Shown piece by piece: positions 1-64,000 of a stretch of 64,000 nucleotides of DNA. Every line of letters starts with the position of its first letter. Positions within the stretch are counted from its first letter, which is position 1. The notes beneath the pieces are model-generated. The model was not told the origin of the DNA and ran no database searches. It was given only the letters and a program-made list of their open reading frames with translations. The stretch spans positions 4,157,001 to 4,221,000 of the forward strand of contig NZ_CP132910.1 of NCBI RefSeq assembly GCF_030846775.1, in the 5' to 3' direction. Both the position numbers and the translations under genes were made by a program. Source of the DNA: Geothrix sp. 21YS21S-2 (GTDB lineage Bacteria; Acidobacteriota; Holophagae; Holophagales; Holophagaceae).

Positions 1-205
1 GTTTGCCGGTCACGCCGGCAGACTCGACGTCCTCGAGGATGGCGGCGTTGGCAAGCCACGTTCCGTTGGCGAAACGGTAGAAGTCGTCGCCGGGGGCAAC
101 CGTCCAGTCCATGCCCTCGAACCCCGCCACGCTGGGAGGCTGGGCTGCCGCCAGGACGGCAAAGGCCGGGATGGCTAGGAGGAGTGCGTGGTGAGCAAGG
201 CCCAT
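1..205 (-). CDS. M13 family metallopeptidase, N-terminal fragment (cut by window edge)
   Basis: The minus-strand frame beginning at the ATG at 205-203 runs off the left edge. It opens with a hydrophobic signal peptide (HHALLLAIPAFAVLAAAQ) followed by GDDFYRFANGTWL, close to the N-terminal signature of neprilysin-like M13 peptidases (PGDDFYxYxNGxWL). M13 enzymes are zinc endopeptidases; the bacterial members with signal peptides act in the periplasm on short peptides. The zinc motif HExxH lies much further on and is outside the window, so activity cannot be judged. Possible ribosome-binding bases (GGAAGG, AGGATGA) lie just upstream of the start. Confidence 0.72.
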   Translation of the reverse strand, partial: MGLAHHALLLAIPAFAVLAAAQPPSVAGFEGMDWTVAPGDDFYRFANGTWLANAAILEDVESAGVTGK

Positions 206-291
206 TTGGGGCTCATCCTACACCTTCCCGGTACGAACGCGCCTGGCGGATTGGAGCAACGTGCCGCACCGCACCGCCGGGCATGGCCTGC

Positions 292-807
292 TCAGATGGC
301 CGGAGCGGGCATGTGGTAGGCCTCCCACTCCTCCTTGGCCGGTCCGTAGATTCCCGGCACGCGCAGGCCGGCCTGGCGCATCAGGACCGTCATCTGGCCG
401 ACGTGGTGGACCTGGTGGGTGAGCAGGATGCCCAGGGTCTCCCCCCGCTTCCACTGCTGGCCATACATGTTGTCCGAGACCTCCAGCGTGGCGTCGTTCC
501 AGGCCTCCAGGGCGGTCCCGAGGGCATCGGCCGCATCCACGTAGGCCTGCCGGATTTCAGCCATCGTCGCGGGCAGGGGGAGGGGCTGGTCGGCCAGGAA
601 GGCATCGCCGTGGGGCACCTTGAGGCCGGTGCGGGCGGGCATTTCAATGAGGGTCTCCACCAGATGGAAGGCCAGGCGGCGAAGATCGCGGTGGCCTTCC
701 GCCACCGCCGTTCCCGCGGCGGTCTCGGGGATGGCGTCCAGGATCTTCAGGTAGCTCTCCCGGGCGTGGGCGAAGGAGGCGCGGAAGTCGTCGAGGCGTC
801 GGAACAT
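292..807 (-). CDS. DinB/YfiT-like putative metal-dependent hydrolase
   Basis: 171 residues, the usual size for the DinB four-helix-bundle family. The three-histidine metal site is visible: H48 in AFHLVETL, and H131/H134/H135 in LLTHQVHHVGQMTVL, which is the hallmark C-terminal motif. Family members include thiol transferases and damage-inducible proteins of unknown substrate; nothing here points to a particular substrate. It lies just upstream of, and in the same direction as, nothing else obvious; the WYL regulator gene to its right is also on the minus strand and ends about 120 bases before this gene begins, so the two may be cotranscribed, with the regulator first. Confidence 0.85.
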   Translation of the reverse strand: MFRRLDDFRASFAHARESYLKILDAIPETAAGTAVAEGHRDLRRLAFHLVETLIEMPARTGLKVPHGDAFLADQPLPLPATMAEIRQAYVDAADALGTALEAWNDATLEVSDNMYGQQWKRGETLGILLTHQVHHVGQMTVLMRQAGLRVPGIYGPAKEEWEAYHMPAPAI

Positions 808-929
808 TGGAACTCCTTTGAATGGAATGGCCCAGCCTTGGAGGGGCCAGGACCCGTGTGAGTGGAATTGCCGCCATCCGTGGCGACCTCCTGGATGGAA
901 GACTGGCAGGGGCTCCTGCCAGGGATCTG

Positions 930-1622
930 TCAGGAGTCCCGGTGGTCATCCTCCGCCTTCCGGATGTAGTCCGCCAGGGTGTGGCCCTCGATCGGTTGGA
1001 AGGTGCCCTGGAGCACGTCCACAGACTGGATGCGGTCCAGGCGGAAGGTGCGGAACTCGTCCCGGAGCTCGCACCATCCCGCCAGGCACCAGGTGTGTCC
1101 CCAGAAAAAGAGTCCGAGGGGATAGACGGTCCGCTCCGAACAGGTTCCGTCCGCCCGCCGATAGCCCATGAGCACCTTGCGGCGGCCGCGCATGGCTGTC
1201 CGCAGTTCGCCCATGAAGCGGGCACCGCCCCCTGCCGCCAGGAAACCCGGCGCGTGCATCTCCGAGTGGGCCAGCCTCCGCCGCACCTCCGGGGAGGCCG
1301 CCGCTTCGACCTTGAGGAGGGCGGAGCAGGCCGCCTCCCTCAGGGCGGGGTCCGACCAGGCCTGGATCATGCGGGCCCCGGCGATCAGGGCCTCCAGCTC
1401 ATCCTCGGTGAAGCCGAGGGCCGGCAGCTCCGCGTGGCGGCCCAGGCGGTAGCCGGCTCCGGCCTCGCCCTCGATGGCCACGCCGGACTTCTGGAGGTCG
1501 GCCACATCCCGGTAGACCGTTCGAACCGACACCGCCAGCTCTTCCGCGAGCCGTTTCGCCGTGGAAAGGCGGTCGCGGCGCAGGAGCTGGACGATCTGGA
1601 ACAGGCGGTCGGCACGGCGCAC
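930..1622 (-). CDS. WYL-domain transcriptional regulator (HTH_11 + WYL)
   Basis: I start this gene at the GTG at 1622-1620 (MRRADRLFQIVQLL); the open frame continues far upstream but only as a shadow of the plus-strand gene at 1779. Residues 1-55 form a winged helix-turn-helix (RLSTAKRLAEELAVSVRTVYRD). The C-terminal half carries the WYL-type ligand-sensing domain (YPLGLFFWGHTWCLAGWCELRDEFRTFRLDRI, positions about 165-200). Such regulators of the YafY/DeoR-like class bind DNA and probably sense nucleic acid or nucleotide ligands. TTG at 1628 is an alternative start. It probably controls its own gene and/or the DinB gene downstream. Confidence 0.85.
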   Translation of the reverse strand: MRRADRLFQIVQLLRRDRLSTAKRLAEELAVSVRTVYRDVADLQKSGVAIEGEAGAGYRLGRHAELPALGFTEDELEALIAGARMIQAWSDPALREAACSALLKVEAAASPEVRRRLAHSEMHAPGFLAAGGGARFMGELRTAMRGRRKVLMGYRRADGTCSERTVYPLGLFFWGHTWCLAGWCELRDEFRTFRLDRIQSVDVLQGTFQPIEGHTLADYIRKAEDDHRDS

Positions 1623-1778
1623 GACCAATGATAGCCAGCGGCCCAGGCGACGGCCATCCTCGATCCCGGAGGAATCTGGCCGCCGCGGCCGGCCGGCGCT
1701 ATCATCTCGCCTTGGGCGAACCGGCCGGCCCCTTTCCCATGGCCGCGCCCCGGGGCGAGACGCTGCTGGAGGTGCTTC

Positions 1779-2588
1779 ATGCCCATCCGAACCGGGCTCC
1801 TTTCCATCCTCCTTGCCCTGGCGGCCCTGTCCTCCTGGGCCGGCCCCGCGGTGAAGGTCCGGCTGATCTCCGACACGGATTCCGTTCAGCCGGGAAGGCC
1901 CCTTCGGGTCGGCCTGCGGTTCGAGCTGCAGGACCACTGGCACATCTACTGGAGCAATCCCGGCGATTCCGGCATGCCTCCCCAGGTGCGGTGGAAGCTG
2001 CCTGCGGGCTTCCGGGCCGGAGACGTCCAATGGCCCGCGCCGGAGCGGCTGGGTTCGGGCTCGGTGATCGATTTCGGCTACCCGGAATCGGTCCTGCTGC
2101 CGGTCGAGATCCAGACGCCGGCGGCCACGCTTGAGGCCGGCTCCACCGTCACGCTTTCCGCCGAAGTCAGCTGGCTCGCCTGCAGGGACCTCTGTGTGCC
2201 GGGCCGGGCGGACCTGACGCTTTCCCTGCCCGTGCGCCTGACCCCGGGGCCGGCGCCGGGGTCCCACGCGCTGTTCCAGGAGGCGGAACGGCGCCTGCCC
2301 AGGCCCATGCCGGCGGGCTGGAAGGCCGAGGCGGTCCCGGAGGGGGAGGTCTTCGTGATGACGATCCGGGGCGCCGGGGAGGCGAAGGCGTGGTTCTTTC
2401 CGTTCGAAGGCGACCAGATCGACCATGCCGCGCCCCAGACCGCCACGGCGCTCCCGGACGGCCTGCGGCTGACCCTCAGGAAGTCCGTGCAGCTGGCGAG
2501 GACGCCCGCCAGGCTTGAGGGCGTCCTGAAGCTGGGGTCGGGCGAGGCCTATGCCGTGTCGGTTCCCGTCCGGGCGATCAGCCCATGA
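1779..2588 (+). CDS. Exported DsbD N-terminal-domain protein (orphan DsbD-alpha-like domain)
   Basis: 269 residues with a cleavable signal peptide (LLSILLALAALSSWAGPA). The body matches the immunoglobulin-like N-terminal domain of the thiol:disulfide interchange protein DsbD: DHWHIYWSNPGDSG near residue 52 and VSWLACRDLCVPG with C135 and C139 as the likely redox pair. Full DsbD continues with a membrane electron-transfer domain and a thioredoxin domain; both are missing here, so the protein ends after the periplasmic domain. The next gene encodes a thioredoxin-fold protein 72 bases downstream, which suggests a periplasmic thiol redox pair. The membrane electron donor is not in the window. Confidence 0.8.
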   Translation: MPIRTGLLSILLALAALSSWAGPAVKVRLISDTDSVQPGRPLRVGLRFELQDHWHIYWSNPGDSGMPPQVRWKLPAGFRAGDVQWPAPERLGSGSVIDFGYPESVLLPVEIQTPAATLEAGSTVTLSAEVSWLACRDLCVPGRADLTLSLPVRLTPGPAPGSHALFQEAERRLPRPMPAGWKAEAVPEGEVFVMTIRGAGEAKAWFFPFEGDQIDHAAPQTATALPDGLRLTLRKSVQLARTPARLEGVLKLGSGEAYAVSVPVRAISP

Positions 2589-2600
2589 ACAGGGCGGTTG

Positions 2601-2606
2601 TATAAT
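2601..2606 (+). promoter_or_regulatory. Possible -10 element before the redoxin gene
   Basis: A perfect TATAAT lies 55 bases before the ATG of the redoxin gene, in otherwise GC-rich sequence. No convincing -35 hexamer stands 16-18 bases upstream. If real, it would let the redoxin gene be transcribed independently of the DsbD-like gene before it. Confidence 0.3.
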
Positions 2607-2660
2607 GCCCGGGCCTGCCGGCCGGGATGGGCAGGCGTCATCCTCAAGGAGGTCGGTCCC

Positions 2661-3269
2661 ATGAGAAAGCTGGCTCTCTTTTCGGCGATCCTGATTTCGA
2701 CGTCCCTGGCCGCGCCCGCACGGGCCGCGCGGGTGGGGGAGAAGGCCCCGGATTTCACGGCGGTCGACAGCAACGGCGTGAAGCATTCGCTCTCCGAGTA
2801 CGCGGGCAGGATCACGGTCCTCGAATGGCACAACCAGGGTTGCCCCTTCGTCAAGAAGTTCTACGACAGCGGCAGCATGCAGAAGCTCCAGAAGGCGTGG
2901 GCCGGCCGCGGCGTGGCATGGCTGACCGTCATCTCCTCCGCGCCGGGCAAGCAGGGCCACGTGACGGGAAGCGAGGAAAATGCGTACCTCAAGAAGATGG
3001 ACGCGGCACCGGCGGCCGTGCTGCTCGATCCGACCGGCCAGCTGGGCCATCTGTACGACGCCAAGACCTCCCCGCACATGTTCATCATCGATCCCAAGGG
3101 GACGCTCATCTACAACGGCGCCATCGATGACCAGCCGACCCCGGACCCCGCCAGCCTCGCGGTAGCGAAGAACTATGTGGCGCAGGCGCTCACCGAGGCG
3201 ATGGACGGGAAGCCCGTGAGCGTTCCGACGTCCCGTCCGTATGGCTGCTCCGTGAAGTACGCCGACTGA
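2661..3269 (+). CDS. Exported redoxin/thioredoxin-fold protein (AhpC/TSA-like)
   Basis: 202 residues; the ATG at 2661 follows a good ribosome-binding site (AAGGAGG) and begins a signal peptide (LALFSAILISTSLAAPARA). The mature protein is a peroxiredoxin-like thioredoxin fold: GEKAPDFTAVDSNG at 27-40, then HNQGCPFVKKFY with a lone cysteine C61 in place of a CxxC pair, and a C-terminal GCSVKY motif that ends many redoxin-domain proteins of this type. The resolving cysteine could be the C-terminal one. It acts in the periplasm, most likely as a peroxidase or thiol reductase. It follows the orphan DsbD N-terminal domain gene, which may reduce it. Confidence 0.8.
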   Translation: MRKLALFSAILISTSLAAPARAARVGEKAPDFTAVDSNGVKHSLSEYAGRITVLEWHNQGCPFVKKFYDSGSMQKLQKAWAGRGVAWLTVISSAPGKQGHVTGSEENAYLKKMDAAPAAVLLDPTGQLGHLYDAKTSPHMFIIDPKGTLIYNGAIDDQPTPDPASLAVAKNYVAQALTEAMDGKPVSVPTSRPYGCSVKYAD

Positions 3270-3290
3270 GGCGGGGGGACTGCCCCTCAG
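3266..3290. terminator. Short hairpin between convergent genes
   Basis: CTGAGG and CCTCAG form an imperfect stem that can be extended by GG/CC past one bulged base. It overlaps the stop codons of the two convergent genes at 3269 and 3287, so it could terminate transcription from both sides. There is no T-run, so the call is tentative. Confidence 0.35.
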
Positions 3291-4756
3291 GGCCGATAAT
3301 CCGTCCCCCGCCAGTAATTGGGCATATCGACATATTCAAAGCGCCTGGGATCGGCCTTCACCAGCGCATCGGCCGTGGCGTTCCAGACCGTGCCGTGGCC
3401 GACCGTTCCCGTGCCACGCAGGTTGTTGTCTTGCACGACCGTTTGGTCCAGGAGGTAGTTGCTGAATCCCTGGCCGTTGCGGGCATTGGCGTCCTGGCCC
3501 GCCCGCCACTGGGCATGCTGGGCGTCGTTGGCGGCTCCCACGGCGTTCATCCGGGCCGTGGCGTTGGCGCCGATCTGGTTGATGTTGCCGATGATCCGGG
3601 CGGCGTTGGCCTGGACGGCCTGGCGCTGGGCGGCGTCCACCTGTTTCAGGCGCGCGATGTGGGGAGCCGCCTCCGCACTCGCCCGCTGGGCCACCAGCGC
3701 GAAATCCACCTGGAAGCTGGAGAAGACCGCGCCGGCGATGGCGTTGGCTTCGGCGGCGCCGGCGCGGGGGAAATAGGCCACGAAGTCGTGAAAGCTGAAG
3801 TCGCCGTAGCGATCGGGAGCGGCCGCGCCGATCACCCTGAACATGCGCTGCATGCCCTTGCCGTCGGGATCGATCTGTCCCGTGGCCAGCGCGTAGCGCG
3901 CGCCGTCGAGGGCCCAGCCCGGGGGCGGCGAGGGCAGGGGCTCGGCGAAATCGATCCCAAGGCTGGCGGGGACGAAGCCCTTCGCCCGGCTCAGCTGCTC
4001 GATGATCGGCCCGAAGTTCTTCACCAGATCGGCATCGGCCGGGAAGATGACCGTCCCCCGCAACGGACGCATGCCCATGCGCTGGGCGTTGCGGTAGGCC
4101 GGCCCGCGGGGATCCTGGGCCAGGAACATGCTGTTGAGGATGACCACCTCGCCCTGGGGGCCGTGGATGAGCATCGTTCCGCCGCCGCTCTTGGGATCCA
4201 CCTGCCAGCCGGAGGGAAGGCCGACGCAGGCGGTGCGGTCGGGCAGGGTGACCTTGTGCAGCGCGGGGACCGGGGCGCTGGCCGGGCCTGGGCCGGCGGA
4301 CGCCGCCCTGGCATCCGGGTTCCAGACGCCGAACAGGTGCCTGAGCATGGGGTTCACCGTCCTGCCGAAGCTCGCGGCCTCGTCGGTGAGCAGCGCCGCC
4401 TCCACCTGCCCGGGACCGGTCGCGCTGGCGATGACCAGGCCCGCCACCTGCCTGCCGCCCTGGGGGTGGTTGGTGACGGAAAAGAACACCCCCACCGAGT
4501 TGGTGCCTCGGAACCGGAAGACGCGGCCGATCTGCGGCTTTTCGCCGCACTGGGCCTGGACGCCGCCCAGCACCTTGGCCATGGCCGCCGGCTGGGTGGT
4601 GGCCCCCGCCACGGCGCCGAAGACGATCCGGCCCCCCTGGGGGCCGTCGAGGGTGGTCTGGGGGGTGGGCCCTTGCCCCACCGCCCGGCAAGCCGGAAAG
4701 CAGGCCAGGGATAGCGCGAGGATCACGGAAGACCGCCTGAATCCAATATCCGCCAT
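3287..4756 (-). CDS. Exported protein of unknown function, about 490 residues
   Basis: I do not recognise the family. The ATG at 4756-4754 has a strong ribosome-binding site (AAGGGAGG); the frame upstream of it is a shadow. It starts with a signal sequence (SSVILALSLACFPACRAVG) that ends near a cysteine but lacks a canonical lipobox. The mature chain has a Gly/Ala/Pro-rich linker near residue 150 and a region beginning LPDRTACVGLPSGWQVDP that recalls the N-terminal part of periplasmic PsbP/MOG1-like folds. The C-terminal quarter is a Gln/Ala/Asn-rich helical stretch (AQRQAVQANAARIIGNINQI) that could be a coiled coil. It ends with aromatic-rich tails (YVDMPNYWRGTDY). It is convergent with the redoxin gene. 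Confidence 0.7.
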   Translation of the reverse strand: MADIGFRRSSVILALSLACFPACRAVGQGPTPQTTLDGPQGGRIVFGAVAGATTQPAAMAKVLGGVQAQCGEKPQIGRVFRFRGTNSVGVFFSVTNHPQGGRQVAGLVIASATGPGQVEAALLTDEAASFGRTVNPMLRHLFGVWNPDARAASAGPGPASAPVPALHKVTLPDRTACVGLPSGWQVDPKSGGGTMLIHGPQGEVVILNSMFLAQDPRGPAYRNAQRMGMRPLRGTVIFPADADLVKNFGPIIEQLSRAKGFVPASLGIDFAEPLPSPPPGWALDGARYALATGQIDPDGKGMQRMFRVIGAAAPDRYGDFSFHDFVAYFPRAGAAEANAIAGAVFSSFQVDFALVAQRASAEAAPHIARLKQVDAAQRQAVQANAARIIGNINQIGANATARMNAVGAANDAQHAQWRAGQDANARNGQGFSNYLLDQTVVQDNNLRGTGTVGHGTVWNATADALVKADPRRFEYVDMPNYWRGTDYRP

Positions 4757-4867
4757 GGGAACCCTCCCTTTCCGGGAGCAGGGCCGCTCCCACCGAAGCC
4801 TGCGGAGGACCGGGGCCGGGTGCCTCACCGGATCGGGGAGGAGCCTGCCGCGCGGGCGCCCCCGCGG

Positions 4868-5473
4868 TCAGGAGAGCCGGGCCCGCACCGCCAGGGCCGC
4901 CAGGGCCGCGGACGTGTGGAGGTCGAGCTTGCGCATGATGTTGGAGCGGTGGACGCCGACCGTGTGCGGACTGAGGTCCAGCCGTTCCGCGATCTCCTTG
5001 GTCACCAGGCCCTTGCCGATCAGGGCGAGCACGTCGCGTTCCCGCTCGGTGAGCGGGGCCAGGGAAGGCCCCGGGGGGACTTCCTGGGCGGCCTGGGGCG
5101 GCCTCAGGCGCTGGAGCCGGATCTCGATGGCCTGGATGAGTTCCCTGCCCGAGAAGGGCTTGACGAGGTAGTCGTCGGCTCCGGAGCACATGCCCTCCCG
5201 GACCTGGCCCCATTCGTTGCGGCCCGAGGCCAGGATGACCGGAAGGCCGGCGAGGCGCGGATCCGCCCGCAGGTTCTGCAGCAGGGCGATGCCGTCCATG
5301 GAGGGCATCTGGATGTCGGACACCAGCAGGTCGATGGCCTCCGCCCGCAGGATCTCCAGGGCGGCGGCTCCGTCCAGGGCCACCCGGACCTCCCAGTCCG
5401 GGCGCTGGAGGGTCAGGGAATCGGCAAGGATTCCGGCCAAGCTGGCATCGTCGTCCACCAGGAGAATCCGCAT
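4868..5473 (-). CDS. Response regulator, REC + LuxR/NarL-type HTH
   Basis: 201 residues. Residues 1-120 form a receiver domain: acidic pocket D7/D8/D9 in LLVDDDASL, phospho-acceptor D53 in VSDIQMPSMDG, and K105 in YLVKPF. Residues about 139-190 are a NarL-type helix-turn-helix (LTERERDVLALIGKGLVTKEIAERLDL, then SPHTVGVHRSNIMRKL). It is therefore a DNA-binding output regulator. No histidine kinase lies beside it, so it is an orphan in this window. The start ATG follows no overlapping gene and is conventional. The target genes cannot be named; the nearest downstream gene on its strand is the exported protein at 3287-4756. Confidence 0.92.
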   Translation of the reverse strand: MRILLVDDDASLAGILADSLTLQRPDWEVRVALDGAAALEILRAEAIDLLVSDIQMPSMDGIALLQNLRADPRLAGLPVILASGRNEWGQVREGMCSGADDYLVKPFSGRELIQAIEIRLQRLRPPQAAQEVPPGPSLAPLTERERDVLALIGKGLVTKEIAERLDLSPHTVGVHRSNIMRKLDLHTSAALAALAVRARLS

Positions 5474-5571
5474 GGGCCCCAGACAATCGTGTTGTTGGAC
5501 CCGATTATACGCAGGCGCCGGGCGGAACGGCCGCGCTTGATTCCTTCCGTTCGTGCCGGGGCGAACCCCAG

Positions 5572-5739
5572 TCAGCCCGCCTGAGCGAGGGTGCCCTTCG
5601 GGGCAGGGAAGTGGCGGCGCAGGACGGCCGAGATCTGGCTGGTCAGCCGGGCCTTCTCCGTCTGCAGCGCGTTCCAGGCCTTCAAGGATTCGGCCAGGTT
5701 CTGGAGGGCCGACAGGGCGGTGACGTCACGCTTTTCCAT
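5572..5739 (-). CDS. Small helical protein, 55 residues
   Basis: The ATG at 5739-5737 is preceded by a clear ribosome-binding site (CTGGAGG, 5-6 base spacing), which is why I take this short start over the longer open frame. The product is soluble, charged and predicted helical (TALSALQNLAESLKAWNALQ, then EKARLTSQISAVLRRHFP) with leucines spaced as in a short coiled coil. No family is recognised. It sits about 100 bases upstream of the response regulator gene on the same strand, so cotranscription with that gene is possible. Confidence 0.55.
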   Translation of the reverse strand: MEKRDVTALSALQNLAESLKAWNALQTEKARLTSQISAVLRRHFPAPKGTLAQAG

Positions 5740-5945
5740 GAGACCTCCAGGGGGGGAAGGGAGCTTCGATCCGTGCGTCCAGGGGTAACCCTGGCGGGCG
5801 CCTGGATGATGCCGGGTGAACCGCCGGGTCCGGGTCCTCCGCCTGGCGGGATGGGCGAAGGTGTGTTCAAGTGCAAGCATCGCCCGGAATCATGATCGGA
5901 ACCATAACCGTGATAGGTTAGGTCGGGAATTCGGCCGAACGGCTG

Positions 5946-5983
5946 GAACCCGGCCCGGACGCCGGAGCGCCGGGCCCGGGTTC
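5946..5983 (-). terminator. GC-rich hairpin in a gene-free stretch
   Basis: GAACCCGG (5946-5953) pairs with CCGGGTTC (5976-5983), with further GC pairing inside. It lies about 70 bases beyond the stop of the Lys/Ala-rich protein gene (minus strand), where a terminator would be expected, but has no T-run. Apart from this hairpin I see nothing in 5740-6054. Confidence 0.35.
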
Positions 5984-6054
5984 TGGACCCTGCCGTTCCA
6001 GGCGCTCTGGGCTGCCGGGGGGTGACCCGCCCCGGGGTGGAAGGAATGTGGGGG

Positions 6055-6642
6055 CTACTTCTTCTCGTCCGCGGCCTTTTCGTCGGCCTTCGCCTTGGTC
6101 GTCTTCGCGGTCGCCTTGGCCTTGACGTCAGCCTTGGCGGCCTTCTTGTCGGCCTCGGCCTGGACCTTGGCAGCCTTCTTGTCCGCGGCGACCGCGGCGG
6201 CGGTTGCCTTCTCCTCGGCCGCGGCCTTGGCGGCGTCGGCCTTCTTCTCGGCCTTGGCCTTCTTCTCGATGGCGTCGGCCTTCCTGTCGTCGGCCACGAG
6301 GGCCTTCTTGGTCTCCTCCTTCACTTCCTTCTTGACGACCTTGGTCTTGCCCTTGGTTTCGGACTTCACTTCCTTGGATTCGGTCGTGGTGGTCCTGGCA
6401 GGGACCGCGTCCTTGGCGCCGGTCTTCACGACCTTCTTCTCGGTCTTGGTCGTCTTGGTCTCTGCCGGGACCTCGCCTTTGGCCGCCGTCTTCTCCTCCT
6501 TCACCACGGTCTTGACGGATTTGATCTTGTTGGGAGTTTTGGTAACGGTTTCACTCTTGGTGACCGTCTCCTTCTTGGGTTCGTCCGCCAGGGCGGGGGT
6601 GAGAAGGGATGCGGCAACGATGAGCAGGGCGATCTTGTTCAT
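6055..6642 (-). CDS. Exported Lys/Ala/Thr-rich low-complexity protein
   Basis: The ATG at 6642-6640 follows CCGGAGG and begins a signal peptide (KIALLIVAASLLTPALADE). The remaining roughly 175 residues are almost entirely K, A, T, E, V and D in short imperfect repeats: KETVTKSETVTKT, then KKAKAEKKADAAKAAAEEK, then ADKKAAKVQAEADKKAAKAD. The composition resembles histone H1-like or TolA-like helical linkers, strongly basic overall. Because it is exported, a periplasmic or cell-envelope role (linker, peptidoglycan or DNA contact) is more likely than chromatin binding. No domain is recognisable. Signal peptide, good start and consistent strand-specific codon use argue that it is a real gene; the hydrophobic frame on the opposite strand is its shadow. 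Confidence 0.75.
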   Translation of the reverse strand: MNKIALLIVAASLLTPALADEPKKETVTKSETVTKTPNKIKSVKTVVKEEKTAAKGEVPAETKTTKTEKKVVKTGAKDAVPARTTTTESKEVKSETKGKTKVVKKEVKEETKKALVADDRKADAIEKKAKAEKKADAAKAAAEEKATAAAVAADKKAAKVQAEADKKAAKADVKAKATAKTTKAKADEKAADEKK

Positions 6643-7019
6643 GGGAACCTCCGGGGCCCCTTCACCATGAAGGGGGGCAGGAGGACTAGGCATGTATCGG
6701 GCCAATGACGCAGGGCGAAACGCCAGGCCGGTTGAATGCATCGAACAGGCCCGGTTGCAGTGAAATGGCTACGGTTGAAAGGAACTGTCCAAGGGGCCCG
6801 GTATCCAATCGGCTCGCGGAGGATCTCCGCCGGTAACGGCGCAGTGGAAAATGATCGAGAAGCCCATCCAATTTGATTGATGTATGTCCCGGCGTGGGCA
6901 GGCGCCAATGTAACTGTAAAAAATGTTCGTGTTACTCGATGGTCCGGGAATTGCACAAGTGCCGGGTCGCATTCCTGGGCTGTTGGAGTCCCGGAGGCGA
7001 TACCCAACGGAGCCGATAA
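6643..7019. other. Intergenic stretch with no recognisable gene
   Basis: 377 bases between divergent genes for two exported proteins. The right half is less GC-rich than its surroundings (for example AACTGTAAAAAATGTTCG near 6912-6929), as expected for promoter DNA driving the gene at 7020, but no -35/-10 pair with good spacing stands out. I see no riboswitch, RNA gene or repeat. Confidence 0.5.
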
Positions 7020-7451
7020 ATGAGAAACACTCGAAACACCCTGGTGGCCTTGGCCTTCGCGCTTTCGCCCATCACGGCCTTCGCCATGCCCGATATGTTC
7101 AAGCATGCCACCGCCATGAACGTATCCCCGGAGATCCCCGCGGCCAAGGGCGAGGTCAAGTTCGGCAGGACGGATGACGGGAACATCTCCATCCACCTGT
7201 CGGTGAGGTACCTGGCCGATCCCCAGAAGCTGCGGCCGCCCGCGGCCACCTACGTGGTCTGGGTCAGCAGGGACAAGGATTCGCCCGCCCAGAACGTCGG
7301 CGCCCTGAAGACCGAAAAGGACCGTGAGGGCAAGATCAAGACCGTCACTCCGTTCAAAGCCTTCCAGTTGTTCGTGACCGCGGAAGCCAACGGGGAGGTC
7401 CAGGCCCCCATGGGCACGCGGCTTCTGTGGATCGACTACAATTCCGACTAG
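7020..7451 (+). CDS. Small exported protein of unknown function
   Basis: 143 residues with a signal peptide (TLVALAFALSPITAFAMPDM). The mature part looks like a compact beta-rich domain (GNISIHLSVRYLADPQKL, then ATYVVWVSRDKDSPAQNVG, then FKAFQLFVTAEANGEV). This pattern of a short polar strand, a YVVWV strand and a closing LLWIDY strand recalls small periplasmic beta-sandwich proteins, but I cannot assign a family. Its stop codon is 16 bases before the proposed start of the YihY-type membrane protein, so the two genes are probably cotranscribed and translationally linked. Confidence 0.7.
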   Translation: MRNTRNTLVALAFALSPITAFAMPDMFKHATAMNVSPEIPAAKGEVKFGRTDDGNISIHLSVRYLADPQKLRPPAATYVVWVSRDKDSPAQNVGALKTEKDREGKIKTVTPFKAFQLFVTAEANGEVQAPMGTRLLWIDYNSD

Positions 7452-7467
7452 AACGGGAGCCCCCCGC

Positions 7468-8406
7468 ATCGCCCGGTTCGCCTGGGCGCTGGCCAAGGTT
7501 TTCCTGGCCGCGCTCAAGGCGTGCCTGACCCATCGGGCCGCCAGCAAGGCCGCGGCCCTGGCCTTCTACACGCTGTTCTCCATCGCGCCGATCCTGGTGC
7601 TGGTCATCGCGGGGGCCGGGCTCCTGCTGGGGACCCAGGCCGCCCAGGGCGCGGTTCTGGAGCAGCTGAGGGAATGGGTCGGCCCCCTGGGCGCCGCCGC
7701 GCTCAGGAACCTCCTGGCGGGCGCCCAGGTGCCCGGCTCGGGCCGCGCCGCCACCGCCCTCGCCGTGGCCCTCCTGGGGGTGGGCGCCACCAGCGTCTTC
7801 GCCGAACTGAAGGACAGCCTGGACGAGATCTGGAACCACCAGGTGCCGGTGCCCACGGGGATCCTGGCCGTGCTGCGCGCACGGCTGCTCTCCTTCGGCC
7901 TGGTGATGACCCTGTCCTTCCTCCTGCTCACCTCCCTGGTGGTCAATGCCACCCTGGCCCTCCTGGCCGGCTTCTGGGCCCGGGTCTGGGCGGGCTCGTT
8001 CTGGATCTTCAGCAGCCTCTCCACCCTGCTCACCTTCGCGGTCATCGCCTGCCTGTTCGCGGTGATCTACCGGATGCTGCCGGAGGTGTCCCTGCCGTGG
8101 CGCGACGTGGCCGTCGGCGCGCTCTGCACGGCCACCCTGTTCAGCCTGGGCGAGTACGCCATCGCCGCCTACCTGAGGAGCGGCGGGATCAGCACCACGT
8201 TCGGGGCCGCGGGGTCCCTGGCCGTGCTCCTCATCTGGGTCTACTACTCCGCCCAGATCTTCTTCCTGGGCGCGGAGTTCACCCGGGAGTACGCGATCAC
8301 CCTCGGCAGCCTCCGGAACAAGGATGAGGACCGCGAGCTCAACCCTTCCGGAGATCCGCGAGCAGCGCGACCAGGGCGTCCGTCATCCCGGGCCTCTGGG
8401 CCGTGA
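7468..8406 (+). CDS. YihY/BrkB-family inner-membrane protein with a non-canonical start
   Basis: The YihY family has about 270-300 residues and six membrane helices. Here the conserved N-terminal segment (AAALAFYTLFSIAPILVLV) is encoded upstream of the first ATG/GTG/TTG of the frame (GTG at 7597). From the in-frame stop at 7375 to 7597 no usual start codon exists. The best ribosome-binding bases (GGGAG, 7455-7459) sit 8 bases before an ATC at 7468; CTG codons at 7489 and 7504 are alternatives. I therefore place the start at 7468 (312 residues). Further membrane helices follow (LVMTLSFLLLTSLVVNATLA, AVLLIWVYYSAQIFFLGAEF). The role of the family is unsettled; the old ribonuclease BN label is wrong. 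The 3' end overlaps the convergent ATP-grasp gene by 68 bases. Confidence 0.7.
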   Translation: MARFAWALAKVFLAALKACLTHRAASKAAALAFYTLFSIAPILVLVIAGAGLLLGTQAAQGAVLEQLREWVGPLGAAALRNLLAGAQVPGSGRAATALAVALLGVGATSVFAELKDSLDEIWNHQVPVPTGILAVLRARLLSFGLVMTLSFLLLTSLVVNATLALLAGFWARVWAGSFWIFSSLSTLLTFAVIACLFAVIYRMLPEVSLPWRDVAVGALCTATLFSLGEYAIAAYLRSGGISTTFGAAGSLAVLLIWVYYSAQIFFLGAEFTREYAITLGSLRNKDEDRELNPSGDPRAARPGRPSSRASGP

Positions 8407-9466
8407 AGGCGATCTCGTTGCAGGGATCCCAGCGCTTGTTCACTTCCACGATCCGGGGTCCGCCGGGCGTCAGGGCGATGTCCCAGCCGAGCGTCCGCAT
8501 GGGCTGGAAGAGGAGGGCGGCCCGTTGCGCCAGGGCGCACGCCGCCTCCCAGTCCGGCAACCTGAACCCACGGAAAGCCACGGCCGTCCTGGGGTGCTCG
8601 GGCACGTCCACGGTGCCGATCCCGCCCGGGCGCATGCCGACGGCGAGGACGAGGGTTCCTTCGGCCACGTCGATGAAACTGAGCAGGTTCCCGTTGGCGC
8701 CTTCGGCGTAGTTGTCGACCGTGGCTTCGCCGGCAATGACCCTGAGCATGGCGAAGACGATGCGCGCCGTCCCCTGGTCGTCCACGTCGGTCACCATCCG
8801 CACGGTCTGGAGGTACGGCGTGCCGCTCAGGCCCTCCATGACCGGGTGGGCGCGCAGGCGCTCCTGGATGACGAAGGACGCGTACCCCGGGTCGGTGAAG
8901 AAGGCGGCGCCCGCGGTCTCCTCCGGGTGCCGGCCGCTCAGGGACCCGATGAAGTCCCCACCTTCGCGCCGGAAGATCTCGACGCCCCTTCCATAGGCGC
9001 CCCGGCTGGGCTTGACCACGAACTCGGCAGGGAGGCCCGCCAGGAAGGCCCGCCAGTCCTCCGGGCCCAGAAGGGGCCCGCCCTCGGCCGTGAAACCCGC
9101 CGGGCGGGAGGCAACCCCCAGAAGCCGGGGGACGGGCAGTCCCAGGCCTTGGCAGTAGGCGTAGAAGATGGCCTTGTCCTCCGTCAGGCAATCGAACCTG
9201 TCCGGGTTCACGCGCGCCTGGAGCCGGACCAGCGCGGCTTTCGAGATCGTCGCTGCCAGGGCGGACTCGGGCAGGCGCGGATCGAGCAGGCCGCCCTGCA
9301 GGGCCTCCCGGGGCCGGAAGCCGCCGCGGGAGCGGAGCCGGACGACCCTGCGCAGCAGGGTGATCCAGTCCGTCCCGTAGAAGCGCACGGCGGCGCCCAG
9401 GTCCGCAAGGAGGTTCAGGCCCCGGGCAGGGATGGAAAGCAGCGGCTTCCAGGGGGGAGTATGCAT
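8339..9466 (-). CDS. Sugar-transfer-associated ATP-grasp protein
   Basis: 375 residues from the ATG at 9466-9464 (MHTPPWKPLL). It has the ATP-grasp layout of the family annotated as sugar-transfer associated ATP-grasp: nucleotide-binding segment FVVKPSRGAYGRGVEIF, an adenine-loop region with IQERLRAHPVM, and the metal-binding C-terminal motif RIVEVNKRWDPCNEI with paired E and N. ATP-grasp enzymes join a carboxylate to an amine or thiol through an acyl-phosphate; in this subfamily the substrate is unknown, with suggested roles in decorating polysaccharide or building peptides. The gene lies 55 bases after the GAPDH gene on the same strand and may share its transcript. The weak ribosome-binding site makes the start less certain. 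Confidence 0.78.
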   Translation of the reverse strand: MHTPPWKPLLSIPARGLNLLADLGAAVRFYGTDWITLLRRVVRLRSRGGFRPREALQGGLLDPRLPESALAATISKAALVRLQARVNPDRFDCLTEDKAIFYAYCQGLGLPVPRLLGVASRPAGFTAEGGPLLGPEDWRAFLAGLPAEFVVKPSRGAYGRGVEIFRREGGDFIGSLSGRHPEETAGAAFFTDPGYASFVIQERLRAHPVMEGLSGTPYLQTVRMVTDVDDQGTARIVFAMLRVIAGEATVDNYAEGANGNLLSFIDVAEGTLVLAVGMRPGGIGTVDVPEHPRTAVAFRGFRLPDWEAACALAQRAALLFQPMRTLGWDIALTPGGPRIVEVNKRWDPCNEIAFTAQRPGMTDALVALLADLRKG

Positions 9467-9521
9467 GAATGTTCCAGGTTCGATCCAGATTACCGGAACC
9501 TTCCCGGAGGAAGCGAAAAAA

Positions 9522-10961
9522 CTAGGGCACCGACGGCAGCTCCAGGCCGGCCATCTTCTGCACCATCCGGACCACCTGGCAGCTGTAGCCGAACTCGTTG
9601 TCATACCACACGTACAGCACGCACCGGTTCCCATCCGCGATGGTCGCCAGGGAATCCACCACGCCGGCGTGCCGGGAGCCCACGAAATCGCTGGAGACCA
9701 CTTCCGGCGAATTGGTGTAGTCGATCTGGTTCTGCAGGGGGGACTCCAGGGACATGGCGCGGAGGTAGCCGTTGAGCTCGGGCACGGTCACGGGCTTGCC
9801 CAGCTCCAGGGTGAGGATGGCCAGGGAGACGTTGGGGGTGGGCACCCGGATGGCGTTGCCGGTGAGCCTGCCGGCCAGGTCGGGAATGACCTTGGCCACG
9901 GCCTTGGCGGCGCCGGTCTCGGTGATGACCATGTTCAGGGGCGCGCTGCGGCCCCGCCGGGCGGCCTTGTGGTAGTTGTCGATGAGGTTCTGGTCGTTGG
10001 TGTAGGAGTGGCAGGTCTCGATGTGGCCGTGGGTGATGCCGTACCGGTCGTTGAGGGACTTCAGGACGGGGACGATGGCGTTGGTGGTGCAGCTGGCGGC
10101 GGAGAAGATCCGCTCCCCCCCGGTGATCAGGTCCTCGTTGACCCCGGCCACCACGTTGGGGATGTCCCCCTTGCCGGGGGCGGTCAGGAGGACCTTGGCG
10201 ATGCCCGGGGCCAGGAGGTGCTTGCCCAGGCCGGCGCGGTCCCGCCACTTTCCGGTGTTGTCCACGAGGATGGCGTTGCGGATGCCGTACTGGGTGTAGT
10301 CCACGCTCTCGGGGCTGTCCGCGTAGATGATGCGGATCATGTTCCCGTTGGCGATGATGGCGTTCTCCTCCTCGTCGATGGTGATGATGCCGTTGAAGGG
10401 GCCGTGCACCGAATCCCGGCGCAGCAGGCTGGCGCGCTTGAGGAGGTCGTCCGCGGAGCCCCTGCGCACGACGGCGGCCTTGAGGCGGAATTTCTCGCCG
10501 CTGCCGGCCTTTTCGATGAGGAGCCTAGCAAGCAGTCGACCAATTCGGCCGAAGCCGTAGAGGACGATGTCCTGGGGTTCCTCCAGGATGGGGCCTCCGC
10601 CCGTGGCGACGCCGGCCAGTTCCGCGCGCACGAAGGCCCCGGCGCTTCGGCCGCCTTCGGCGCGGAAGCGGTAGGTCAGCTTGCCCAGGTCGATGCGCGC
10701 CGGCGCCAGGTCCAGGGCGCTCATGGCCTCCAGCAGGGGCCAGGAATCGGTGACCGACAGCTCGTTGTCGAGGGTGTGCCGGGCGAAGCGGTGGGCCTTG
10801 AGGATGTCGATGGCCGTGCTGTGGACCAGGGAGCGGCCGTAGACGGTGGTGACGACGTTCTTGTCGCGGTAGAGGCTCCCGATGACCGGCAGCATCCGTT
10901 CGGCCGTGGCCTCCTGGGCCTGCCACTCCTTGAGGTACGTGTCCTGCTTCGATCCGCTCAT
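9522..10961 (-). CDS. gap: Glyceraldehyde-3-phosphate dehydrogenase, long form
   Basis: 479 residues from the ATG at 10961-10959, about 140 longer than classical GapA. The first 125 residues are a helical extension seen in the long GAPDH group of Bacteroidetes and some Proteobacteria. The catalytic core begins at IVLYGFGRIGR (132-142, NAD-binding glycine motif), and carries the active-site cysteine C291 in SAASCTTNAIVP and the C-terminal WYDNEFGYS motif. It oxidises glyceraldehyde-3-phosphate to 1,3-bisphosphoglycerate with NAD(P) in central metabolism. No other glycolytic gene is adjacent, and the direction in vivo (glycolytic or gluconeogenic) cannot be told from sequence. Divergent from the bacteriohemerythrin gene. 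Confidence 0.93.
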   Translation of the reverse strand: MSGSKQDTYLKEWQAQEATAERMLPVIGSLYRDKNVVTTVYGRSLVHSTAIDILKAHRFARHTLDNELSVTDSWPLLEAMSALDLAPARIDLGKLTYRFRAEGGRSAGAFVRAELAGVATGGGPILEEPQDIVLYGFGRIGRLLARLLIEKAGSGEKFRLKAAVVRRGSADDLLKRASLLRRDSVHGPFNGIITIDEEENAIIANGNMIRIIYADSPESVDYTQYGIRNAILVDNTGKWRDRAGLGKHLLAPGIAKVLLTAPGKGDIPNVVAGVNEDLITGGERIFSAASCTTNAIVPVLKSLNDRYGITHGHIETCHSYTNDQNLIDNYHKAARRGRSAPLNMVITETGAAKAVAKVIPDLAGRLTGNAIRVPTPNVSLAILTLELGKPVTVPELNGYLRAMSLESPLQNQIDYTNSPEVVSSDFVGSRHAGVVDSLATIADGNRCVLYVWYDNEFGYSCQVVRMVQKMAGLELPSVP

Positions 10962-11107
10962 GGTGGGTGCGTCTCCTGGAGGGCCTGCCAGGCTGGACCT
11001 GGATTGGAATCGGCTCCCCATTCTGTCCCGGCGAGGGGAGGGCCACAAGGAAGGTCCGGGCCGATTATGATGGAATATGTAACAGACACCTTTTCTGGAG
11101 TTTCCCG

Positions 11108-11521
11108 ATGGCCCTCATCGCCTGGCACGACCGTTTCGCAACCGGCATCCCTTCCGTGGACGACCAGCACAAGACGCTCTTCCAGACCGTCAACGATTTC
11201 CACGAGGGGCTCGTGACGGGACGCGGCCGGGAGGAGCTGGCCCGGACCCTGGATTTCCTCGTCACCTACACGGTCAGGCACTTTAAGACCGAAGAGGACT
11301 TCATGGAGCTGCACAGGTTCGATGGCCTCAAGGCGCACCGCTCGGAGCACCAGCTCCTGCTCGAGGAGGTGGCGGCCTTCAAGGAGCAATGGTCGAGGAA
11401 CGCCGCCGCCGTGAGGCCCATGGAGGTGGCCCGGTTCCTGGGGGACTGGCTGACGCACCACATCCAGCAGATGGATTTCCAGTACGCCAGGTTCCTGAAG
11501 GAAGGGGGCCTTTCGGTCTGA
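11108..11521 (+). CDS. Bacteriohemerythrin
   Basis: 137 residues, typical for a single-domain hemerythrin. The di-iron ligands are in place: H7 in AWHDRF, H21 in VDDQHKTLF, H58 and E62 in the segment RHFKTEEDF, H74/H78-type residues in AHRSEHQLL and the closing HH-D pattern in DWLTHHIQQMDFQY. The protein binds O2 reversibly at a non-heme di-iron site and serves in oxygen storage, delivery or sensing in microaerobic bacteria. A TATGAT at 11066-11071 could be its -10 element. It stands alone, divergent from the GAPDH gene. Confidence 0.92.
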   Translation: MALIAWHDRFATGIPSVDDQHKTLFQTVNDFHEGLVTGRGREELARTLDFLVTYTVRHFKTEEDFMELHRFDGLKAHRSEHQLLLEEVAAFKEQWSRNAAAVRPMEVARFLGDWLTHHIQQMDFQYARFLKEGGLSV

Positions 11522-11661
11522 TCGGCGCTAACTGGGGTGCCAGCTTTGCATCCCCCCGGCGGGAGCCGTCTTTGCGCCGGCATAATTCGGGTAAATTTCA
11601 ACGCCGAGGAAACCGAGGAGCGCCGAGCGGCAGGAGATCCTGGCCCCGGGGGCCTCCGGCC

Positions 11662-12306
11662 TCAGAACCTGCGCATGCCGCCCATGAAGACCGCCGCGCC
11701 GATGCCCACCACGGCCACCAGGGCATAGAGGCAAAGGACCACCAGCGTCATGATGCCCACGTAGCGCCAGAAGGATTTCTGGGCGCGCAGGGCCTCGGCC
11801 AGCGCCTCGGGGCTTCCGTCCCGGAGCAGGTCGGTGATGCGGCTCGCGTAGCGGTTCAGGAAGAGCACGGGCGGGACCTGGAACGCGGCCATGACGAGGT
11901 AGATGCCGGGCAGCACCACGCGCATCCCCGCGGGCATGCCGCGCAGGGGCCCCTGGGTCATGCCCAGGAAAACCAGGGCCACCACGACGAGGAGGATCGT
12001 GCCGAGGATGCCCAGGACGCCCATGAAGCGCACCCAGGGGCGGGTGGCGCGCAGGGCGTCCACCACGGCGGCCTGGACGGCGCCGCCCTCCCGGGGAGGG
12101 GCCAGGGCTCCCGGAGGGGCGGGGGGCGGCGGCGGGACCACGCGCAGCTCGGGGAGGGCCCCCGCCTGGGTCCAGTCGGCGAGTCCCTGGCGCCAGACCA
12201 GGGCGTCCCAGCCCACCTTGCCCGAAGCCAGAAGGTCCTGGAGGGCCTCCTGGGGCACGGGGCCCTGCGTGGCTCCATTCTGGATGTAGCTCCAGGCTTC
12301 GCTCAT
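11662..12306 (-). CDS. GYF_2-domain membrane protein
   Basis: 214 residues from the ATG at 12306-12304, preceded by a CCGGAGAG ribosome-binding site. Residues 1-55 are a GYF_2 domain (AWSYIQNGATQGPVPQEALQ, then WDALVWRQGLADWTQAG), a small fold that usually sits at the N-terminus of bacterial membrane proteins. A proline-rich linker (PPPPPAPPGALAPP) follows, then two or three membrane helices (MGVLGILGTILLVVVALVFL; IYLVMAAFQVPPVLF; MTLVVLCLYALVAVVGIGAA). The C-terminal part resembles DUF5362 proteins. Function unknown; the GYF-like module may bind proline-rich peptides. It is divergent from the cyclase gene. Confidence 0.75.
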   Translation of the reverse strand: MSEAWSYIQNGATQGPVPQEALQDLLASGKVGWDALVWRQGLADWTQAGALPELRVVPPPPPAPPGALAPPREGGAVQAAVVDALRATRPWVRFMGVLGILGTILLVVVALVFLGMTQGPLRGMPAGMRVVLPGIYLVMAAFQVPPVLFLNRYASRITDLLRDGSPEALAEALRAQKSFWRYVGIMTLVVLCLYALVAVVGIGAAVFMGGMRRF

Positions 12307-12521
12307 GGTCTCTCCGGGGTATTCCCTGGATGATATCAGGCTCCCCCCGCGCCGAGGGCCTCCCGGAAGGCCTCCCGCAGGGCCTCCACCCGGTCCCCCC
12401 ACGTGCATCGCCACCATCGGCGCAGGCCTGCTTTCCAGGACCATGGGCGCGCTCAGGGGATGCCAGGATTCCACGCCCCTGGCCCGAGGTGGTCTAATGG
12501 CTGGAGCTCAGGAGCCCGCCC

Positions 12522-13148
12522 GTGACCCGGATCATCGACATCACCGCCGTCCTCTCCCCGCGCCTCGCGGTCTGGCCCGGGGACGTCGGCTTCAGCCGGG
12601 AGATCCTCGCGCGCCTGGAGGACGGGGGCGCCGCCGATTGCAGCGCCATGACCACGACCCTCCACGCCGGCACCCACGCCGACGCCCCCGGCCACATCCT
12701 CCCGGGGGGCCAGGCCATGGACGCCGTGGATCTTGCCCCCTACCTGGGGCCCTGCGAAGTCATCGAGGTGACCCTGCCGCCCGGGGAGCGCATCCACCCA
12801 CGGCACCTGGCCGGCCCCGTCCGGGCCCCGCGCGTGCTGTTCAGGACGAATTCCTACGCGGATCCCGAGCGGTTCGCCGGGACCTTCAACGCCCTGTCCC
12901 CGGAGCTGATCCACAACCTCCGGGACCAGGGCTGCGTGCTCGCGGGCCTCGACACGCCTTCGGTGGACCCCTTCGATTCCATCGCCCTGGAGAGCCACCA
13001 CGCCCTCTTCGGATGCGGCATGCGGTGCCTGGAGGGCCTGCGCCTGGAGGGCGTGGCGCCGGGGCTCTACACCCTGGTTGCGCTGCCGCTCAGGATCGAG
13101 GGCGGGGACGGTTCTCCCGTGCGGGCGGTGCTGGTGGCTGAATTCTGA
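12522..13148 (+). CDS. Cyclase-family hydrolase, KynB-like (arylformamidase)
   Basis: 208 residues with a GTG start. The family signature is present: HAGTHADAPGH at 48-58 with H48, H52, D54 and H58 as metal ligands, preceded by the strand IIDITAVLSPRLAVWPGD and followed by DTPSVDPFDS and LESHHALFG. This is the kynurenine formamidase (KynB)/polyketide cyclase-like fold, which hydrolyses N-formylkynurenine in tryptophan breakdown. Neither kynA nor kynU is nearby, so the substrate is inferred from resemblance only; other cyclase-family amidohydrolases look similar. The 3' end overlaps a small gene on the opposite strand. Confidence 0.85.
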   Translation: MTRIIDITAVLSPRLAVWPGDVGFSREILARLEDGGAADCSAMTTTLHAGTHADAPGHILPGGQAMDAVDLAPYLGPCEVIEVTLPPGERIHPRHLAGPVRAPRVLFRTNSYADPERFAGTFNALSPELIHNLRDQGCVLAGLDTPSVDPFDSIALESHHALFGCGMRCLEGLRLEGVAPGLYTLVALPLRIEGGDGSPVRAVLVAEF

Positions 13149-13326
13149 ACCGGCATCTCTGGCGCCGGGCCATGAACCGCCCCCAGGCCGCGGCCAGGTC
13201 GATGAACAGGATGCGGCCGAAGCCATGGTGCCGGCGGCGTTCCTCATCGCGGCGGTTCCGGATCTGGAAGGCCGGCTGGTTGCCATACTGGGGAACGATG
13301 GAGTAGAAATTGCGTCTATCAAGCAT
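13090..13326 (-). CDS. Small basic protein, 78 residues, antisense overlap with the cyclase gene
   Basis: The ATG at 13326-13324 follows an excellent ribosome-binding site (AAGGAG, 6-base spacing). The product begins LDRRNFYSIVPQYGNQPAFQ, is rich in arginine (NRRDEERRRHHGFGR) and has one hydrophobic stretch (ILFIDLAAAWGRFM). No family is recognised. The last 59 bases overlap the 3' end of the convergent cyclase gene, which weakens the case, but the ribosome-binding site and G/C third positions over the first 60 codons support a real gene. Confidence 0.5.
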   Translation of the reverse strand: MLDRRNFYSIVPQYGNQPAFQIRNRRDEERRRHHGFGRILFIDLAAAWGRFMARRQRCRFRIQPPAPPARENRPRPRS

Positions 13327-13514
13327 CCTGGCTCCTTGGGTTGGGTTCGTGGGCGTGCCTTGGATGGACTTCATTGCGGCTGGACCTGTGGGAGGGAGGA
13401 AGGGGAGCCCCGCATGGGCATTGGAGCCGATGAGACGCGGCCGGATGGGGTGGTCCTGCCGCCCAGCCTGATGAACGCTGGAAAGCAGAGCAACCCGCAT
13501 GCCTATCTGAATTG

Positions 13515-13535
13515 TTGTAAATATAATATTTACAA
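13515..13535. promoter_or_regulatory. 21-bp perfect palindrome in an AT-rich island (possible operator)
   Basis: TTGTAAATAT and ATATTTACAA form 10-base arms around a single A. The surrounding 30 bases are almost pure A/T in a GC-rich genome. It lies upstream of the small gene ending at 13090 (minus strand) and downstream of the MFS gene. The symmetry and size fit the binding site of a dimeric regulator. No direct evidence of the binding protein exists here. Confidence 0.4.
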
Positions 13536-13568
13536 AAACAATCCCCCTGCCTCGAGGGGTTCGGCGAT

Positions 13569-13597
13569 CAAAATGAAAAGGCTAAGCTTTCATTTTG
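13569..13597. repeat. Inverted repeat at the 3' end of the MFS gene
   Basis: CAAAATGAAA and TTTCATTTTG are perfect 10-base arms around a 9-base loop. The MFS stop codon lies inside the right half. The stem is A/T-rich with no following T-run, so it is a poor intrinsic terminator and may instead be a protein site or an insertion scar. Confidence 0.45.
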
Positions 13598-14765
13598 AAT
13601 TCATACGAATGGGGCGGACCTGGAGGCAGGCCGCCGCCAGCCCCAGGGCGACGCCGAAGGCGCCGACGCCTGTCCAGCCCAGGGTCCTCCACGCCAGCAT
13701 CGCGCCGCTGGAGCCCACGCTGCCGCCCAGGAACATGCCGGTCATGAACAGGGTGTTCAGGCGGTTGCGGGCCTCGGCCCGGAGCCCGAAGACCAGCTGC
13801 TGGTGGGCGATGAGGGCACTCTGCACGCCGAAATCCAAAAGCACGACCCCCACCGCCATGCCCGCCAGGGAATTCCAGGCCACCAGCACCAGCCACCCGG
13901 CCAGCACCACGCAGGTGCCGGCCATCACCACGGGGCCCGGGCCCCGGCGGTCCGCCATGCGCCCGGCGAGGGGGGCCGCGAGGATCCCGATCGCCCCGAT
14001 CACCCCGAAGAGCCCGGCCAGGCCCGCGCCCCGGAGGAAGGGGGGCTGCTCCAGGTGCAGCGCCAGGGTCGTCCAGAAGGCGCTGAAGGCCGCGAAGAGC
14101 AGGGCCTGGGTCGACGCCGCGCGGCGCAGCCGCGGCTCCCCGCGCCAGAGGTGGAGGAGCGAACCCATGAGCCGGCCGTACCCCATGGAGGCCGCCGGAA
14201 GGCTCGGGGGCAGGAACCGCATGATGGCGGCGCCGGCGAGGGCCATGGGGGCGGCGAGCCAGAACACCGACCTCCAGCCCCAGTGGGCCCCCACGAAGCC
14301 CGACAGGGTCCGGCTCAGGAGGATGCCGGTGAGCAGGCCGCTCATCACGCCGCCCACCACCGCGCCCCGGCGGTGGTCGGAGGCCAGGGACGCGGCCACC
14401 GGGAGGATCTGCTGGGCGACGGTGGAACCGACCCCGATGAGGAGCGAGGCGCCCACCAGGGCCCAGCCGTTGGGGGCCGCGGCGGCCATGAGGGTCGCGA
14501 GCACCAGTCCCATGAACTGCACCGTGATCAGCCGCCGCCTTTCCAGGAGGTCGCCCAGGGGCACCAGGAAGAAGAGGCCCGCGGCGTAGCCCAGCTGGGT
14601 GACGGTGGGGATGAGGCTCACCGCCATTCCCCCGGGGAAGGTCCGGCGGAGGAGGCCGAGCATGGGCTGGTTGTAGTAGATGTTCGCCACCGCGATCCCG
14701 CACGCGCAGGCCATGGCGAAGATCGGGCCGGGACCCAGTTCGCGGGGCCGGCTCATGCGTTCCAC
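13590..14765 (-). CDS. MFS transporter (YnfM-like drug/metabolite exporter)
   Basis: 391 residues with twelve predicted membrane helices. The segment ANIYYNQPMLGLL near the start is typical of the YnfM/YybF-like branch of the major facilitator superfamily, and the loop 2-3 motif is present in reduced form (LGDLLERRRLI). Such proteins export drugs, arabinose-like sugars or amino acids by proton antiport in the inner membrane; the substrate cannot be inferred. I use the GTG at 14765, with GAAGG 10 bases upstream; the ATG at 14756 is a reasonable alternative. The last residues (IRMNSK) run into an A/T-rich inverted repeat, suggesting that the 3' end is an altered junction. Confidence 0.85.
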   Translation of the reverse strand: MERMSRPRELGPGPIFAMACACGIAVANIYYNQPMLGLLRRTFPGGMAVSLIPTVTQLGYAAGLFFLVPLGDLLERRRLITVQFMGLVLATLMAAAAPNGWALVGASLLIGVGSTVAQQILPVAASLASDHRRGAVVGGVMSGLLTGILLSRTLSGFVGAHWGWRSVFWLAAPMALAGAAIMRFLPPSLPAASMGYGRLMGSLLHLWRGEPRLRRAASTQALLFAAFSAFWTTLALHLEQPPFLRGAGLAGLFGVIGAIGILAAPLAGRMADRRGPGPVVMAGTCVVLAGWLVLVAWNSLAGMAVGVVLLDFGVQSALIAHQQLVFGLRAEARNRLNTLFMTGMFLGGSVGSSGAMLAWRTLGWTGVGAFGVALGLAAACLQVRPIRMNSK

Positions 14766-14834
14766 TGCGTGATAACCTTCATGGAACCAATTCTACAGCC
14801 CTGCGACCGCCGGCGTCCGGCGGATGGAGTACCC

Positions 14835-15611
14835 GTGAAAGTTCTGCGCATCGCGCTTCTGATGCTGGCCGCCCTGGGCGCCTTCGCCGCGGACGTCTTC
14901 TTCGGGGGGGTCCAGCCCCGGAGCCCGGAACCCGTGACGGTGGTGGCCTACACGGCCTACACCCTCGGCTATTCGGAAAAGGGCAAGGTGCCCCTCTGGA
15001 GCGTGTACACCGTGACCGGGCCCCAGGGTGAGCCGGAGGCGGTCGCGCGCAAGGGCATGCCGTTCTTCACGGAGGAGGCCACCCAGGCGCGGGTGACCAC
15101 CCGCGACTACGCCGGGTCGGGCTACAGCCGGGGCCACATGACCCCCTTCGCGGCCATCGCCTACGCCTTCGGCCGGGACGCCGCCCGGGAGACGTTCTCC
15201 ATGGCCAACATGGTCCCCCAGCTCCAGAAGCACAACGGGGGCATCTGGTCCCGCCTGGAGGAGGCCGTGAGCGGCTCCCGCACGGGCGGCGGGTTCCGGC
15301 CGGGGCTGACCGGGAGGTCCGCGCAGATCTGGGTCTACACCGGGCCGGTGCTCGGCGGCGGCGCCACCATCGGCGCCAGGGAGATCGCGGTGCCCGAAGC
15401 CCTGTGGAAGGCCGTCATCTGGATCACCCCCGCGGGCGCCACCCGGGCCTGCGCCTGGATCATCCCCCACGAGGAGGGCCTGGAGGCCGCGGCCTGGATG
15501 GCCTACGCCACGACGCTGGCCAAGGTGCGCGAGCGCAGCGGCGTGGACCTGGTGCCCGGGAATCCCGGCGACCTGGACGCGCGGTGCGACGCCGTCGAGG
15601 TGCTCCCGTGA
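14835..15611 (+). CDS. Exported DNA/RNA non-specific endonuclease (NUC1 type)
   Basis: 258 residues, GTG start with GGATGGAG upstream, and a signal peptide (ALLMLAALGAFAADVF). It has the beta-beta-alpha-metal active site of the Serratia-type nuclease family: YSRGHMTP with R99 and catalytic H101, then MANMVPQLQKHNGG with N125 and the Mg-binding N134, and a downstream glutamate (E142/E143). The usual DRGH motif reads SRGH here. It cleaves DNA and RNA without sequence preference, probably in the periplasm or medium for nutrient scavenging. The stop codon overlaps the start of the M28 peptidase gene (GTGA), so the two are translationally coupled. Confidence 0.88.
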   Translation: MKVLRIALLMLAALGAFAADVFFGGVQPRSPEPVTVVAYTAYTLGYSEKGKVPLWSVYTVTGPQGEPEAVARKGMPFFTEEATQARVTTRDYAGSGYSRGHMTPFAAIAYAFGRDAARETFSMANMVPQLQKHNGGIWSRLEEAVSGSRTGGGFRPGLTGRSAQIWVYTGPVLGGGATIGAREIAVPEALWKAVIWITPAGATRACAWIIPHEEGLEAAAWMAYATTLAKVRERSGVDLVPGNPGDLDARCDAVEVLP

Positions 15612-17203
15612 GGCGCCACCTCGTCGCCCTGGGGGCGCTGGCCGCCGGCGTCCTGCTGGGCCTGGCCGTCCTGGTCCTGCCCGCGCCCGCGCCGCCCGGT
15701 CCGGGCTTTTCGGCCCTGCGGGCCCGGGCGCACCTCGACGTCCTCGCCCGGGCGCCCCACTCCGTGCGGGACCAGGCCTCCCTCGCCCCGGTGCGGGACT
15801 ACATCCGCGGGCGCCTGGAGGGCCTGGGGCTCAAGCCCGGGACCCTGCGCCACCCCGAGGTCACCGACCGCTCCGGGCACCGCTATCCGCTCGAGAACAT
15901 CGCCGCCGGCATTCCGGGACGCAGCGGCTCCTCGGTGCTGCTGGTCTCCCACTACGACGCGGCGCCCGCGTCCCTGGGCGCCGCCGACGACGGCCTGGGC
16001 GTGGCGGCCATGCTGGAGATCGCGGGCCTCCTGGCCCGGAGCCCGGAGCCCCTGGAGAACGGCGTGCGCTTCCTCTTCACCGACGCCGAGGAATCCGGCC
16101 TCCTGGGCGCGCGCGCCGAGATGGAGCGCAACCCCGGTCTCTACCGGGACGTGAACCTGGTCATCAACCTCGAGGCCCGGGGCGTGCGGGGGCCGGCCGT
16201 GATGTTCGAGACGGGCCGGAGGAACCTCGCGACCATCCGCCTCTTCCGCAAGGCCCGCTGGCCCTTCGGGTACTCCTTCGCGCCCGAGGTGTACCGGCGC
16301 ATGCCCAACGGCACCGACTTCACGGTCTTCAGCCGGGCGGGGCTGCCCGGGATGAACTTCGCGGTGCTCGACGACCTCTCCTTCTACCACACCCCCCGGG
16401 ACAACCCGGGCAACGTCTCCATGGCCTCCCTGCAGCACTACGGGGAACAGATCCTGCCCATGGTAAGGGCCTACGCGGCGGACCCCGCCCTGGCCGGTAA
16501 GGACGCCTTCGCTTCCAGGGAGGACATGGTCTACTTCCCGTGCCTGCCCGGGGTGCTGGTGTCCTGGCCCATGGGGTGGGACCGGGCCCTGTGCGTATTC
16601 CTGGTCCTGTGCTTCCACGGGGTGATGGTCTGGAACCTGGCCCGGGGCCGCGCGCGGATCCTGTCCATCGCGGGATGGTTCCTGGCCTGGACGGGCCTGG
16701 CCGCGGCCGCCCTGGCCGCCGGGGCGGGCACCAGCTTCCTGGCCTCGCGGGTCACCGGGATACCCTGGCGGTTCACCTACATGCCGAACGTGCCGCTGGA
16801 GCGGCCCATCACCTGGGTCCTCCTGTTCCTGGTGGCCCTGGCGGCCTACGCGCTGGCCCGCAGGAGCGCGGGGCGCTCGGCCCTCATCGGCGCCATGGGC
16901 CTCAACCTGCTGGTCCTGGCCGCGCTGGCGCGGGTGATGCCCGGGGCGGCTTTCCTGTTCTCCGTGCCGCTGCTGGCGGCCTTCGGGTCCCTGGTCCTGG
17001 CGGACCTGACCGGGCGGCCCTGGCTGGCCCTGGCCGGCGCGGTGGTCCCGGTGGCGCTCTTCGTGCCGGTGCTGCACCTGGTGTCCCTGGCCCTGACCCT
17101 GGGCGCCCTGGCGGCGCTGCTCCTGATGGCGGCGCTGCCCCTGGGGATGGCGGCGGCCCTCGCGGCGGATCCGGCGTTGCGCAGGGGAGCTAGGACCCGC
17201 TGA
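15608..17203 (+). CDS. M28-family aminopeptidase with C-terminal membrane domain
   Basis: 531 residues, GTG start overlapping the preceding stop codon. An N-terminal membrane anchor (LVALGALAAGVLLGLAVLVL) is followed by a zinc peptidase domain: H115 and D117 in VSHYDAAP, D128 in GAADDGLG, catalytic E161 and E162 in FTDAEESGLLGA, E189 in NLEARG, and a final histidine in SFYHTPRDN. After residue 330 come about six membrane helices. The layout resembles fungal vacuolar membrane protease Pff1 and its bacterial relatives. It should remove N-terminal amino acids from peptides on the outer face of the inner membrane. Coupling with a secreted nuclease suggests a shared scavenging role. Confidence 0.88.
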   Translation: MRRHLVALGALAAGVLLGLAVLVLPAPAPPGPGFSALRARAHLDVLARAPHSVRDQASLAPVRDYIRGRLEGLGLKPGTLRHPEVTDRSGHRYPLENIAAGIPGRSGSSVLLVSHYDAAPASLGAADDGLGVAAMLEIAGLLARSPEPLENGVRFLFTDAEESGLLGARAEMERNPGLYRDVNLVINLEARGVRGPAVMFETGRRNLATIRLFRKARWPFGYSFAPEVYRRMPNGTDFTVFSRAGLPGMNFAVLDDLSFYHTPRDNPGNVSMASLQHYGEQILPMVRAYAADPALAGKDAFASREDMVYFPCLPGVLVSWPMGWDRALCVFLVLCFHGVMVWNLARGRARILSIAGWFLAWTGLAAAALAAGAGTSFLASRVTGIPWRFTYMPNVPLERPITWVLLFLVALAAYALARRSAGRSALIGAMGLNLLVLAALARVMPGAAFLFSVPLLAAFGSLVLADLTGRPWLALAGAVVPVALFVPVLHLVSLALTLGALAALLLMAALPLGMAAALAADPALRRGARTR

Positions 17204-17936
17204 ACGCCAGCGTCGTCACCCGCCGCGACTGGCCGGACTCCCCGCCCCCGGAGCCGCTGCTCTCGTGGAGGTGGTGGACGGTGACCAGCCTGCCGCCGAC
17301 CCGCGCGAAGCGGTAGGCGTCGTGCTGCTCGGAGCTGAAGCTGATCACCAGGAGGGCCTTGCCGCGGAGCTTCACCCGGGTCTCGGCGGCCACGGGGAGG
17401 CCCTCGGCGTCCACCCAGACCTTCGCGGTGGCGTCCAGCTCCTTGACGTACTTCCGGTCCCGGGCGCCCATGCGGGGCTCCAGCTTCAGGGAGAGGAGCT
17501 TCAGGGCGCGCCCGTCCAGGGTGTCGGGGCGCTCCTCGAGCAGGGTGGCCTTGTCCAGGTCCTGGAGGAGCTGGGGGCCGGGATCGAAGTAGTTCTGGAG
17601 GCTGAGGGCGTCCAGGCCGGCCATGGCCTCCCGGGTGGGCGTGGTCTTCTCGGGGTCCTCGGTGCGGAGGCGGGCCTCCTGGAGGGCCTGGGCCAGGAGG
17701 TCCCGGCCCCAGGAGAGCCGGATGCCCTGGGGGCCGCACTCGGCCCAGGCGGTGGCCCTGCCCTGGCTGATGACGGGCTTCTTCTCGTCGCCCCTGCGGT
17801 TCCAGCTCTCGAGCTGCACAGAGGCCTTGAGCGCCTCGGCGCCGGCGGGCTTCTGGAGGCGGGCCCTGAGGGCGTCGAGGCCGTCGGCGGCAAGGGGCAG
17901 CGTCAGGGCGCAGAGGATCAGGATGGGCAGGCGCAT
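17190..17936 (-). CDS. Exported protein of unknown function (LolA-like size)
   Basis: 248 residues with a signal peptide (LPILILCALTLPLAADGL). The mature chain alternates helical segments (LDALRARLQKPAGAEALKAS) and strands (LPVAAETRVKLRGKALLVIS), ending in a serine/glycine-rich loop (ESSGSGGGESGQSRR) before the final strand. The strand VWVDAEGLPVAAETRVK recalls outer-membrane lipoprotein-sorting and DUF4292-like periplasmic proteins, but I do not see enough to assign it. It is convergent with the M28 peptidase gene (14-base overlap) and divergent from the MuiA-like gene. Confidence 0.68.
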   Translation of the reverse strand: MRLPILILCALTLPLAADGLDALRARLQKPAGAEALKASVQLESWNRRGDEKKPVISQGRATAWAECGPQGIRLSWGRDLLAQALQEARLRTEDPEKTTPTREAMAGLDALSLQNYFDPGPQLLQDLDKATLLEERPDTLDGRALKLLSLKLEPRMGARDRKYVKELDATAKVWVDAEGLPVAAETRVKLRGKALLVISFSSEQHDAYRFARVGGRLVTVHHLHESSGSGGGESGQSRRVTTLAFSGS

Positions 17937-18014
17937 GGGACTCCCGGTTCTTGTAACTACTTTGCCCGATTCCGGCCCCGGGGTGGGATAGACTGGTCAA
18001 ATTCCGAGGTGCCC

Positions 18015-19697
18015 ATGCGAATCGAATGGCTGCTGCCCTGCCTTGCCCTCACCCTGGCCGCCGAGTCCCCCGTGGGCTTGAACGCGCCCATCCGGAAGGT
18101 GCGGCTCCACCCCGACGAGGCCTGGGTCACCCGGGTGGGCCAGGCGAAGTTCGCGGGGGCCGGCGTGCACCGCCTCCTGCTCAAGGACCTGCCCCAGGGC
18201 CTGGAGCTGGACGACGTGCGGGTCGCGGCCAGGGGGCCCCAGGGCTCGCGCCTGGGGGACCTGAGCGTCGGCGCCGAACCCCGCAAGGTCACCGAGACGG
18301 CCGAGTACAAGGCCCTGAAGGCCGAGTGGGAAGGCGTTCGCGACCGGCAGGATGCCCTGGAGGCCGAAGGGGAATCCATCGCCAAGGAGCTGGCCTTCCT
18401 GTCCGGGCTTCAGGCGGGCTACGACAAGGAGATCTCAGCCCGCATGACCGGCGCCCTTCCGGGCGCGGCCGCGGTGGTGGAGCTGAGCAAGGGCCTCCAG
18501 GGCCGCTTCGGCGAGGTCCTCACCCGCGAGCGCCGGCGCCGGAGGGAACTGGAGAAGGTGAAGGAGGAATTCCGGCGCCTGGACGAGGACTTGCAAAAGC
18601 GCGCCGCGGAGCGCACCTCCAGCCCCGCCCAGGCCACCGTGGAAGTGGCCACCGACCGGGGCGGGGAGGTGGAGGTGGAGTTCACCTACCGCATCCGCGG
18701 CGCGGGCTGGGTGCCCACGTACGAGGCCCGCCTCGCGGGCGACGGCAGGAAGCTCGAGCTGGCGATCTTCGCCACCATCCGCCAGGGGACGGGGGAGGAC
18801 TGGAAGGGCGTGCAGGTGGAGATCACCAATGCCCGCAGCGGGCGCAGCCTGGCCCTGGCCCAGTACGGCGGGCCCCGGCTCATCGATTCCGTGCTCCCGG
18901 CCCTCCAGGTGGCGGAGCGGCAGATGAAGAGCAAAGGCGGCCTCACGCCCGGCATCGCCCAGAACCTGTACCTCCCGCCTGCCCGTGGGGTGGTGGAGGT
19001 CGCCGCGGCCAATCTCACCATGGACGCCGCCGAGGCCCAGCCCCTGGAGGAGGCCCGGGGGATCGCGGCCACCTGGGCCCTGGAGGGCCTCAAGGACATC
19101 CCCGCGGACAACGAGGCCCACCGCTTCCGCATCCTCGGCCGGGAGCAGGAACCGTCCCTGGCCCTGGTGGCCACGCCGCGCCTGGACCCCACGGTCCACC
19201 GGGTGGCGCGCTTCCCGGTACCCGCGGGGATCCCGCTCTTCCCGGGCGCGGCGGTGGTGCACTACGCGGGGACCCAACGGGTGGGCCAGACCGCCCTGGA
19301 GATGCCGCTGCCCGGCGCGCCCTTCCAGTTCGGGTTCGGCCCATACCGGGGCGTGCGGGTTGAGCTGCGCCAGGTGGAGGCCCTGAAGGAGGCCGTGGGC
19401 ACCTTCACCAAGGACATCCAGTGGACGCTCCGGGAGCGCATGGAGGTGTCCAACGACACCGCCGAGGCGGTCCAGGTGGAGCTCCAAGACCGGGAGGTCA
19501 GGGCCTCCAGCGACAAGGTCCGCATCACGCCCCTGCCCGAGGCCACCCCCAGCCGGGAAGCCTCCGTGCCCGGGGTTCGCGCCTGGACCCTGCCGGTGGA
19601 GCCTCGCGGCAAGGGCACCGTGACCCTGGGCGCCCAGATCCGGATCCCCGCCGGGTGCGTGCTCACCGGCGCCGACGACCTCCACCTGCCCAGGTAG
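18015..19697 (+). CDS. DUF4139 / MuiA-like exported protein
   Basis: 560 residues with a short signal peptide. Architecture: an N-terminal strand-rich domain that begins APIRKVRLHPDEAWVTRVG (DUF4140), a coiled coil at about residues 95-205 (ERRRRRELEKVKEEFRRLDE), then the DUF4139 domain (EVEFTYRIRGAGWVPTYEAR and the C-terminal WTLRERMEVSNDTAEAVQVE). This is the mucoidy-inhibitor MuiA family, named for an effect on colony mucoidy in Gammaproteobacteria; biochemical function is unknown. It sits 40 bases before the DUF4337 gene in the same direction, and the pair may form an operon. Confidence 0.85.
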   Translation: MRIEWLLPCLALTLAAESPVGLNAPIRKVRLHPDEAWVTRVGQAKFAGAGVHRLLLKDLPQGLELDDVRVAARGPQGSRLGDLSVGAEPRKVTETAEYKALKAEWEGVRDRQDALEAEGESIAKELAFLSGLQAGYDKEISARMTGALPGAAAVVELSKGLQGRFGEVLTRERRRRRELEKVKEEFRRLDEDLQKRAAERTSSPAQATVEVATDRGGEVEVEFTYRIRGAGWVPTYEARLAGDGRKLELAIFATIRQGTGEDWKGVQVEITNARSGRSLALAQYGGPRLIDSVLPALQVAERQMKSKGGLTPGIAQNLYLPPARGVVEVAAANLTMDAAEAQPLEEARGIAATWALEGLKDIPADNEAHRFRILGREQEPSLALVATPRLDPTVHRVARFPVPAGIPLFPGAAVVHYAGTQRVGQTALEMPLPGAPFQFGFGPYRGVRVELRQVEALKEAVGTFTKDIQWTLRERMEVSNDTAEAVQVELQDREVRASSDKVRITPLPEATPSREASVPGVRAWTLPVEPRGKGTVTLGAQIRIPAGCVLTGADDLHLPR

Positions 19698-19737
19698 GCC
19701 TTGACGGGGCCCCCCGTCATCCGTTGAAATCTCCCTC

Positions 19738-20262
19738 ATGGCTGACGAAAAGAAGGAACCCTGGCTGAACTTCCTCGCCCTGACCACGGTCATCCTGGCG
19801 GTGTGCGCCACCATGGCCACCTTCAAGGGCGGGGGCTACTCCACGCGCTCGGTCATGAGCCAGGCCCAGGCCTCGGACCAGTGGGCCTTCTACCAGGCCA
19901 AGAGCATGAAGTCGAACCTCTACGAGATCAGCGTCCAGCAGCTGGAGCTGCAGGCCGCGGGCGCCTCCGGGGAGCGGGCCGCGGACCTGAAGTCGAAGGC
20001 GTCGGAATGGGCGAAGAAGGTGGCCGCCTACGACCAGGAGAAGGCCGCGATCCAGGCCGAGGCCCGGCGCCTCGAGAAGGTGCGGGAGGAGGCCCAGAAG
20101 CATTCCGCGGCCTTCGGCATCGCCGTCATCTACCTGCAGATCTCCATCCTGCTCTCGTCCATCGCGGCCCTGCTGAAGAAGCAGCCCGTGTGGTGGCTGG
20201 GGCTGGCGGTGGGCGCGGTGGGAATCCTCTACTTCATCAACGGATTCCTGCTCTTCCTCTAG
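19738..20262 (+). CDS. DUF4337-family membrane protein
   Basis: 174 residues. An N-terminal membrane helix (FLALTTVILAVCATMATF), a periplasmic or cytoplasmic helical region rich in E, K and A (ASEWAKKVAAYDQEKAAIQA), and two C-terminal helices (FGIAVIYLQISILLSSIAAL; WWLGLAVGAVGILYFINGFL). The motif SDQWAFYQAKSMKSNLYE is typical of DUF4337. The function of the family is unknown. It overlaps the convergent GGDEF/EAL gene by four bases. Confidence 0.88.
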   Translation: MADEKKEPWLNFLALTTVILAVCATMATFKGGGYSTRSVMSQAQASDQWAFYQAKSMKSNLYEISVQQLELQAAGASGERAADLKSKASEWAKKVAAYDQEKAAIQAEARRLEKVREEAQKHSAAFGIAVIYLQISILLSSIAALLKKQPVWWLGLAVGAVGILYFINGFLLFL

Positions 20263-21734
20263 ACTGCCCGGTCCTGCATCGGGGGGCCCAGCAGGGCATT
20301 GAAGGCCGTGTTGATCTGGGTCTCCAGGTGGATGCCCATGGCCGCGGCCTCCATGGGACGGCCCATGAGGTAGCCCTGGAAGGCGTGGCAGCCCATGCCG
20401 TGGAGGGTCTCCTTCTGGGCCTGGGTCTCCACGCCCTCGGCCACCAGGCTCAGCCCCAGGTTGTTGCCCAGGTTCACGATGGTCTGCACGATGGGGTTGG
20501 AGGAGATGACGCCGGGGCGGTCGGGGTGCATGTTGCGCACGAAGGCCTGGTCGATCTTCAGGGTGTCGATGGGCAGCTGCTGCAGGTAGGAGAGGCTCGA
20601 ATACCCGGTGCCGAAGTCGTCCAGGCCGATGCGCACGCCCAGGGCCTTGAGGTCGTGCAGCGGCGTGTGGCGGGGGTCCGAGTTCTTCAGCAGGCTGCTC
20701 TCGGTGATCTCCAGCTCCAGGCAGGAATGGCTGAGCCTGGACTCCCGCAGGGTGCGGGCCACGTAGTCGACCAGGCGCGGCGAGGCCAGCTGCACCGGCG
20801 AGACGTTCACGGCCAGCTTGATGGGGCGGGGGCTCAGGGCCTGCCAGATCGCGGCCTGGCGGCAGGCGTTGTTCAGGGCCCACTCGCCCAGGGTGTGGAT
20901 GAAGAGGTTCTCCTCGGCCAGGGGGATGAACTTGGAGGGCGGCACGGCGCCCAGCACCGGGTGCTGCCAGCGCAGGAGGGCCTCCATGCCGATGATGTGG
21001 CCTTCCATGTTGAACTGCGGCTGGTAGAAGATCCGCATCTCGTTCTTGGCGAGGCTCTCGCCCAGGAAGGCGTCCATCTGCTGGCGCTCGAAGGCGGCCT
21101 CGCTGAGGGTGAGGGTGGTGCACTGGATGGCGTTGCCGCCGCTGCCCTTGGCGCGGTTGCAGGCGTTCTCCGCCTCCTTCTGGAGGGTGGAGGCGTTGTC
21201 CCCGTCCTGGGGCGAGAGGCTGATGCCGATGCTGGCGGTGAGCCGCACCTCCCGCTTGGAGACGCGGTAGGGGATGCACAGGGCGTCCAGGATGCCCTGG
21301 GCGATGCGCAGCGGCTCCAGGGGATCCCGCACCTCGGGCAGCAGCACGGCGAACTGGTCGCTGCCCACCCGGGCCAGGGTGTCCCCGGGGCGGAGCAGGA
21401 CGGAGATGCGCCGGGTGAGCTGCAGGCAGAGGTCGTCGGAATCCGCGAAGCCCAGCGTCTGGTTGATGGACTTGAAGCGGTCCAGTTCGATGAAGAGCAC
21501 GGCCACCATGTTCCCCTGCCGGTGGGCCATGAGGATGGCCTGGCCCGTGCGGTCCGCCAGGCGGAAACGGTTGGGCAGTCCGGTGAGCGGGTCCTGGTCC
21601 CGGAGCCCCTCCAGCTGCGCCTTGAGCTGGGCCACTTCCGTCCGGGCCTTCGCCAGGTGCTCCACGAGTTCCGAGGCTTCCATATCTTTCAAGAGCATTT
21701 CATTCGGTTCCGGATCTGGATGAACAGAGGCCAC
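20259..21734 (-). CDS. GGDEF/EAL protein: degenerate cyclase domain plus intact phosphodiesterase domain
   Basis: 491 residues. A short coiled coil (ELVEHLAKARTEVAQLKAQL) precedes a GGDEF domain whose signature reads GSDQF (124-128) instead of GGDEF; the loss of the second G and of the E should abolish cyclase activity. The EAL domain looks intact: EALLRW at 251-256, N310 in AVNVSP, ELEITESS, DDFGTGYSSL at 372-381, K in TLKIDQAF and EGVET. It should therefore hydrolyse cyclic di-GMP to pGpG, with the dead GGDEF domain perhaps binding GTP as a regulator. There is no membrane segment or sensor domain, so it is cytoplasmic. It affects motility/biofilm signalling in general; the specific input is unknown. 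Confidence 0.92.
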   Translation of the reverse strand: MASVHPDPEPNEMLLKDMEASELVEHLAKARTEVAQLKAQLEGLRDQDPLTGLPNRFRLADRTGQAILMAHRQGNMVAVLFIELDRFKSINQTLGFADSDDLCLQLTRRISVLLRPGDTLARVGSDQFAVLLPEVRDPLEPLRIAQGILDALCIPYRVSKREVRLTASIGISLSPQDGDNASTLQKEAENACNRAKGSGGNAIQCTTLTLSEAAFERQQMDAFLGESLAKNEMRIFYQPQFNMEGHIIGMEALLRWQHPVLGAVPPSKFIPLAEENLFIHTLGEWALNNACRQAAIWQALSPRPIKLAVNVSPVQLASPRLVDYVARTLRESRLSHSCLELEITESSLLKNSDPRHTPLHDLKALGVRIGLDDFGTGYSSLSYLQQLPIDTLKIDQAFVRNMHPDRPGVISSNPIVQTIVNLGNNLGLSLVAEGVETQAQKETLHGMGCHAFQGYLMGRPMEAAAMGIHLETQINTAFNALLGPPMQDRAV

Positions 21735-21853
21735 GAAAGAGGCTCCTTGGGGACCTGCTCGGGTTGTGCAAGATAGCGGTTGCCTGCTCTAGTGTCTCCA
21801 CGCCTGGGAATGAATGCTAATCAAAAACAATTGAACATATTATTGTGCACCAA

Positions 21854-22429
21854 TCAACTCCAGAGAAGGTGGTACGCATGGAGGGTGCCGCCGGGGTCCG
21901 CTGGGGGGATGTGCCGCACGGCGGCGCCATGCGCGCCGGCGATCTGGAGGCCGTGGGTGAACCAGGCCGGCACGTGGCGATCGAAAAACCAGGGCACCGG
22001 CCAAACGGCCCAGATGCGCACCACCGCGGACTGGGAGCTCGTCAGCTCGACCGTTATCACGCCCCCTTCCACGGATCCGCGCCAGAAGCCCGGCAGGGCC
22101 TCCACCAGCCCCGCAGGCCCCTGGAAAGCCCCGGGGTGCCGGGCGCGCAGCGTCTCCGCTCCCAGTGCGCCGGGCACCGGGCCCAGGTTGCCGGCCCGCC
22201 GGAACGCGGTCCAGCATTCGGTCACCAGACCGGCGTCGATCCAGGTCTCGAAGGCGGGTGGGGCGGCCGCCAGATCCCGGGCTCCGGGGGAGAGGTCCGC
22301 GAGCAGGGCCCGCCAGGCGTCCTCGCCCAGGGTGGTCCGCGCCGCCGCGACGCTCATGGGGAAGCTGGACCCCCGGATCCGGCGGATGACAGCCGCTTCG
22401 TTCGTTGGCTCGGCTGGGTTCGGCGTCAT
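21854..22429 (-). CDS. Cytoplasmic protein resembling the DUF2378 family
   Basis: 191 residues without signal peptide or membrane helix. The layout resembles DUF2378 (TIGR02265-type) proteins of myxobacteria: an opening RRIRGSSFPMSVAAARTTLG, a middle with ETWIDAGLVTECWTAFRRAG and a C-terminal half with paired strands ending HAYHLLWS. The resemblance is by pattern only. Members have a fold related to heme-NO-binding domains but no known function. The gene is isolated, between the GGDEF/EAL gene (same strand) and the divergent GatZ-like gene. Confidence 0.6.
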   Translation of the reverse strand: MTPNPAEPTNEAAVIRRIRGSSFPMSVAAARTTLGEDAWRALLADLSPGARDLAAAPPAFETWIDAGLVTECWTAFRRAGNLGPVPGALGAETLRARHPGAFQGPAGLVEALPGFWRGSVEGGVITVELTSSQSAVVRIWAVWPVPWFFDRHVPAWFTHGLQIAGAHGAAVRHIPPADPGGTLHAYHLLWS

Positions 22430-22566
22430 GCTGGAATTCTAGCCACGGATGGGCCGGGGCAGGCAACTTTCCCGGGGACGCCGCCGATAACCAAAGGTAA
22501 TCTTGTAGTTGAGGAATCACCTGATGGAATTCCCTTTGGACATGCCGGTCCGGGCTCGAGGGTTGC

Positions 22567-23823
22567 ATGCCTGAGCGGCTTCTGGAACTTTGCGACAGCC
22601 GGCGGAAGGGCCGATCCCGGGCCATCACGGCCGTGTGCTCCGCCCACCCTCTGGTGCTGCGGGCTGCCATGGATGAAGCCCTGGCCGCCGGGGGGCCGCT
22701 CCTTGTGGAGGCTTCCGGCAACCAGGTGAACCAGCTGGGAGGCTACTCGGGGATGACCCCGGAGGACTTCCGGGCCCTGGTCCTCGGCCTGGCCGCCGAA
22801 GCCGGCCTCGAAGCCTCCCGCCTCATCCTCGGCGGCGACCGGCTGGGGCCGGGCCCCTGGCGCCTCCAGCCGGCCGCCCAGGCCATGGCCAAGGCCGGGG
22901 CCCTGGCGCAGGCCTGCGTGGCGGCGGGGTTCCGCAAGCTCCACCTGGACACCGCGGTGGCCTGCGCCGGGGACGGGCCGGTGGTTTCCCCCGAGACCGC
23001 CGCCCGGCGGGCCGCGTCGCTCTGCCTGCTGGCCGAGCAGACCTGGCAGGTGCGCCCCGAAGGCCACCCGCCGGTGTACGTGCTGGGGCTGGACGCCTCC
23101 CCGGAGTCCGGGCCGCGGGTCACCCCGGCCCAGGACGTCCACCGTTCCCTGGACCTCTTCCAGGAAGCCCTGGCCAGGGAGGGGGCGGCTTCCGCCTGGG
23201 AGCGGGTCGTCGCCCTGGTGGTCCAGCCCGGCGTCGCGTTCAGCGAGACCGCGGTGCACCCCTATGACCGCAAGAAGGCCCGGCCCCTGGCCAAGGCCAT
23301 CGCGGGCCGCAGGCCCGGGATGTTCGAGGCCCACGCCACCGACTTCCAGCACCCCGGCGTCCTTAGGGACCTGGTGCAGGACGGGGCGGGGATCCTCAAG
23401 GTCGGTCCCTGGCTGACCTTCGCCTTCCGGGAGGCCCTCTTCTCCCTGGAGGACGTGGCCCGGGAACTGCGCGGGTCGGGGCCCGCGATCGAGCTCCGGG
23501 TGGTCCTGGACCGCGCCATGCGCAAGGATCCCGCGCACTGGAAGGACCACCACCACGGTCCGGACCGGTCCTATACCCGGCTTTTCAGCTACCGGGACCG
23601 GTCCCGCTACTACTGGACCGACCCGGAGGTGGAGGAGGAGGTCGAGCGCCTCCTGGCCGCCACCGCGGGCCCGCTCCCGAGCCAGCTCCTGAGCCGGCAC
23701 CTGCCCATGGCCCTGGACTCGGTCCTGGACGGCGAGCTGGAGCCCAACGGACGAGCCATTGTCCTGCATGCCGTTCGGCGGGTGCTGGGGCATTACGTCG
23801 CGGCCTGCCGGGAGAATGCATAG
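22567..23823 (+). CDS. GatZ/KbaZ-like tagatose-bisphosphate aldolase non-catalytic subunit
   Basis: 418 residues, the normal length for the family. Recognisable segments are SAHPLVLRAAMDEALAAGGP and LLVEASGNQVNQLGGYSGM near the N-terminus, LILGGDRLGPGPW, FRKLHLDTAVACAGD, and HATDFQHPGVLRDLVQDGAG. GatZ/KbaZ proteins have a TIM-barrel fold and were described as needed for activity and stability of the class II aldolase GatY/KbaY, which makes DHAP and glyceraldehyde-3-phosphate from tagatose-1,6-bisphosphate. No GatY/KbaY gene or galactitol transport genes are in the window, so the protein may act alone on another sugar phosphate. It is a single-gene unit. Confidence 0.85.
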   Translation: MPERLLELCDSRRKGRSRAITAVCSAHPLVLRAAMDEALAAGGPLLVEASGNQVNQLGGYSGMTPEDFRALVLGLAAEAGLEASRLILGGDRLGPGPWRLQPAAQAMAKAGALAQACVAAGFRKLHLDTAVACAGDGPVVSPETAARRAASLCLLAEQTWQVRPEGHPPVYVLGLDASPESGPRVTPAQDVHRSLDLFQEALAREGAASAWERVVALVVQPGVAFSETAVHPYDRKKARPLAKAIAGRRPGMFEAHATDFQHPGVLRDLVQDGAGILKVGPWLTFAFREALFSLEDVARELRGSGPAIELRVVLDRAMRKDPAHWKDHHHGPDRSYTRLFSYRDRSRYYWTDPEVEEEVERLLAATAGPLPSQLLSRHLPMALDSVLDGELEPNGRAIVLHAVRRVLGHYVAACRENA

Positions 23824-23912
23824 CTGGCGGCCGAAGGGTCGAAGCCCATGTGTATTAATTATTTAATTGTGACTGGGAAACCCTCCATTCTGCTTCCGCG
23901 GCGCCTTTACCG

Positions 23913-23946
23913 AATTTTTGCAACCACCTTACTTTAATTTTTGCAA
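23913..23946. repeat. Two 11-bp direct repeats upstream of the chemoreceptor gene
   Basis: AATTTTTGCAA occurs at 23913-23923 and again at 23936-23946, 23 bases start to start (about two helical turns), 50-80 bases before the chemoreceptor ATG. The stretch 23850-23965 is unusually A/T-rich. The arrangement fits two half-sites for a regulator next to the promoter. Confidence 0.4.
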
Positions 23947-23994
23947 TAATTTAATCAGTGAATCATTCCAACCCGCCCTCCTGAAGGTCCGCCC

Positions 23995-25656
23995 ATGCGC
24001 AACAACCAACCGGTCACCGCGGTCGAACACCACCTCAAGGAAGGCGCGTTCATCGTCTCCATGACGGACCCGCAGGGCCGGATCACCTTCGTGAACGACG
24101 AGTTCGTCCGCATGAGCGGGTTCACCGTCGAGGAGCTGATGGGCCAGCCCCACAACCTCGTGCGCCATCCCTTCATGCCGGCGGCGGCCTTCGCCGATCT
24201 GTGGGCCACGGCCAAGGCCGGCAAGCCCTGGTTCGGCATCGTGAAGAACCGCTGCAAGAACGGAGACTTCTACTGGGTGGACGCCAATGTGACCCCGGTG
24301 ATGGACCGCGGGCAGGTGGCGGGCTACGTCTCCATCCGGAGCCGGCCGTCCAAGGCCCAGATCCGCGAGGCGGAGCGGATGTACGAGCTCCTCAACGCGG
24401 GCAAGTCCCTGGCCGAGGCCACGGTCCAGCCCTGGATGCCCCTGCGCTCCTGGACCTCGCGCTCGCGCATGCGAGCGGGGTTCGCGGCCCTCCTCGGGAT
24501 CGTGGCCGTGGTCACGGCCCTGGACATCGCCACCTTCCTGAAGGTCGGCGCCGGGGTCAAGGGGATCCAGGAGAGCAACGCGGCGGTGAAGGGCCTCGCG
24601 GAGATCGGCGCCCTGGCCGACAGCGGCGTCTGGCTCCTGGGGCTGGGCGGCCTCGCGGCAATCCTGGCGGGGGTGGCCATCCTGGCCCTCCTCCTGCGGG
24701 CCCAGCGCCTCCAGCTGGGCGGCGAGCCCGAGACGGCCATCGGGGTCGTCCAGCAGATCGCCCTCGGGGACCTGCGCGTGGAGATCGACACGCCCCCCGG
24801 GGACACCACCAGCCTCCTGGCCCGCCTGCGCACCATGCAGTCCAACCTCAAGGGCATGGTCAACCGCATCCGCTTCGACGGCACGCGGGTCACCGAGACG
24901 GCCGAGAACTTCTCGGCCGCCACCCATCAGATCGCCGCCACCAGCCGCGAACTGGCCCGCAACGCCGAGGAGGAGCGCATCTCCGTGGAGCGCATGGCCT
25001 CGGCCATGACCGAGCTGTCCGCCTCCATCCAGGAAGTGGCCTCCAACGTCAAGGCCAGCCAGCGCCAGGCCGTGGAGGCCGTCACGGCCACCGAGGCCGG
25101 GGACCGGTCCGGCGAAGCGGCCATGGCCGCCATGGCCCAGGTGGAGGACGCCACCACCAAGGTCGTCCACGCCGTGCGCGTGATCCAGGAGATCGCCCGC
25201 CAGACCAACCTCCTGTCCCTCAACGCCGCCATCGAGGCCGCCAAGGCCGGGTCCCTGGGCAAGGGCTTCGCGGTGGTGGCCGAGGAGGTGCGCAAGCTCG
25301 CCGAGCGCAGCGCCCAGTCCGCCCGGGAAATCGCCAGCCTCATCGAGGTGAGCAACGAGGCCGTGACGCAGGGCCGCACCACCGTGCAGGGCGCGGTGGA
25401 CGCCCTGGGGGACATCCGGGAGCACATCGGCCAGGTGACCTCCATGGCCATGGAGATCAGCGCCTCCGCCGAGGAGCAGTCCACCGCCAGCGCCGAGGTG
25501 GCCGCCCAGGTGGAGCGCAGCGCCGCCAAGGCCACCGAGAACGCCAGCGCCAGCGTCCAGCTGTCCAGCACGGTGGAGACGATCAGCACCCATTCGGACG
25601 AGCTGGCCCACACCGCCGAAGGCCTCGCGGCGCTGGCGCGGCAGTTCAGGACCTAG
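23995..25656 (+). CDS. Aer-like methyl-accepting chemotaxis protein with N-terminal PAS domain
   Basis: 553 residues. Residues 1-120 are a PAS domain with the Aer-type pattern [20 protein letters not shown] and [17 protein letters not shown] (Aer has RHPDMP), which in Aer binds FAD and senses redox state. Two membrane helices follow ([19 protein letters not shown] near 165, and [17 protein letters not shown] near 220), then a HAMP-like linker and the signalling coiled coil, whose conserved hairpin tip reads [20 protein letters not shown] near 397-416. The C-terminus has no CheR-binding pentapeptide. It should steer swimming or twitching by energy taxis through CheW/CheA, genes for which are not in the window. 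Confidence 0.9.
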
Positions 25657-27062
25657 CGGATTCCCGTGAAGCCCACCTCGACCTTGCAAAGGCCCGGGAA
25701 GCCCGGCAGGGGCGAGATCCGCCTCTCCCCGGCCTTCCCGGTGAAGAAGTAGGGGTCCACCTGGGCCTTGGGGTCCGGGAGGGCGAAGTACAGGGTCGCG
25801 GGCTTGTCCTCCAGGGCGCGGCAGGTGACGTAGCCCACCAGGGCGTGCTCGGCGGAGTGGTAGCCGTTCTTCCATTGGTGGATCTTCGGGGAATCCTCGT
25901 AGGTCTCGCCCTTGGGCCCCGCCCAGCCCCACACCTCGTGGCGCTTGTGGTCGACCATCGAGGTGAGCCAGAACGCGGCGGTCGAGTCCAGGCTCTTGGC
26001 CCAGGTCCGGTCCGTCAGGGCCAGGGTCCCGGCCAGCTGGTCCAGCTCCGCGTAGATCCACCACTCCTTGGAGGCCTCGACGGTGCCGTCCCGCCGGAGC
26101 TTGGAGCCCCAGGTGCCGTCCGGGAGGAGGGCCATGCCCAGGACGGCGGCGCCCTCGGTGTCGGCGAAGCGCACCAGGGCCTCGTCCCCGGCGAGCCGGC
26201 CGATGCGGCCGATCATCCACAGGGCCTTGGCGGTGTGCCCGAAGTCGGTGTGGCGGGTGCCCAGGGCCTTGGGTTCGTGGAGCGTGCCCCAGAAGAGGTG
26301 CCGCCCGGGGGCGTGGTACTTGTCCACCATCACCCGGGCCAGCTTGACCAGGTCGCCCTTCCACTGGGTGCGCAGGGGTTCGGGCAGGATGGGGGTCAGG
26401 AGCAGCATGTAGGCGTTCACCTGGTCCAGCTGCGCCACCAGCTCCTGGCGGTCCGTCTCCTCCCTGGGGCCCTTGGCGGCCCAGCGGAGCATCCCCCAGT
26501 CCTTGTCCCAGTACTGGCCGAAGATGTGGTCCTTGAGGCGCACGATGTCGGCCAGCACCTCGGGGTCGCGGGTGAGGTAGTAGTACATCGCCATGCCCAG
26601 CTCCGCATAGGCCAGGTCCTGGGTGGTGCGCTCCAGCGTCGCGGGGCCCGGAACGCCCTTCTCCCAGTACGTCACCGCGCTGCCCGTGGCCCTGTCCAGG
26701 GCCTTCGTCCGCAGGAACCGCACCCCGTCCCGGGCCAGCGCCAGCATGGCCGGGTCCCCCGTGAGGTGATAGGCGGCCCCGTAGAAGTAGGTCTGCCGGG
26801 ACTTCATGCGGGTGAACTCCATGCCGGCGCTGGCCTTGATCCACCCCGGGGCGTCGCCGATCTCGGGGCAGGGGCTGGCCGCATTGAAGAGGTTGCCGTC
26901 GTTGCACCGGAACGTCGGGAAGTCCCCCCGGGGCGTCCCCCAGGCCGCGGGCACGTTCCAGAAGGGGAGCAGGTCCTGGTTGAAGTGGTCCAGCCAGCGC
27001 TGGCCCGGGACCGCCGCCACCAGGGCCGCGGACAGGGAATGGAGGAGGAATCGACGCAGCAT
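25653..27062 (-). CDS. Exported AGE-fold (alpha/alpha-barrel) protein
   Basis: 469 residues from the ATG at 27062-27060; the longer open frame upstream is not supported by a start site. A signal peptide ([17 protein letters not shown]) is followed by a helical-repeat protein resembling N-acylglucosamine 2-epimerase/cellobiose 2-epimerase: [20 protein letters not shown], then [19 protein letters not shown] with the histidines expected in the central cavity, then [12 protein letters not shown] near the end, which matches the His-x3-His of the family. The natural substrate is probably a sugar or uronide, but export to the periplasm is unusual for epimerases, so hydrolase or binding roles are possible. 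It is convergent with the chemoreceptor gene (4-base overlap). Confidence 0.75.
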
Positions 27063-27162
27063 GGGCCACCTGGGAAACGGGAATTCACTCCAGTATGCCT
27101 GACTCCTTAGGCCCTGATCCCTCCGCGCGGGCCTGGAAGGATCCGGAGGCGTCCCCCGGAAA

Positions 27163-27573
27163 TCACAAGGGAACAAGGTGGACGATGACCCTCATGGTTT
27201 CGGACAAGGCATTTGCCAGTTGGGACCGGAGCTGGATCTCGATTTTCTTGGAGGACTGCTTGTAGGTCAGGGTCGCAACGTAGTTCGGGGTCGCAAGGGC
27301 GCCCTTCCTGCCGGCCTTGATTTTCCATCTGAGGACGTCATAGGGATCTTCAACGGAATGCTGGAGCGAATCCGGTGTCCCCGCGTCGAAGGAGACCAGG
27401 GATGCCTCGCCGGACGAGTTGATCTTGATTTCCACCCAGGTGTCGTCTCCAACCATGAATGTCCGCGCCTCCGGATGGGTGTCCTGCCTGCTCCGGGTTT
27501 CAACGTGAACAGGTTGGCAGGATAGTGATGCAAGCACGCAAGTGCAAAGCATGAACCTGGAAGCGAAGCCCAT
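27163..27573 (-). CDS. Small exported protein, lipoprotein-like
   Basis: 136 residues from the ATG at 27573-27571, with AAAGGGAAGGGG upstream. The N-terminus (FMLCTCVLASLSCQPVHVE) looks like a lipoprotein signal with a candidate modified cysteine, though the residues before it (SLS) are not the ideal lipobox. The mature part is beta-rich (FMVGDDTWVEIKINSSGEAS, then NYVATLTYKQSSKKIEIQL). No family is recognised. Its third codon positions are less G/C-rich than those of neighbouring genes, and it borders the repeat/IS zone, so it may be a recent arrival. Confidence 0.65.
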   Translation of the reverse strand: MGFASRFMLCTCVLASLSCQPVHVETRSRQDTHPEARTFMVGDDTWVEIKINSSGEASLVSFDAGTPDSLQHSVEDPYDVLRWKIKAGRKGALATPNYVATLTYKQSSKKIEIQLRSQLANALSETMRVIVHLVPL

Positions 27574-27806
27574 GTCGCCACCCCTTCCCTTTAGGTTGAG
27601 ACAGTTCCCTGAATAATACATCAGGACCTTGAACCTAGAAAATGACAGCAACCGTGCAGCACGTCCACGTGCGGCATGCCGGATGACGACGGACCCCGGC
27701 CTCCGGAGGCGCTGCCGGGCCGGTTTGGACGGCAAACCATGATCCCGTTCATTCGGGCTCGGAATTCCATCATCCTGCCCGACGTCAACGCCAATTCCCC
27801 ATCGAC

Positions 27807-28007
27807 GACAATTACAATTCCCCATCGAGGGGCCGCTGCGTAGCAGCCGGCTTACCAAGTTCTTGGGCGCTTGGACTTGGAATTTCGGTCGGGTCATTAC
27901 GTGAGGCAATCGTGTGCCCTCGGTCGAATTTCAGATGAGGTAAATTCCGGCCCAACGACAATTACAATTCCCCATCGCCAGGGCCGCGGCGGAGCCGCTG
28001 GCTTACC
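27807..28007. repeat. Two dispersed repeat units with covarying hairpins
   Basis: Units at 27807-27856 and 27957-28007 share GACAATTACA + ATTCCCCATCG, then a GC hairpin, then GGCTTACC. The hairpin tips differ in a compensating way (CTGC-gta-GCAG against CGGC-gga-GCCG). A partial third copy of the ATTCCCCATCG part lies at 27792-27804 and a partial copy of the first part at 28058-28068. The rest of the gene-free stretch 27574-28285 holds GC-rich hairpins (near 28184-28212) and no gene that I can support. Confidence 0.6.
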
Positions 28008-28285
28008 TGTTCTTCCCTGGCATCGCCATGGGCACGGGTGGTAAAAGCAGACCCGACGACAATTACAAATGGACACCTGCTGCTGCTGCGCCCTTGGCGC
28101 CGGACCCTGTGGGAACCGCGCATGCGGTTTTCAGCCGCAGGCCGAGGGAGGCGGGTTTCCCGTGGAACGGGGGGCGGGGCCCGTGGGAAACCGCGCCCTT
28201 TGCGGTTTTCCATGGGAGGGGCCCCGCCTTCCATGGGAAATCCGCGCCCGAGCAGGGACCGGCGCCGGGGGGGTCTGGGGGGGGG

Positions 28286-29062
28286 TCAGGCTGATGCGGA
28301 TTCCTCAGGCTGGGGCATCCGTGCCTTGGCCGCATCGGCCCGGTAGCTGGTGCCGTTCAGTTCCAGGATCACGCAGTGGTGGATGATTCGGTCGATGGCC
28401 GCCGCCGTCGTCATGGGGTCCTTGAATATCCGGTCCCACTGGGAAAACACCAGGTTCGAGGTGATGATCACGGTACGCCGCTCATAGCGCTCAGCCAGGA
28501 GGGTGAACAGAACCTCGGTCTCGTCTCGGGTCTGCTGGATATAGCCGATGTCGTCGATGATGATCGCGTCGAATGCGTCCAGTCGGCGCATCTCGCGCTC
28601 CAGGCCCAGGCCCTGCTTGGCGATCAGCAGGCGCTGGACCAGGGCGTAGGCTGGCGTGAAATACACCTTGTAGCCCCGCTGGATCAATTCCGCCCCCAGA
28701 GCGCAGACGAGGTGCGTCTTGCCCCGGCCCGGGAGGCCAAAGGCCAGCAGGTTCTCGCCCCGGTCGACGAACCCGCCTTCGATCAGGGTCGCCATCTGCC
28801 GGCGGACCTTCACGGGCAGGAGGTCCTGCTTGAGGGTGGCCAGGGTCTTGCCGACCGGGAGCTTGGCGGCCTTGAGTACCCGTTCCAGGCGCTTCTGGCG
28901 CCGCTGCTCCAGTTCCAGTTCCATCAGGTGGTGCAGGAACCGATCGAAAGCCCAGCCCTCCTTCTCAGCCCGTTTCCCGGCTTCCCCGTAAGTCGCCGCC
29001 ACCCCGGTCAGGTTGAGCTCCCGCAGCATGTCCCCCAGTTGCCGACGCGCTTCCTTGCTCAT
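28286..29062 (-). CDS. istB: IS21-family helper ATPase IstB
   Basis: 258 residues. An N-terminal helical region (QLGDMLRELNLTGVAATYGE) leads into an AAA+ core with Walker A GLPGRGKT (109-116) and Walker B AIIIDDIGY (D170, D171), followed by ITSNLVFSQWDRIF, a segment typical of IstB and DnaC-like ATPases. IstB assembles on DNA and selects the target for the IstA transposase. Its start overlaps the istA stop by four bases (ATGA), the usual coupling in IS21 elements. The protein appears full length and undamaged. Confidence 0.95.
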   Translation of the reverse strand: MSKEARRQLGDMLRELNLTGVAATYGEAGKRAEKEGWAFDRFLHHLMELELEQRRQKRLERVLKAAKLPVGKTLATLKQDLLPVKVRRQMATLIEGGFVDRGENLLAFGLPGRGKTHLVCALGAELIQRGYKVYFTPAYALVQRLLIAKQGLGLEREMRRLDAFDAIIIDDIGYIQQTRDETEVLFTLLAERYERRTVIITSNLVFSQWDRIFKDPMTTAAAIDRIIHHCVILELNGTSYRADAAKARMPQPEESASA

Positions 29063-30624
29063 ACCGCCTCCTCCAGCCGCTCCGTCAGCAACGCGTCAAA
29101 CCCGCCCAGGTCCACCACCAGGGCCGGCATGTCCGGAATCTCGGTGGGTCTACCCAGCCCCATCAGGTCCTGCACGCGCGCCGGCTCCGGGATGATGCCC
29201 TCCGCCATCAGCAGCACCAGGGCCGCCTCGACATCGCACTCCATTTCCTCGGCGGCCAGGTTGAGGTTGCGCAGGTAGGCCACTTCGCCCCGGCGCTCGC
29301 CCAGTCCCTTCTGTAGAGCTTCCAGGGCTTGGTGCCAGACCGGCCCCGGGAACAGGTCCGCCCGGTGCCGGTATTGGGCAAAGGCGCCCGGTTTCTTGAG
29401 CATCGCCTTGACCACGTGGCGGTAGTCGATGCGGGTCCGGTACTCCCCCAGCAGCCTGGGGATCACCAGCAACCGCCGGTCTGCGAACCAGACCTCCAGC
29501 GTCATCTCGTAGAGCCGCACCCGCACCCACTTGCCCAGCAACTTCGGAGGCACCGAGTAGGTGTTCCGCTTCACCAGCAGGGTGCTTTCCTCGCTTACCT
29601 TGATCCGCCATTCGTCGAACTCGGCGAACGCCTCCACCCGCAGGGGCCGCATGGCGGCCAGTTCTTCGGGAACCCGCTTGCGGCGGGCGTTCGCCATTAC
29701 GCAGGCCCCCTGGGCCCAGGCTTCCCACGCCTCCACCGAAGGGAAATCCCGGTGGCCGCGCAGCAGCAGGTGCTGGTGCAGGCGCCGCTTGAGGGCATTG
29801 TTCGAGGCTTCCACGTCGCCGTTCTGCTCAGACTTGCCCACGCTGATGGTCCGCACCTGGACATCGTAGTGCCCGGTCATCATGTCCCAGTAGTCGTCGT
29901 TATAGGCCCGGGGTTTCCGGCTGCGGGTCCTGTGAATCGTGGACTTCTCCTCTCCCGACCCCGTGATCTCCACCTCGACCGCAGCGCTGGCGGCGATCTT
30001 ATGGGTCGCGGAAGTGGAGTTGTCGGTCTGGCTGAACAGTGGGATCCGGCCCAGCTGGGCCAGGGCCGCCGGGATCCCCCGCCGCAGGGCCAGCATGGAC
30101 TCCGACTGGCACACGGTGATCCAGCCCCAGTTGGAGTAGGGCAGCACTACATGGCAGAGCATGTGGGGGAACGGCTCGCCATGGATCGTCACGTTCAGCT
30201 CCGTTGCCCAGGTGAAATCCGTCTGCATGGCTTCGCCCGGCACGTGGTCCTGGGGAAAGAACACCTCCTTGTCGGGGCCGAACTGGGCCTGCCAGACCTG
30301 GATCCGCCGCTGGAAGGTCCGGAGTTGGCCCTCCTGGTAGACCCCTGGCCGCTGGCGCATCAGGTGCTCGAACAGGCCCTTGGCCTCCAATTCCGGGGCC
30401 TCGGCTAGGCGGCCAGCAACCTCCGGCCAGTCCGCCGCGAACGGATCCGCCCGGGTCTGCCAGGCCCGTTCCGTCGGCATCTCCGAAGGAAACTGCTTGG
30501 CCCGTATGTAACTCCGCGCCGTCTTACGGTCCATATTGGCCATCATCGCCGCCCTGCCGACCTGGCCATGCTTCGCCATTTCCTCGTTCAAACGCCTCAC
30601 CTGCTGATCCGTGACCCGACCCAT
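29059..30624 (-). CDS. istA: IS21-family transposase IstA
   Basis: 521 residues. The N-terminus is a helix-turn-helix (VRRLNEEMAKHGQVGRAAMM, then MDRKTARSYIRAKQFP) that binds the end repeats. The retroviral-integrase-type catalytic core has D136 in AMQTDFTWA, D201 in FSQTDNSTS and E272 in EQNGDVEASNNALKRRL, the full DDE triad. The C-terminal part carries the beta-barrel segment (LLVKRNTYSVPPKLLGKWVR). It performs cut-and-paste strand transfer with IstB. No frameshift or stop interrupts it, so the element seems recent and intact. Confidence 0.95.
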   Translation of the reverse strand: MGRVTDQQVRRLNEEMAKHGQVGRAAMMANMDRKTARSYIRAKQFPSEMPTERAWQTRADPFAADWPEVAGRLAEAPELEAKGLFEHLMRQRPGVYQEGQLRTFQRRIQVWQAQFGPDKEVFFPQDHVPGEAMQTDFTWATELNVTIHGEPFPHMLCHVVLPYSNWGWITVCQSESMLALRRGIPAALAQLGRIPLFSQTDNSTSATHKIAASAAVEVEITGSGEEKSTIHRTRSRKPRAYNDDYWDMMTGHYDVQVRTISVGKSEQNGDVEASNNALKRRLHQHLLLRGHRDFPSVEAWEAWAQGACVMANARRKRVPEELAAMRPLRVEAFAEFDEWRIKVSEESTLLVKRNTYSVPPKLLGKWVRVRLYEMTLEVWFADRRLLVIPRLLGEYRTRIDYRHVVKAMLKKPGAFAQYRHRADLFPGPVWHQALEALQKGLGERRGEVAYLRNLNLAAEEMECDVEAALVLLMAEGIIPEPARVQDLMGLGRPTEIPDMPALVVDLGGFDALLTERLEEAV

Positions 30625-30794
30625 GGCACCGCCTTCCCCAAGGCCAGGTGGCCATGGGGTACCGTGCCGACATCTGAGTCCCCTTGGCTATCCCGGAATG
30701 GGCAAGCCGATGGGGAAGTGTAATTGTCCGCAGTGGGGACTACTCAGTGTCGTCGGGCATCATCCGGGATTCACCGCCCCCCTGCACCCAAGGG

Positions 30795-31130
30795 TGGCCC
30801 CCGGGAAGGTATCATCGGGTTGGGGCGGCCTCCCGCACGAATGGCTGGCGCGGCGCTGATCGGGAAGGACAGCCCCCCGGGCTGGCATTCCCGGCGCCTA
30901 CCTGCCAGCAATTCAGTGATTCAAATCCCTCCGCCGGAGCCAAAAAAATAGGGCCCATTGGTTGGCCCCCGGGAAGGTTCCATCGGGCTGGGGCAGCCTC
31001 CCGCACGAATTGCTGGCACGGCGCTGATCGGGAATGCCAGCCCCCCGGGCTGGCATTCCCGGCGCATACCTGCCAGCAATTCAGTGATTCAAATCCCTCC
31101 GCCGGAGCCAAAAAAATAGGGCCCATTGGG
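30795..31130. repeat. Tandem 168-bp repeat, two copies, each ending in an inverted copy of the tRNA-Asn 3' end
   Basis: Copy 1 spans 30795-30962 and copy 2 spans 30963-31130, with only scattered substitutions. Each unit contains near its right end the last 23 bases of the adjacent tRNA-Asn gene including CCA (30920-30942 and 31088-31110), but in the opposite orientation to the gene itself, followed by seven A and GGGCCCATT. Short reading frames inside the repeat have no start-site support. Together with the IS21 element this fills the gene-free stretch 30625-31140. Confidence 0.85.
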
Positions 31131-31140
31131 CCCATTTTTT
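31111..31140 (-). terminator. Intrinsic terminator directly after tRNA-Asn
   Basis: Reading from the tRNA (minus strand), CCA is followed by seven A, ATGGGCCC, AAT, GGGCCC and TATTTTTTT: a GGGCCC/GGGCCC stem flanked by A- and T-runs that can extend it. The structure is nearly symmetric and works in both directions. Copy 1 of the tandem repeat keeps only half of it. Confidence 0.75.
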
Positions 31141-31215
31141 TGGCTCCGGCGGAGGGATTTGAACCCCCGACCCATCGGTTAACAGCCGATTGCTCTACCA
31201 CTGAGCTACGCCGGA
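31141..31215 (-). tRNA. tRNA-Asn (GTT)
   Basis: On the minus strand the sequence begins TCCGGCG, which pairs with CGCCGGA at the 3' end; the discriminator base is G and CCA is encoded. The D-arm is GCTC-AGTGGTA-GAGC, the anticodon loop is CTGTTAA with anticodon GTT (asparagine), and the T-arm carries GTTCAAAT. All four arms pair cleanly. Its 3' end is the source of the inverted copies in the adjacent tandem repeat, and tRNA 3' ends are common integrase targets. Confidence 0.97.
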
Positions 31216-31224
31216 AAGCGTGAA

Positions 31225-31257
31225 ATTATATTTTACAGAATCCCAGCCAGGAATCAA
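31225..31257 (-). promoter_or_regulatory. Probable tRNA-Asn promoter
   Basis: On the minus strand a perfect TATAAT (31230-31225) ends 9 bases before the tRNA 5' end. It overlaps TAAAAT, which stands 16 bases after TTGATT (31257-31252); that hexamer overlaps the mglA stop codon. The close fit to the tRNA start supports the call; which of the overlapping -10 elements is used is unclear. Confidence 0.45.
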
Positions 31258-31838
31258 CTCCTCTGTAGCTCCATGAGGATCTGCCTCGCGCAGGCCTTCA
31301 GGGTCTCGATCACGCCCTGGCCCCTGCTGGCCACGGCCTCGATCATGGGCTCGTTGCGGAAGCGAAGGAGGTCCTCCATCTCCCCCAGGGGGGCGGCGGT
31401 GGGCATGTCCCGCTTGTTGAGCTGGAGGACGTAGGGGATGGTGCGGATGTCGAAGCCGTTGTCCTTGAGGTTGGTGGCGAGGTTGGCAATGGACTCGATG
31501 TTGGCCTCCAGGCGCGGCCTCTGGCTGTCGGCGACGAAGATCACGCCGTCGCAGCCCCGCAGGATGAGCTTGCGGGACGCGTCGTAGAAGACCTGGCCGG
31601 GCACGGTGTAGAGGTGGAAGCGGACCTTGAAGCCCTTGACCATCCCCATGTCCAGGGGCAGGAAGTCGAAGAAGAGGGTCCGGTCGGTCTCCGTGGCCAG
31701 GCTGACGAGCTTGCCCCGCTTCTCGGGGTTGGCCTGCTCGTGGATCCACTGGATGTTCGTCGTCTTGCCACAGAGACCGGGACCGTAGTACACGATCTTG
31801 CAGTTGATCTCTCTGGATGCGTAATTGATGAATGTCAT
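31254..31838 (-). CDS. mglA: MglA-like small Ras-type GTPase
   Basis: 194 residues. P-loop GPGLCGKTT at 19-27 (the MglA-type PGLCGKTT), a YTVPGQVFYDASRKLILRG segment that replaces the DxxG switch region, and LQLNKRDMP for guanine recognition. MglA is the polarity switch that places type IV pili or gliding machinery at one cell pole when bound to GTP. The gene starts 24 bases after mglB, its GTPase-activating partner, on the same strand. The stop lies next to the tRNA-Asn promoter. Confidence 0.93.
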   Translation of the reverse strand: MTFINYASREINCKIVYYGPGLCGKTTNIQWIHEQANPEKRGKLVSLATETDRTLFFDFLPLDMGMVKGFKVRFHLYTVPGQVFYDASRKLILRGCDGVIFVADSQRPRLEANIESIANLATNLKDNGFDIRTIPYVLQLNKRDMPTAAPLGEMEDLLRFRNEPMIEAVASRGQGVIETLKACARQILMELQRS

Positions 31839-31862
31839 CGTGGGTGTCCGAGGGGGCCTGGC

Positions 31863-32360
31863 TCAGTCGCCGAACAGTTTATCAATGTCCTCATCCGTGA
31901 TCTCGGAGAAGGGGCTTTCGAAATTGGAGGATTCATCGGCTGTGGCCTGGGCACGCTGTTCGACCTTCTCGAAGATCTCGGCCAGCTCCCGGCTGGACTT
32001 CTTGACCCGCAGGCGGACCAGGGCGAGGCTCGAGGACTGGTCGAAGATGACGACCAGGATGCCGCGCTTGCCCACGATGGAGATGTGCAGGTTGTCCTTC
32101 TCCCCCTCGTGGAAGAGCAGGCTGAACTCCTTTTCCCCGATCAACTTGGCGAGGCCGTCCGTGGCGGCGACGTTGCCGGCGGTGAGGGAGGCGAGGCTGG
32201 TGGCGTCGATGCTCCGCACATCGCCGCTGGCGGCGATCTGCTGTCCATTCTTGTCGACGAGGAAGACGACCTTGCTGCTGGAGTCCACCTGGAGGCGGCC
32301 GATGATCTCCTGGAGCTGCTTGTACTCTTCCTCGAACATGACCAGATCGAGCTTGGCCAC
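31863..32360 (-). CDS. mglB: MglB-like Roadblock/LC7 protein
   Basis: 165 residues from the GTG at 32360-32358, which follows GGGAGG at ideal distance; the longer upstream frame is unsupported. The first 130 residues are a Roadblock/LC7 domain (FEEEYKQLQEIIGRLQVDSS, VVFLVDKNGQQIAASGDV, LHISIVGKRGILVVIFDQ). The tail is acidic (SPFSEITDEDIDKLFGD). MglB dimers stimulate GTP hydrolysis by MglA and mark the lagging pole. Upstream to the right is a 210-base region shared with the divergent tRNA-Ser gene. Confidence 0.9.
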   Translation of the reverse strand: MAKLDLVMFEEEYKQLQEIIGRLQVDSSSKVVFLVDKNGQQIAASGDVRSIDATSLASLTAGNVAATDGLAKLIGEKEFSLLFHEGEKDNLHISIVGKRGILVVIFDQSSSLALVRLRVKKSSRELAEIFEKVEQRAQATADESSNFESPFSEITDEDIDKLFGD

Positions 32361-32511
32361 ACTACCTCCCGGCGTATTGCGTTCACGAGAGCATACCGCA
32401 CTTCCCCCTGCGGCCAGGGAACATGGAGGCCAGGGGAGGCCGGGGACTGGGAAAAGTATGGATAAAATAATTATTGCGCCCGTCCGGAGGCCTCCCCTCC
32501 ACATTCCAGGG

Positions 32512-32540
32512 TTGGCCCAGGGCGGTCCCCGTGTTAGCCT
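32512..32540 (+). promoter_or_regulatory. Possible tRNA-Ser promoter
   Basis: TTGGCC (32512-32517) and TAGCCT (32535-32540) are spaced by 17 bases, and the -10 ends 32 bases before the mature tRNA. Both hexamers deviate from consensus, so the call is weak. Confidence 0.3.
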
Positions 32541-32572
32541 GTCAAGTCCCGCGCAAGTAGGGAAACACCGCA

Positions 32573-32663
32573 GGAGAGTTGTCCGAGTGGTTTAAGGAGC
32601 ACGACTGGAAATCGTGTATAGGTCCAAAGCCTATCGGGGGTTCGAATCCCCCACTCTCCGCCA
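32573..32663 (+). tRNA. tRNA-Ser (GGA)
   Basis: Acceptor stem GGAGAGT pairs with ACTCTCC, discriminator G, CCA encoded. The anticodon loop in CGACTGGAAATCG gives anticodon GGA (serine). A long variable arm (AGGTCCAAAGCCT region) is present, as required for a class II tRNA, and the T-arm is GGGGGTTCGAATCCCCC. Length 91 bases. Confidence 0.97.
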
Positions 32664-32676
32664 GTTCCAGGAGGAA

Positions 32677-32703
32677 AAGGCCCCCGCCGGTTCCGGGGGC
32701 CTT
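32677..32703 (+). terminator. Terminator after tRNA-Ser
   Basis: AAGGCCCCCG (32677-32686) and CGGGGGCCTT (32694-32703) form a perfect 10-base stem with a 7-base loop, 13 bases after the tRNA 3' end. The T-run is short (CCTGTTCCTG), but the position and stem strength fit a terminator. Confidence 0.7.
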
Positions 32704-32880
32704 CCTGTTCCTGCGCGGCCACCGTGGATGGGACCCGGTCCGGCAGGGGTTCCCGACCCTCGCGGATCATGGGGACCCGGCGACCCTCCAGTACAAGCTC
32801 CGGAACCTCCCGGTCGCATCCTTTGCCTCCCCTGCTGATGGCGGTCCAGGGCGGGCCCTGGCCCTGCCACGTCCGGCCGG

Positions 32881-33669
32881 TCAAGGTGCGGGTGGTTGCG
32901 CCGGGGGCTTTTCCGGAACCAGGGCCTGCCTGATGAATGAAGCGGGTCCGCCGGTCAGGTGGTCCCGGGTGCGGGCGGGAAATCCCGGGATGGCTTCGAG
33001 ATCCTCCAGCAGCTTCAGGATCGCCTTCTGGAGGGAAGCCCTGAGCTGGATGGCGCGGTCGGCCCTTGCCGGCTCGGGCAGTTCCCGGATCAGGGATCGT
33101 CCGGATAGCACGTAGTAGGTTTCCGTCCAGAAGGGCTTCACGTCACCCGGGGCAAAGAGCCTGGCTTCGAGCACGGCCGGCGCGGAGAAGGAACCGAACA
33201 GGGCGCTCCCTCCGATCCAGAAGGCGCTTTCCTCCAGCAGCTCGTAACCGCCGAGCCCCACGGCCAGGCGGGTGTTGTGCACCAGCAGGCCCGTGCCGAC
33301 TCCCCAGGCCACTCCGGAGGCGATGCCGTAGAGGATGTACGTGGTGCGGATCTCGCCCAGGTCGGTCACGACGAGTTCCAGGCGATAGGGCGCGTCCGGC
33401 CGGACCGCGATGCCGCACGCCGCAGCTTCCTCCCGGAAGGTCGATTCCAGCCACAGGCCGTGGTCGTCCAGCGCCTTGCGCCGTGCCTCCGGAGTGTTGG
33501 CCTCCTCGGGCCCCTGCCGCTTCAGGCGCTTGAGCTGGCGGCTGTGATCTTCCACCGAGACCCTTGCCAGGCGGATGGATGGACCGCCCTCCACGGCCTT
33601 CAAGGTGGCAAGCGGGGACCTGCACGCCAAGGCGAGCAGGCAGAAGCAGAGGATGGCGGTTCGGGGCAT
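32881..33669 (-). CDS. Exported, probably lipid-anchored protein of unknown function
   Basis: 262 residues. The N-terminus (AILCFCLLALACRSPL) is a lipoprotein-type signal with a likely modified cysteine at LLALAC. A mid segment (TYILYGIASGVAWGVGTGLL) is hydrophobic and glycine-rich, and may contact the membrane. The rest mixes helices (RQLKRLKRQGPEEANTPEAR) and strands (YRLELVVTDLGEIRTT). The pattern of a signal, a GNA1162-like strand set and a glycine-rich helix recalls small lipoproteins that associate with outer-membrane assembly, but no family is certain. The gene stands alone. Confidence 0.68.
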   Translation of the reverse strand: MPRTAILCFCLLALACRSPLATLKAVEGGPSIRLARVSVEDHSRQLKRLKRQGPEEANTPEARRKALDDHGLWLESTFREEAAACGIAVRPDAPYRLELVVTDLGEIRTTYILYGIASGVAWGVGTGLLVHNTRLAVGLGGYELLEESAFWIGGSALFGSFSAPAVLEARLFAPGDVKPFWTETYYVLSGRSLIRELPEPARADRAIQLRASLQKAILKLLEDLEAIPGFPARTRDHLTGGPASFIRQALVPEKPPAQPPAP

Positions 33670-33740
33670 CGCGCGCTTTCAGAATCGAAAATGAAGTTCC
33701 CACGATCTCGTACCGCATCGAGTTCGCCAAGCGCAGGGGT

Positions 33741-33770
33741 TTGACCTGGATCCTTGACGGAATCTTAACT
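33741..33770 (+). promoter_or_regulatory. Possible porin promoter
   Basis: TTGACC (33741-33746) is followed after 18 bases by TTAACT (33765-33770), about 170 bases before the porin start codon. The -35 is good and the -10 mediocre. The remaining upstream region (33670-33939) shows nothing else that I can name. Confidence 0.3.
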
Positions 33771-33939
33771 GGCCGGCCCGAGGAGACGCGGGCTAGGCTG
33801 ACGTGTTGGACTCCGGAAGGGAAATTGCGATTCTGAGCTGCCCTTCGATCGCGGAACCCCCGCGGCCCTGGGCCCGGTTGCAGCACCGCCCATTCCATCG
33901 GCTCCACGCGGGAGCTGATCCCAGATCACGGAAGCGCCC

Positions 33940-35223
33940 ATGAAGTTCCTGTTCGCCCTCTGCTGTTCGCTGCCCGGATTGATCGCCGGGGACCCCGGTG
34001 CCTGGCAGGTTCATGCCCAGGCCACCGCCGTCACCCAGACCCATGGGGACTTCCCTTCCCCCTACCGGGGCCCCAATTCCCTCCGCCCGGGGCGGGAATG
34101 GGCCACGTCCTTCACCACCACCCTCATGACCGGCTGGCGGCCTCTCAAGGGCACCGAGCTCTATCTGGACGTGGAAGGTGCCGCCGGAAAGGGGGTCAGC
34201 AGTGTCCTGGGCATGGCCGGGGCCCCCAACGGCGAAACCTACCGGGTCGGCAACCCCCAGTTCCGGGCTTCCGTGGCCCGCTTCCTGGTGCGCCAGACCC
34301 TCGACCTGGGTGGGGAGCCTCAGGAGGTGGAGGACGACGCCCACCAGCTTCCCGGCTCCCGCTCTTCCCGCCGTCTGGTGCTGCACGCCGGCAAGGTAAG
34401 CGTCATGGATCTTTTCGACAACAACACCTACGCCCATGACCCCCGCACCCAGTTCCTGAACTGGACCCTCATGGGCCATGGGGCCTGGGACTACCCCGCC
34501 GACACCCGTGGCTACACCTGGGGCGGTGCGGTGGAACTGTTCTGGGACGCGTGGGCGGTCCGCTATGGCCGCTTCGCCGAACCCCTGGAGGCCAATCAAT
34601 TGGAGATGGACCACGCCCTTGCGCGTGCCCACGGCGATGCCATGGAGGTGGAGCACGACCACACCCTCGGCGGCCTTCCCGGAGCACTTCGGGGGATGGT
34701 CTTCCGGAACACCGCCCACATGGGGGACTACCGGATGAGCCTGGCCGAGGCCAACCCCCCGGACATCACCGCAACCCGGGCAAATGGCCGGAGGAAACGG
34801 GGCTGGGGTCTCAACGCCGAACAGGCCGTCACTCCCGACGTAGGCTGCTTCGCCCGCTGGAGCTGGTCGGATGGCCGCACCGAGTCCTGGGCCTTCACGG
34901 AGGCGGACCGATCCCTCTCCGCCGGGCTTTCCCAGAGGGGCACCCGCTGGGGCCGCCCCCGGGACCGCTTCGGGTTGGCCTTTGTCCAGAATGGGCTGAG
35001 TCCGGACCACCGCGCCTACCTTGCTGCGGGCGGACTCGGGTTCCTGCTGGGCGATGGCCGGCTCACCTACAACCCGGAGCGCATCGCCGAGGCGACCTAC
35101 GCCCTTGCCATGGGCACGCACTGCACCGCCAGCCTGGACCTTCAGCGGTGCTGGAACCCGGGCTACAACGCCGACCGGGGGCCCGTGACGCTTTCTGCCC
35201 TCCGCGTCCACCTCGCATTCTGA
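33940..35223 (+). CDS. OprB-like carbohydrate-selective porin
   Basis: 427 residues with a signal peptide (FLFALCCSLPGLIAGDP). The mature N-terminus WQVHAQATAVTQTHGDFPSP followed by YRGPNSLRPG is characteristic of the OprB carbohydrate porin family, as is GTELYLDVEGAAGKGVSSVL. The chain alternates amphipathic strands and ends with a strand closing on phenylalanine (LSALRVHLAF), as outer-membrane beta-barrels do. It would let sugars or related solutes diffuse across the outer membrane. No sugar transporter gene is adjacent; the gene seems monocistronic. Confidence 0.85.
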   Translation: MKFLFALCCSLPGLIAGDPGAWQVHAQATAVTQTHGDFPSPYRGPNSLRPGREWATSFTTTLMTGWRPLKGTELYLDVEGAAGKGVSSVLGMAGAPNGETYRVGNPQFRASVARFLVRQTLDLGGEPQEVEDDAHQLPGSRSSRRLVLHAGKVSVMDLFDNNTYAHDPRTQFLNWTLMGHGAWDYPADTRGYTWGGAVELFWDAWAVRYGRFAEPLEANQLEMDHALARAHGDAMEVEHDHTLGGLPGALRGMVFRNTAHMGDYRMSLAEANPPDITATRANGRRKRGWGLNAEQAVTPDVGCFARWSWSDGRTESWAFTEADRSLSAGLSQRGTRWGRPRDRFGLAFVQNGLSPDHRAYLAAGGLGFLLGDGRLTYNPERIAEATYALAMGTHCTASLDLQRCWNPGYNADRGPVTLSALRVHLAF

Positions 35224-35331
35224 TCGCCCCGGATTCCGCCCAGGGCACCCGGCGGACAGCTTCGGCGGGACTGCGACGGCAGAAGGTCCGGAGCCCCAAT
35301 CGCCTTCCAGACAGGGAAGATGAGGATCGGG

Positions 35332-38300
35332 TCAAGGAGCCCCGGCCTCCCGGTGCGGGGATTGCGCAAGAAGAAACCGTTCCACGGCGCTCCAGCCCCT
35401 CTCCTCCAGGCCCAGGCGGGAGGCGTACCGACCCTTCAACCGGGCCAGGATCTCCTCCGCAGGTTCCTCGGCGTCGACTAGGTAGCCGCCCTTCTGCAGC
35501 CAGTCCCTGAGGCTTTCCTTCCGGGCCGGGCCGACCCCCGGAATGACGCTGTCCAGAAGGGCCCGGGGGTCGTTGCCGCATTCCCTGAAGACGGCGGCCA
35601 CGCCGGCCATGTCGCCGAACCTCGGGATCTCCGCGGCTTCGATGATCGCAGGGGACAGTGGCCTGGGGCGGGCCGCCTGGAGGGCAGCCTGGGCCTGTTC
35701 CAGGATCTCGATCGTCGTCAGGAGGGCGACCTTCTCCGGCGTGATTGGGGTGCCCAGGAAGTTCCTGACCTGCCCGACGGTCTCGAACCCGCCCTGGAGC
35801 AGAAGATGCAGGGACCGCTGCTGGCCCTCCGCGAAGGCCAGCCAGGCGTGCTGCTGGCTGAGTGGCGTCCACAGGGATGGGCCCGCGGCGCCCAGGCGCC
35901 TGGCGTAGCCCAGCAGGCTGTCCTCCCCGGGGTCGGGAATGGGCGGCCGGGTGAGGTCCACGGCGGGCAGGGGGGCCAGACGGCGCGCCCCGAGGTTGCG
36001 CACCTCGGCCAGATCGAGGATCTGGATGCCTCGGGGCCCGAGGCGCCGCCACTTGGCGACCTCGTCCTGCTGGGCGGTGAAGTAGAAGATCTGCCGGCCG
36101 GTGCCGGCCATCACCTGGATGGCTTCGAGGATGGCCTGGGCGCGGGTGTCGTCGGAATTGGCCAGGACCTCGTCCAGGAAGAGGGGCAGCTGGATGCCGT
36201 CCGGACCCTCCTGGTGTTCGACGTAGGCCAGGCGCACGGCCATCAGCAGCTGGAGGCGGGTGCCTTCGGAGAGCTGGTCGAGGGGGCGGGTGCGATCGCC
36301 CTCCCGCGCCACGAACGCGGCGTTCTCGAACCGCAGCACATAGCGGTGCCCGGTGAAGGCCTGGAAGAGGTCCGAGGCCCGGCGCAGCTGGGGTTTGAGG
36401 TCCTCGTCGGCTCCGCGCTCTTCCAGGCGGTCGATGAGCCTGGCCAGGGTCCGTCCTTCGAGGTCCCTGATCCGCTGATCCTCGAGTCTCTGGGCGGCCT
36501 GGTCCCGGGCGAGGATGAGGGCGGCCAGGGTGGTTTCGCCCGTGAGGCGCGTCAGGGTGGCCTGTTTGAGGAGGGCGGCTTCGCGGGCCGCGGCGATCTT
36601 CCGGAGGGTTTCGCGGGCGGCCGCAAGGTCGGTCCGGACCTGGGCGCGGGCCCGGGCGAGGCGGTCCCGGCGGTCGGCGAGGGGGGCTTCCCGCCGGTCG
36701 GCGATGGCCTGGAATTCCGGCGTCCAGTGTCCATCGCGCTTGAAGAGGGTCTCCACGAGGCTGAGCTGGCCCAGGCGGGCGGTCATGAGGGGGTGCCAGA
36801 GCCGGCGGGTGTCCCAGGCCTCCTGGAAGGTGTGCTCGGCCAGGCCTCGGGCGGCGAGGAAGGCGTCCAGGTCCGCCTGGGGGGAGCTACGCCCCAAGGC
36901 GTCCAGCGTCTTCACGAGGGTGAGGCGTTCGCCGTGCAGACGCAGGGCGGTGTCCAGGTCGTCCGCGAGGACCGCCAGCGCGGCCGCGGGATCCGGGCCG
37001 GGGGTGCGGCGGAAGGCCTCGAGCAGGGTGGCGGCCTTGGCCAGGAGGGACGCGAGCTGCCGGGAAGCCTCGGCTTCCAGCTCTCCGGCCGTCGCCACCG
37101 TTCCGCGGAGGGCCAGGCCCTGCTCGAGTCGCCGGGCGAGGATCTCCAGGTAGCCCCCGAAGGCGTCGGTCGGTTCGGGGTGCAGGTTGAGCTGGCGGGC
37201 CAGGTCACCCGCCTCGGCGAGGAGGGCCTTCCAGGTTCCCCGCTCCGTTTCGGCGTTCGCGCGGACCTGGTTGCGGGTCAGGTTCAGCTTCGCGAGTCCC
37301 GTCCCCTTGGCCGCCTCGTCCCGGACCTTCCGGGCGAGCACGGCGATGTCCGCCGGGGCCCAGGCCGCGGGGGTCAGGCCGGGCAGGCCGAGGGCGAGGT
37401 ACTGGTCCTGCAGGGTCGCCAGGCCCTGCCGGAGGGCGTCCGGGTTCTCGGCCTGGGAGGCCGGGGTCCGGAGGCCGATGGCAGCGAGGGCGAGAAGGAG
37501 CAGGGCCGCGGCGATCGAAAGGACCCGGGGCGGGGCGCCCCGGGCGAGGACGAGGGCCGCGGCGCCGGCCAGCAGCCCGGCCGCCATGAGGGCCCAGGCG
37601 AAGGCGCCCCAGCGTCCCTTGCCGTCCGGGAGCCTGGCCAGGGCCTCCAGGGTGGCGCGCTTGTCCTGCCACTGCTCCAGGATCAGGGTGGCGGAGGCGA
37701 GGGTTCCGGCGGACAGGGCCGTCTCCTCCGGGCCGAGGGTGGAGGCGACCTGGTCCAGGGCATGGAGCAGGCTCTGGCTCCGCTCGAACTTCCGGGCCAA
37801 CGCCCGGGTGCGCTCCAGGACGTCCGGGGAGAGGGACGGGAGCTGGTCCACCGGGGCGCCCAGCCAGGGGTTGGCCTGCCGCCAGTCGTCCAGGGCGGCT
37901 GCGGCCTCGCGGTGGGCCCGGCCGCGGTCCCTGGCTTCCGTCTGCGCATCCTTGAGGGCGCCGGCGAGGTTCCGGGCGGCCTCGGCGTGGTCCTTCCGGA
38001 GGCCGGGGGGCAGGTCGAGAGGGGCGAGGCCGCCGTCCACCTTCTCCAGCTGGTCCTGGAGGCTGGCGACCTGGGTGGCGGCCGCGTCGCGGGAGGCGCG
38101 CAGGTCCCGGAAGGCGGTCTCGTCCGGCTCCCGGAGGCCGGCGAGGAGGGTTTCGCGGGCCTGGAACGGCTCGAGGGCGGCATCCTGGGCCAGGAGGGTC
38201 TCCAGGGACTCCAGGGCCTGGTCGAGGGCGGCCAGGGCGCGCTCCCGGTCCGCGTGCGCGTCCAGGGTGGCGGCTTCCGCCTCCAGGGCCCGGATCTCCT

Positions 38301-38850
38301 CTTCCAGCGATTCCTGGGCCCCCTGTTCCCTGGATTTCTCCTGGAGGGCCGCCCTGGCCTGCTCGAAGGCCTCGGTGGCGCCGGCCCTGCGGGAGAAGGC
38401 GGCCAGGGGCTTGAGGTCGGCGCGGTGCTTCTGGAAGTCCACGCCGCCCTGCATCTCCTGGCGCAGCTGCTCGCCGAAGGCCTGGTTGGCCTCCCTGCTC
38501 TGGAGGAGGTCGGACAGGGACAGGCGGTAGCGCTCGCGGGTGGAGGCCCCGGACCAGGGGGAGGGCTGCGCGGGCAGGGCGCCGGCCTTGGCGACCAGGC
38601 GGTCCTGGAGGCGGCTCCGCTCCTGCGACAGGTCCCCCAGGCGCACCTGGGCATGCAGGATGGTGCCTTCCGGGGCCTTGGCCTGGTCCCACAGGAGGAG
38701 CTCCATGGCCTGGACCAGGGAGCTCTTCCCGGCGCCATTGGGGCCGTGGACGACCACGATGCCCGGGGCGAGGCGCTCCACCGTGAAGCCCATCCCCGCG
38801 AATCCCCGGAAGGCGTCCAGGTCCACCCGTTCGAAGCGGAAGCTAGGCAT
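35332..38850 (-). CDS. SbcC/YhaN-like AAA ATPase with internal membrane segments and HhH-like C-terminus
   Basis: 1172 residues. The N-terminus holds FRFERVDLDAFRGFAGMGF and Walker A GPNGAGKSS (36-44). Long coiled coils (ALQEKSREQGAQESLEEEIR and similar) surround two adjacent hydrophobic segments near residues 410-465 (AWALMAAGLLAGAAALVLA; VLSIAAALLLLALAAIGL), as in YhaN-type proteins. The ABC signature LSEGTRLQLLMAVRLAYVEH and Walker B LPLFLDEVLANS lie near 890-930. About 200 more residues follow, including a helix-hairpin-helix-like IPGVGPARKESLRDWLQKGG. With the overlapping nuclease gene upstream it should form an SbcCD/Mre11-Rad50-like complex acting on broken DNA ends or hairpins, possibly at the membrane. 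The long C-terminal extension is not usual. Confidence 0.85.
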   Translation of the reverse strand: MPSFRFERVDLDAFRGFAGMGFTVERLAPGIVVVHGPNGAGKSSLVQAMELLLWDQAKAPEGTILHAQVRLGDLSQERSRLQDRLVAKAGALPAQPSPWSGASTRERYRLSLSDLLQSREANQAFGEQLRQEMQGGVDFQKHRADLKPLAAFSRRAGATEAFEQARAALQEKSREQGAQESLEEEIRALEAEAATLDAHADRERALAALDQALESLETLLAQDAALEPFQARETLLAGLREPDETAFRDLRASRDAAATQVASLQDQLEKVDGGLAPLDLPPGLRKDHAEAARNLAGALKDAQTEARDRGRAHREAAAALDDWRQANPWLGAPVDQLPSLSPDVLERTRALARKFERSQSLLHALDQVASTLGPEETALSAGTLASATLILEQWQDKRATLEALARLPDGKGRWGAFAWALMAAGLLAGAAALVLARGAPPRVLSIAAALLLLALAAIGLRTPASQAENPDALRQGLATLQDQYLALGLPGLTPAAWAPADIAVLARKVRDEAAKGTGLAKLNLTRNQVRANAETERGTWKALLAEAGDLARQLNLHPEPTDAFGGYLEILARRLEQGLALRGTVATAGELEAEASRQLASLLAKAATLLEAFRRTPGPDPAAALAVLADDLDTALRLHGERLTLVKTLDALGRSSPQADLDAFLAARGLAEHTFQEAWDTRRLWHPLMTARLGQLSLVETLFKRDGHWTPEFQAIADRREAPLADRRDRLARARAQVRTDLAAARETLRKIAAAREAALLKQATLTRLTGETTLAALILARDQAAQRLEDQRIRDLEGRTLARLIDRLEERGADEDLKPQLRRASDLFQAFTGHRYVLRFENAAFVAREGDRTRPLDQLSEGTRLQLLMAVRLAYVEHQEGPDGIQLPLFLDEVLANSDDTRAQAILEAIQVMAGTGRQIFYFTAQQDEVAKWRRLGPRGIQILDLAEVRNLGARRLAPLPAVDLTRPPIPDPGEDSLLGYARRLGAAGPSLWTPLSQQHAWLAFAEGQQRSLHLLLQGGFETVGQVRNFLGTPITPEKVALLTTIEILEQAQAALQAARPRPLSPAIIEAAEIPRFGDMAGVAAVFRECGNDPRALLDSVIPGVGPARKESLRDWLQKGGYLVDAEEPAEEILARLKGRYASRLGLEERGWSAVERFLLAQSPHREAGAP

Positions 38851-40159
38851 GGGGGGTCTCCGCGGGGATCATCCCGTTGAACAGGCGCAGGCAGACGCGC
38901 TGGAGCAGGGCGAGGTGCCAGTCCGGGGCGGCGGTTGTCTCGTCCATCCAGCGGGCGTCCAGGCCGTGGTAGGCCCCGGAGGACCGGCTTTCCCGTTCGA
39001 GCTGGAGGACCTCGTCGAGGAGGCCGCCCCATTCGCCGGGAGGGACGCTTCCCTTGTCCAGGTCCTGGATCAGGCGCGCCAGGATGCCCCGGGCGCCCTT
39101 GTCCGTGAGCCAGGCCTCGAGGCTCGCCGGGCGCCGCACGAGGTTCTCCACGTCGCCATGGATGGCGGCCTGGACACCGTCGAGGGTGGTGGTGAACTCC
39201 TCGGGCGCGCGCGGGGCGGGGGCGTCGGATTCCCCCGTCAGGCGCACCCGGAAGAGCACTCCTTCCAGGCGCGGATCGGCTTCCCGGCAGCGCCCGATGC
39301 GTTCGCGCATGCCCTGCAGGATGGCGGACTGCACCGCGGTCTCGCTGGCGTCGTCCCGGGTGAGGGCGACCTCCAGCGCCTCGATGCGGATGGGGGCCGG
39401 CACGAGGACGGGACTGGAGAAGGCGCCGCCGGCAAGTGTCAGGGTCCAGCAGCCGTGGGCGCCGGTCTCGCTGGCCCGGAGGGGGATCGGGGAGCCGCAG
39501 TAGAAGGGGGCCTTGTCCCGGGCGCTGGGGGCGTGGATGTGGCCCAGGACCCACCGGTCGATGCGCCGGGAACGCAGGGCGGCGGACGTGAAGGGGGCGT
39601 AGGGGCTCCGGGGGCTGTCCAGGTCGCCGTGGAGGATGCCCAGGGTCGGGAGGTCGTCGGGGACGGCGGGGAAGGCGTAGAAGGGGTCCGCGGAATGGAG
39701 GGGCGCCGGGAAGGACCAGCCCACGAGGCGCAGGGATTCCCCGCCGAGGGTGACGGCCGCCTCGGTCCAGACGCCCATGACCCCGTCCTTCCGGCCCAGG
39801 AGCAGGAAACGCGCGGCCTGGGCGGGGTCCAGGTCCCGCCGGAGGTCGTCGAGGAGCCTGGGGAGGATCTCGGAATCGTGGTTGCCCGCCACGGCGGCGA
39901 TGGTGAGGCCGTGCTGGAGGAGGCGGAGGACGCCGGCCTTGAGGGGGGCCCAGGCCTCGAAGTAGCGGTTGTCCCGCTCCACGACGTCGCCCGCGAGCAC
40001 GAGGAGGTCCGCTCGCTCCCGGATGGCGCTGTCGACCACGAAGTCCCAGGCGGACCGGGCGGTCAGGGCGCGGCCGGGGAAGGCCTTCATGCTGGGCTGG
40101 CGGCCCAGGTGGATGTCGGAGGCGCAAAGGATCTTCATGGGGGTCCGGGGTTCGGCCAT
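38843..40159 (-). CDS. SbcD/YhaO-like DNA repair exonuclease (Mre11 type)
   Basis: 438 residues. The calcineurin-like phosphoesterase motifs are complete: CASDIHLG (D15, H17), LAGDVVERDN (D58), AGNHDSE (N93, H94), LHGDLDSP and GHIHAP near 210. These bind two Mn ions and cut DNA ends. The last 120 residues form the capping and ATPase-contact region. The 3' end overlaps the ATPase gene by 8 bases, giving tight coupling of the two subunits. I keep the ATG at 40159; an internal ATG at 40138 (MKILCASD) is the start more usual for the family. Confidence 0.88.
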   Translation of the reverse strand: MAEPRTPMKILCASDIHLGRQPSMKAFPGRALTARSAWDFVVDSAIRERADLLVLAGDVVERDNRYFEAWAPLKAGVLRLLQHGLTIAAVAGNHDSEILPRLLDDLRRDLDPAQAARFLLLGRKDGVMGVWTEAAVTLGGESLRLVGWSFPAPLHSADPFYAFPAVPDDLPTLGILHGDLDSPRSPYAPFTSAALRSRRIDRWVLGHIHAPSARDKAPFYCGSPIPLRASETGAHGCWTLTLAGGAFSSPVLVPAPIRIEALEVALTRDDASETAVQSAILQGMRERIGRCREADPRLEGVLFRVRLTGESDAPAPRAPEEFTTTLDGVQAAIHGDVENLVRRPASLEAWLTDKGARGILARLIQDLDKGSVPPGEWGGLLDEVLQLERESRSSGAYHGLDARWMDETTAAPDWHLALLQRVCLRLFNGMIPAETPHA

Positions 40160-40306
40160 AGGTGGGTTCCGGGAAGTGTATCAGCGCGGATGGCCAACCG
40201 CCCCCGGGCCGGATTTCCCGCTGGAGGGGCCAGCCTCTGCGATGATGGGCGTCGACCCGGTCCTTCCACATCCAAGGCCGCCCACTCCGCTCCCCGGAGG
40301 AGTTCC

Positions 40307-41197
40307 ATGCCCCGTCCGAAGATCCTGATCGTGGAAGACGACGACCTCACCTCGTCCCTGCTCAAAGGCACGCTGGCGCGGGAGGGCTACGACATCACCC
40401 TGGCCGGCGACGGGCTCGCGGCCCTGGACATCCTGGGCGACGATTCCGGGTTCGCCGCCGTGCTCCTGGACCGCCTCATGCCCCGCATGGACGGGCTCGA
40501 GGTCCTCAAGCGGATGAAGGCCACCCCGGGGTTCAAGGACATCCCCGTGGTGCTCGAGACGGCGCTGGACGGCGAAGGGGACATCCGGGAGGGGCTGAAG
40601 GCCGGCGCGCTGCACTACCTGGTCAAGCCGCTCGACCCCCGGATGGTGGTCCAGGTGGTGGACTCGGCGGTGCGGGAATTCGAGACGAGGAAGAAGCTCT
40701 ACGCCGAACTCGACAGCATCCGCGCCGCCATGGGCCTGGTGCGCCGGGGCGTCTTCCACGTGCACACCCTCGAGCAGTGCGGGGACCTGGCCGCGCTGCT
40801 GGCCAAGGCCTGCCCGGATCCCAGGCGCTCCGTGACCGGGATCCTGGAGCTGCTGGTCAATGCCGTGGAGCACGGCAACCTGGGGATCACCTACGAGGAG
40901 AAGACCGAGCTCATCGCCTCCCACGAATGGGCGGGCGAGATCGAGCGCCGCCAGGAGCTTCCCCGGAACCGCAAGCGGCGGGTGGAGGTCACCCTGACGC
41001 GCCTGGCCGCAGCCACCCGGATCCGGATCCAGGACATGGGCGAAGGGTTTCACTGGCAGGACTTCGAGGGCGTCAACCCGGGCCGGATGTTCGACAGCCA
41101 CGGGCGGGGCATCCTCCTGGCCAAGTGGGAGGCCTTCGACCGGGTGGAGTACCTCGGGAACGGCAACTGCGTCGTGGCGGAAATCGCCCACACCTAG
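40307..41197 (+). CDS. Receiver domain fused to RsbW-type HATPase domain
   Basis: 296 residues; ATG preceded by GGAGGAG. Residues 1-125 are a receiver domain (D11/D12 in IVEDDDLT, phospho-site D55 in VLLDRLMPRMDG, K107 in YLVKPLD). Residues about 165-296 are a GHKL ATPase of the anti-sigma/RsbW kind: ELLVNAVEHGNLG (E181, N185), IQDMGEGFHWQ and DSHGRGILLAKWE. There is no phospho-acceptor histidine domain, so it is not a normal kinase. Phosphorylation of the receiver probably controls anti-sigma or serine-kinase activity, a partner-switching mechanism. No sigma factor or STAS gene lies beside it. It is convergent with the radical SAM gene, the stop codons being adjacent. Confidence 0.85.
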   Translation: MPRPKILIVEDDDLTSSLLKGTLAREGYDITLAGDGLAALDILGDDSGFAAVLLDRLMPRMDGLEVLKRMKATPGFKDIPVVLETALDGEGDIREGLKAGALHYLVKPLDPRMVVQVVDSAVREFETRKKLYAELDSIRAAMGLVRRGVFHVHTLEQCGDLAALLAKACPDPRRSVTGILELLVNAVEHGNLGITYEEKTELIASHEWAGEIERRQELPRNRKRRVEVTLTRLAAATRIRIQDMGEGFHWQDFEGVNPGRMFDSHGRGILLAKWEAFDRVEYLGNGNCVVAEIAHT

Positions 41198-42262
41198 CTA
41201 GTTGAGCCCGAACCTCCGGTGGTGGCAGACCTTCGGCGCCCGCCCCCCGGGTTCCCACAGGTGGAAGGCGTTGCCCTGGCACAGGCCCCACTCTCCGCAC
41301 GCGGAGCAGTCCCCCTGGCGCATCCAGCTCCGGTCGCGGAAGGCCTGGAAGCGGGTGTTCCACACGTCCATGAAGGCGTCCCGGTGGATGTTGCCCTGCG
41401 CGAACCGGCGGTCGATGTTGGGACAGGCCAGGACCGCCCCGTCCACCATGATCCCGCCGATGTTGATGCCCGCGCGGCAGAAGTAGGGCTGGTCCCGCAC
41501 CCGGCACTCGAAGCGGCCCAGGAAGCCGGATTCCGCGTAGACCACGTCCAGGCCTCCGCGCGCGCGGAAGCCCTCGATGCGCTCCATGAGGGTCCGGAAT
41601 TCCTCCGCCGCCAGCAGCAGGGCGGGATCCTCCGCGGCGCGGCCGATGGGGTCGATGGTGAAGATGCGCCAGTGCTTCAGGCCGGCCTCCATGAGTAAGG
41701 TCCGGAAGGCCTCCAGCCGGGGCAGGTTGCGGGGGTTCACGCAGGTCACCACGTCCAGGGCCTGCCAGAAGGGGTCCGCCAGCAGGCCCTTGAGGGTCGC
41801 CAGGGCCCCGCGGAAGGAGCCCTCCCGGCCCCGGAGCCAGTCGTGGTCCTCCTCGAAGCCGTCCAGGCTCACGGTGACGCTGGCCATGGACGCGGCCTTG
41901 GCGGAGGCGAAGGCCTGCGGGCCCCAGGCCAGACCGTTGGTGACCATCCCCCAGGGGAAGCCCAGCCGGTGGATGGCGGCGCCCAGGTCGAAGACGCCGG
42001 GGTAGCAGAGGGGTTCGCCCCCGGAGAGGACCACCATGACCCCGTGGGGGTCCTGGGCCGCGGCGATGCCCTCCAGGGCGCGGAGCACCGCCTCCCGGGG
42101 CAGGGGCGGCGCGGTGGCGTCGCGGGTGCAGTCGCTGCCGCAGTGCCGGCAGGCCAGGTTGCAGGCCCGGGTGAGCTCCACGAAGAGGTAGGAGAGGCGA
42201 TGGTGCCGCGCCTCCAGGCGCCGGAAGGACGGCAGCAGGGCGCGCCGGAGCCAGGGCCTCAC
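41198..42262 (-). CDS. Radical SAM/SPASM protein (TIGR04133-like)
   Basis: 354 residues from the GTG at 42262-42260, which overlaps the stop of the lipoprotein gene (GTGA). The radical SAM cluster CxxxCxxC is ACNLACRHCGSDC (C34, C38, C41), with SGGEPLCYPG as the SAM-binding GGE motif. The C-terminus carries cysteines for auxiliary clusters (VLACPNIDRRFAQGN, then DCSACGEWGLCQGNAFH, then KVCHHRRF), a SPASM-type domain as in peptide-modifying maturases. The combination with the small lipoprotein matches what is named TIGR04133/TIGR04134, a pair of unknown chemistry known in several anaerobes. It likely modifies the lipoprotein before export. The longer open frame upstream is the lipoprotein gene read out of frame. 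Confidence 0.88.
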   Translation of the reverse strand: MRPWLRRALLPSFRRLEARHHRLSYLFVELTRACNLACRHCGSDCTRDATAPPLPREAVLRALEGIAAAQDPHGVMVVLSGGEPLCYPGVFDLGAAIHRLGFPWGMVTNGLAWGPQAFASAKAASMASVTVSLDGFEEDHDWLRGREGSFRGALATLKGLLADPFWQALDVVTCVNPRNLPRLEAFRTLLMEAGLKHWRIFTIDPIGRAAEDPALLLAAEEFRTLMERIEGFRARGGLDVVYAESGFLGRFECRVRDQPYFCRAGINIGGIMVDGAVLACPNIDRRFAQGNIHRDAFMDVWNTRFQAFRDRSWMRQGDCSACGEWGLCQGNAFHLWEPGGRAPKVCHHRRFGLN

Positions 42263-42687
42263 GGCCTGGCCAGCTTGATGGCCAGGCCCTCCTGCTCCCA
42301 GGCGCCATAGAAGAACCTGCCGTCCCCGGGGGCGGTCTGGACGAGGTTCAGGGTGACCGTCGCCTGGCTGTAGGCGCCATTGGCGGCGCCGTCCACATCG
42401 GTGGCCGTCAGGGGGCAGGACGGGCAGTACCAGCCGGTCCAGGTGAAGGAGAAGACGCCGTCCGCGCCCGACCTGGCCGTGGCGCCCTGGAAGTCCACCC
42501 GGATGCCCGGGACGGGCAGGCCCGTGGCGGCGTCGGTGACGGTGCCGCCCACCCTGTAGGTGGCCGACGGCGTGCCATAGGTGGGCACGGGGGCCCCGTA
42601 GGCGGGCGTGCCGCCCACGCAGCTCACCACGGCGATGCCCAGGGCGGAACCCAGGCACCGCATGAGCCACTGCTCAAACCGATTCAT
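42259..42687 (-). CDS. Radical SAM-associated putative lipoprotein (likely maturase substrate or partner)
   Basis: 142 residues, with CCCCGGAGG before the ATG. A lipoprotein signal ends at C23 (lipobox VVSC). Next comes a short Tyr/Gly/Pro segment (PAYGAPVPTYGTPSATYRVG) that matches the hallmark of radical SAM-associated lipoproteins, then a carboxypeptidase-regulatory-like beta-sandwich (GGTVTDAATGLPVPGIRVDF and ATDVDGAANGAYSQATVTLN) and a CxxC (WYCPSC). The family is predicted to be lipid-anchored and possibly modified on the Tyr/Gly segment. The gene precedes and overlaps the radical SAM gene by 4 bases, so the two products are made together. Confidence 0.82.
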   Translation of the reverse strand: MNRFEQWLMRCLGSALGIAVVSCVGGTPAYGAPVPTYGTPSATYRVGGTVTDAATGLPVPGIRVDFQGATARSGADGVFSFTWTGWYCPSCPLTATDVDGAANGAYSQATVTLNLVQTAPGDGRFFYGAWEQEGLAIKLARP

Positions 42688-42727
42688 GGTCGCCTCCGGG
42701 GATAGGACGATTGTGCCACCGTTCCGG

Positions 42728-43321
42728 TCAGAACGTCCGGCCTGTCTCCCGGGCCCGGAGCAGGAGCTCCGCCCGCACCTCGGGCGCGTTCCCCGACAGG
42801 CCGCCCAGCAGCTCCAGCCGGGCCTCCGGGATGCCCACGCCCAGCAGGCGGTCCTCCACCATCACGCGGTGGTGGGCCTCCCGGAGGCCCAGGGCGTCGA
42901 GCTTCTCGTCGGTGTGGCCCGCCGGGCAGAGGGCCAGGGCCTTGCGCACGGGCAGGCGGGTGGTGCGGCTGCGGTCGGCCTCGTAGGCGTAGGCATAGCC
43001 GTAGGTCCACACCCGGTCGAACCAGCCCTTGAGGATGGCGGGCACGTCGGACCACCAGAAGGGGTAGCAGAACACCAGACCCTCGGCCCGGTCCAGCCGC
43101 GCCTGCTCCGCCACCACGTCCGCCGGGCGAAGCGCCGCCGGGTCCAGGGCCGTCTCCAGCCCGAACTGGGCCTCGGCCAGGAGGGGGTCGAAGCCCTCCT
43201 GGTAGAGGTCGGCGAATTCCAGAGTGTGCCCGGCCTCCCGCAGGCCCTCGGCGAAGGCCGCGGCCACCTCCCCGGTGAAGGAAGCCCGGCGCGGATGGGC
43301 GAAAATGAGCAGGACATGCAT
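42728..43321 (-). CDS. NAD(P)H-dependent flavodoxin-fold oxidoreductase (YwrO/MdaB type)
   Basis: 197 residues from the ATG at 43321-43319, preceded by CTGGAGGAG. The opening HVLLIFAHPRRASFTG is the flavin-phosphate loop of the NQO/YwrO/KefF-type reductases; FCYPFWWSDVPAILKGWFDR and the segment GYAYAYEAD are also typical. These FMN/FAD enzymes reduce quinones and nitro compounds by two electrons. The gene is divergent from the DHCW cupin gene, with 43 bases between the start codons, and probably shares a control region with it. Confidence 0.87.
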   Translation of the reverse strand: MHVLLIFAHPRRASFTGEVAAAFAEGLREAGHTLEFADLYQEGFDPLLAEAQFGLETALDPAALRPADVVAEQARLDRAEGLVFCYPFWWSDVPAILKGWFDRVWTYGYAYAYEADRSRTTRLPVRKALALCPAGHTDEKLDALGLREAHHRVMVEDRLLGVGIPEARLELLGGLSGNAPEVRAELLLRARETGRTF

Positions 43322-43364
43322 GAAAAAGCTCCTCCAGGCAGAGAATGGAACAAGGAGACCGACG

Positions 43365-43694
43365 ATGCAAATGACCGATATCCCCTTCGCCGCCACCGAC
43401 TGGTCCCAGGTGGAACCCACCGAGCATCCCGGCGTTACCGGCCGGGCCCTCTGGCGCACCCGCCAGTTCGGCGCCATCCGGGTGCGCATGGTGGAGTATT
43501 CCCCCGGCTACCTGGCGGACCACTGGTGCTCCAAGGGCCACGTGCTGCTCTGCCTGGAGGGGGAGCTGCACACGGAACTGGAGGACGGACGGAGGTTCGT
43601 CCTGCGGCCCGGGATGAGCTACCAGGTGGCGGACCAGGCCGAGGCCCACCGGTCCGCGGCGCCTTCCGGGGCGAGGCTCTTCATCGTGGATTGA
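43365..43694 (+). CDS. DHCW-motif cupin-fold protein
   Basis: 109 residues; ATG preceded by CAAGGAGA. The motif YLADHWCSKGHVLLCLEGEL gives the family its name, and the whole chain is a single small beta-barrel (GELHTELEDGRRFVLRPGMS). Function unknown; the family may bind a metal through the His and Cys. It overlaps the convergent LysR gene by 14 bases and is divergent from the flavodoxin-fold reductase. Confidence 0.83.
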   Translation: MQMTDIPFAATDWSQVEPTEHPGVTGRALWRTRQFGAIRVRMVEYSPGYLADHWCSKGHVLLCLEGELHTELEDGRRFVLRPGMSYQVADQAEAHRSAAPSGARLFIVD

Positions 43695-44574
43695 GGTGCT
43701 CCAGGAGCATCCGAACGGGCTTGGCGGCGGCGCGCACATCCCTCAGGCCCAGGAGGAGGTGGCGCTCAGCCCAGGGCTCGGCCAGGGTGACGAGGCGCAG
43801 GTCCAGGGACGCCACCATGGCCTTGACGGCGTTGCGGGGCAGCACGGCCACGCCCATGCCGGCGGCCACCATCAGGCACACCGCGTCGAAGCTGCGCACC
43901 TGGATGCGCAGCTTCAGGGTGCGGCCCATGGCCTCGGACTCGGTCTTCATGCGCTTGGCCAGGGACGTGGCCCGGGGCAGGCTGACGAAATCGTAGTCCA
44001 CCAGGTCCTCGAGGCGCACGGAGCGCCTGCGGGCGAGGGGGTGGCCGCGGGGCACCACCACGGCCAGGCGGTCCTCCCGGTAGGGCAGCACCTGCAGCCC
44101 CAGGGCGGGGGTGCGGTCGGCGAAGATGCCCAGGTCGGCCCGGCCGTCCAGCAGGGCCAGGACGATCTCGGAGCTGTTCTGCTCCTCCAGCTCGATGCGG
44201 ATGCCGGGGTTGGCGGCGGCGAAGGAAGCCAGGTCGCCCGGGAGGAACTGCGTGACCGCGGAGATGTTGGCCCAGAGCCGCACCACGCCCAGGCTGCCCG
44301 AGGCGTAGTCGGAAAGGTCGGCCACCAGCAGGTCCACGTCGCTGAGGACGCGGTGGGCGTGCTGGAGCAGGGACTGGCCGGCGGGCGTGAGGGCCACGCC
44401 CCGGGAGGACCGTTTCAGCAGCTCGGCGCCCAGGGTCGCTTCCAGGTCGGACAGCCGCTTGCTGGCGGCCCCCACCGCCAGGTTGGCCAGCCCGGCCCCC
44501 TTGCTGATGCTGCCCGTGCGCGCCACCAGGGTGAACAGCGACAGGGAGGCCAGGTCAACGCGGGGGACGTTCAT
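43681..44574 (-). CDS. LysR-family transcriptional regulator
   Basis: 297 residues from the ATG at 44574-44572; AGGAGGG upstream is too close to the GTG at 44583 for that to be the start. Residues 1-60 are the winged HTH (LSLFTLVARTGSISKGAGLA, then NLAVGAASKRLSDLEATLG). Residues 90-290 are the co-inducer-binding domain (VRLWANISAVTQFLPGDLAS, VVVPRGHPLA, MVAAGMGVAVLPRNAV). It is the last gene of a five-gene minus-strand run with the dehydrogenase, lyase, CoA-transferase and MFS genes, so it probably regulates that pathway. LysR genes are usually divergent from their targets; being at the operon end is less common. Confidence 0.88.
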   Translation of the reverse strand: MNVPRVDLASLSLFTLVARTGSISKGAGLANLAVGAASKRLSDLEATLGAELLKRSSRGVALTPAGQSLLQHAHRVLSDVDLLVADLSDYASGSLGVVRLWANISAVTQFLPGDLASFAAANPGIRIELEEQNSSEIVLALLDGRADLGIFADRTPALGLQVLPYREDRLAVVVPRGHPLARRRSVRLEDLVDYDFVSLPRATSLAKRMKTESEAMGRTLKLRIQVRSFDAVCLMVAAGMGVAVLPRNAVKAMVASLDLRLVTLAEPWAERHLLLGLRDVRAAAKPVRMLLEHLNPR

Positions 44575-44587
44575 GGCGGGCACCCTC

Positions 44588-45556
44588 CTAGAGCACGGCC
44601 GGGTTGACGCAGGTCTGGGGGGGCTTGCCCGCCAGCACGCTCAGGACGTTGTCCACCGCGGTCATGCCCATGGCCAGCCGGGTCCGGAAGGTGGCCGAGG
44701 CCGTGTGGGGCACGATGACCACGTTCTCCAGGCCGGCCAGACCGGGCGTCAGGCGGGGCTCGTTCTCGAAGACGTCCAGGCCCGCGCCCCAGATGACCTT
44801 GTCCCTCAGGGCGGCGACGAGCGCCTCCTCGTCCACCAGCGGGCCGCGTCCGGTGTTGACGAGGACGGCGGTGGGCTTCATGGCGGCCAGTTCGGCGGCG
44901 CCGATGAAGTGGCGGGTGGCGGGCAGCAGGGGCAGGTGGAGGGAGAGGAAGTCCGATTCGCGCAGCAGGGTGGCCTTGTCCACGAAGATGGCCCCGCACG
45001 TCCGCTCCAGTTCGGGCGACGGCTGGAGGTCGTGGTAGATCACCCGCATGTCGAAGGCGGCCGCCTTGGCCGCGAACTTCGAGCCGATGCGGCCCGCGCC
45101 GGCCACGCCCAGGGTCATGTGGTCCACGTCCCGGCCCAGGAACTGCAGGGGCCCCCAGCCGGCCCACTGGCCCGAGCGCAGGAAGCGCTCGGTCTCGGGG
45201 ATGCGGCGGGCGGCGGCCAGCAGCAGGGCCCAGGCGTGGGTGGCGGTGGCCTCGTCCAGCACCTTGGGCGTGTTGGTGAGGATCACCCCGCGCGCCGTGG
45301 CGGCGTCCACGTCGAAGTTGTTGTAGCCGACCGCGTAGTTCGCGAAGATCCGGCACCGGGGCCCCGCGGCGTCCAGCACCTCGCCGTCGATGGTGTCGGT
45401 GAGCAGGGTGATGACGGCGTCCCGGCCGCGCACCTCCCGCAGCAGCTCCTCCCGGGTCAGCGGCCGGTCGTGGGGGTTGATGTCCACGTCATGGCAGCGG
45501 CGCAGGGCGTCGAGGGGTTCCTGGGGGAGCATGCGGGTGACGTAGACGTTGGCCAT
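44588..45556 (-). CDS. D-2-hydroxyacid dehydrogenase (glyoxylate reductase/D-glycerate dehydrogenase type)
   Basis: 322 residues. NAD-binding loop GVAGAGRIGSKFAAKA (GxGxxG as GAGRIG); substrate arginine in VNTGRGPLVDEEALV; catalytic E in FENEPRL and H in VVIVPHTASATFRTR. The N-terminal catalytic lobe includes NYAVGYNNFDVDAATARGV, close to glyoxylate reductases of the plant/archaeal type. It interconverts a 2-keto acid and its D-hydroxy acid. Its position behind the CoA-transferase and lyase genes suggests it handles a 2-oxoacid made by that pathway or from the same substrate pool, but the specific acid is not known. Confidence 0.87.
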   Translation of the reverse strand: MANVYVTRMLPQEPLDALRRCHDVDINPHDRPLTREELLREVRGRDAVITLLTDTIDGEVLDAAGPRCRIFANYAVGYNNFDVDAATARGVILTNTPKVLDEATATHAWALLLAAARRIPETERFLRSGQWAGWGPLQFLGRDVDHMTLGVAGAGRIGSKFAAKAAAFDMRVIYHDLQPSPELERTCGAIFVDKATLLRESDFLSLHLPLLPATRHFIGAAELAAMKPTAVLVNTGRGPLVDEEALVAALRDKVIWGAGLDVFENEPRLTPGLAGLENVVIVPHTASATFRTRLAMGMTAVDNVLSVLAGKPPQTCVNPAVL

Positions 45557-45578
45557 CGTGGCGCTCCTCGCTTCGGAC

Positions 45579-46550
45579 CTAGCGGGCGAGGGCCCGCTGG
45601 CGGATGGTTTCGAAATCGGCGGGGACCGGGTGCAGGTCCAGCCTGCGGCCGGCCTTGACGATCTGGCTGGGGACCTCGTGGCCCAGCATACCCGGAAGCC
45701 GGCGGGCCGCGGCGATGAGCCGGGGGAGATCGAGGCCGGTCTGGAAGCCCATGAGTTCCAGGGCGTGGGCCAGTTCCTCCGTGCAGACGTTGCCGGTGGC
45801 GCCGGGGGCGTAGGGGCAGCCGCCGATGCCGCCCAGGGAGGCGTCGAAGCGGTCCGCCCCGGCGTCCAGCCCGGCCAGGGTGTTGGCCAGGCCCAGGCCC
45901 CGGGTGTTGTGCAGGTGCAGGGTCAGCTCGGCCTGGGGCCACCTCTGGCGGAAGGCGCCGGCGAGGCCGGCCACCTGCCCGGGGAAGGCCATGCCGGTGG
46001 TGTCGCAGAGGGTGATGTGGTCCACGCCCAGCTCCCCGATGTAGCGGGCGCACCAGTCCAGCACGGAGGACGGGGGCACCTCCCCCTCCATGGGGCAGCC
46101 GAAGGCGCAGGACAGCGAGATGTTCACCGCGGTCCCGGACGGGCGGGCCAGGGCCGCCACCTCGGCCAAGGCGGCGAAGGACTGGTCCCGGGTCATGCGC
46201 AGGTTGGTGAGGTTGTGGGTCCCGCTGGCGGACATGACCAGGTTCAGTTCGTCCGTGCGGGCCAGGATGGCCCTCTCGGCGCCGCGCACGTTGGGCACCA
46301 GGGCGCTGTACACGACCCCTGGCTCTCGCCGGATGCCCTGCATCACGGCGTCGGCGTCGGCCAGGGCGGGGATGGCCTTGGGCGAGGTGAAGGAGGAGAC
46401 CTCGATCTTGGTGAGGCCGGTCAGGGACAGCTCGTCGATGAGGGCGATCTTGGCTTCGGTGGGGACGAAGGCCTTCTCGGCCTGGAGGCCGTCGCGGGTG
46501 CCCACTTCCTGCAGGTGGACGCGCCTTCCGGCGCCTTCCCAGGCGCTCAT
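45579..46550 (-). CDS. Hydroxymethylglutaryl-CoA lyase-type enzyme
   Basis: 323 residues from the ATG at 46550-46548, overlapping the CoA-transferase stop by 4 bases. HMG-CoA lyase motifs are present: LQEVGTRDGLQAEKAFVPTE (15-30), the metal-binding HLHNTRGLGLAN, SLGGIGGCPYAPGATGN with the catalytic cysteine, and NVCTEELAHAL. Such lyases cleave 3-hydroxy-3-methylglutaryl-CoA to acetyl-CoA and acetoacetate, with relatives acting on longer branched 3-hydroxy acyl-CoAs. The coupled CaiB-type transferase likely makes the CoA ester that this enzyme cleaves. Confidence 0.87.
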   Translation of the reverse strand: MSAWEGAGRRVHLQEVGTRDGLQAEKAFVPTEAKIALIDELSLTGLTKIEVSSFTSPKAIPALADADAVMQGIRREPGVVYSALVPNVRGAERAILARTDELNLVMSASGTHNLTNLRMTRDQSFAALAEVAALARPSGTAVNISLSCAFGCPMEGEVPPSSVLDWCARYIGELGVDHITLCDTTGMAFPGQVAGLAGAFRQRWPQAELTLHLHNTRGLGLANTLAGLDAGADRFDASLGGIGGCPYAPGATGNVCTEELAHALELMGFQTGLDLPRLIAAARRLPGMLGHEVPSQIVKAGRRLDLHPVPADFETIRQRALAR

Positions 46551-47743
46551 GCGATCACCCCCTTGGCGCGCAGCTCGGCCAGGGCCGCCTCGGAGACGCC
46601 CGCCTCGCGCAGCACGGACTCGGTGTGCTCGCCCAGGGCCGGCGCCGGGGTGCGCAGGGTGCCCGGGGTCAGGGAGAGCTTGGGCACCACGCCGGGCACC
46701 TCCAGGGGGGTGCCGTCGGGCAGCGCGGTGGTGAGGATCATGTCGCGGCTGCGGTAGTGCGGGTCGGCGCAGATGTCCTTGGCGGTGTAGATCCGGCCCG
46801 AGGGCACCCGGGCGTCGTCCAGGGCCTGGAGCACCTCGTCCAGGCTGCGCTCCCGGCTCCACGCGCCGATGGCGGCGTCCAGCTCCGCGGCGCGGGCGGC
46901 GCGGCCGGCGTTGCCCGCCAGGCCCGGATCCTCGCCCAGGTCCCGGCGCCCGATCTTCTCCATCAGGCGCTTGAAGATCCCGTCCCCGTTGCCGGCGATG
47001 AGGGCGTAGCCGTCGGCGCAGGCGTAGGCGTTGGTGGGCGCGATGCCGGGCAGGGCGCTGCCCGTGGCCTCCCGCACGGCGCCGAAGGCGCTGTACTCCG
47101 GCACCAGGCTCTCCATGACGTTGAACACGGCCTCGTAGAGCGCCACGTCGATCACCTGGCCCTCGCCGGCGGCGTCCCGGTGGCGCAGGGCCAGCAGCAC
47201 GCCGATGACCCCGTGCAGGGCCGCCAGGGTGTCCCCGATGGAGACGCCGCAGCGCACCGGCACCCGTCCCGGCTCGCCGGTGAGGTACCTCAGGCCGCCC
47301 ATGGCCTCGCCGATGACGCCGAAGCCCGGCCGGTCCCGGTAGGGCCCGGTCTGGCCGTAGCCCGACAGGCGCAGCATGACGAGCCTGGGATTGAGGGCGT
47401 GCAGCTCCTCCCACCCCAGCCCCCAGCCCTCGAGGGTGCCGGGCCGGAAGTTCTCGATGACGACGTCGGCCTCCTTCACCAGGTCGCGCACGATCCGCTG
47501 CGCCTCGGCCTTGCGCAGGTCCAGCGCAACGGAGCGCTTGTTGCGGGACTGCACCTGCCACCAGAGGGAGGTGCCGTCCTTGATCATGCGCCAGGCGCGC
47601 AGCGGGTCGCCCCCCTCGGGGGGCTCCACCTTGATCACGTCGGCCCCGAACTCGGCCAGCATCTTGGCGGCGAAGGGGCCGGCGATGAGCTGGCCCAGCT
47701 CGATCACGCGCAGGCCGGAAAGGGCGCTGGGGGTTGCGGTCAT
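46547..47743 (-). CDS. CaiB/BaiF-type CoA-transferase (class III)
   Basis: 398 residues from the ATG at 47743-47741 (AGGAGAA upstream). Hallmarks of the family: GLRVIELGQLIAGPFAAKML, ADVIKVEPPEGGDPLRAW, NKRSVALDLRKAEAQ, ENFRPGTLEGWGLG, SGYGQTGPYRDRPGF, and the catalytic aspartate region ... GQVIDVALYEAVFN. It moves CoA from a donor such as succinyl-CoA to an organic acid. With the downstream lyase it would activate a branched hydroxy-dicarboxylate (3-hydroxy-3-methylglutarate is the simplest guess). The start of this gene lies 91 bases after the MFS stop. Confidence 0.9.
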   Translation of the reverse strand: MTATPSALSGLRVIELGQLIAGPFAAKMLAEFGADVIKVEPPEGGDPLRAWRMIKDGTSLWWQVQSRNKRSVALDLRKAEAQRIVRDLVKEADVVIENFRPGTLEGWGLGWEELHALNPRLVMLRLSGYGQTGPYRDRPGFGVIGEAMGGLRYLTGEPGRVPVRCGVSIGDTLAALHGVIGVLLALRHRDAAGEGQVIDVALYEAVFNVMESLVPEYSAFGAVREATGSALPGIAPTNAYACADGYALIAGNGDGIFKRLMEKIGRRDLGEDPGLAGNAGRAARAAELDAAIGAWSRERSLDEVLQALDDARVPSGRIYTAKDICADPHYRSRDMILTTALPDGTPLEVPGVVPKLSLTPGTLRTPAPALGEHTESVLREAGVSEAALAELRAKGVIA

Positions 47744-47812
47744 GGGGTTCTCCTGGATGCGGAGAAGTATGGGGGCCTCCCTTCTGCGAAAGAAGAACAA
47801 ATGGGGAAACCC

Positions 47813-47835
47813 AGCCTTCTCGTTTAGAGAAAGCT
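47813..47835 (-). terminator. Hairpin at the MFS stop codon
   Basis: On the minus strand AGCTTTCTC (47835-47827) pairs with GAGAAGGCT (47821-47813) around TAAAC, with one G-T pair. It follows the MFS stop directly and may attenuate transcription into the CoA-transferase gene. No T-run follows, so this is weak. Confidence 0.3.
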
Positions 47836-49273
47836 AAGTCTCCATCCCCAGCGGAGCCTCGTCCCCGTCCGAATGCCCGCTCATGGCGTGCCCGGCGTTG
47901 CGGGGCAGGCGGGCGCTCACCGGGGAGGCCATGAAGGAGATGGCCGTCACCACAAGGAACGCGGCGGAGAAGTCGGACAGCTGGGGGCTGGCGTGGCCGG
48001 AGACCGCCATGGCCAGGGCCAGGATGGCCGAGGAGATGCAGATGCCCATGGAGAGCATCAGCTGCTGGAAGGTGGAGTAGAAGCTGGTGGCCGAGCTCAT
48101 GCGGGGCTGGGAGATGTCGGCGTAGGCGACGGTGTTGAGGGCGGTGAACTGCAGGGACTGGAAGAACCCCCCCAGAAGCAGCACGCCGTGGATGAGGAGG
48201 ACCGGCCACCCGGGGCGGAACAGGGCGCACGCGGCCAGGAAGGCCGAGGAGATCAGGCTGTTCCACATCAGCGTGTTGCGGAAGCCGAAGCGGCGCAGGA
48301 TGGGCGGCGCGGCGATCTTCATGAGGAAGGAGCCGGCGGCGGTGCTGAAGGTGATGAGGCCGCTCCGGGCCGCCGACATGCCGAAGCCCAGCTGCATCAT
48401 CATGGGCAGCAGGAAGGGCAGGGCGCCCGCGGTGATGCGGGTGAGGGAACCGCCGATGACCGAGATTCCGAACGTGGAGATGCGCATCATCCCGAAGTCC
48501 AGGATGGGGTTGGCGGCGCGCCGGGCGTGGAGGACGTAGGCCGCCCCCGCCACCAGGCCGACGCCGATGATCAGGAGGGTCATGCCCAGGGAGATGCCGC
48601 CGCCGCGGCTGCCCATCTCCAGGCCGTACATCAGGCAGGACAGCGAGATGCAGGAGAGGAGGAAGCCCGTCACGTCGAACCGCCCGGGGTCCAGCTCCCT
48701 GATGTCCTCGATGTAGACCGTGGCCAGCCAGATGCCCAGGATCCCGATGGGCACGTTGATGTAGAAGATCCAGCGCCAGGAGAGGTAGGTGACGAGGAAG
48801 CCCCCCAGGGGCGGCCCCACCACCGGGCCGATGAGGGCGGGCACCATGAACCAGGACATGGCCGAGACCATGTCCTTGCGGGCCACGGTGCGCAGCAGCA
48901 CCAGGCGGCCCACGGGGACCATCATGGCCCCGCCCATGCCCTGCAGGAACCGGGCGCAGACCAGGAAGAGGAGGCTGCCGGCCTGTCCGCACAGGATGGA
49001 GCCGGCCGTGAACACCAGGATCGCCAGCCGGAAGATGCGCCGGGCCCCGTAGCGGTCCGCGAAGTAGCCGCTGGCCGGGATGAAGATGGCGAGCCCCAGG
49101 AGGTAGGCGGTGAGGGCCGCGCTCATGTGCAGGGGGGAGACGGCGAAGCTCCGGGCCATGGTGGGCAGGGCGGTGGCCAGCACGGTGGAATCCAGCTGCT
49201 CCATGAAGAGGGCGCAGGCGATGATGATGGCCGTGGTGCGGAAACTGTGCGGGCGGGGGGTGGAAGGGGACAT
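47834..49273 (-). CDS. MFS transporter, DHA2 (EmrB/QacA) family
   Basis: 479 residues with fourteen predicted membrane helices, the DHA2 number. Motif C (WFMVPALIGPVVGPPLGGFL) and the motif A region (GYFADRYGARRIFRLAI) are clear, as is LDSTVLATALPTMARSF in helix 1. DHA2 members export drugs or, in metabolic clusters, move organic acids by proton coupling. Heading an operon with CoA-transferase and lyase genes suggests that it imports or exports the substrate acid. The promoter region to its right (49274-49571) is shared with the divergent lactate permease operon. Confidence 0.88.
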   Translation of the reverse strand: MSPSTPRPHSFRTTAIIIACALFMEQLDSTVLATALPTMARSFAVSPLHMSAALTAYLLGLAIFIPASGYFADRYGARRIFRLAILVFTAGSILCGQAGSLLFLVCARFLQGMGGAMMVPVGRLVLLRTVARKDMVSAMSWFMVPALIGPVVGPPLGGFLVTYLSWRWIFYINVPIGILGIWLATVYIEDIRELDPGRFDVTGFLLSCISLSCLMYGLEMGSRGGGISLGMTLLIIGVGLVAGAAYVLHARRAANPILDFGMMRISTFGISVIGGSLTRITAGALPFLLPMMMQLGFGMSAARSGLITFSTAAGSFLMKIAAPPILRRFGFRNTLMWNSLISSAFLAACALFRPGWPVLLIHGVLLLGGFFQSLQFTALNTVAYADISQPRMSSATSFYSTFQQLMLSMGICISSAILALAMAVSGHASPQLSDFSAAFLVVTAISFMASPVSARLPRNAGHAMSGHSDGDEAPLGMET

Positions 49274-49375
49274 CCCCCAGAGAATACCGGACCCGGGCTC
49301 CGCCTCCGGGCAGGCACCAACCAGGTGGTCGGTATTTTAATAGGCTCTCAAGACGGGCCATGCGTTCGCTGCGGC

Positions 49376-49393
49376 ATTTATAAATTTATAAAT
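49376..49393. promoter_or_regulatory. 18-bp perfect A/T palindrome between divergent operons
   Basis: ATTTATAAATTTATAAAT reads the same on both strands. It lies just upstream of the -35 box of the permease promoter and about 100 bases from the MFS start, so a bound regulator could control both operons. The LysR protein of the MFS operon is one candidate; a GntR-type lactate regulator is another, but no such gene is in the window. Confidence 0.45.
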
Positions 49394-49401
49394 ATAACGA
49401 C

Positions 49402-49430
49402 TTGACGCAAAAGACCTACGGGTCTCTAAT
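49402..49430 (+). promoter_or_regulatory. Sigma70-type promoter of the lactate permease operon
   Basis: TTGACG (49402-49407) and TCTAAT (49425-49430) are separated by exactly 17 bases. The spacer contains a short inverted repeat (AGACC-TACG-GGTCT) that could bind a repressor. The leader to the permease ATG is about 135 bases; it contains the imperfect direct repeat CTAGTGCATC / TTAGTGATAC at 49443-49466. Confidence 0.65.
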
Positions 49431-49571
49431 TTCCGCATCCCTGCTAGTGCATCAATTAGTGATACCCACTCCTGCGAGGCCTCGTGACCCTTCGTCGAAC
49501 CTCCGGCTCCGTCCCCGCTCGCGGGGCCTTCCACCGGACTGTCCAAACCCTGTGAGTGAAAGGACTGAACC

Positions 49572-51236
49572 ATGCAGTGGAACCAGAACTACTCCGCCCT
49601 GAACGGGAGCCTGCTCCTGACGGCCCTGGTGGTGGCCATCCCCATCTTCTTCCTGTTCTGGGCCCTGGCGGTCAAGCGCATGAAGGGCCATGTGGCGGGG
49701 CCGATCACCCTGCTGATCACGGTCGTCATCAGCGTCCTCGTGTACCGGATGCCCGTGAGCGCGGCCCTGTCGGCCTCGGCGCTCGGCATGGTCACCGGAC
49801 TGTTCCCCATCGGCTGGATCATCCTCACCGCCGTGTTCCTCTTCAACCTGACCGTGGAGAGCGGCCAGTTCGAGATCATCAAGAGCTCCATCTCCTCCCT
49901 GTCCCCTGACCGGCGGATCCAGGCGCTGCTCATCGCCTTCTCCTTCTCCGCCTTCATGGAGGGCGTGGCGGGCCAGGGCGCTCCCGTCGCGGTCGCCGCG
50001 GCCATGCTCATCGGCCTGGGCTTCCCGGCCCTGCCGGCGGCCGTCATCTGCCTCGTGGCCAACACCCCGCCCGTGCCCTTCGGGCCCGTGGGCGTGCCGA
50101 CCATGATGATGTCCACGGTGACCGGCATCCCCGCCACCACCATGGCCCGCGCCGTCGGCATCGACATGGCCTTCATGGCCCTGATCATCCCCTTCTTCAT
50201 GGTGGTGGTCATGGTGGGCTTCAAGCGCGCCAAGGAAGTCATCCCCGCCTGCCTCGTGGCCGGCGTCAGCTACGCCGCGGCCTCCTTCGCGATCTCCACC
50301 TGGTTCGGGCCCGAGCTGCCCGCCATCGTGGCCTCCGTCGTGTCGCTGCTCTGCCTCGTGATCTTCCTGCGCTTCTGGCAGCCCGCGACCACCTGGACCT
50401 TCGAGGAGGACACCGCCGCCTCGCACGCCGCGGCCTCCGGCACCTATTCCGCCGGCCAGATCTTCAAGGCCTGGTCCCCCTTCCTCATCCTCATGGTGGT
50501 CATGGGCCTCTGGGGCACCCCCGCCTTCAAGGCGTACTGCACCAAGGCCCACCACTGGTTCGTGATGGTCCCGAGCTGGCCCTGGCTGAACGGCGTGGTC
50601 TTCAAGTCCGCCCCCATCGTCGCCAAGCCCGCCATGTACGGCGCCAACTACCGCTGGGACTGGCTCATCGCCCCCGGCACCGCCATGTTCATCTCCTCCC
50701 TGATCTCCATGGTTGTCCTGGGCATCAGCCCCGCCACGGGCACCCGGGTCTTCTTCAAGACCTTCAAGCAGCTCCGCTTCGCGCTCATCACCCTGGCCTC
50801 GGTCATCGGCCTGGGCTTCCTGGCCAACTACTCGGGCATGTCCTTCACCCTGGGCCTGGCCTTCGCCCAGCTGACCGGCATGGCGTTCCCCATCTTCTCG
50901 CCCGTCATCGGCCTCGTGGGCGTGTTCCTCACCGGCTCCGTGACCTCCTCGGCGGCCCTGTTCGGCAAGCTCCAGCAGGTCACCGCGGTGCACCTGGGAC
51001 TGAATCCCGTCCTCACCACCAGCGCCAACCTCTTCGGCGGCGTCATGGGCAAGCTCATCTCCCCGCAGTCGATCGCCGTGGCCTGCGCCGCGGTGGGCCT
51101 GGTCGGGCACGAGACCGACATCTTCCGCAAGACGCTCAAGTATTCGATGATCCTGCTGTGCATGGTGATCGTCCTGGTGCTGCTCCAGGCCTTCGTCATC
51201 CCCGCCATCCTCCCCACCGCTCCCGCCGCCATTTAA
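49572..51236 (+). CDS. L-lactate/glycolate permease (LctP family)
   Basis: 554 residues with about 12-14 membrane helices. Family signatures: FNLTVESGQFEIIKSSISSL, FSAFMEGVAGQGAPVAVAAA, NTPPVPFGPVGVPTMMM and the C-terminal GSVTSSAALFGKLQQVTA. LldP/GlcA proteins carry L-lactate, D-lactate or glycolate with protons across the inner membrane. The ATG has AAAGGA upstream. It heads an operon with a cupin and a class V aminotransferase; no lactate dehydrogenase gene follows, which is unusual for an lldP operon and points to glycolate/glyoxylate or to pyruvate transamination. Confidence 0.93.
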   Translation: MQWNQNYSALNGSLLLTALVVAIPIFFLFWALAVKRMKGHVAGPITLLITVVISVLVYRMPVSAALSASALGMVTGLFPIGWIILTAVFLFNLTVESGQFEIIKSSISSLSPDRRIQALLIAFSFSAFMEGVAGQGAPVAVAAAMLIGLGFPALPAAVICLVANTPPVPFGPVGVPTMMMSTVTGIPATTMARAVGIDMAFMALIIPFFMVVVMVGFKRAKEVIPACLVAGVSYAAASFAISTWFGPELPAIVASVVSLLCLVIFLRFWQPATTWTFEEDTAASHAAASGTYSAGQIFKAWSPFLILMVVMGLWGTPAFKAYCTKAHHWFVMVPSWPWLNGVVFKSAPIVAKPAMYGANYRWDWLIAPGTAMFISSLISMVVLGISPATGTRVFFKTFKQLRFALITLASVIGLGFLANYSGMSFTLGLAFAQLTGMAFPIFSPVIGLVGVFLTGSVTSSAALFGKLQQVTAVHLGLNPVLTTSANLFGGVMGKLISPQSIAVACAAVGLVGHETDIFRKTLKYSMILLCMVIVLVLLQAFVIPAILPTAPAAI

Positions 51237-51275
51237 GCGGTAGAATCGAACCTTCCCCGCAAAGGAGAGACCGCC

Positions 51276-51689
51276 ATGACCCTCACCGCCTATGAACCCG
51301 GTACGCTCAAGGGCCTGATCGATTCGACCCCGGCCGAGTCCATCCTCCTCCACCTCCGCGACGAATACGCCAAGCGCACCCTGCCCGAGAAGGGCGTGGA
51401 CAGCGTGGTGGCGTACGACTGCCCCCGCACCCAGCTGATGGTGCGCACGGCCGTCAAGGGCACCCAGGTGGGGACCCACTTCCACACCGTCTGCGACGAG
51501 TACGTGATCGTGGTGGGCGGCAAGGGCGAGATCCTCGTCAACGGCGAGTGGAAGCCCGTGAAGATGGGCGACGTCCACGTCTGTCCCCGGGGGATCGTCC
51601 ACGACACCCGCGCCCTGGAGGAGAACCTCCAGTACCTCTCGATCTTCACCCCCCATCTCCCTGCCGGCACCGACATCAACTGGCTCTAG
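51276..51689 (+). CDS. Cupin-domain protein
   Basis: 137 residues; ATG preceded by AAAGGAGAG. The cupin motifs are GTHFHTVCDEYVIVVGGKGE (H, H, E for metal) and HVCPRGIVHDTRAL (second histidine). An acidic/polar N-terminal helix precedes them (ESILLHLRDEYAKRTLPEKG). It sits between the permease and the aminotransferase with short gaps on both sides, so it is part of that operon. It may be a metal-dependent isomerase or sensor for the same acid; no substrate can be named. Confidence 0.82.
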   Translation: MTLTAYEPGTLKGLIDSTPAESILLHLRDEYAKRTLPEKGVDSVVAYDCPRTQLMVRTAVKGTQVGTHFHTVCDEYVIVVGGKGEILVNGEWKPVKMGDVHVCPRGIVHDTRALEENLQYLSIFTPHLPAGTDINWL

Positions 51690-51706
51690 TTCCAAGGAGG
51701 ACTCCC

Positions 51707-52858
51707 ATGCCCGCACTGCTTCCCAACATCGATCCCGATGGACTCATGGAGTTCTCGGTGGTCTACACGGACCGCGCCCTGAACCACATGTCCAAGAAGT
51801 TCCAGCTCGTCATGCGCGAGATGGACCGCATCCTCAAGCTCGTCTACAACGCCAAGGGCGTCGCCCTGGTCCCCGGCAGCGGCACCTTCGGCATGGAGGC
51901 CGTGGCCCGCCAGTTCTGCGCCGGCAAGAAGGCGCTGGTGATCCGCGACGGCTTCTTCAGCTTCCGCTGGTCCCAGATCTTCGACATGGGCGCGATCCCC
52001 TCCTCCCACGTGGTGCTCAAGGCCCACCGGATGGGGACCGACAAGCAGTCCCCCTGGGCGCCCACGCCCATCGCCGAGGTGGTCGCCGCCATCGCCGCCG
52101 AGAAGCCCGCCGTCGTCATCGCCCCCCACGTGGAGACGGCCGCCGGCATCATCCTCCCCGACGGCTACATCAAGGCCGTCACCGAGGCCACCCACGCCGC
52201 GGGCGGCCTGTTCGTCCTGGACTGCATCGCCTCCGGCTGCATGTGGGTCGACATGGAGGCCCTGGGCGTGGACGTGATCGTGAGCGCCCCCCAGAAGGGC
52301 TGGAGCGGCAGCCCCTGCGCCGCCATGGTCATGCTGAGCGAGAAGGCCAAGGCCGTCATGGCCGAGACCACCAGCTCCAGCTTCGCCTGCGACCTCAAGA
52401 AGTGGTCGTCCATCATGGACGCGTTCCTCAAGGGCGGCCACGCCTACCACGCCACCATGCCCACCGACGCCCTGGCCAAGGACTGCGCCGTCATGCAGGA
52501 GATGGAAGCCTACGGCTTCGAGAAGCTGCGCGCCGAGCAGGCCGAGCTGGGCGCCAAGGCCCGCCACCTGCTGGAAAGCTGCGGCCTCCCCAGCGTCGCC
52601 GCCGAGGGCTTCAAGGCCCCGGGCGTCGTGGTCAGCTTCACCACCGACCCCGACATCCAGTCCGGGAAGAAGTTCGTGGCCGCCGGCTACCAGATCGCCT
52701 CCGGCGTGCCCCTCCAGTGCGACGAGGGCCCGGACTTCATGACCTTCCGCCTCGGCCTCTTCGGCCTTGAGAAGCTGCACAACGTCGACCGCACCGTGGG
52801 CTTCCTCGCCGCGGCGCTGAAGGAAGTCGGCCTCCGCGAAGGCGTCCCGGCCCGCTAA
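51707..52858 (+). CDS. Class V aminotransferase, alanine-glyoxylate/serine-pyruvate type
   Basis: 383 residues; ATG preceded by CAAGGAGG. PLP lysine K197 in VSAPQKGWSGSPCAAMVML, cofactor aspartate in LFVLDCIASGC, and VPGSGTFGMEAVARQF near residue 53, all typical of the AGXT/SPT group. It moves an amino group between alanine or serine and glyoxylate or pyruvate. Linked to a lactate/glycolate permease, it may turn imported glycolate (after oxidation to glyoxylate) into glycine, or pyruvate into alanine. It ends 22 bases before a strong terminator and is the last gene of the operon. Confidence 0.9.
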   Translation: MPALLPNIDPDGLMEFSVVYTDRALNHMSKKFQLVMREMDRILKLVYNAKGVALVPGSGTFGMEAVARQFCAGKKALVIRDGFFSFRWSQIFDMGAIPSSHVVLKAHRMGTDKQSPWAPTPIAEVVAAIAAEKPAVVIAPHVETAAGIILPDGYIKAVTEATHAAGGLFVLDCIASGCMWVDMEALGVDVIVSAPQKGWSGSPCAAMVMLSEKAKAVMAETTSSSFACDLKKWSSIMDAFLKGGHAYHATMPTDALAKDCAVMQEMEAYGFEKLRAEQAELGAKARHLLESCGLPSVAAEGFKAPGVVVSFTTDPDIQSGKKFVAAGYQIASGVPLQCDEGPDFMTFRLGLFGLEKLHNVDRTVGFLAAALKEVGLREGVPAR

Positions 52859-52880
52859 GGGCTCCGGATGGATTCACCCG

Positions 52881-52923
52881 CCACCCTTGATTGAATCGTT
52901 GATTCAATCAAGGGTGGTTTTTT
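52881..52923 (+). terminator. Strong intrinsic terminator after the aminotransferase gene
   Basis: A perfect 17-base stem (52881-52897 with 52901-52917), three-base loop GTT, then TTTTTT. The inner stem consists of the GATTGAATC/GATTCAATC sequence that also forms the palindrome before the Fic gene, so the terminator and the possible operator share sequence. Confidence 0.9.
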
Positions 52924-52942
52924 GGGCTTGAGGGAATCGTTC

Positions 52943-52962
52943 GATTCAATCAAGATTGAATC
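52943..52962. promoter_or_regulatory. Palindrome just upstream of the Fic gene
   Basis: GATTCAATC (52943-52951), AA, GATTGAATC (52954-52962), 15 bases before the ATG. The same half-sites occur inside the terminator at 52889-52909. It may be an operator, perhaps for the winged-helix N-terminus of the Fic protein itself, or a hairpin hiding the ribosome-binding site in the mRNA. Confidence 0.5.
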
Positions 52963-52977
52963 AAATCCGGGGGTCCC

Positions 52978-54234
52978 ATGCAGCCGCCCACCACCGCTTC
53001 CGCCCGCCAGGAGGGGATCCTGGCCTTCCTGCGCCTGCGGCCGGGGGGAGTGGCCCGCCACGAGCTGGAGGGCCTTCCGGAGGCCGCGGGCCTCGACCCC
53101 CAGCGCCTGCGGCGCCTGCTGGCGCCGCTGGTGAAGGACGGGCGGATCCGGGTGGAAGGAGCCACCCAGGCCCGGCGGTATTTCCCGGGGGACGGGGGGA
53201 CGGAGTCCCTGCCGCTGAGCCCGGAGGGCCGGGCGGCCCTGGCGCGCGTCCTCCGGCCGGACCGCACTCCCGCCGTCTACCACCGGCCCTTCCTGGACAC
53301 CTACCAGCCCAACGAGGTCTGGTACCTGCCCATGGAACTCCGCCATCACCTGGCGGGCCTGGGCCGGGCCGGGGACCGGTCCCGCCGGCCGGCGCTCCTG
53401 GCGGACCTGGCCTGGAACTCCGCCCGCCTGGATGGGGCCGCCACCCCCCGGACTGAGGCTGAGGCCCTCTTCTCCGGGGCGGAGGCGGCCCCGGAGGACC
53501 TTCCGCTCCTCAACCACAAGGCCGCCACCGACTGGATGGCCGGGGCGGAGGGGGCCGACCCGGTGACCGTGCAGAACCTCCATGCCCTGCTCACGGACGG
53601 CCTGCTGGAGGCTCCCGGGGCCGGGGGCCGGCTTAGGACGGGCCCCCTGGCGCTGCCGGGGACCCGCTACGCGCCCCCCGAGGCCCCCAGGCTGGTGGAG
53701 TGGTGCTTCCGCCAGATCCTGCGGACGGCGTCCCGGATCCTGGATCCGTACGAGCAGTCCTTCTTCCTGCTGGTGCACCTTCCCTACCTGCAGCCCTTCG
53801 CCCAGGCCAGCGGAAGCGTCGCGCGCCTGGCGGCGAACCTGCCCCTCCTGCGACGGCAGGTCGTCCCCGTCACCTTCGCCGCCGTGCCGGCCCAGGCCTA
53901 CGCCCAGGCCATGCGGGCGGTGTGGGAGGAGAACGACCCGGCCCTGCTGCGGGATGTCTTCGCCTTCGCGGTGGAGCATTCCTGCGGGTCGACCGGGCCC
54001 GATCCCTTCCGCCTGCGCTACCGGGCCGGGATCCGCGCCGCGGTGCGCGAGGCGGTCCTGGCGGGGGAGACCGGAGCCGGGGCGCGCATCCGCGCCATCG
54101 CCGCCCGGCTCCCGGCGGCCGACGGCCCCAGGTTCCGGGCGGAGGTGGACGCGGAGCTGTCCGCCCTTCACGACGGGAACTTCGCGCGGTTCCTCACGTC
54201 CGCCGAATTCGCGGCCTGGAAGGAGCGCCGCTGA
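52978..54234 (+). CDS. Fic-family protein with N-terminal winged helix and degenerate Fic motif
   Basis: 418 residues. Residues 10-70 form a winged-helix domain (EGILAFLRLRPGGVARHELE, then LVKDGRIRVEGATQARRYFP). The Fic fold follows: a QPNEVWYLP segment, NSARLDG in place of the inhibitory S/TxxxE(G/N), a bundle of helices, and at 265-290 VHLPYLQPFAQASGSVARLA. In this subgroup of Fic proteins the core normally reads QPFxDxNKRxSR; here the acidic, Asn, Lys and Arg positions are replaced (QPFAQASGSVAR), and the classic catalytic His is Gln. AMP transfer activity is therefore doubtful. It may work as a regulator through its HTH domain. It follows the lactate operon terminator and is convergent, with adjacent stop codons, with the next gene. 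Confidence 0.8.
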   Translation: MQPPTTASARQEGILAFLRLRPGGVARHELEGLPEAAGLDPQRLRRLLAPLVKDGRIRVEGATQARRYFPGDGGTESLPLSPEGRAALARVLRPDRTPAVYHRPFLDTYQPNEVWYLPMELRHHLAGLGRAGDRSRRPALLADLAWNSARLDGAATPRTEAEALFSGAEAAPEDLPLLNHKAATDWMAGAEGADPVTVQNLHALLTDGLLEAPGAGGRLRTGPLALPGTRYAPPEAPRLVEWCFRQILRTASRILDPYEQSFFLLVHLPYLQPFAQASGSVARLAANLPLLRRQVVPVTFAAVPAQAYAQAMRAVWEENDPALLRDVFAFAVEHSCGSTGPDPFRLRYRAGIRAAVREAVLAGETGAGARIRAIAARLPAADGPRFRAEVDAELSALHDGNFARFLTSAEFAAWKERR

Positions 54235-55137
54235 CTACCGGCTGGCCACCTCGAGGGCGCCGGCGAGGGTGAGGAGCGAGGTTTCCTGGGCGTGGAGCAT
54301 CAGTTCCAGCTGCTCCAGGGTGACGCACTGGGCCGCCACCTCGGGGGTCCGGTCGCCGGGGATCCCGGCCGCCAGCTCCAGGGCGAACTGGCACTGGGCG
54401 CCCGCGGTGTCGAGATCCCGGAGGGCGTTCGCGAGATCCACCCGGGTCTCCCTCGCCACGGCCCGCTCATCCCGGTTCGAGGGCGCGCCCTTGAGGGCCA
54501 GCCTTTTCTCCACAGAGGTCTCCAGCCGGCTGATCTGGCCGAGGACCGTGCGGCAGCGCGTGAGGGCCTCCTGCAGGCCCCGCTGGAACCGCCCGGTGGC
54601 CGCCTGGGCATCGGGGGTCGAGGAGGTGCCGGGGGCTTCCTTGGGTTCGGGGTCGGAGACCTTGCAGTCGCCAAGGCCCCTTTCCGTTCCGTCGACGGGG
54701 GCGTCCTTGGTTTCGCCCTTCTCCTCGAAGAACGCCTTGGTGATGACGATCCGGTTCCCCTGCTCGAGCCTGAGCGCGCCATCCGTCGCCGCCCGGTGGT
54801 CCAGGGTCTCCAGGGTGCTGACCAGGGTTCCCGAGGCGAGTTTCGTGCGGACCTTGATCAGGCAGAAATCCCCTCTGCCGTCCTTCAGCACGAATTTGAG
54901 AATGCCGGGCGTGGTCACTTCGAGGCTCGCGGCCTGGCCCTTGGCGTGGGTCGGGAGCTGCAGGTTGTCCCAGGCGGTGCGGAACGCGGCGGGGCTGTCC
55001 GGCAGCAGGGACGCGTTCCGCTGAACGGTATAGGTGCCTGCCGTCGGGTTGAGGATCTCCACGGTGCCCGCGAAAAGGGGGCTGGCGAGGATGGCCAGGG
55101 CGGGGGCGACGAGGGCTTTGGGGCAGTGGAAGGGCAT
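54235..55137 (-). CDS. Exported protein of unknown function, 300 residues
   Basis: A signal peptide (ALVAPALAILASPLFAGTVE) is followed by a beta-rich N-terminal half (ILNPTAGTYTVQRNASLLPD, then VTTPGILKFVLKDGRGDFCL) and a helical C-terminal half (GRFQRGLQEALTRCRTVLGQ, then LEQLELMLHAQETSLLTLAG). The polar linker between them (ERGLGDCKVSDPEPKEAPGT) is proline- and glutamate-rich. No family is recognised. It contains five cysteines that could form disulfides in the periplasm. The region 55138-55308 on its 5' side holds a short A/T-rich inverted repeat (GAACCT...AGGTTC, 55227-55248) and no gene. Confidence 0.68.
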   Translation of the reverse strand: MPFHCPKALVAPALAILASPLFAGTVEILNPTAGTYTVQRNASLLPDSPAAFRTAWDNLQLPTHAKGQAASLEVTTPGILKFVLKDGRGDFCLIKVRTKLASGTLVSTLETLDHRAATDGALRLEQGNRIVITKAFFEEKGETKDAPVDGTERGLGDCKVSDPEPKEAPGTSSTPDAQAATGRFQRGLQEALTRCRTVLGQISRLETSVEKRLALKGAPSNRDERAVARETRVDLANALRDLDTAGAQCQFALELAAGIPGDRTPEVAAQCVTLEQLELMLHAQETSLLTLAGALEVASR

Positions 55138-55308
55138 GGTGGCGACTCCTGGCGCGGGGGGTAGAGGACAGAGGCACTGCGCCCCGGCGCCGGGTGGTCG
55201 ACCGGGGTGCAGCCCCGGTATTAAATGAACCTGTTATTAAATAGGTTCCCCGCTGGAATCCCATGGGATGGGGAGCCGCTCGGCATGGCCTGGCGCGGCG
55301 TAGGTGCC

Positions 55309-55764
55309 CTACCGCTTGTAGATGCCGCAGCCGAAGAGGAGCCCGTCGTGCATCTCGATATAGGAAGTCTTCGCCAGCACCTTGCCGCTGACCGGGTCGG
55401 GATACTTGTAGTCCACCCAGCCCTTGCCCTTGGCCTTGCCCAGGGCGAGCATCTCCTTGACGATCATCTTGCCGTCCGGGTCCTTCAGGCCGCTCCGGTC
55501 CTTGCCGACCAGTTCCACCGAGTTGAAGCCGATGGCCTTGCACAGGCCGGCCTGGTCGTAGACGAAGAGGTACATCTCCCCGCCCGAGCCCACGTGGAAG
55601 ACCCCGTTGGACTGGTTGGTCTGCTGGATGAGCTTCTCGATGCCGTTGGCCTTCGCGTAGGTCACCGCGCGCTTCACCAGGGATTCCGCCTGGGCCGGGG
55701 TGGGCGACTGGGCGGAAGCCATGATGCAGGGGAGGACGGCGGCGATGAGCGGGAACTTCCTCAT
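55309..55764 (-). CDS. Exported single-cache-domain protein
   Basis: 151 residues from the ATG at 55764-55762 (GGAGGTTCCC upstream). A signal peptide (FPLIAAVLPCIMASAQSP) precedes a single-cache (sCache_2-like) domain: AESLVKRAVTYAKANGIEKL, NGVFHVGSGGEMYLFVYDQA, GKMIVKEMLALGKAKGKGWV, DYKYPDPVSGKVLAKTSYIE. Usually this domain is the periplasmic sensor part of a chemoreceptor or kinase; here it is a free, soluble periplasmic protein, so it may bind a small carboxylate and pass it to a membrane sensor. Confidence 0.82.
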   Translation of the reverse strand: MRKFPLIAAVLPCIMASAQSPTPAQAESLVKRAVTYAKANGIEKLIQQTNQSNGVFHVGSGGEMYLFVYDQAGLCKAIGFNSVELVGKDRSGLKDPDGKMIVKEMLALGKAKGKGWVDYKYPDPVSGKVLAKTSYIEMHDGLLFGCGIYKR

Positions 55765-55863
55765 GGGAACCTCCAAAAAAGTGCGATGGGCTGGGGACAA
55801 GGAAGACTCTACACGCCTTCCGGGGGAAAGCAAATTCCATCCTCGAGGGCCCCGGACCGGGTC

Positions 55864-57363
55864 TCAGTCCCGCCGCCTCCGCTCCCCGAGCTTGACCCCC
55901 AGCACCCGCATCTCGCCCGTCGCGTCCCGCTCCTCCAGGCGCACCGTGAACCCCCACAGGTAGGCCATGTGCTCCAGCACGGCCTCGAAATCCGTGGCCA
56001 GGGGCAGGCCCCGGGGGTTGGTGTAGCACAGGGTGAGGGTGCGGTCGCCGCGCAGGTCCACGCTCCACACCTGGATGTTGGGCTCGCGGCTGCCGAGGTT
56101 GTACTGGTCCGCCAGGGATCTCCGCAAGTCCTCGTACCCGGGTTCGTCGTGGATGGAGCCGATGCGCAGGCGCGGGGCCTTGTCGTCGTCCACCACCGTG
56201 AAGAACCGGAACTCCCGCATGAGGCGGGGGGAGAGGAACTGCGCGATGAAGCTCTCGTCCTTGAAGTTTTGCATGGCGAAGGGCAGGGTCTCCCGCCAGT
56301 CCGAGCCCGCCGCGTCGGGGAACCAGTGGCGGTCCTCCTCCGTGGGGGCCTCGCAGATGCGCCGGAGGTCCCGCCACATGGCGAAGCCCAGGGCGTAGGG
56401 GTTGACGCCGGAATACCAGGAGCTGTTGTAGGGGGGCTGGTGGATGACGCTGGTGTGGGAGTGGAGGAACTCGAACATGAACCCGTCGCCCACGCTGCCC
56501 TCGTCGTACAGCGCGTTGAGCAGGGTGAAGTGCCAGAAGGAGGCCCAGCCCTCGTTCATGAGCTGGGTCTGGCGCTGGGGGTGGAAGTACTGGGCCACCT
56601 TGCGCACGATGCGCACCACCTCCCGCTGCCAGGGCTCCAGGAGGGGGGCGTTCTTCTCGATGAAGTAGAGGAGGTTCTCCTCGGGCTCCTTCGGAAAGCG
56701 GGGCTCCTCGGCGGGCTTCTCCTTCTCGGGGCGCGCCGGGAGGGTGCGCCAGAGCTCGTTCACCTGGGCCTGGAGGTAGGCCTCGCGCTCCTTCTGGCGC
56801 AGGCGCTCCTTGGTGAGGGAGAGCCGCGGGGAGCGGCGGTACCGGTCCACGCCCAGGTTCATGAGGGCGTGGCACGCGTCCAGGAGGCGCTCCACGGCCT
56901 CCTGGCCGTGGCGCTCCTCGCACTGGGCGATGTAGTCCCGGGCGAACACCAGGTAGTCGATGATGGTGCCGGCGCTGGTCCACTGGCGGAACAGGTGGTT
57001 GCCCTTGAAGAAGGAATTGTGGCCGTAGGCCGCGTGGGCGATCACCAGGGCCTGCATGGTCAGGGTGTTCTCCTCCATGAGGTAGGCGATGCAGGGGTCG
57101 GAGTTGATGACGATCTCGTAGGCCAGGCCCATCTGACCGCGGCGGTAGCGGTTCTCCGTGGCCAGGAAGTGCTTGCCGAAGGACCAGTGGTGGTAGTTGA
57201 CCGGCATGCCCGCCGAGGCGTACGCGTCCATCATCTGCTGGGAGCTGATGATCTCCAGCTGGTGGGGGTAGGTGTCCAGGCCGAAGTCCCGGGCGATCCT
57301 GCCGATGGCCTCGTCGTAGGCCGTGATGGACTCGAAGGTCCACTCCGATCCCCCCGGCAGCAT
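55864..57363 (-). CDS. SpoVR-family protein
   Basis: 499 residues. Family segments: YPHQLEIISSQQMMDAYASA, VNYHHWSFGKHFLATENRYR, AHAAYGHNSFFKGNHLFRQW, LMNEGWASFWHFTLLNALYD and GVNPYALGFAMWRDLRRICE. SpoVR/YcgB proteins are cytoplasmic and needed for spore cortex formation in Bacillus; in non-spore-formers they belong to the prkA-yeaH-ycgB stress set. It is the last gene of that operon, 2 bases after the DUF444 gene. The biochemical function is unknown. Confidence 0.95.
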   Translation of the reverse strand: MLPGGSEWTFESITAYDEAIGRIARDFGLDTYPHQLEIISSQQMMDAYASAGMPVNYHHWSFGKHFLATENRYRRGQMGLAYEIVINSDPCIAYLMEENTLTMQALVIAHAAYGHNSFFKGNHLFRQWTSAGTIIDYLVFARDYIAQCEERHGQEAVERLLDACHALMNLGVDRYRRSPRLSLTKERLRQKEREAYLQAQVNELWRTLPARPEKEKPAEEPRFPKEPEENLLYFIEKNAPLLEPWQREVVRIVRKVAQYFHPQRQTQLMNEGWASFWHFTLLNALYDEGSVGDGFMFEFLHSHTSVIHQPPYNSSWYSGVNPYALGFAMWRDLRRICEAPTEEDRHWFPDAAGSDWRETLPFAMQNFKDESFIAQFLSPRLMREFRFFTVVDDDKAPRLRIGSIHDEPGYEDLRRSLADQYNLGSREPNIQVWSVDLRGDRTLTLCYTNPRGLPLATDFEAVLEHMAYLWGFTVRLEERDATGEMRVLGVKLGERRRRD

Positions 57364-57365
57364 GG

Positions 57366-58628
57366 CTACACCCGCTTCCGGAACAGGTCGTGGAAGACCG
57401 GGTAGATGTCGGTCACCTCACGGATGCGCCGCATGGCGAAGGAGTCGGGGTGCCCGGGCAGCAGGGTCTCGTATTCCCGCCAGAGCACCTGGGGGGTGTC
57501 GGCGATCTCGATGTAGGCGAAGTGCTGGACCTGGGGCAGGATCGAATCGGCCAGCAGGTCGCGGCTGGGCTCCGAGTCGTCGGACCAGTTGTCGCCGTCC
57601 GAGGCCTGGGCCCCGTAGATGTTCCAGAGGCCCGGCGGATAGCGCTCGGCGGCGATGTCGCGCATGAGCCTGAGGGCGCTGGAGACGATGGTCCCTCCGG
57701 TCTCCCGGGAGTGGAAGAAGCGCTCCTCGTCCACCTCCTCGGCGGAGGTGTGGTGCCGGATGAAGACCACCTCGATGCGCTCGTAGTTCCGCTTCAGGAA
57801 CAGGTAGAGCAGGGTGAAGAACCGCTTGGAGATGTTCTTCTTGGGCTCGTCCATGGAGCCCGAGACGTCCATGAGGCAGAACATCACGGCCTGGGTGGTG
57901 GGCTGGGCCACGCGCACCCGGTTGTTGTAGCGCAGGTCGTAGGTGTCGATGAAGGGCACCGCGGAGAGCCGGCGGCCCAGGCGCTCCAGTTCCAGCAGGA
58001 GGTCCCGGGCCTCGGCGCTGTCCTCCCCGTGGAGGCGCCGGGCCTCGGCCAGGGCCGCCTCCAGCTCCCTGCGCCGGTCCGTGAAGGGGCCCCGGGTGGC
58101 GATGCGCCGGCCCGTGGCGCCCCGCATGGTGCGCACGAGGTTGAGGTTGGTGGGCACCCCCGTGTGGGTGTGGCCGGCGCGCACGTTCCTGAACTCGGTG
58201 AGGCTGGCCAGGTGGCGCTTGACGAGGTTGGGCAGGGCCAGCTCGTCGAAGAAGAAGTCCAGGAACTCGTCCCGGGAGATGGCGAACTCGAAGGCGTCCT
58301 CGCCCTCGCCGTCGGGGCTGGCGCGCCCCCCCTGGCCGCCCTGGCCCCCGGAGGGGGGGCGGTCCACCTGGTCGCCGGTGCCGTACCGGTCGTTGCCCGC
58401 GTGCACCCGCTCGCGCCTGCCTCCCGGACCGTGGCCGAACTGGGGCTCGGCGATGTCCTTGCCGGGGATGCGGACCTTCTTGCCGGAATCCATGTCCTTG
58501 ATCCCGCCCCGGTCGATGACGTCCGAGACGGCCTGCTTGATCTGCCCCCGGAAGCGCCGCAGGAACCGCGTCCGGTTCACGGAACTGCGGTTCTTGCTGT
58601 CGAAGCGCCGGTCGATGATCTGGATCAT
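57366..58628 (-). CDS. DUF444 (YeaH/YhbH) von Willebrand-like protein
   Basis: 420 residues from the ATG at 58628-58626, overlapping the prkA stop by 4 bases. The N-terminal part (IIDRRFDSKNRSSVNRTRFL) and a Gly-rich linker (GQGGQGGRASPDGEGED) precede a VWA-like domain with a MIDAS motif (FCLMDVSGSMDEPKK, DxSxS). YeaH is encoded with PrkA in most bacteria that have it, and is thought to be a partner or substrate of that kinase in stress response. It sits between prkA and the SpoVR gene, in the usual order. Confidence 0.94.
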   Translation of the reverse strand: MIQIIDRRFDSKNRSSVNRTRFLRRFRGQIKQAVSDVIDRGGIKDMDSGKKVRIPGKDIAEPQFGHGPGGRRERVHAGNDRYGTGDQVDRPPSGGQGGQGGRASPDGEGEDAFEFAISRDEFLDFFFDELALPNLVKRHLASLTEFRNVRAGHTHTGVPTNLNLVRTMRGATGRRIATRGPFTDRRRELEAALAEARRLHGEDSAEARDLLLELERLGRRLSAVPFIDTYDLRYNNRVRVAQPTTQAVMFCLMDVSGSMDEPKKNISKRFFTLLYLFLKRNYERIEVVFIRHHTSAEEVDEERFFHSRETGGTIVSSALRLMRDIAAERYPPGLWNIYGAQASDGDNWSDDSEPSRDLLADSILPQVQHFAYIEIADTPQVLWREYETLLPGHPDSFAMRRIREVTDIYPVFHDLFRKRV

Positions 58629-60547
58629 GACGACTTCCGGACCCGCAGGTACCAGTCGCACAGGAGCCGCACCTGCTTCTCCGTGTAGCCCTTGGCCACC
58701 ATGCGGTCCACGAAGTCCCGGTGCTTCTTCTGGTCGTCGGTGTTGGCCTTGGTGTTGAAGGAGATGACCGGGAGCAGCTCCTCGGTGTTGGAGAACATCT
58801 TCTTCTCGATGACGGCCCGCAGCTTCTCGTACGAGGTCCAGGAGGGGTTCTTCCCGTCATGCTTGGCCCGGGCGCGCAGGACGAAGTTCACCACCTCGTT
58901 GCGGAAGTCCTTGGGGTTGGAGATGCCCGCGGGCTTCTCGATCTTCTCCAGCTCGTTGTTGAGCGCCGCCCGGTCAAGCATTTCCCCGGTGTTCGGATCC
59001 CGGAATTCCTGATCCTGGATCCAGAAGTCCGCATAGTTGACGTAGCGGTCGAAGATGTTCTGGCCGTACTCCGAATAGCTCTCGAGGTAGGCGGTCTGGA
59101 TCTCCTTCCCGATGAATTCTGCATACCGCGGTGAGATGAATTCCTTGATGGTGCGCAGATACTGTTCCTCGATCGCCCCGGGGTACTGCTCCTGCTCGAT
59201 CTGCTGCTCCAGCACGTACATGAGGTGGACGGGATTGGCCGCCACCTCCCGGTGGTCGAAGTTGAAGACCTTGGAGAGGATCTTGAAGGCGAAGCGGGTC
59301 GAGAGGCCCGTCATGCCCTCGTCCACGCCCGCGAAGTCCCGGTATTCCTGGTAGCTCTTGGCCTTGGGATCGGTGTCCTTGAGGTTCTCCCCGTCGTAGA
59401 CCCGCATCTTGGAGTAGATGCTGGAGTTCTCCGGCTCCTTGAGCCGGCTGAGCACGGAGAACTGGGCCAGCATGCGCAGCGTGTCGGGGGCGCAGGGGGC
59501 CTGGGCCAGGGAGGAGTTGTCCAGGAGCTTCTGGTAGATGCGCATCTCGTCCGTGACCCGCAGGGTGTAGGGCACCTTCACGATGTAGATGCGGTCCAGG
59601 AAGGCCTCGTTGTTGCGGTTGTTCTTGAAGGTCAGCCACTCGGCCTCGTTGGAGTGGGCCAGGATCAGCCCGTCGAAGGGGATGGCGCCGAAGCCCTCGG
59701 TGCCCTTGTAGTTGCCCTCCTGGGTGGCGGTGAGCAGCGGGTGCAGGACCTTGATGGGCGCCTTGAACATCTCCACGAACTCCAGCATCCCCCGGTTGGC
59801 CAGGCACAGGCCGCCGGAGTAGGAGTAGGCGTCGGGATCGTTCTGGGAGTAGGTCTCCAGCTTGCGGATATCGATCTTGCCCACCAGGGACGAGATGTCC
59901 TGGTTGTTCTCGTCGCCGGGCTCGGTCTTGGAGACCGCGATCTGGCTGAGCACCGAGGGCCGCAGCTTGACCACCCGGAACCGGGTGATGTCGCCGCCGA
60001 ATTCCTGCAGGCGCTTGACGGCCCAGGGGCTCATGATGGACGTGAGGTAGCGCCGGGGGATCCCGTAGTCGCCCTCCAGGATGGGTCCGTCCTCGATGGG
60101 GTTGAACAGGCCCAGGGGGGACTCGTGGACCGGGGACCCCTTGATGGCGTAGAAGGGGACCTTCTCCATGAGGGCCTTGAGCTCCTCGGCGAGGGAGGAC
60201 TTGCCGCCCCCCACGGGGCCCAGCAGGTAGAGGATCTGCTTCTTCTCCTCCAGCCCCTGGGCGGCGTGGCGGAAGTAGGAGACGATCCCCTCGATCACCT
60301 CCTCCATTCCGTAGAACTCCTTGAAGGCCGGGTAGATGCGCACCACCTTGTTGGCGAAGATGCGGCTGAGCCGCTCCACGGAGCGGGTGTCGACCAGCTC
60401 CGGCTCCCCGATGGCGCTCAGCAGGCGCTCCGCGACGCTGGCATAGGCGGAGGGGTCCTTCCTGCAGAGTTCCAGGTAGTCCTGGAGGCTCATCTCCTCG
60501 GCGCCTGCGGATTCGTAGCGGCTTTGATACTGGTGGAAGATCGACAT
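58625..60547 (-). CDS. prkA: PrkA-family serine protein kinase / AAA protein
   Basis: 640 residues, normal length. Starts SIFHQYQSRYESAGAEEMSL. The AAA-type core has Walker A GPVGGGKSSLAEEL (110-118), and the segment SGGLCLANRGMLEFVEMFKA with the surrounding LILAHSNEAEWLTFKNNRNN. The C-terminal PrkA domain shows EYRDFAGVDEGMTGLSTRFA and NYADFWIQDQEFRDPNTGEM. PrkA (YeaG) acts in adaptation to starvation and, in Bacillus, in sporulation, as a kinase and/or AAA protease. The ribosome-binding site TGGAGGTGG is strong. It leads the prkA-DUF444-SpoVR operon. The upstream stretch 60548-60697 is A/T-rich and should hold the promoter. Confidence 0.95.
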   Translation of the reverse strand: MSIFHQYQSRYESAGAEEMSLQDYLELCRKDPSAYASVAERLLSAIGEPELVDTRSVERLSRIFANKVVRIYPAFKEFYGMEEVIEGIVSYFRHAAQGLEEKKQILYLLGPVGGGKSSLAEELKALMEKVPFYAIKGSPVHESPLGLFNPIEDGPILEGDYGIPRRYLTSIMSPWAVKRLQEFGGDITRFRVVKLRPSVLSQIAVSKTEPGDENNQDISSLVGKIDIRKLETYSQNDPDAYSYSGGLCLANRGMLEFVEMFKAPIKVLHPLLTATQEGNYKGTEGFGAIPFDGLILAHSNEAEWLTFKNNRNNEAFLDRIYIVKVPYTLRVTDEMRIYQKLLDNSSLAQAPCAPDTLRMLAQFSVLSRLKEPENSSIYSKMRVYDGENLKDTDPKAKSYQEYRDFAGVDEGMTGLSTRFAFKILSKVFNFDHREVAANPVHLMYVLEQQIEQEQYPGAIEEQYLRTIKEFISPRYAEFIGKEIQTAYLESYSEYGQNIFDRYVNYADFWIQDQEFRDPNTGEMLDRAALNNELEKIEKPAGISNPKDFRNEVVNFVLRARAKHDGKNPSWTSYEKLRAVIEKKMFSNTEELLPVISFNTKANTDDQKKHRDFVDRMVAKGYTEKQVRLLCDWYLRVRKSS

Positions 60548-60697
60548 GTGTCCACCTCCAATGAAGGTTTCGGACCAGTCACGCTACACCATTAGGGCTT
60601 CTTTGGAAAATGCGTATGAAGGTATAATGGATGTCGAAATCCGCTTATCGGGCCATCCGAATCAAAAATTAATAATCCTTGGCCGCCGGGAATCCCG

Positions 60698-61357
60698 TTA
60701 CCTGTGGTCGACCAGCTCGGCTTCCGGGAACCGGACCTTGGCCAGTTCCGCATACTTGTCCCCGGTGGACCGGTAGCCGGCCGGACAGGCGACGATGGTG
60801 TGGTAGCCGGTGCCCGCCAGGCCCAGGATCTGGTCGTACTGGGCGGCGTCGAGGCCTTCCATGGGGCAGGTGTCCACGCCCAGGAGGGCGGCGCTGGTCA
60901 TGAAGTTGCCCAGGGCGATGTAGGCCTGACGAGCGGCCCAGGCGTCGACGGTGGCGGCCCGGGGGCCGGTCACCAGGGTGCCCACCATCATGCCCCGGTA
61001 GGCGGCCAGGGATTCGGGGGCCTGGTGGCGCACTTCGGCGACCCGGGCCACGTAGTGGTCCACGTCGGCCTCGGTGAGGGTCTCCTTGGCCAGGAAGACC
61101 ACCAGGTGGGAGGCGTCCTCGATCTGGCCCTGGCCCCAGGACGCGGCCTTGAGCTTCGCGCGCAGGGCGGGGTCCTGGATGACCAGGAACTTCCAGGGCT
61201 GGAGGCCGAAGGAGCTGGGGCTGAGGACGAGGGACTTCTCGAGGGCGGACCAGAGGTCGGCGGGGACCTTGCGGTCGCGGTCGAACTGCTTGGTGGCGTA
61301 GCGCCACTCCTGCACCTTGAGGAGTTCTTCGGGGGAGAGGACGGTGGCGGTGGTCAT
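60698..61357 (-). CDS. NAD(P)H-dependent nitroreductase (NfsB-like)
   Basis: 219 residues from the ATG at 61357-61355; the upstream extension of the frame is a shadow of the regulator. FMN-binding motifs of the NfsB/NfnB group: WRYATKQFDRDRKVP, LSPSSFGLQPWKFLVI, ARQAYIALGNFMTSAALLGV and TCPMEGLDAAQYDQIL. It reduces nitro compounds and quinones with NAD(P)H. It is divergent from an HxlR-type gene, which very probably regulates it; the 106 bases between the starts carry repeated GTAGG-type elements. Confidence 0.9.
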   Translation of the reverse strand: MTTATVLSPEELLKVQEWRYATKQFDRDRKVPADLWSALEKSLVLSPSSFGLQPWKFLVIQDPALRAKLKAASWGQGQIEDASHLVVFLAKETLTEADVDHYVARVAEVRHQAPESLAAYRGMMVGTLVTGPRAATVDAWAARQAYIALGNFMTSAALLGVDTCPMEGLDAAQYDQILGLAGTGYHTIVACPAGYRSTGDKYAELAKVRFPEAELVDHR

Positions 61358-61463
61358 GGCGGCTCCAGGGATTCGGGGGTTGCGGTCAGATCGGCCGTAA
61401 TACAAACTTAAGCATGTCACTCTCCATTGGAAAGTAGGCACTAATTCGGAAGGTAGGAACCAA

Positions 61464-61868
61464 ATGGTACGTAATGCATGTTCCTCGGCCCCCAACGTCC
61501 TCAGCCCCATGTGTCCCACCCGCCTCGTGCTGGATCTCATCGCGGACAAATGGACGACGCTCGTGATCTACCTGCTGTCCCAGGGCACCCGGCGGTACGG
61601 CGAGCTCCAGCGCGAGGTGGGCGGCATCAGCCAGAAGATGCTCACCCAGACGCTGCGCAAGCTCGAGGAGGACGGCCTGGTGCGCCGCGTCGTCTACCCC
61701 GAGGTGCCCCCGCGCACGGAGTATTCCCTCACCGAGCTGGGCGCGACGCTCAAGGAGCCCCTGGGGGCCCTGTGCCAGTGGGCCATGGTGCACCTTCCCG
61801 ACGTGGAGAAGGCCCGCAAGGCCTCCCAGCGCAACCGCGCCAAGCTGCTCGCAACCCGTTCGGCCTAG
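61464..61868 (+). CDS. HxlR-family transcriptional regulator
   Basis: 134 residues. Winged HTH of the HxlR class: MCPTRLVLDLIADKWTTLVI at 16-35, then GTRRYGELQREVGGISQKML and TQTLRKLEEDGLVRRVVYPE. The cysteine in MCPTR is the position that senses redox or electrophilic stress in many HxlR proteins (YodB, QorR); a second cysteine (C6) lies at the N-terminus. It is divergent from the nitroreductase gene, the usual target arrangement. Its stop lies 10 bases before the DNPH1-like gene, which may be cotranscribed. Confidence 0.9.
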   Translation: MVRNACSSAPNVLSPMCPTRLVLDLIADKWTTLVIYLLSQGTRRYGELQREVGGISQKMLTQTLRKLEEDGLVRRVVYPEVPPRTEYSLTELGATLKEPLGALCQWAMVHLPDVEKARKASQRNRAKLLATRSA

Positions 61869-61878
61869 AAGGAAGCCC

Positions 61879-62313
61879 ATGCGCATCTACTTCTCCTGCT
61901 CCATCACCGGGGGCCGCGGGGACCAGCCCGCCTACGCCGCCCTGGTCCGCCACCTCCTGGACGCGGGCCACGACGTGCTCACCGCGCACCTGGCCAGCGC
62001 CGACCTGCAGGGGCAGGAGGGGGGCATGGAGCCGGAGGCGGTGTACCTGCGGGACACCGCCTGGGTGCGGGCATGCGACGCGGTCATCGCCGAGGTGAGC
62101 ACGCCCAGCCATGGCGTGGGCTACGAGATCGCCTATGCCCTGGAGCGCGCCAAGCCCGTGCTCTGCTGCTTCCGGAGGGACGCCACCGTGAGCCGCATGC
62201 TCACCGGGAACCGGGAGATCGCCCTGGCCCCCTACGAGGGGCTCCCGGAGCTGCTGGCGGGCGCCCAGGGGTTCCTGGGCGCCCTCAGTCGGCCAGGGAC
62301 CGGAGCGTCCTGA
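61879..62313 (+). CDS. DNPH1-like 2'-deoxynucleoside 5'-phosphate N-hydrolase
   Basis: 144 residues; ribosome-binding site AAGGAAG before the ATG. The N-terminal YFSCSITGGRGDQ, the central RACDAVIAEVSTPSHGVGYE and the EIAYALERAKPVLC segment match the Rcl/DNPH1 branch of the nucleoside 2-deoxyribosyltransferase fold. Such enzymes split the N-glycosidic bond of deoxynucleoside monophosphates and remove abnormal nucleotides such as hydroxymethyl-dUMP. The gene may be cotranscribed with the HxlR regulator. Its last 29 bases overlap the convergent ExoD-like gene. Confidence 0.83.
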   Translation: MRIYFSCSITGGRGDQPAYAALVRHLLDAGHDVLTAHLASADLQGQEGGMEPEAVYLRDTAWVRACDAVIAEVSTPSHGVGYEIAYALERAKPVLCCFRRDATVSRMLTGNREIALAPYEGLPELLAGAQGFLGALSRPGTGAS

Positions 62314-62878
62314 AGATCCTGAAGGCGAGGTTCGCCGACAGGGCGAAGTAGACGGTGGTCCCGAGGCTGGCGAGGGTGGCGGCCCAGGCCCAGTCCTGGC
62401 GCTGCTCCAGGAGGGCCGCGCCCAGGAGGCAGAGGATGGCGGCCGGGATGATGTTGGCGAAGGGCAGGGGCACCGGCACGGCCAGCAGGAAGCCCGTCCA
62501 GATCAGGGCGGCGCCCATCCACTTGTGGCTCAGCGGATGCTTCTCCGCGGTCCGGCTGGACCAGCGCAGCAGCAGCCGCTCCAGGCGCGCCAGGGCGTTC
62601 TTGATGGCGCCCTTGTGGATGGGCAGCGCGAGGACCCTCTGGGGCACCCAGGGATGGGGGACGCCCCGGCCCAGCTGGTAGCCGATGGCCATCACCGCCG
62701 CGCCGCCCACGGGGGCCAGGCCCGTGTTGAGCGCAGGAACGAGGCTGGGCAGGGCCAGCAGCAGGATCAGGAGGCCGTAGGACTGCTCCCCGGCGGCGTC
62801 CAGGAGCTCCCCGAGGCGCACGTCCCGCTCGTGATCCAGGAGATCATGCAGGACCGAGAAGAAGGGGCGGGGGGACAT
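62285..62878 (-). CDS. ExoD-family membrane protein
   Basis: 197 residues from the ATG at 62878-62876 (CTGGAGGGCG upstream). The helical opening (LHDLLDHERDVRLGELLDAA) and membrane helices (GLLILLLALPSLVPALNTGL; AALIWTGFLLAVPVPLPFAN; IIPAAILCLLGAALLEQ; ATLASLGTTVYFALSANLAF) match the ExoD family named after a Sinorhizobium exopolysaccharide gene. The direct role is unknown; an envelope function is likely. Confidence 0.85.
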   Translation of the reverse strand: MSPRPFFSVLHDLLDHERDVRLGELLDAAGEQSYGLLILLLALPSLVPALNTGLAPVGGAAVMAIGYQLGRGVPHPWVPQRVLALPIHKGAIKNALARLERLLLRWSSRTAEKHPLSHKWMGAALIWTGFLLAVPVPLPFANIIPAAILCLLGAALLEQRQDWAWAATLASLGTTVYFALSANLAFRIFRTLRSLAD

Positions 62879-62940
62879 CGCCCTCCAGGCTACTGTGCCC
62901 GGGGGGCGCACTACAATGGCAGGGAAGCCCAGGACCCCCC

Positions 62941-64000
62941 ATGCACCGATTCCTGCTCGACCCCTCCCTCATCTTCCTGAACCACGGCTCCTTCGGGGCC
63001 TGCCCCCGGGAGGTGCTCCAGGTGTGCCACGCCTGGCAGGCGGAGATGGAGGCCAACCCGGTGGAGTTCCTGGGCAGGCGTTCCGCGGCGCTCCTGGCCG
63101 CTGCCCGGGCGGAGCTGGGCCGGTACCTGGGCGCCCGGGCCGAGGACCTGGCCTTCGTGGCCAACGCCACCCACGGCGTGAACATCGTGGCGCGGTCCCT
63201 GCCCCTGGAGGCCGGGGACGAGGTGCTGGCCACGGACCACGAGTACGGCGCCTGCGACGGAGCGTGGGAGTTCGCCACGGCCCGGCGGGGGGCGCGGTAC
63301 GTCAGGGCGGAGATCCCGCTGCCCTTCAGGAGGGGGGAGTTCGCGGACCGGGTGTGGGAGAAGGTCACCGACCGCACCCGGGTGCTTTTCCTCAGCCACA
63401 TCGCCTCCACCACCGCCCTGGTCTTCCCGGTCGGGGAGCTGTGCCGGCGCGCCCGGGCCGCGGGAATCCTCACGGTCATCGACGGCGCCCACGCTCCGGG
63501 GCAGCTGGAGCTCGACCTCGCGGCCCTGGGCGCCGACTTCTACACGGGCAACTGCCACAAGTGGCTGTGCGCGCCCAAGGGATCGGCGTTCCTGCACGTG
63601 CGCCCGGAACACCAGGCGGTCCTGGACGCCCCCGCGGTGAGCTGGGGCTACCTGGCCCTGCCGGCCAACGACGCCTACACGGGCACCACCCCCCTGGAGC
63701 GCAAGCTGCAGTGGCAGGGCACGCGGGACCTGTCGGCCTTCCTCTCGGTCCCCGCGGCCATCGCCTTCCAGGAGCGCAACGGCTGGGCGGCGGAGCGGGT
63801 CCGCTGCCATGCGCTGGCGGTGGAGACGCTCCACCGGGTCTGCGCGGCCACGGGCCTGCCCCTGCCCGCCGAGGACGCCGACTTCGGGCAGATGGCCATC
63901 ATCCCGGTGCCCGCGGGCGACGCCGCCGCCCTCCAGGCGGGGCTCCTGCGCGACCACCGCATCGAGGTGCCGGTGACCTGCCACAAGGGCTCGCTCTTCG
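62941..64000 (+). CDS. Class V aminotransferase, isopenicillin-N-epimerase-like (cut by window edge)
   Basis: The first 353 residues of a PLP enzyme that runs off the right edge. LDPSLIFLNHGSFGACPREV at the start, AFVANATHGVNIVARSLPLE, LFLSHIASTTALVFPVGELC, VIDGAHAPGQLELDLAALGA and the PLP lysine K207 in TGNCHKWLCAPKGSAFLHVR match the isopenicillin N epimerase-like group of class V aminotransferases. Members act as epimerases, lyases or desulfurases, so the reaction stays open. It starts 62 bases after the divergent ExoD-like gene. Confidence 0.88.
   Translation, partial: MHRFLLDPSLIFLNHGSFGACPREVLQVCHAWQAEMEANPVEFLGRRSAALLAAARAELGRYLGARAEDLAFVANATHGVNIVARSLPLEAGDEVLATDHEYGACDGAWEFATARRGARYVRAEIPLPFRRGEFADRVWEKVTDRTRVLFLSHIASTTALVFPVGELCRRARAAGILTVIDGAHAPGQLELDLAALGADFYTGNCHKWLCAPKGSAFLHVRPEHQAVLDAPAVSWGYLALPANDAYTGTTPLERKLQWQGTRDLSAFLSVPAAIAFQERNGWAAERVRCHALAVETLHRVCAATGLPLPAEDADFGQMAIIPVPAGDAAALQAGLLRDHRIEVPVTCHKGSLF

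Follow-up and report, generated by a model that had tools for sequence, protein, structure and literature searches.

The window analysed here, 64,000 nucleotides of contig NZ_CP132910.1 from Geothrix sp. 21YS21S-2, carries two overlapping genes on its minus strand between positions 41198 and 42687, whose translations give a lipoprotein first and a radical SAM/SPASM enzyme second. The stop codon of the former and the GTG start of the latter overlap in GTGA, an arrangement that suggests translational coupling. The features of the locus are listed below; the overlap, the signal peptide, the first X-Tyr-Gly site and the ribosome-binding site are read directly from the sequence.

41182..44590, no strand: accessory segment holding the enzyme/lipoprotein pair (28 bases there in congener G002)
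41198..42262, minus: radical SAM/SPASM enzyme, 354 aa, GTG start; TIGR04133, 386 bits; Radical_SAM and SPASM domains; C34xxxC38xxC41, invariant C45 and six C-terminal cysteines
42259..42262, minus: GTGA overlap of lipoprotein stop and enzyme GTG start, with putative translational coupling
42259..42687, minus: lipoprotein, 142 aa, probable substrate; TIGR04134, 44.5 bits (cut-off 39.8); lipobox AVVSC; transthyretin-like β-sandwich
42271..42567, minus: β-sandwich domain, residues 41-139; pLDDT mostly >90; like the transthyretin-like domain of carboxypeptidase D (5aq0)
42568..42582, minus: conserved X-Tyr-Gly-x-Pro site T36-Y37-G38-T39-P40 (alignment), in a linker modelled with low confidence (flexible)
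42595..42603, minus: first X-Tyr-Gly site, A29-Y30-G31 (AYGAP), an extra copy that is unaligned with homologues
42619..42687, minus: signal peptide and lipid-anchor Cys23 (codon 42619-42621)
42693..42697, minus: ribosome-binding site GGAGG, 5 nt upstream of the ATG of the lipoprotein

On the plus strand, a receiver/HATPase open reading frame ends at 41197, adjoining the enzyme's last base at 41198 as the initial annotation had described. We rejected this regulator as a component of the system: no third gene recurs beside enzyme and partner across related loci, and the congener G002 has the regulator but lacks the pair. There, 28 bases separate the regulator and hydroxyacid dehydrogenase genes, against 3409 bases in the window, which comprise the pair and a small number of further genes; in G005, different DNA occupies this site. 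The pair is thus accessory and was probably acquired. Two stretches of the segment, 42767-43320 and 43354-43692, have homologues at other places in G003.

The lipoprotein and its enzyme

The lipoprotein begins with a charged N terminus and a hydrophobic stretch leading to the lipobox with Cys23, in agreement with the lipid-anchored surface product proposed earlier. It carries the segment PAYGAPVPTYGTPSATYRVG; the linker after the lipobox holds PAYGAPVPTYGTP and is followed by the β-sandwich. Two X-Tyr-Gly-x-Pro sites, AYGAP and TYGTP, therefore lie in a flexible linker behind the lipid anchor. The predicted structure is confident from residue 41 onward and of low confidence at residues 21-40, which include both sites, as would be expected for a flexible linker. 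Structure comparison relates the domain to transthyretin-like domains, for example the one in carboxypeptidase D. The protein has no Pfam match and neither a Nif11 nor an NHLP leader, having a lipoprotein signal instead; it scores above the cut-off of TIGR04134 (lipo_with_rSAM) over residues 12-139. Translations, profiles and models thus bear out the lipobox, Tyr/Gly segment, β-sandwich and GTGA overlap of the initial annotation.

That annotation had further suggested that the enzyme acts on either the Tyr/Gly/Pro segment or a CxxC of the lipoprotein, and conservation separates the two. In an alignment of 20 TIGR04134-type proteins, Y37 is kept in 19, G38 in 18 and P40 in 18, whereas C88 and C91 of the window protein (in WYCPSCP) are not conserved. 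The Tyr/Gly/Pro segment is consequently the probable target, a view to which the occurrence of XYGxP in unrelated partners, described below, also contributes, and the CxxC is not. In a Parabacteroides distasonis lipoprotein with two similar domains (L140, 3144-3986), YGSP is kept solely in the linker that precedes the first domain; the motif thus seems to go with the linker rather than with the fold.

The enzyme matches TIGR04133 (rSAM_w_lipo) over nearly the whole profile (7-349 of 350) at 386.2 bits, with the next best family in the NCBIfam search at 111 bits. Assignment to the TIGR04133/TIGR04134 pair, also put forward earlier, holds for the lipoprotein and by closest family for the enzyme, which nevertheless falls short of the curated TIGR04133 cut-off of 425 bits. 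It lies inside the clade of TIGR04133 members in our tree (54 rows, support 100/99), and its neighbour is a TIGR04134 lipoprotein, as membership leads one to expect. Both NCBIfam models have the status of 'hypothetical equivalog', and none of the papers searched names TIGR04133 or a lipoprotein splicease.

Both Pfam domains, Radical_SAM and SPASM, are matched above their cut-offs, and the CxxxCxxC motif together with the SPASM cysteines places the protein in the radical SAM/SPASM superfamily. The cysteines C34, C38 and C41 of the SAM cluster (C34-x3-C38-x2-C41) are invariant in 33 homologues, as are C45, C262, C280, C319, C322, C328 and C346. Their spacing in the SPASM region is C262-x12-G-x4-C280, C319-x2-C322-x5-C328 and C346; the fourth cysteine of the SPASM CX2CX5CX3C is missing from the window enzyme. 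An AlphaFold2 model (pLDDT 93, 33 sequences) finds its nearest solved structures in SkfB, BlsE, anSME, SuiB and PqqE; the structural neighbours are all radical SAM proteins, and most are SPASM/twitch modifiers of peptides or proteins.

A motif common to unrelated partner proteins

The only second clear case of the enzyme among 60 nearby genomes is in G019 (308 bits), beside a small lipoprotein (locus L005). Lipoprotein homologues widespread without the enzyme, which by the initial annotation would tell against its reading, did not emerge: in a sample of 396 genomes of the phylum, the enzyme (E≤1e-60) and the lipoprotein (E≤1e-7) were both confined to this genome. A scan of genome contigs then provided 54 related loci (L042-L095) from Bacteroidales, Myxococcota, Spirochaetota, Planctomycetota, Alphaproteobacteria and others, with gut and rumen Bacteroidales contributing most TIGR04133-like members in the sample fetched. 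The window enzyme, that of L005 and those of the L042-L095 loci with a usable enzyme form one clade (support 100/99). Loci L006-L011 had come up first as TIGR04133 matches; L006 proved to be TIGR04103-like, with its relatives L007 and L008 grouping with it, and L009 and L010 look like other radical SAM proteins.

At 55 related loci, spread over several phyla, the enzyme's neighbours are proteins built on unrelated scaffolds, and nearly all contain X-Tyr-Gly-x-Pro in up to seven copies. The scaffolds include transthyretin-like (TIGR04134-type) lipoproteins, short acidic lipoproteins, OmpA-domain proteins, repeat lipoproteins, zinc ribbons and others. Short acidic lipoproteins carry LMYGVP in Alistipes, VYGPP in Muribaculaceae, where several genes stand in a row, and CYGPAP or LYGGP in Prevotellaceae. 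Myxococcales lipoproteins have five to seven KYGGP repeats, with up to seven copies of KYGGP/MYGGP, and alphaproteobacterial OmpA-domain partners have LYGPP and VYGVPP. In the zinc-ribbon partners of Planctomycetota and Bacillota (L088 3509-3817, L089 4358-4780, L090 4175-4594), which lack a signal peptide and stand beside TIGR04133-like enzymes, CIYGPPP lies between the ribbons. One Muribaculaceae locus (L063, upstream of 3392) combines four consecutive short lipoprotein genes, each with one or two VYGPP, with a single enzyme.

Residue X varies widely among the chosen sites (Lys, Met, Val, Glu, Ala, Cys and others; a descriptive statement only), and the residue after the glycine can itself be Gly, as in KYGGP. 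In some partners the Gly is replaced by Ala (LYAVP, MYATP) or the Pro is missing, and in several homologues CYG stands right at the lipobox. Counting either side and strand and XYAxP variants, only L057 (within the sequence available) and L094 (enzyme cut by contig end) have no motif partner.

In a motif-blind test on the longest open reading frame just upstream of each enzyme, 36 of 54 loci had XYG.{1,3}P; 1000 shuffles gave a mean of 4.0 and a maximum of 10, and among 14 loci with other radical SAM enzymes two had it. Among open reading frames with a lipobox, YGxP occurs in 22 of the 33 that adjoin the enzyme and in five of the 45 others in the same fetched loci, which served as the comparison set (Fisher p 5e-7, which understates the true value because the loci are related and so not independent). 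On the basis of this conservation and recurrence, we are fairly sure that X-Tyr-Gly-x-Pro is the modification site.

Relation to PlpXY spliceases

The recurring motif matches the splice site of PlpXY, which converts X in XYG, with MYG and LYG as natural sites, and which also acts on the tag GPIRPLYGLPI, or its GYG form, in other proteins (PMC10533398; PMC11002830). Splicing is reported to be broadly distributed, and the resulting β-residues to confer protease inhibition (PMC10373908; PMC11117315). The tag itself fits XYGxP. As in the PlpXY spliceases and spliceotides (Morinaka 2018), a radical SAM/SPASM enzyme stands beside an XYGxP substrate and no substrate cysteine is needed. The adjacent X-Tyr-Gly that marks the substrates of PlpX systems is found here in AYGAP and TYGTP, and family-wide elsewhere. 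In contrast to PlpXY, substrates of the window type are lipoproteins or folded proteins without a Nif11 or NHLP leader, and the enzymes have no RRE partner, carry the invariant extra Cys45 and form a separate clade. No PlpY-like RRE gene was detected at the window locus, although a diverged one could be missed, and the only PqqD-like gene is 73 kb away.

The TIGR04103-like enzymes form a sister group to the TIGR04133 clade (support 96/74, few outgroups). We provisionally take TIGR04103 to be the PlpX family, a reading to which the Nostoc sp. C057 locus contributes. In that locus, an enzyme annotated as TIGR04103 'nif11-class peptide radical SAM maturase 3' adjoins a Nif11 precursor ending in IALYGLPPELF, and a 71-aa protein sits where a PlpY-like RRE partner would stand. 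The window enzyme reaches 111 bits against TIGR04103, far under the curated cut-off of 725. That TIGR04103 is a steady second-best family holds for the window enzyme and fails across the TIGR04133 family, where AhbD, NirJ2 and TIGR04053 come at least as close, so this ranking was not used as proof of kinship.

In three genomes of the same class (L006-L008), small peptides ending PLYGVP, PLYGVV and PLYGVG lie beside TIGR04103-like enzymes. They are encoded divergently, on the opposite strand within 1.5 kb, share LLAEIEGTG-KVKT-VKAG and end around LYGV; they are likely to be unannotated spliceotide precursors.

The closest counterparts of the window locus are the Bacteroidales TIGR04133/TIGR04134 pairs, for example in Parabacteroides distasonis, which have the same gene order, the enzyme motif CxxxCxxCGSDC and the combination of lipobox, YGxP and transthyretin-like domain, with enzymes about 39-48% identical. 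The window pair differs in an enzyme under the curated cut-off, in having two XYG sites and in its occurrence outside Bacteroidota, where it is rare in its own phylum.

A proposed splicease-like modification

A motif common to unrelated scaffolds that coincides with the PlpXY splice site allows a specific chemistry to be proposed, and with related enzymes (TIGR04133, TIGR04103) sharing that motif, splicing is the most economical reading. With moderate confidence, we favour a two-gene, splicease-like system that modifies the lipoprotein at X-Tyr-Gly-x-Pro; the splicing reaction itself, argued by analogy with PlpXY, seems to us reasonably probable. The lipoprotein would be made in the cytoplasm and modified before export by the translationally coupled enzyme, at Thr36-Tyr37-Gly38-Thr-Pro and probably also at Ala29-Tyr30-Gly31-Ala-Pro. 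A tyramine piece (C8H9NO, 135.068 Da per site) would be cut from the backbone to leave a reactive β-amino acid. After export and lipidation at Cys23, the protein would display a reactive α-ketoamide on the flexible linker, between the membrane and the transthyretin-like domain. Its likeliest use would be covalent trapping of proteases, with X as the P1 residue; by analogy with the protease inhibition conferred by spliced residues, such a surface trap is a weakly supported suggestion.

The most serious competitor retains the substrate and the site and dispenses with splicing: Tyr or Gly could be changed by Cα oxidation, epimerisation, decarboxylation or a Tyr cross-link. The motif evidence fixes the site and not the reaction, SPASM enzymes perform many reactions, as the nearest structures (SkfB, BlsE, anSME, SuiB and PqqE) illustrate, and Ala replaces Gly in some partners. 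We nevertheless regard such chemistry as rather unlikely, given that the motif equals the PlpXY tag down to the proline and also equals the TIGR04103 precursors. Within this group, the free choice of X and the KYGGP sites are hard to square with a cyclophane or with a cross-linked X, and the KYGGP repeats, with Gly as the third residue, make a triceptide-type Y-G-X cyclophane impossible.

Two further readings were weighed. SPASM enzymes often form thioethers and the window protein contains WYCPSCP, so the enzyme might make a thioether or act elsewhere on the lipoprotein, at its CxxC or β-sandwich; given the lack of conservation of C88/C91, and the many partners that have neither the transthyretin-like domain nor a cysteine past the lipobox, we consider this very improbable. 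Nor does it seem at all likely that the enzyme leaves the lipoprotein unmodified, with the two co-expressed for some other reason and YGxP serving, for instance, as a lipoprotein-sorting or binding motif. The homologues with CYG right at the lipobox would suit that idea, but the motif also turns up in partners that lack a signal peptide, the zinc ribbons among them, the enzyme is the only thing common to the related loci, and the other genomes sampled from the phylum lack enzyme and lipoprotein alike.

Extending the splicing reading to the whole family, the TIGR04133 enzymes could be spliceases that need neither leader nor RRE and act on ordinary exported or folded proteins, with the TIGR04134-type lipoproteins as surface-anchored α-ketoamide protease traps whose specificity is set by X, a generalization that we advance tentatively and hold to be somewhat less than an even bet. 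Scott et al. 2022 (Chem) is reportedly a key paper on how widespread splicing is, and part of the TIGR04133/splicing link may already have been made there. The target motif common to unrelated partners gives an orphan enzyme family a chemistry testable by mass spectrometry. A loss of 135.068 Da at XYG would mean backbone β-amino acids in native lipoproteins, OmpA-domain proteins and zinc ribbons of common bacteria, and would make the TIGR04133 enzymes a simple two-gene means of introducing ketoamides into proteins.

Other systems bear a partial likeness to the window pair. Anaerobic sulfatase maturases (anSME), structural neighbours of the window enzyme, are SPASM enzymes that act on a protein destined for export; they differ in their target, a Cys or Ser that becomes formylglycine. 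The GDL-peptide systems (TIGR03913/DUF1843) have a related enzyme, and their substrates differ in being tiny peptides without a lipobox or Pro. In L144 (2156-2869) and L145 (2025-2740), such peptides beside TIGR03913-type enzymes show X-Tyr-(Gly/Ala/Met)-x near the N terminus (LYGGA, PYGVA, MYMAT, LYAAG, MYAAS), which may be the target of those enzymes too. Finally, lipoproteins with repeated Tyr-Met-Ala/Gly-(x)-Pro (YMAP, YMGPPP, YASP; YMxMAGM) are encoded just upstream of radical SAM enzymes that start at 4950 in L096 and L097 and score highest against TIGR04103 and TIGR03913; this is a parallel system of radical SAM enzyme and lipoprotein in which the motif differs.
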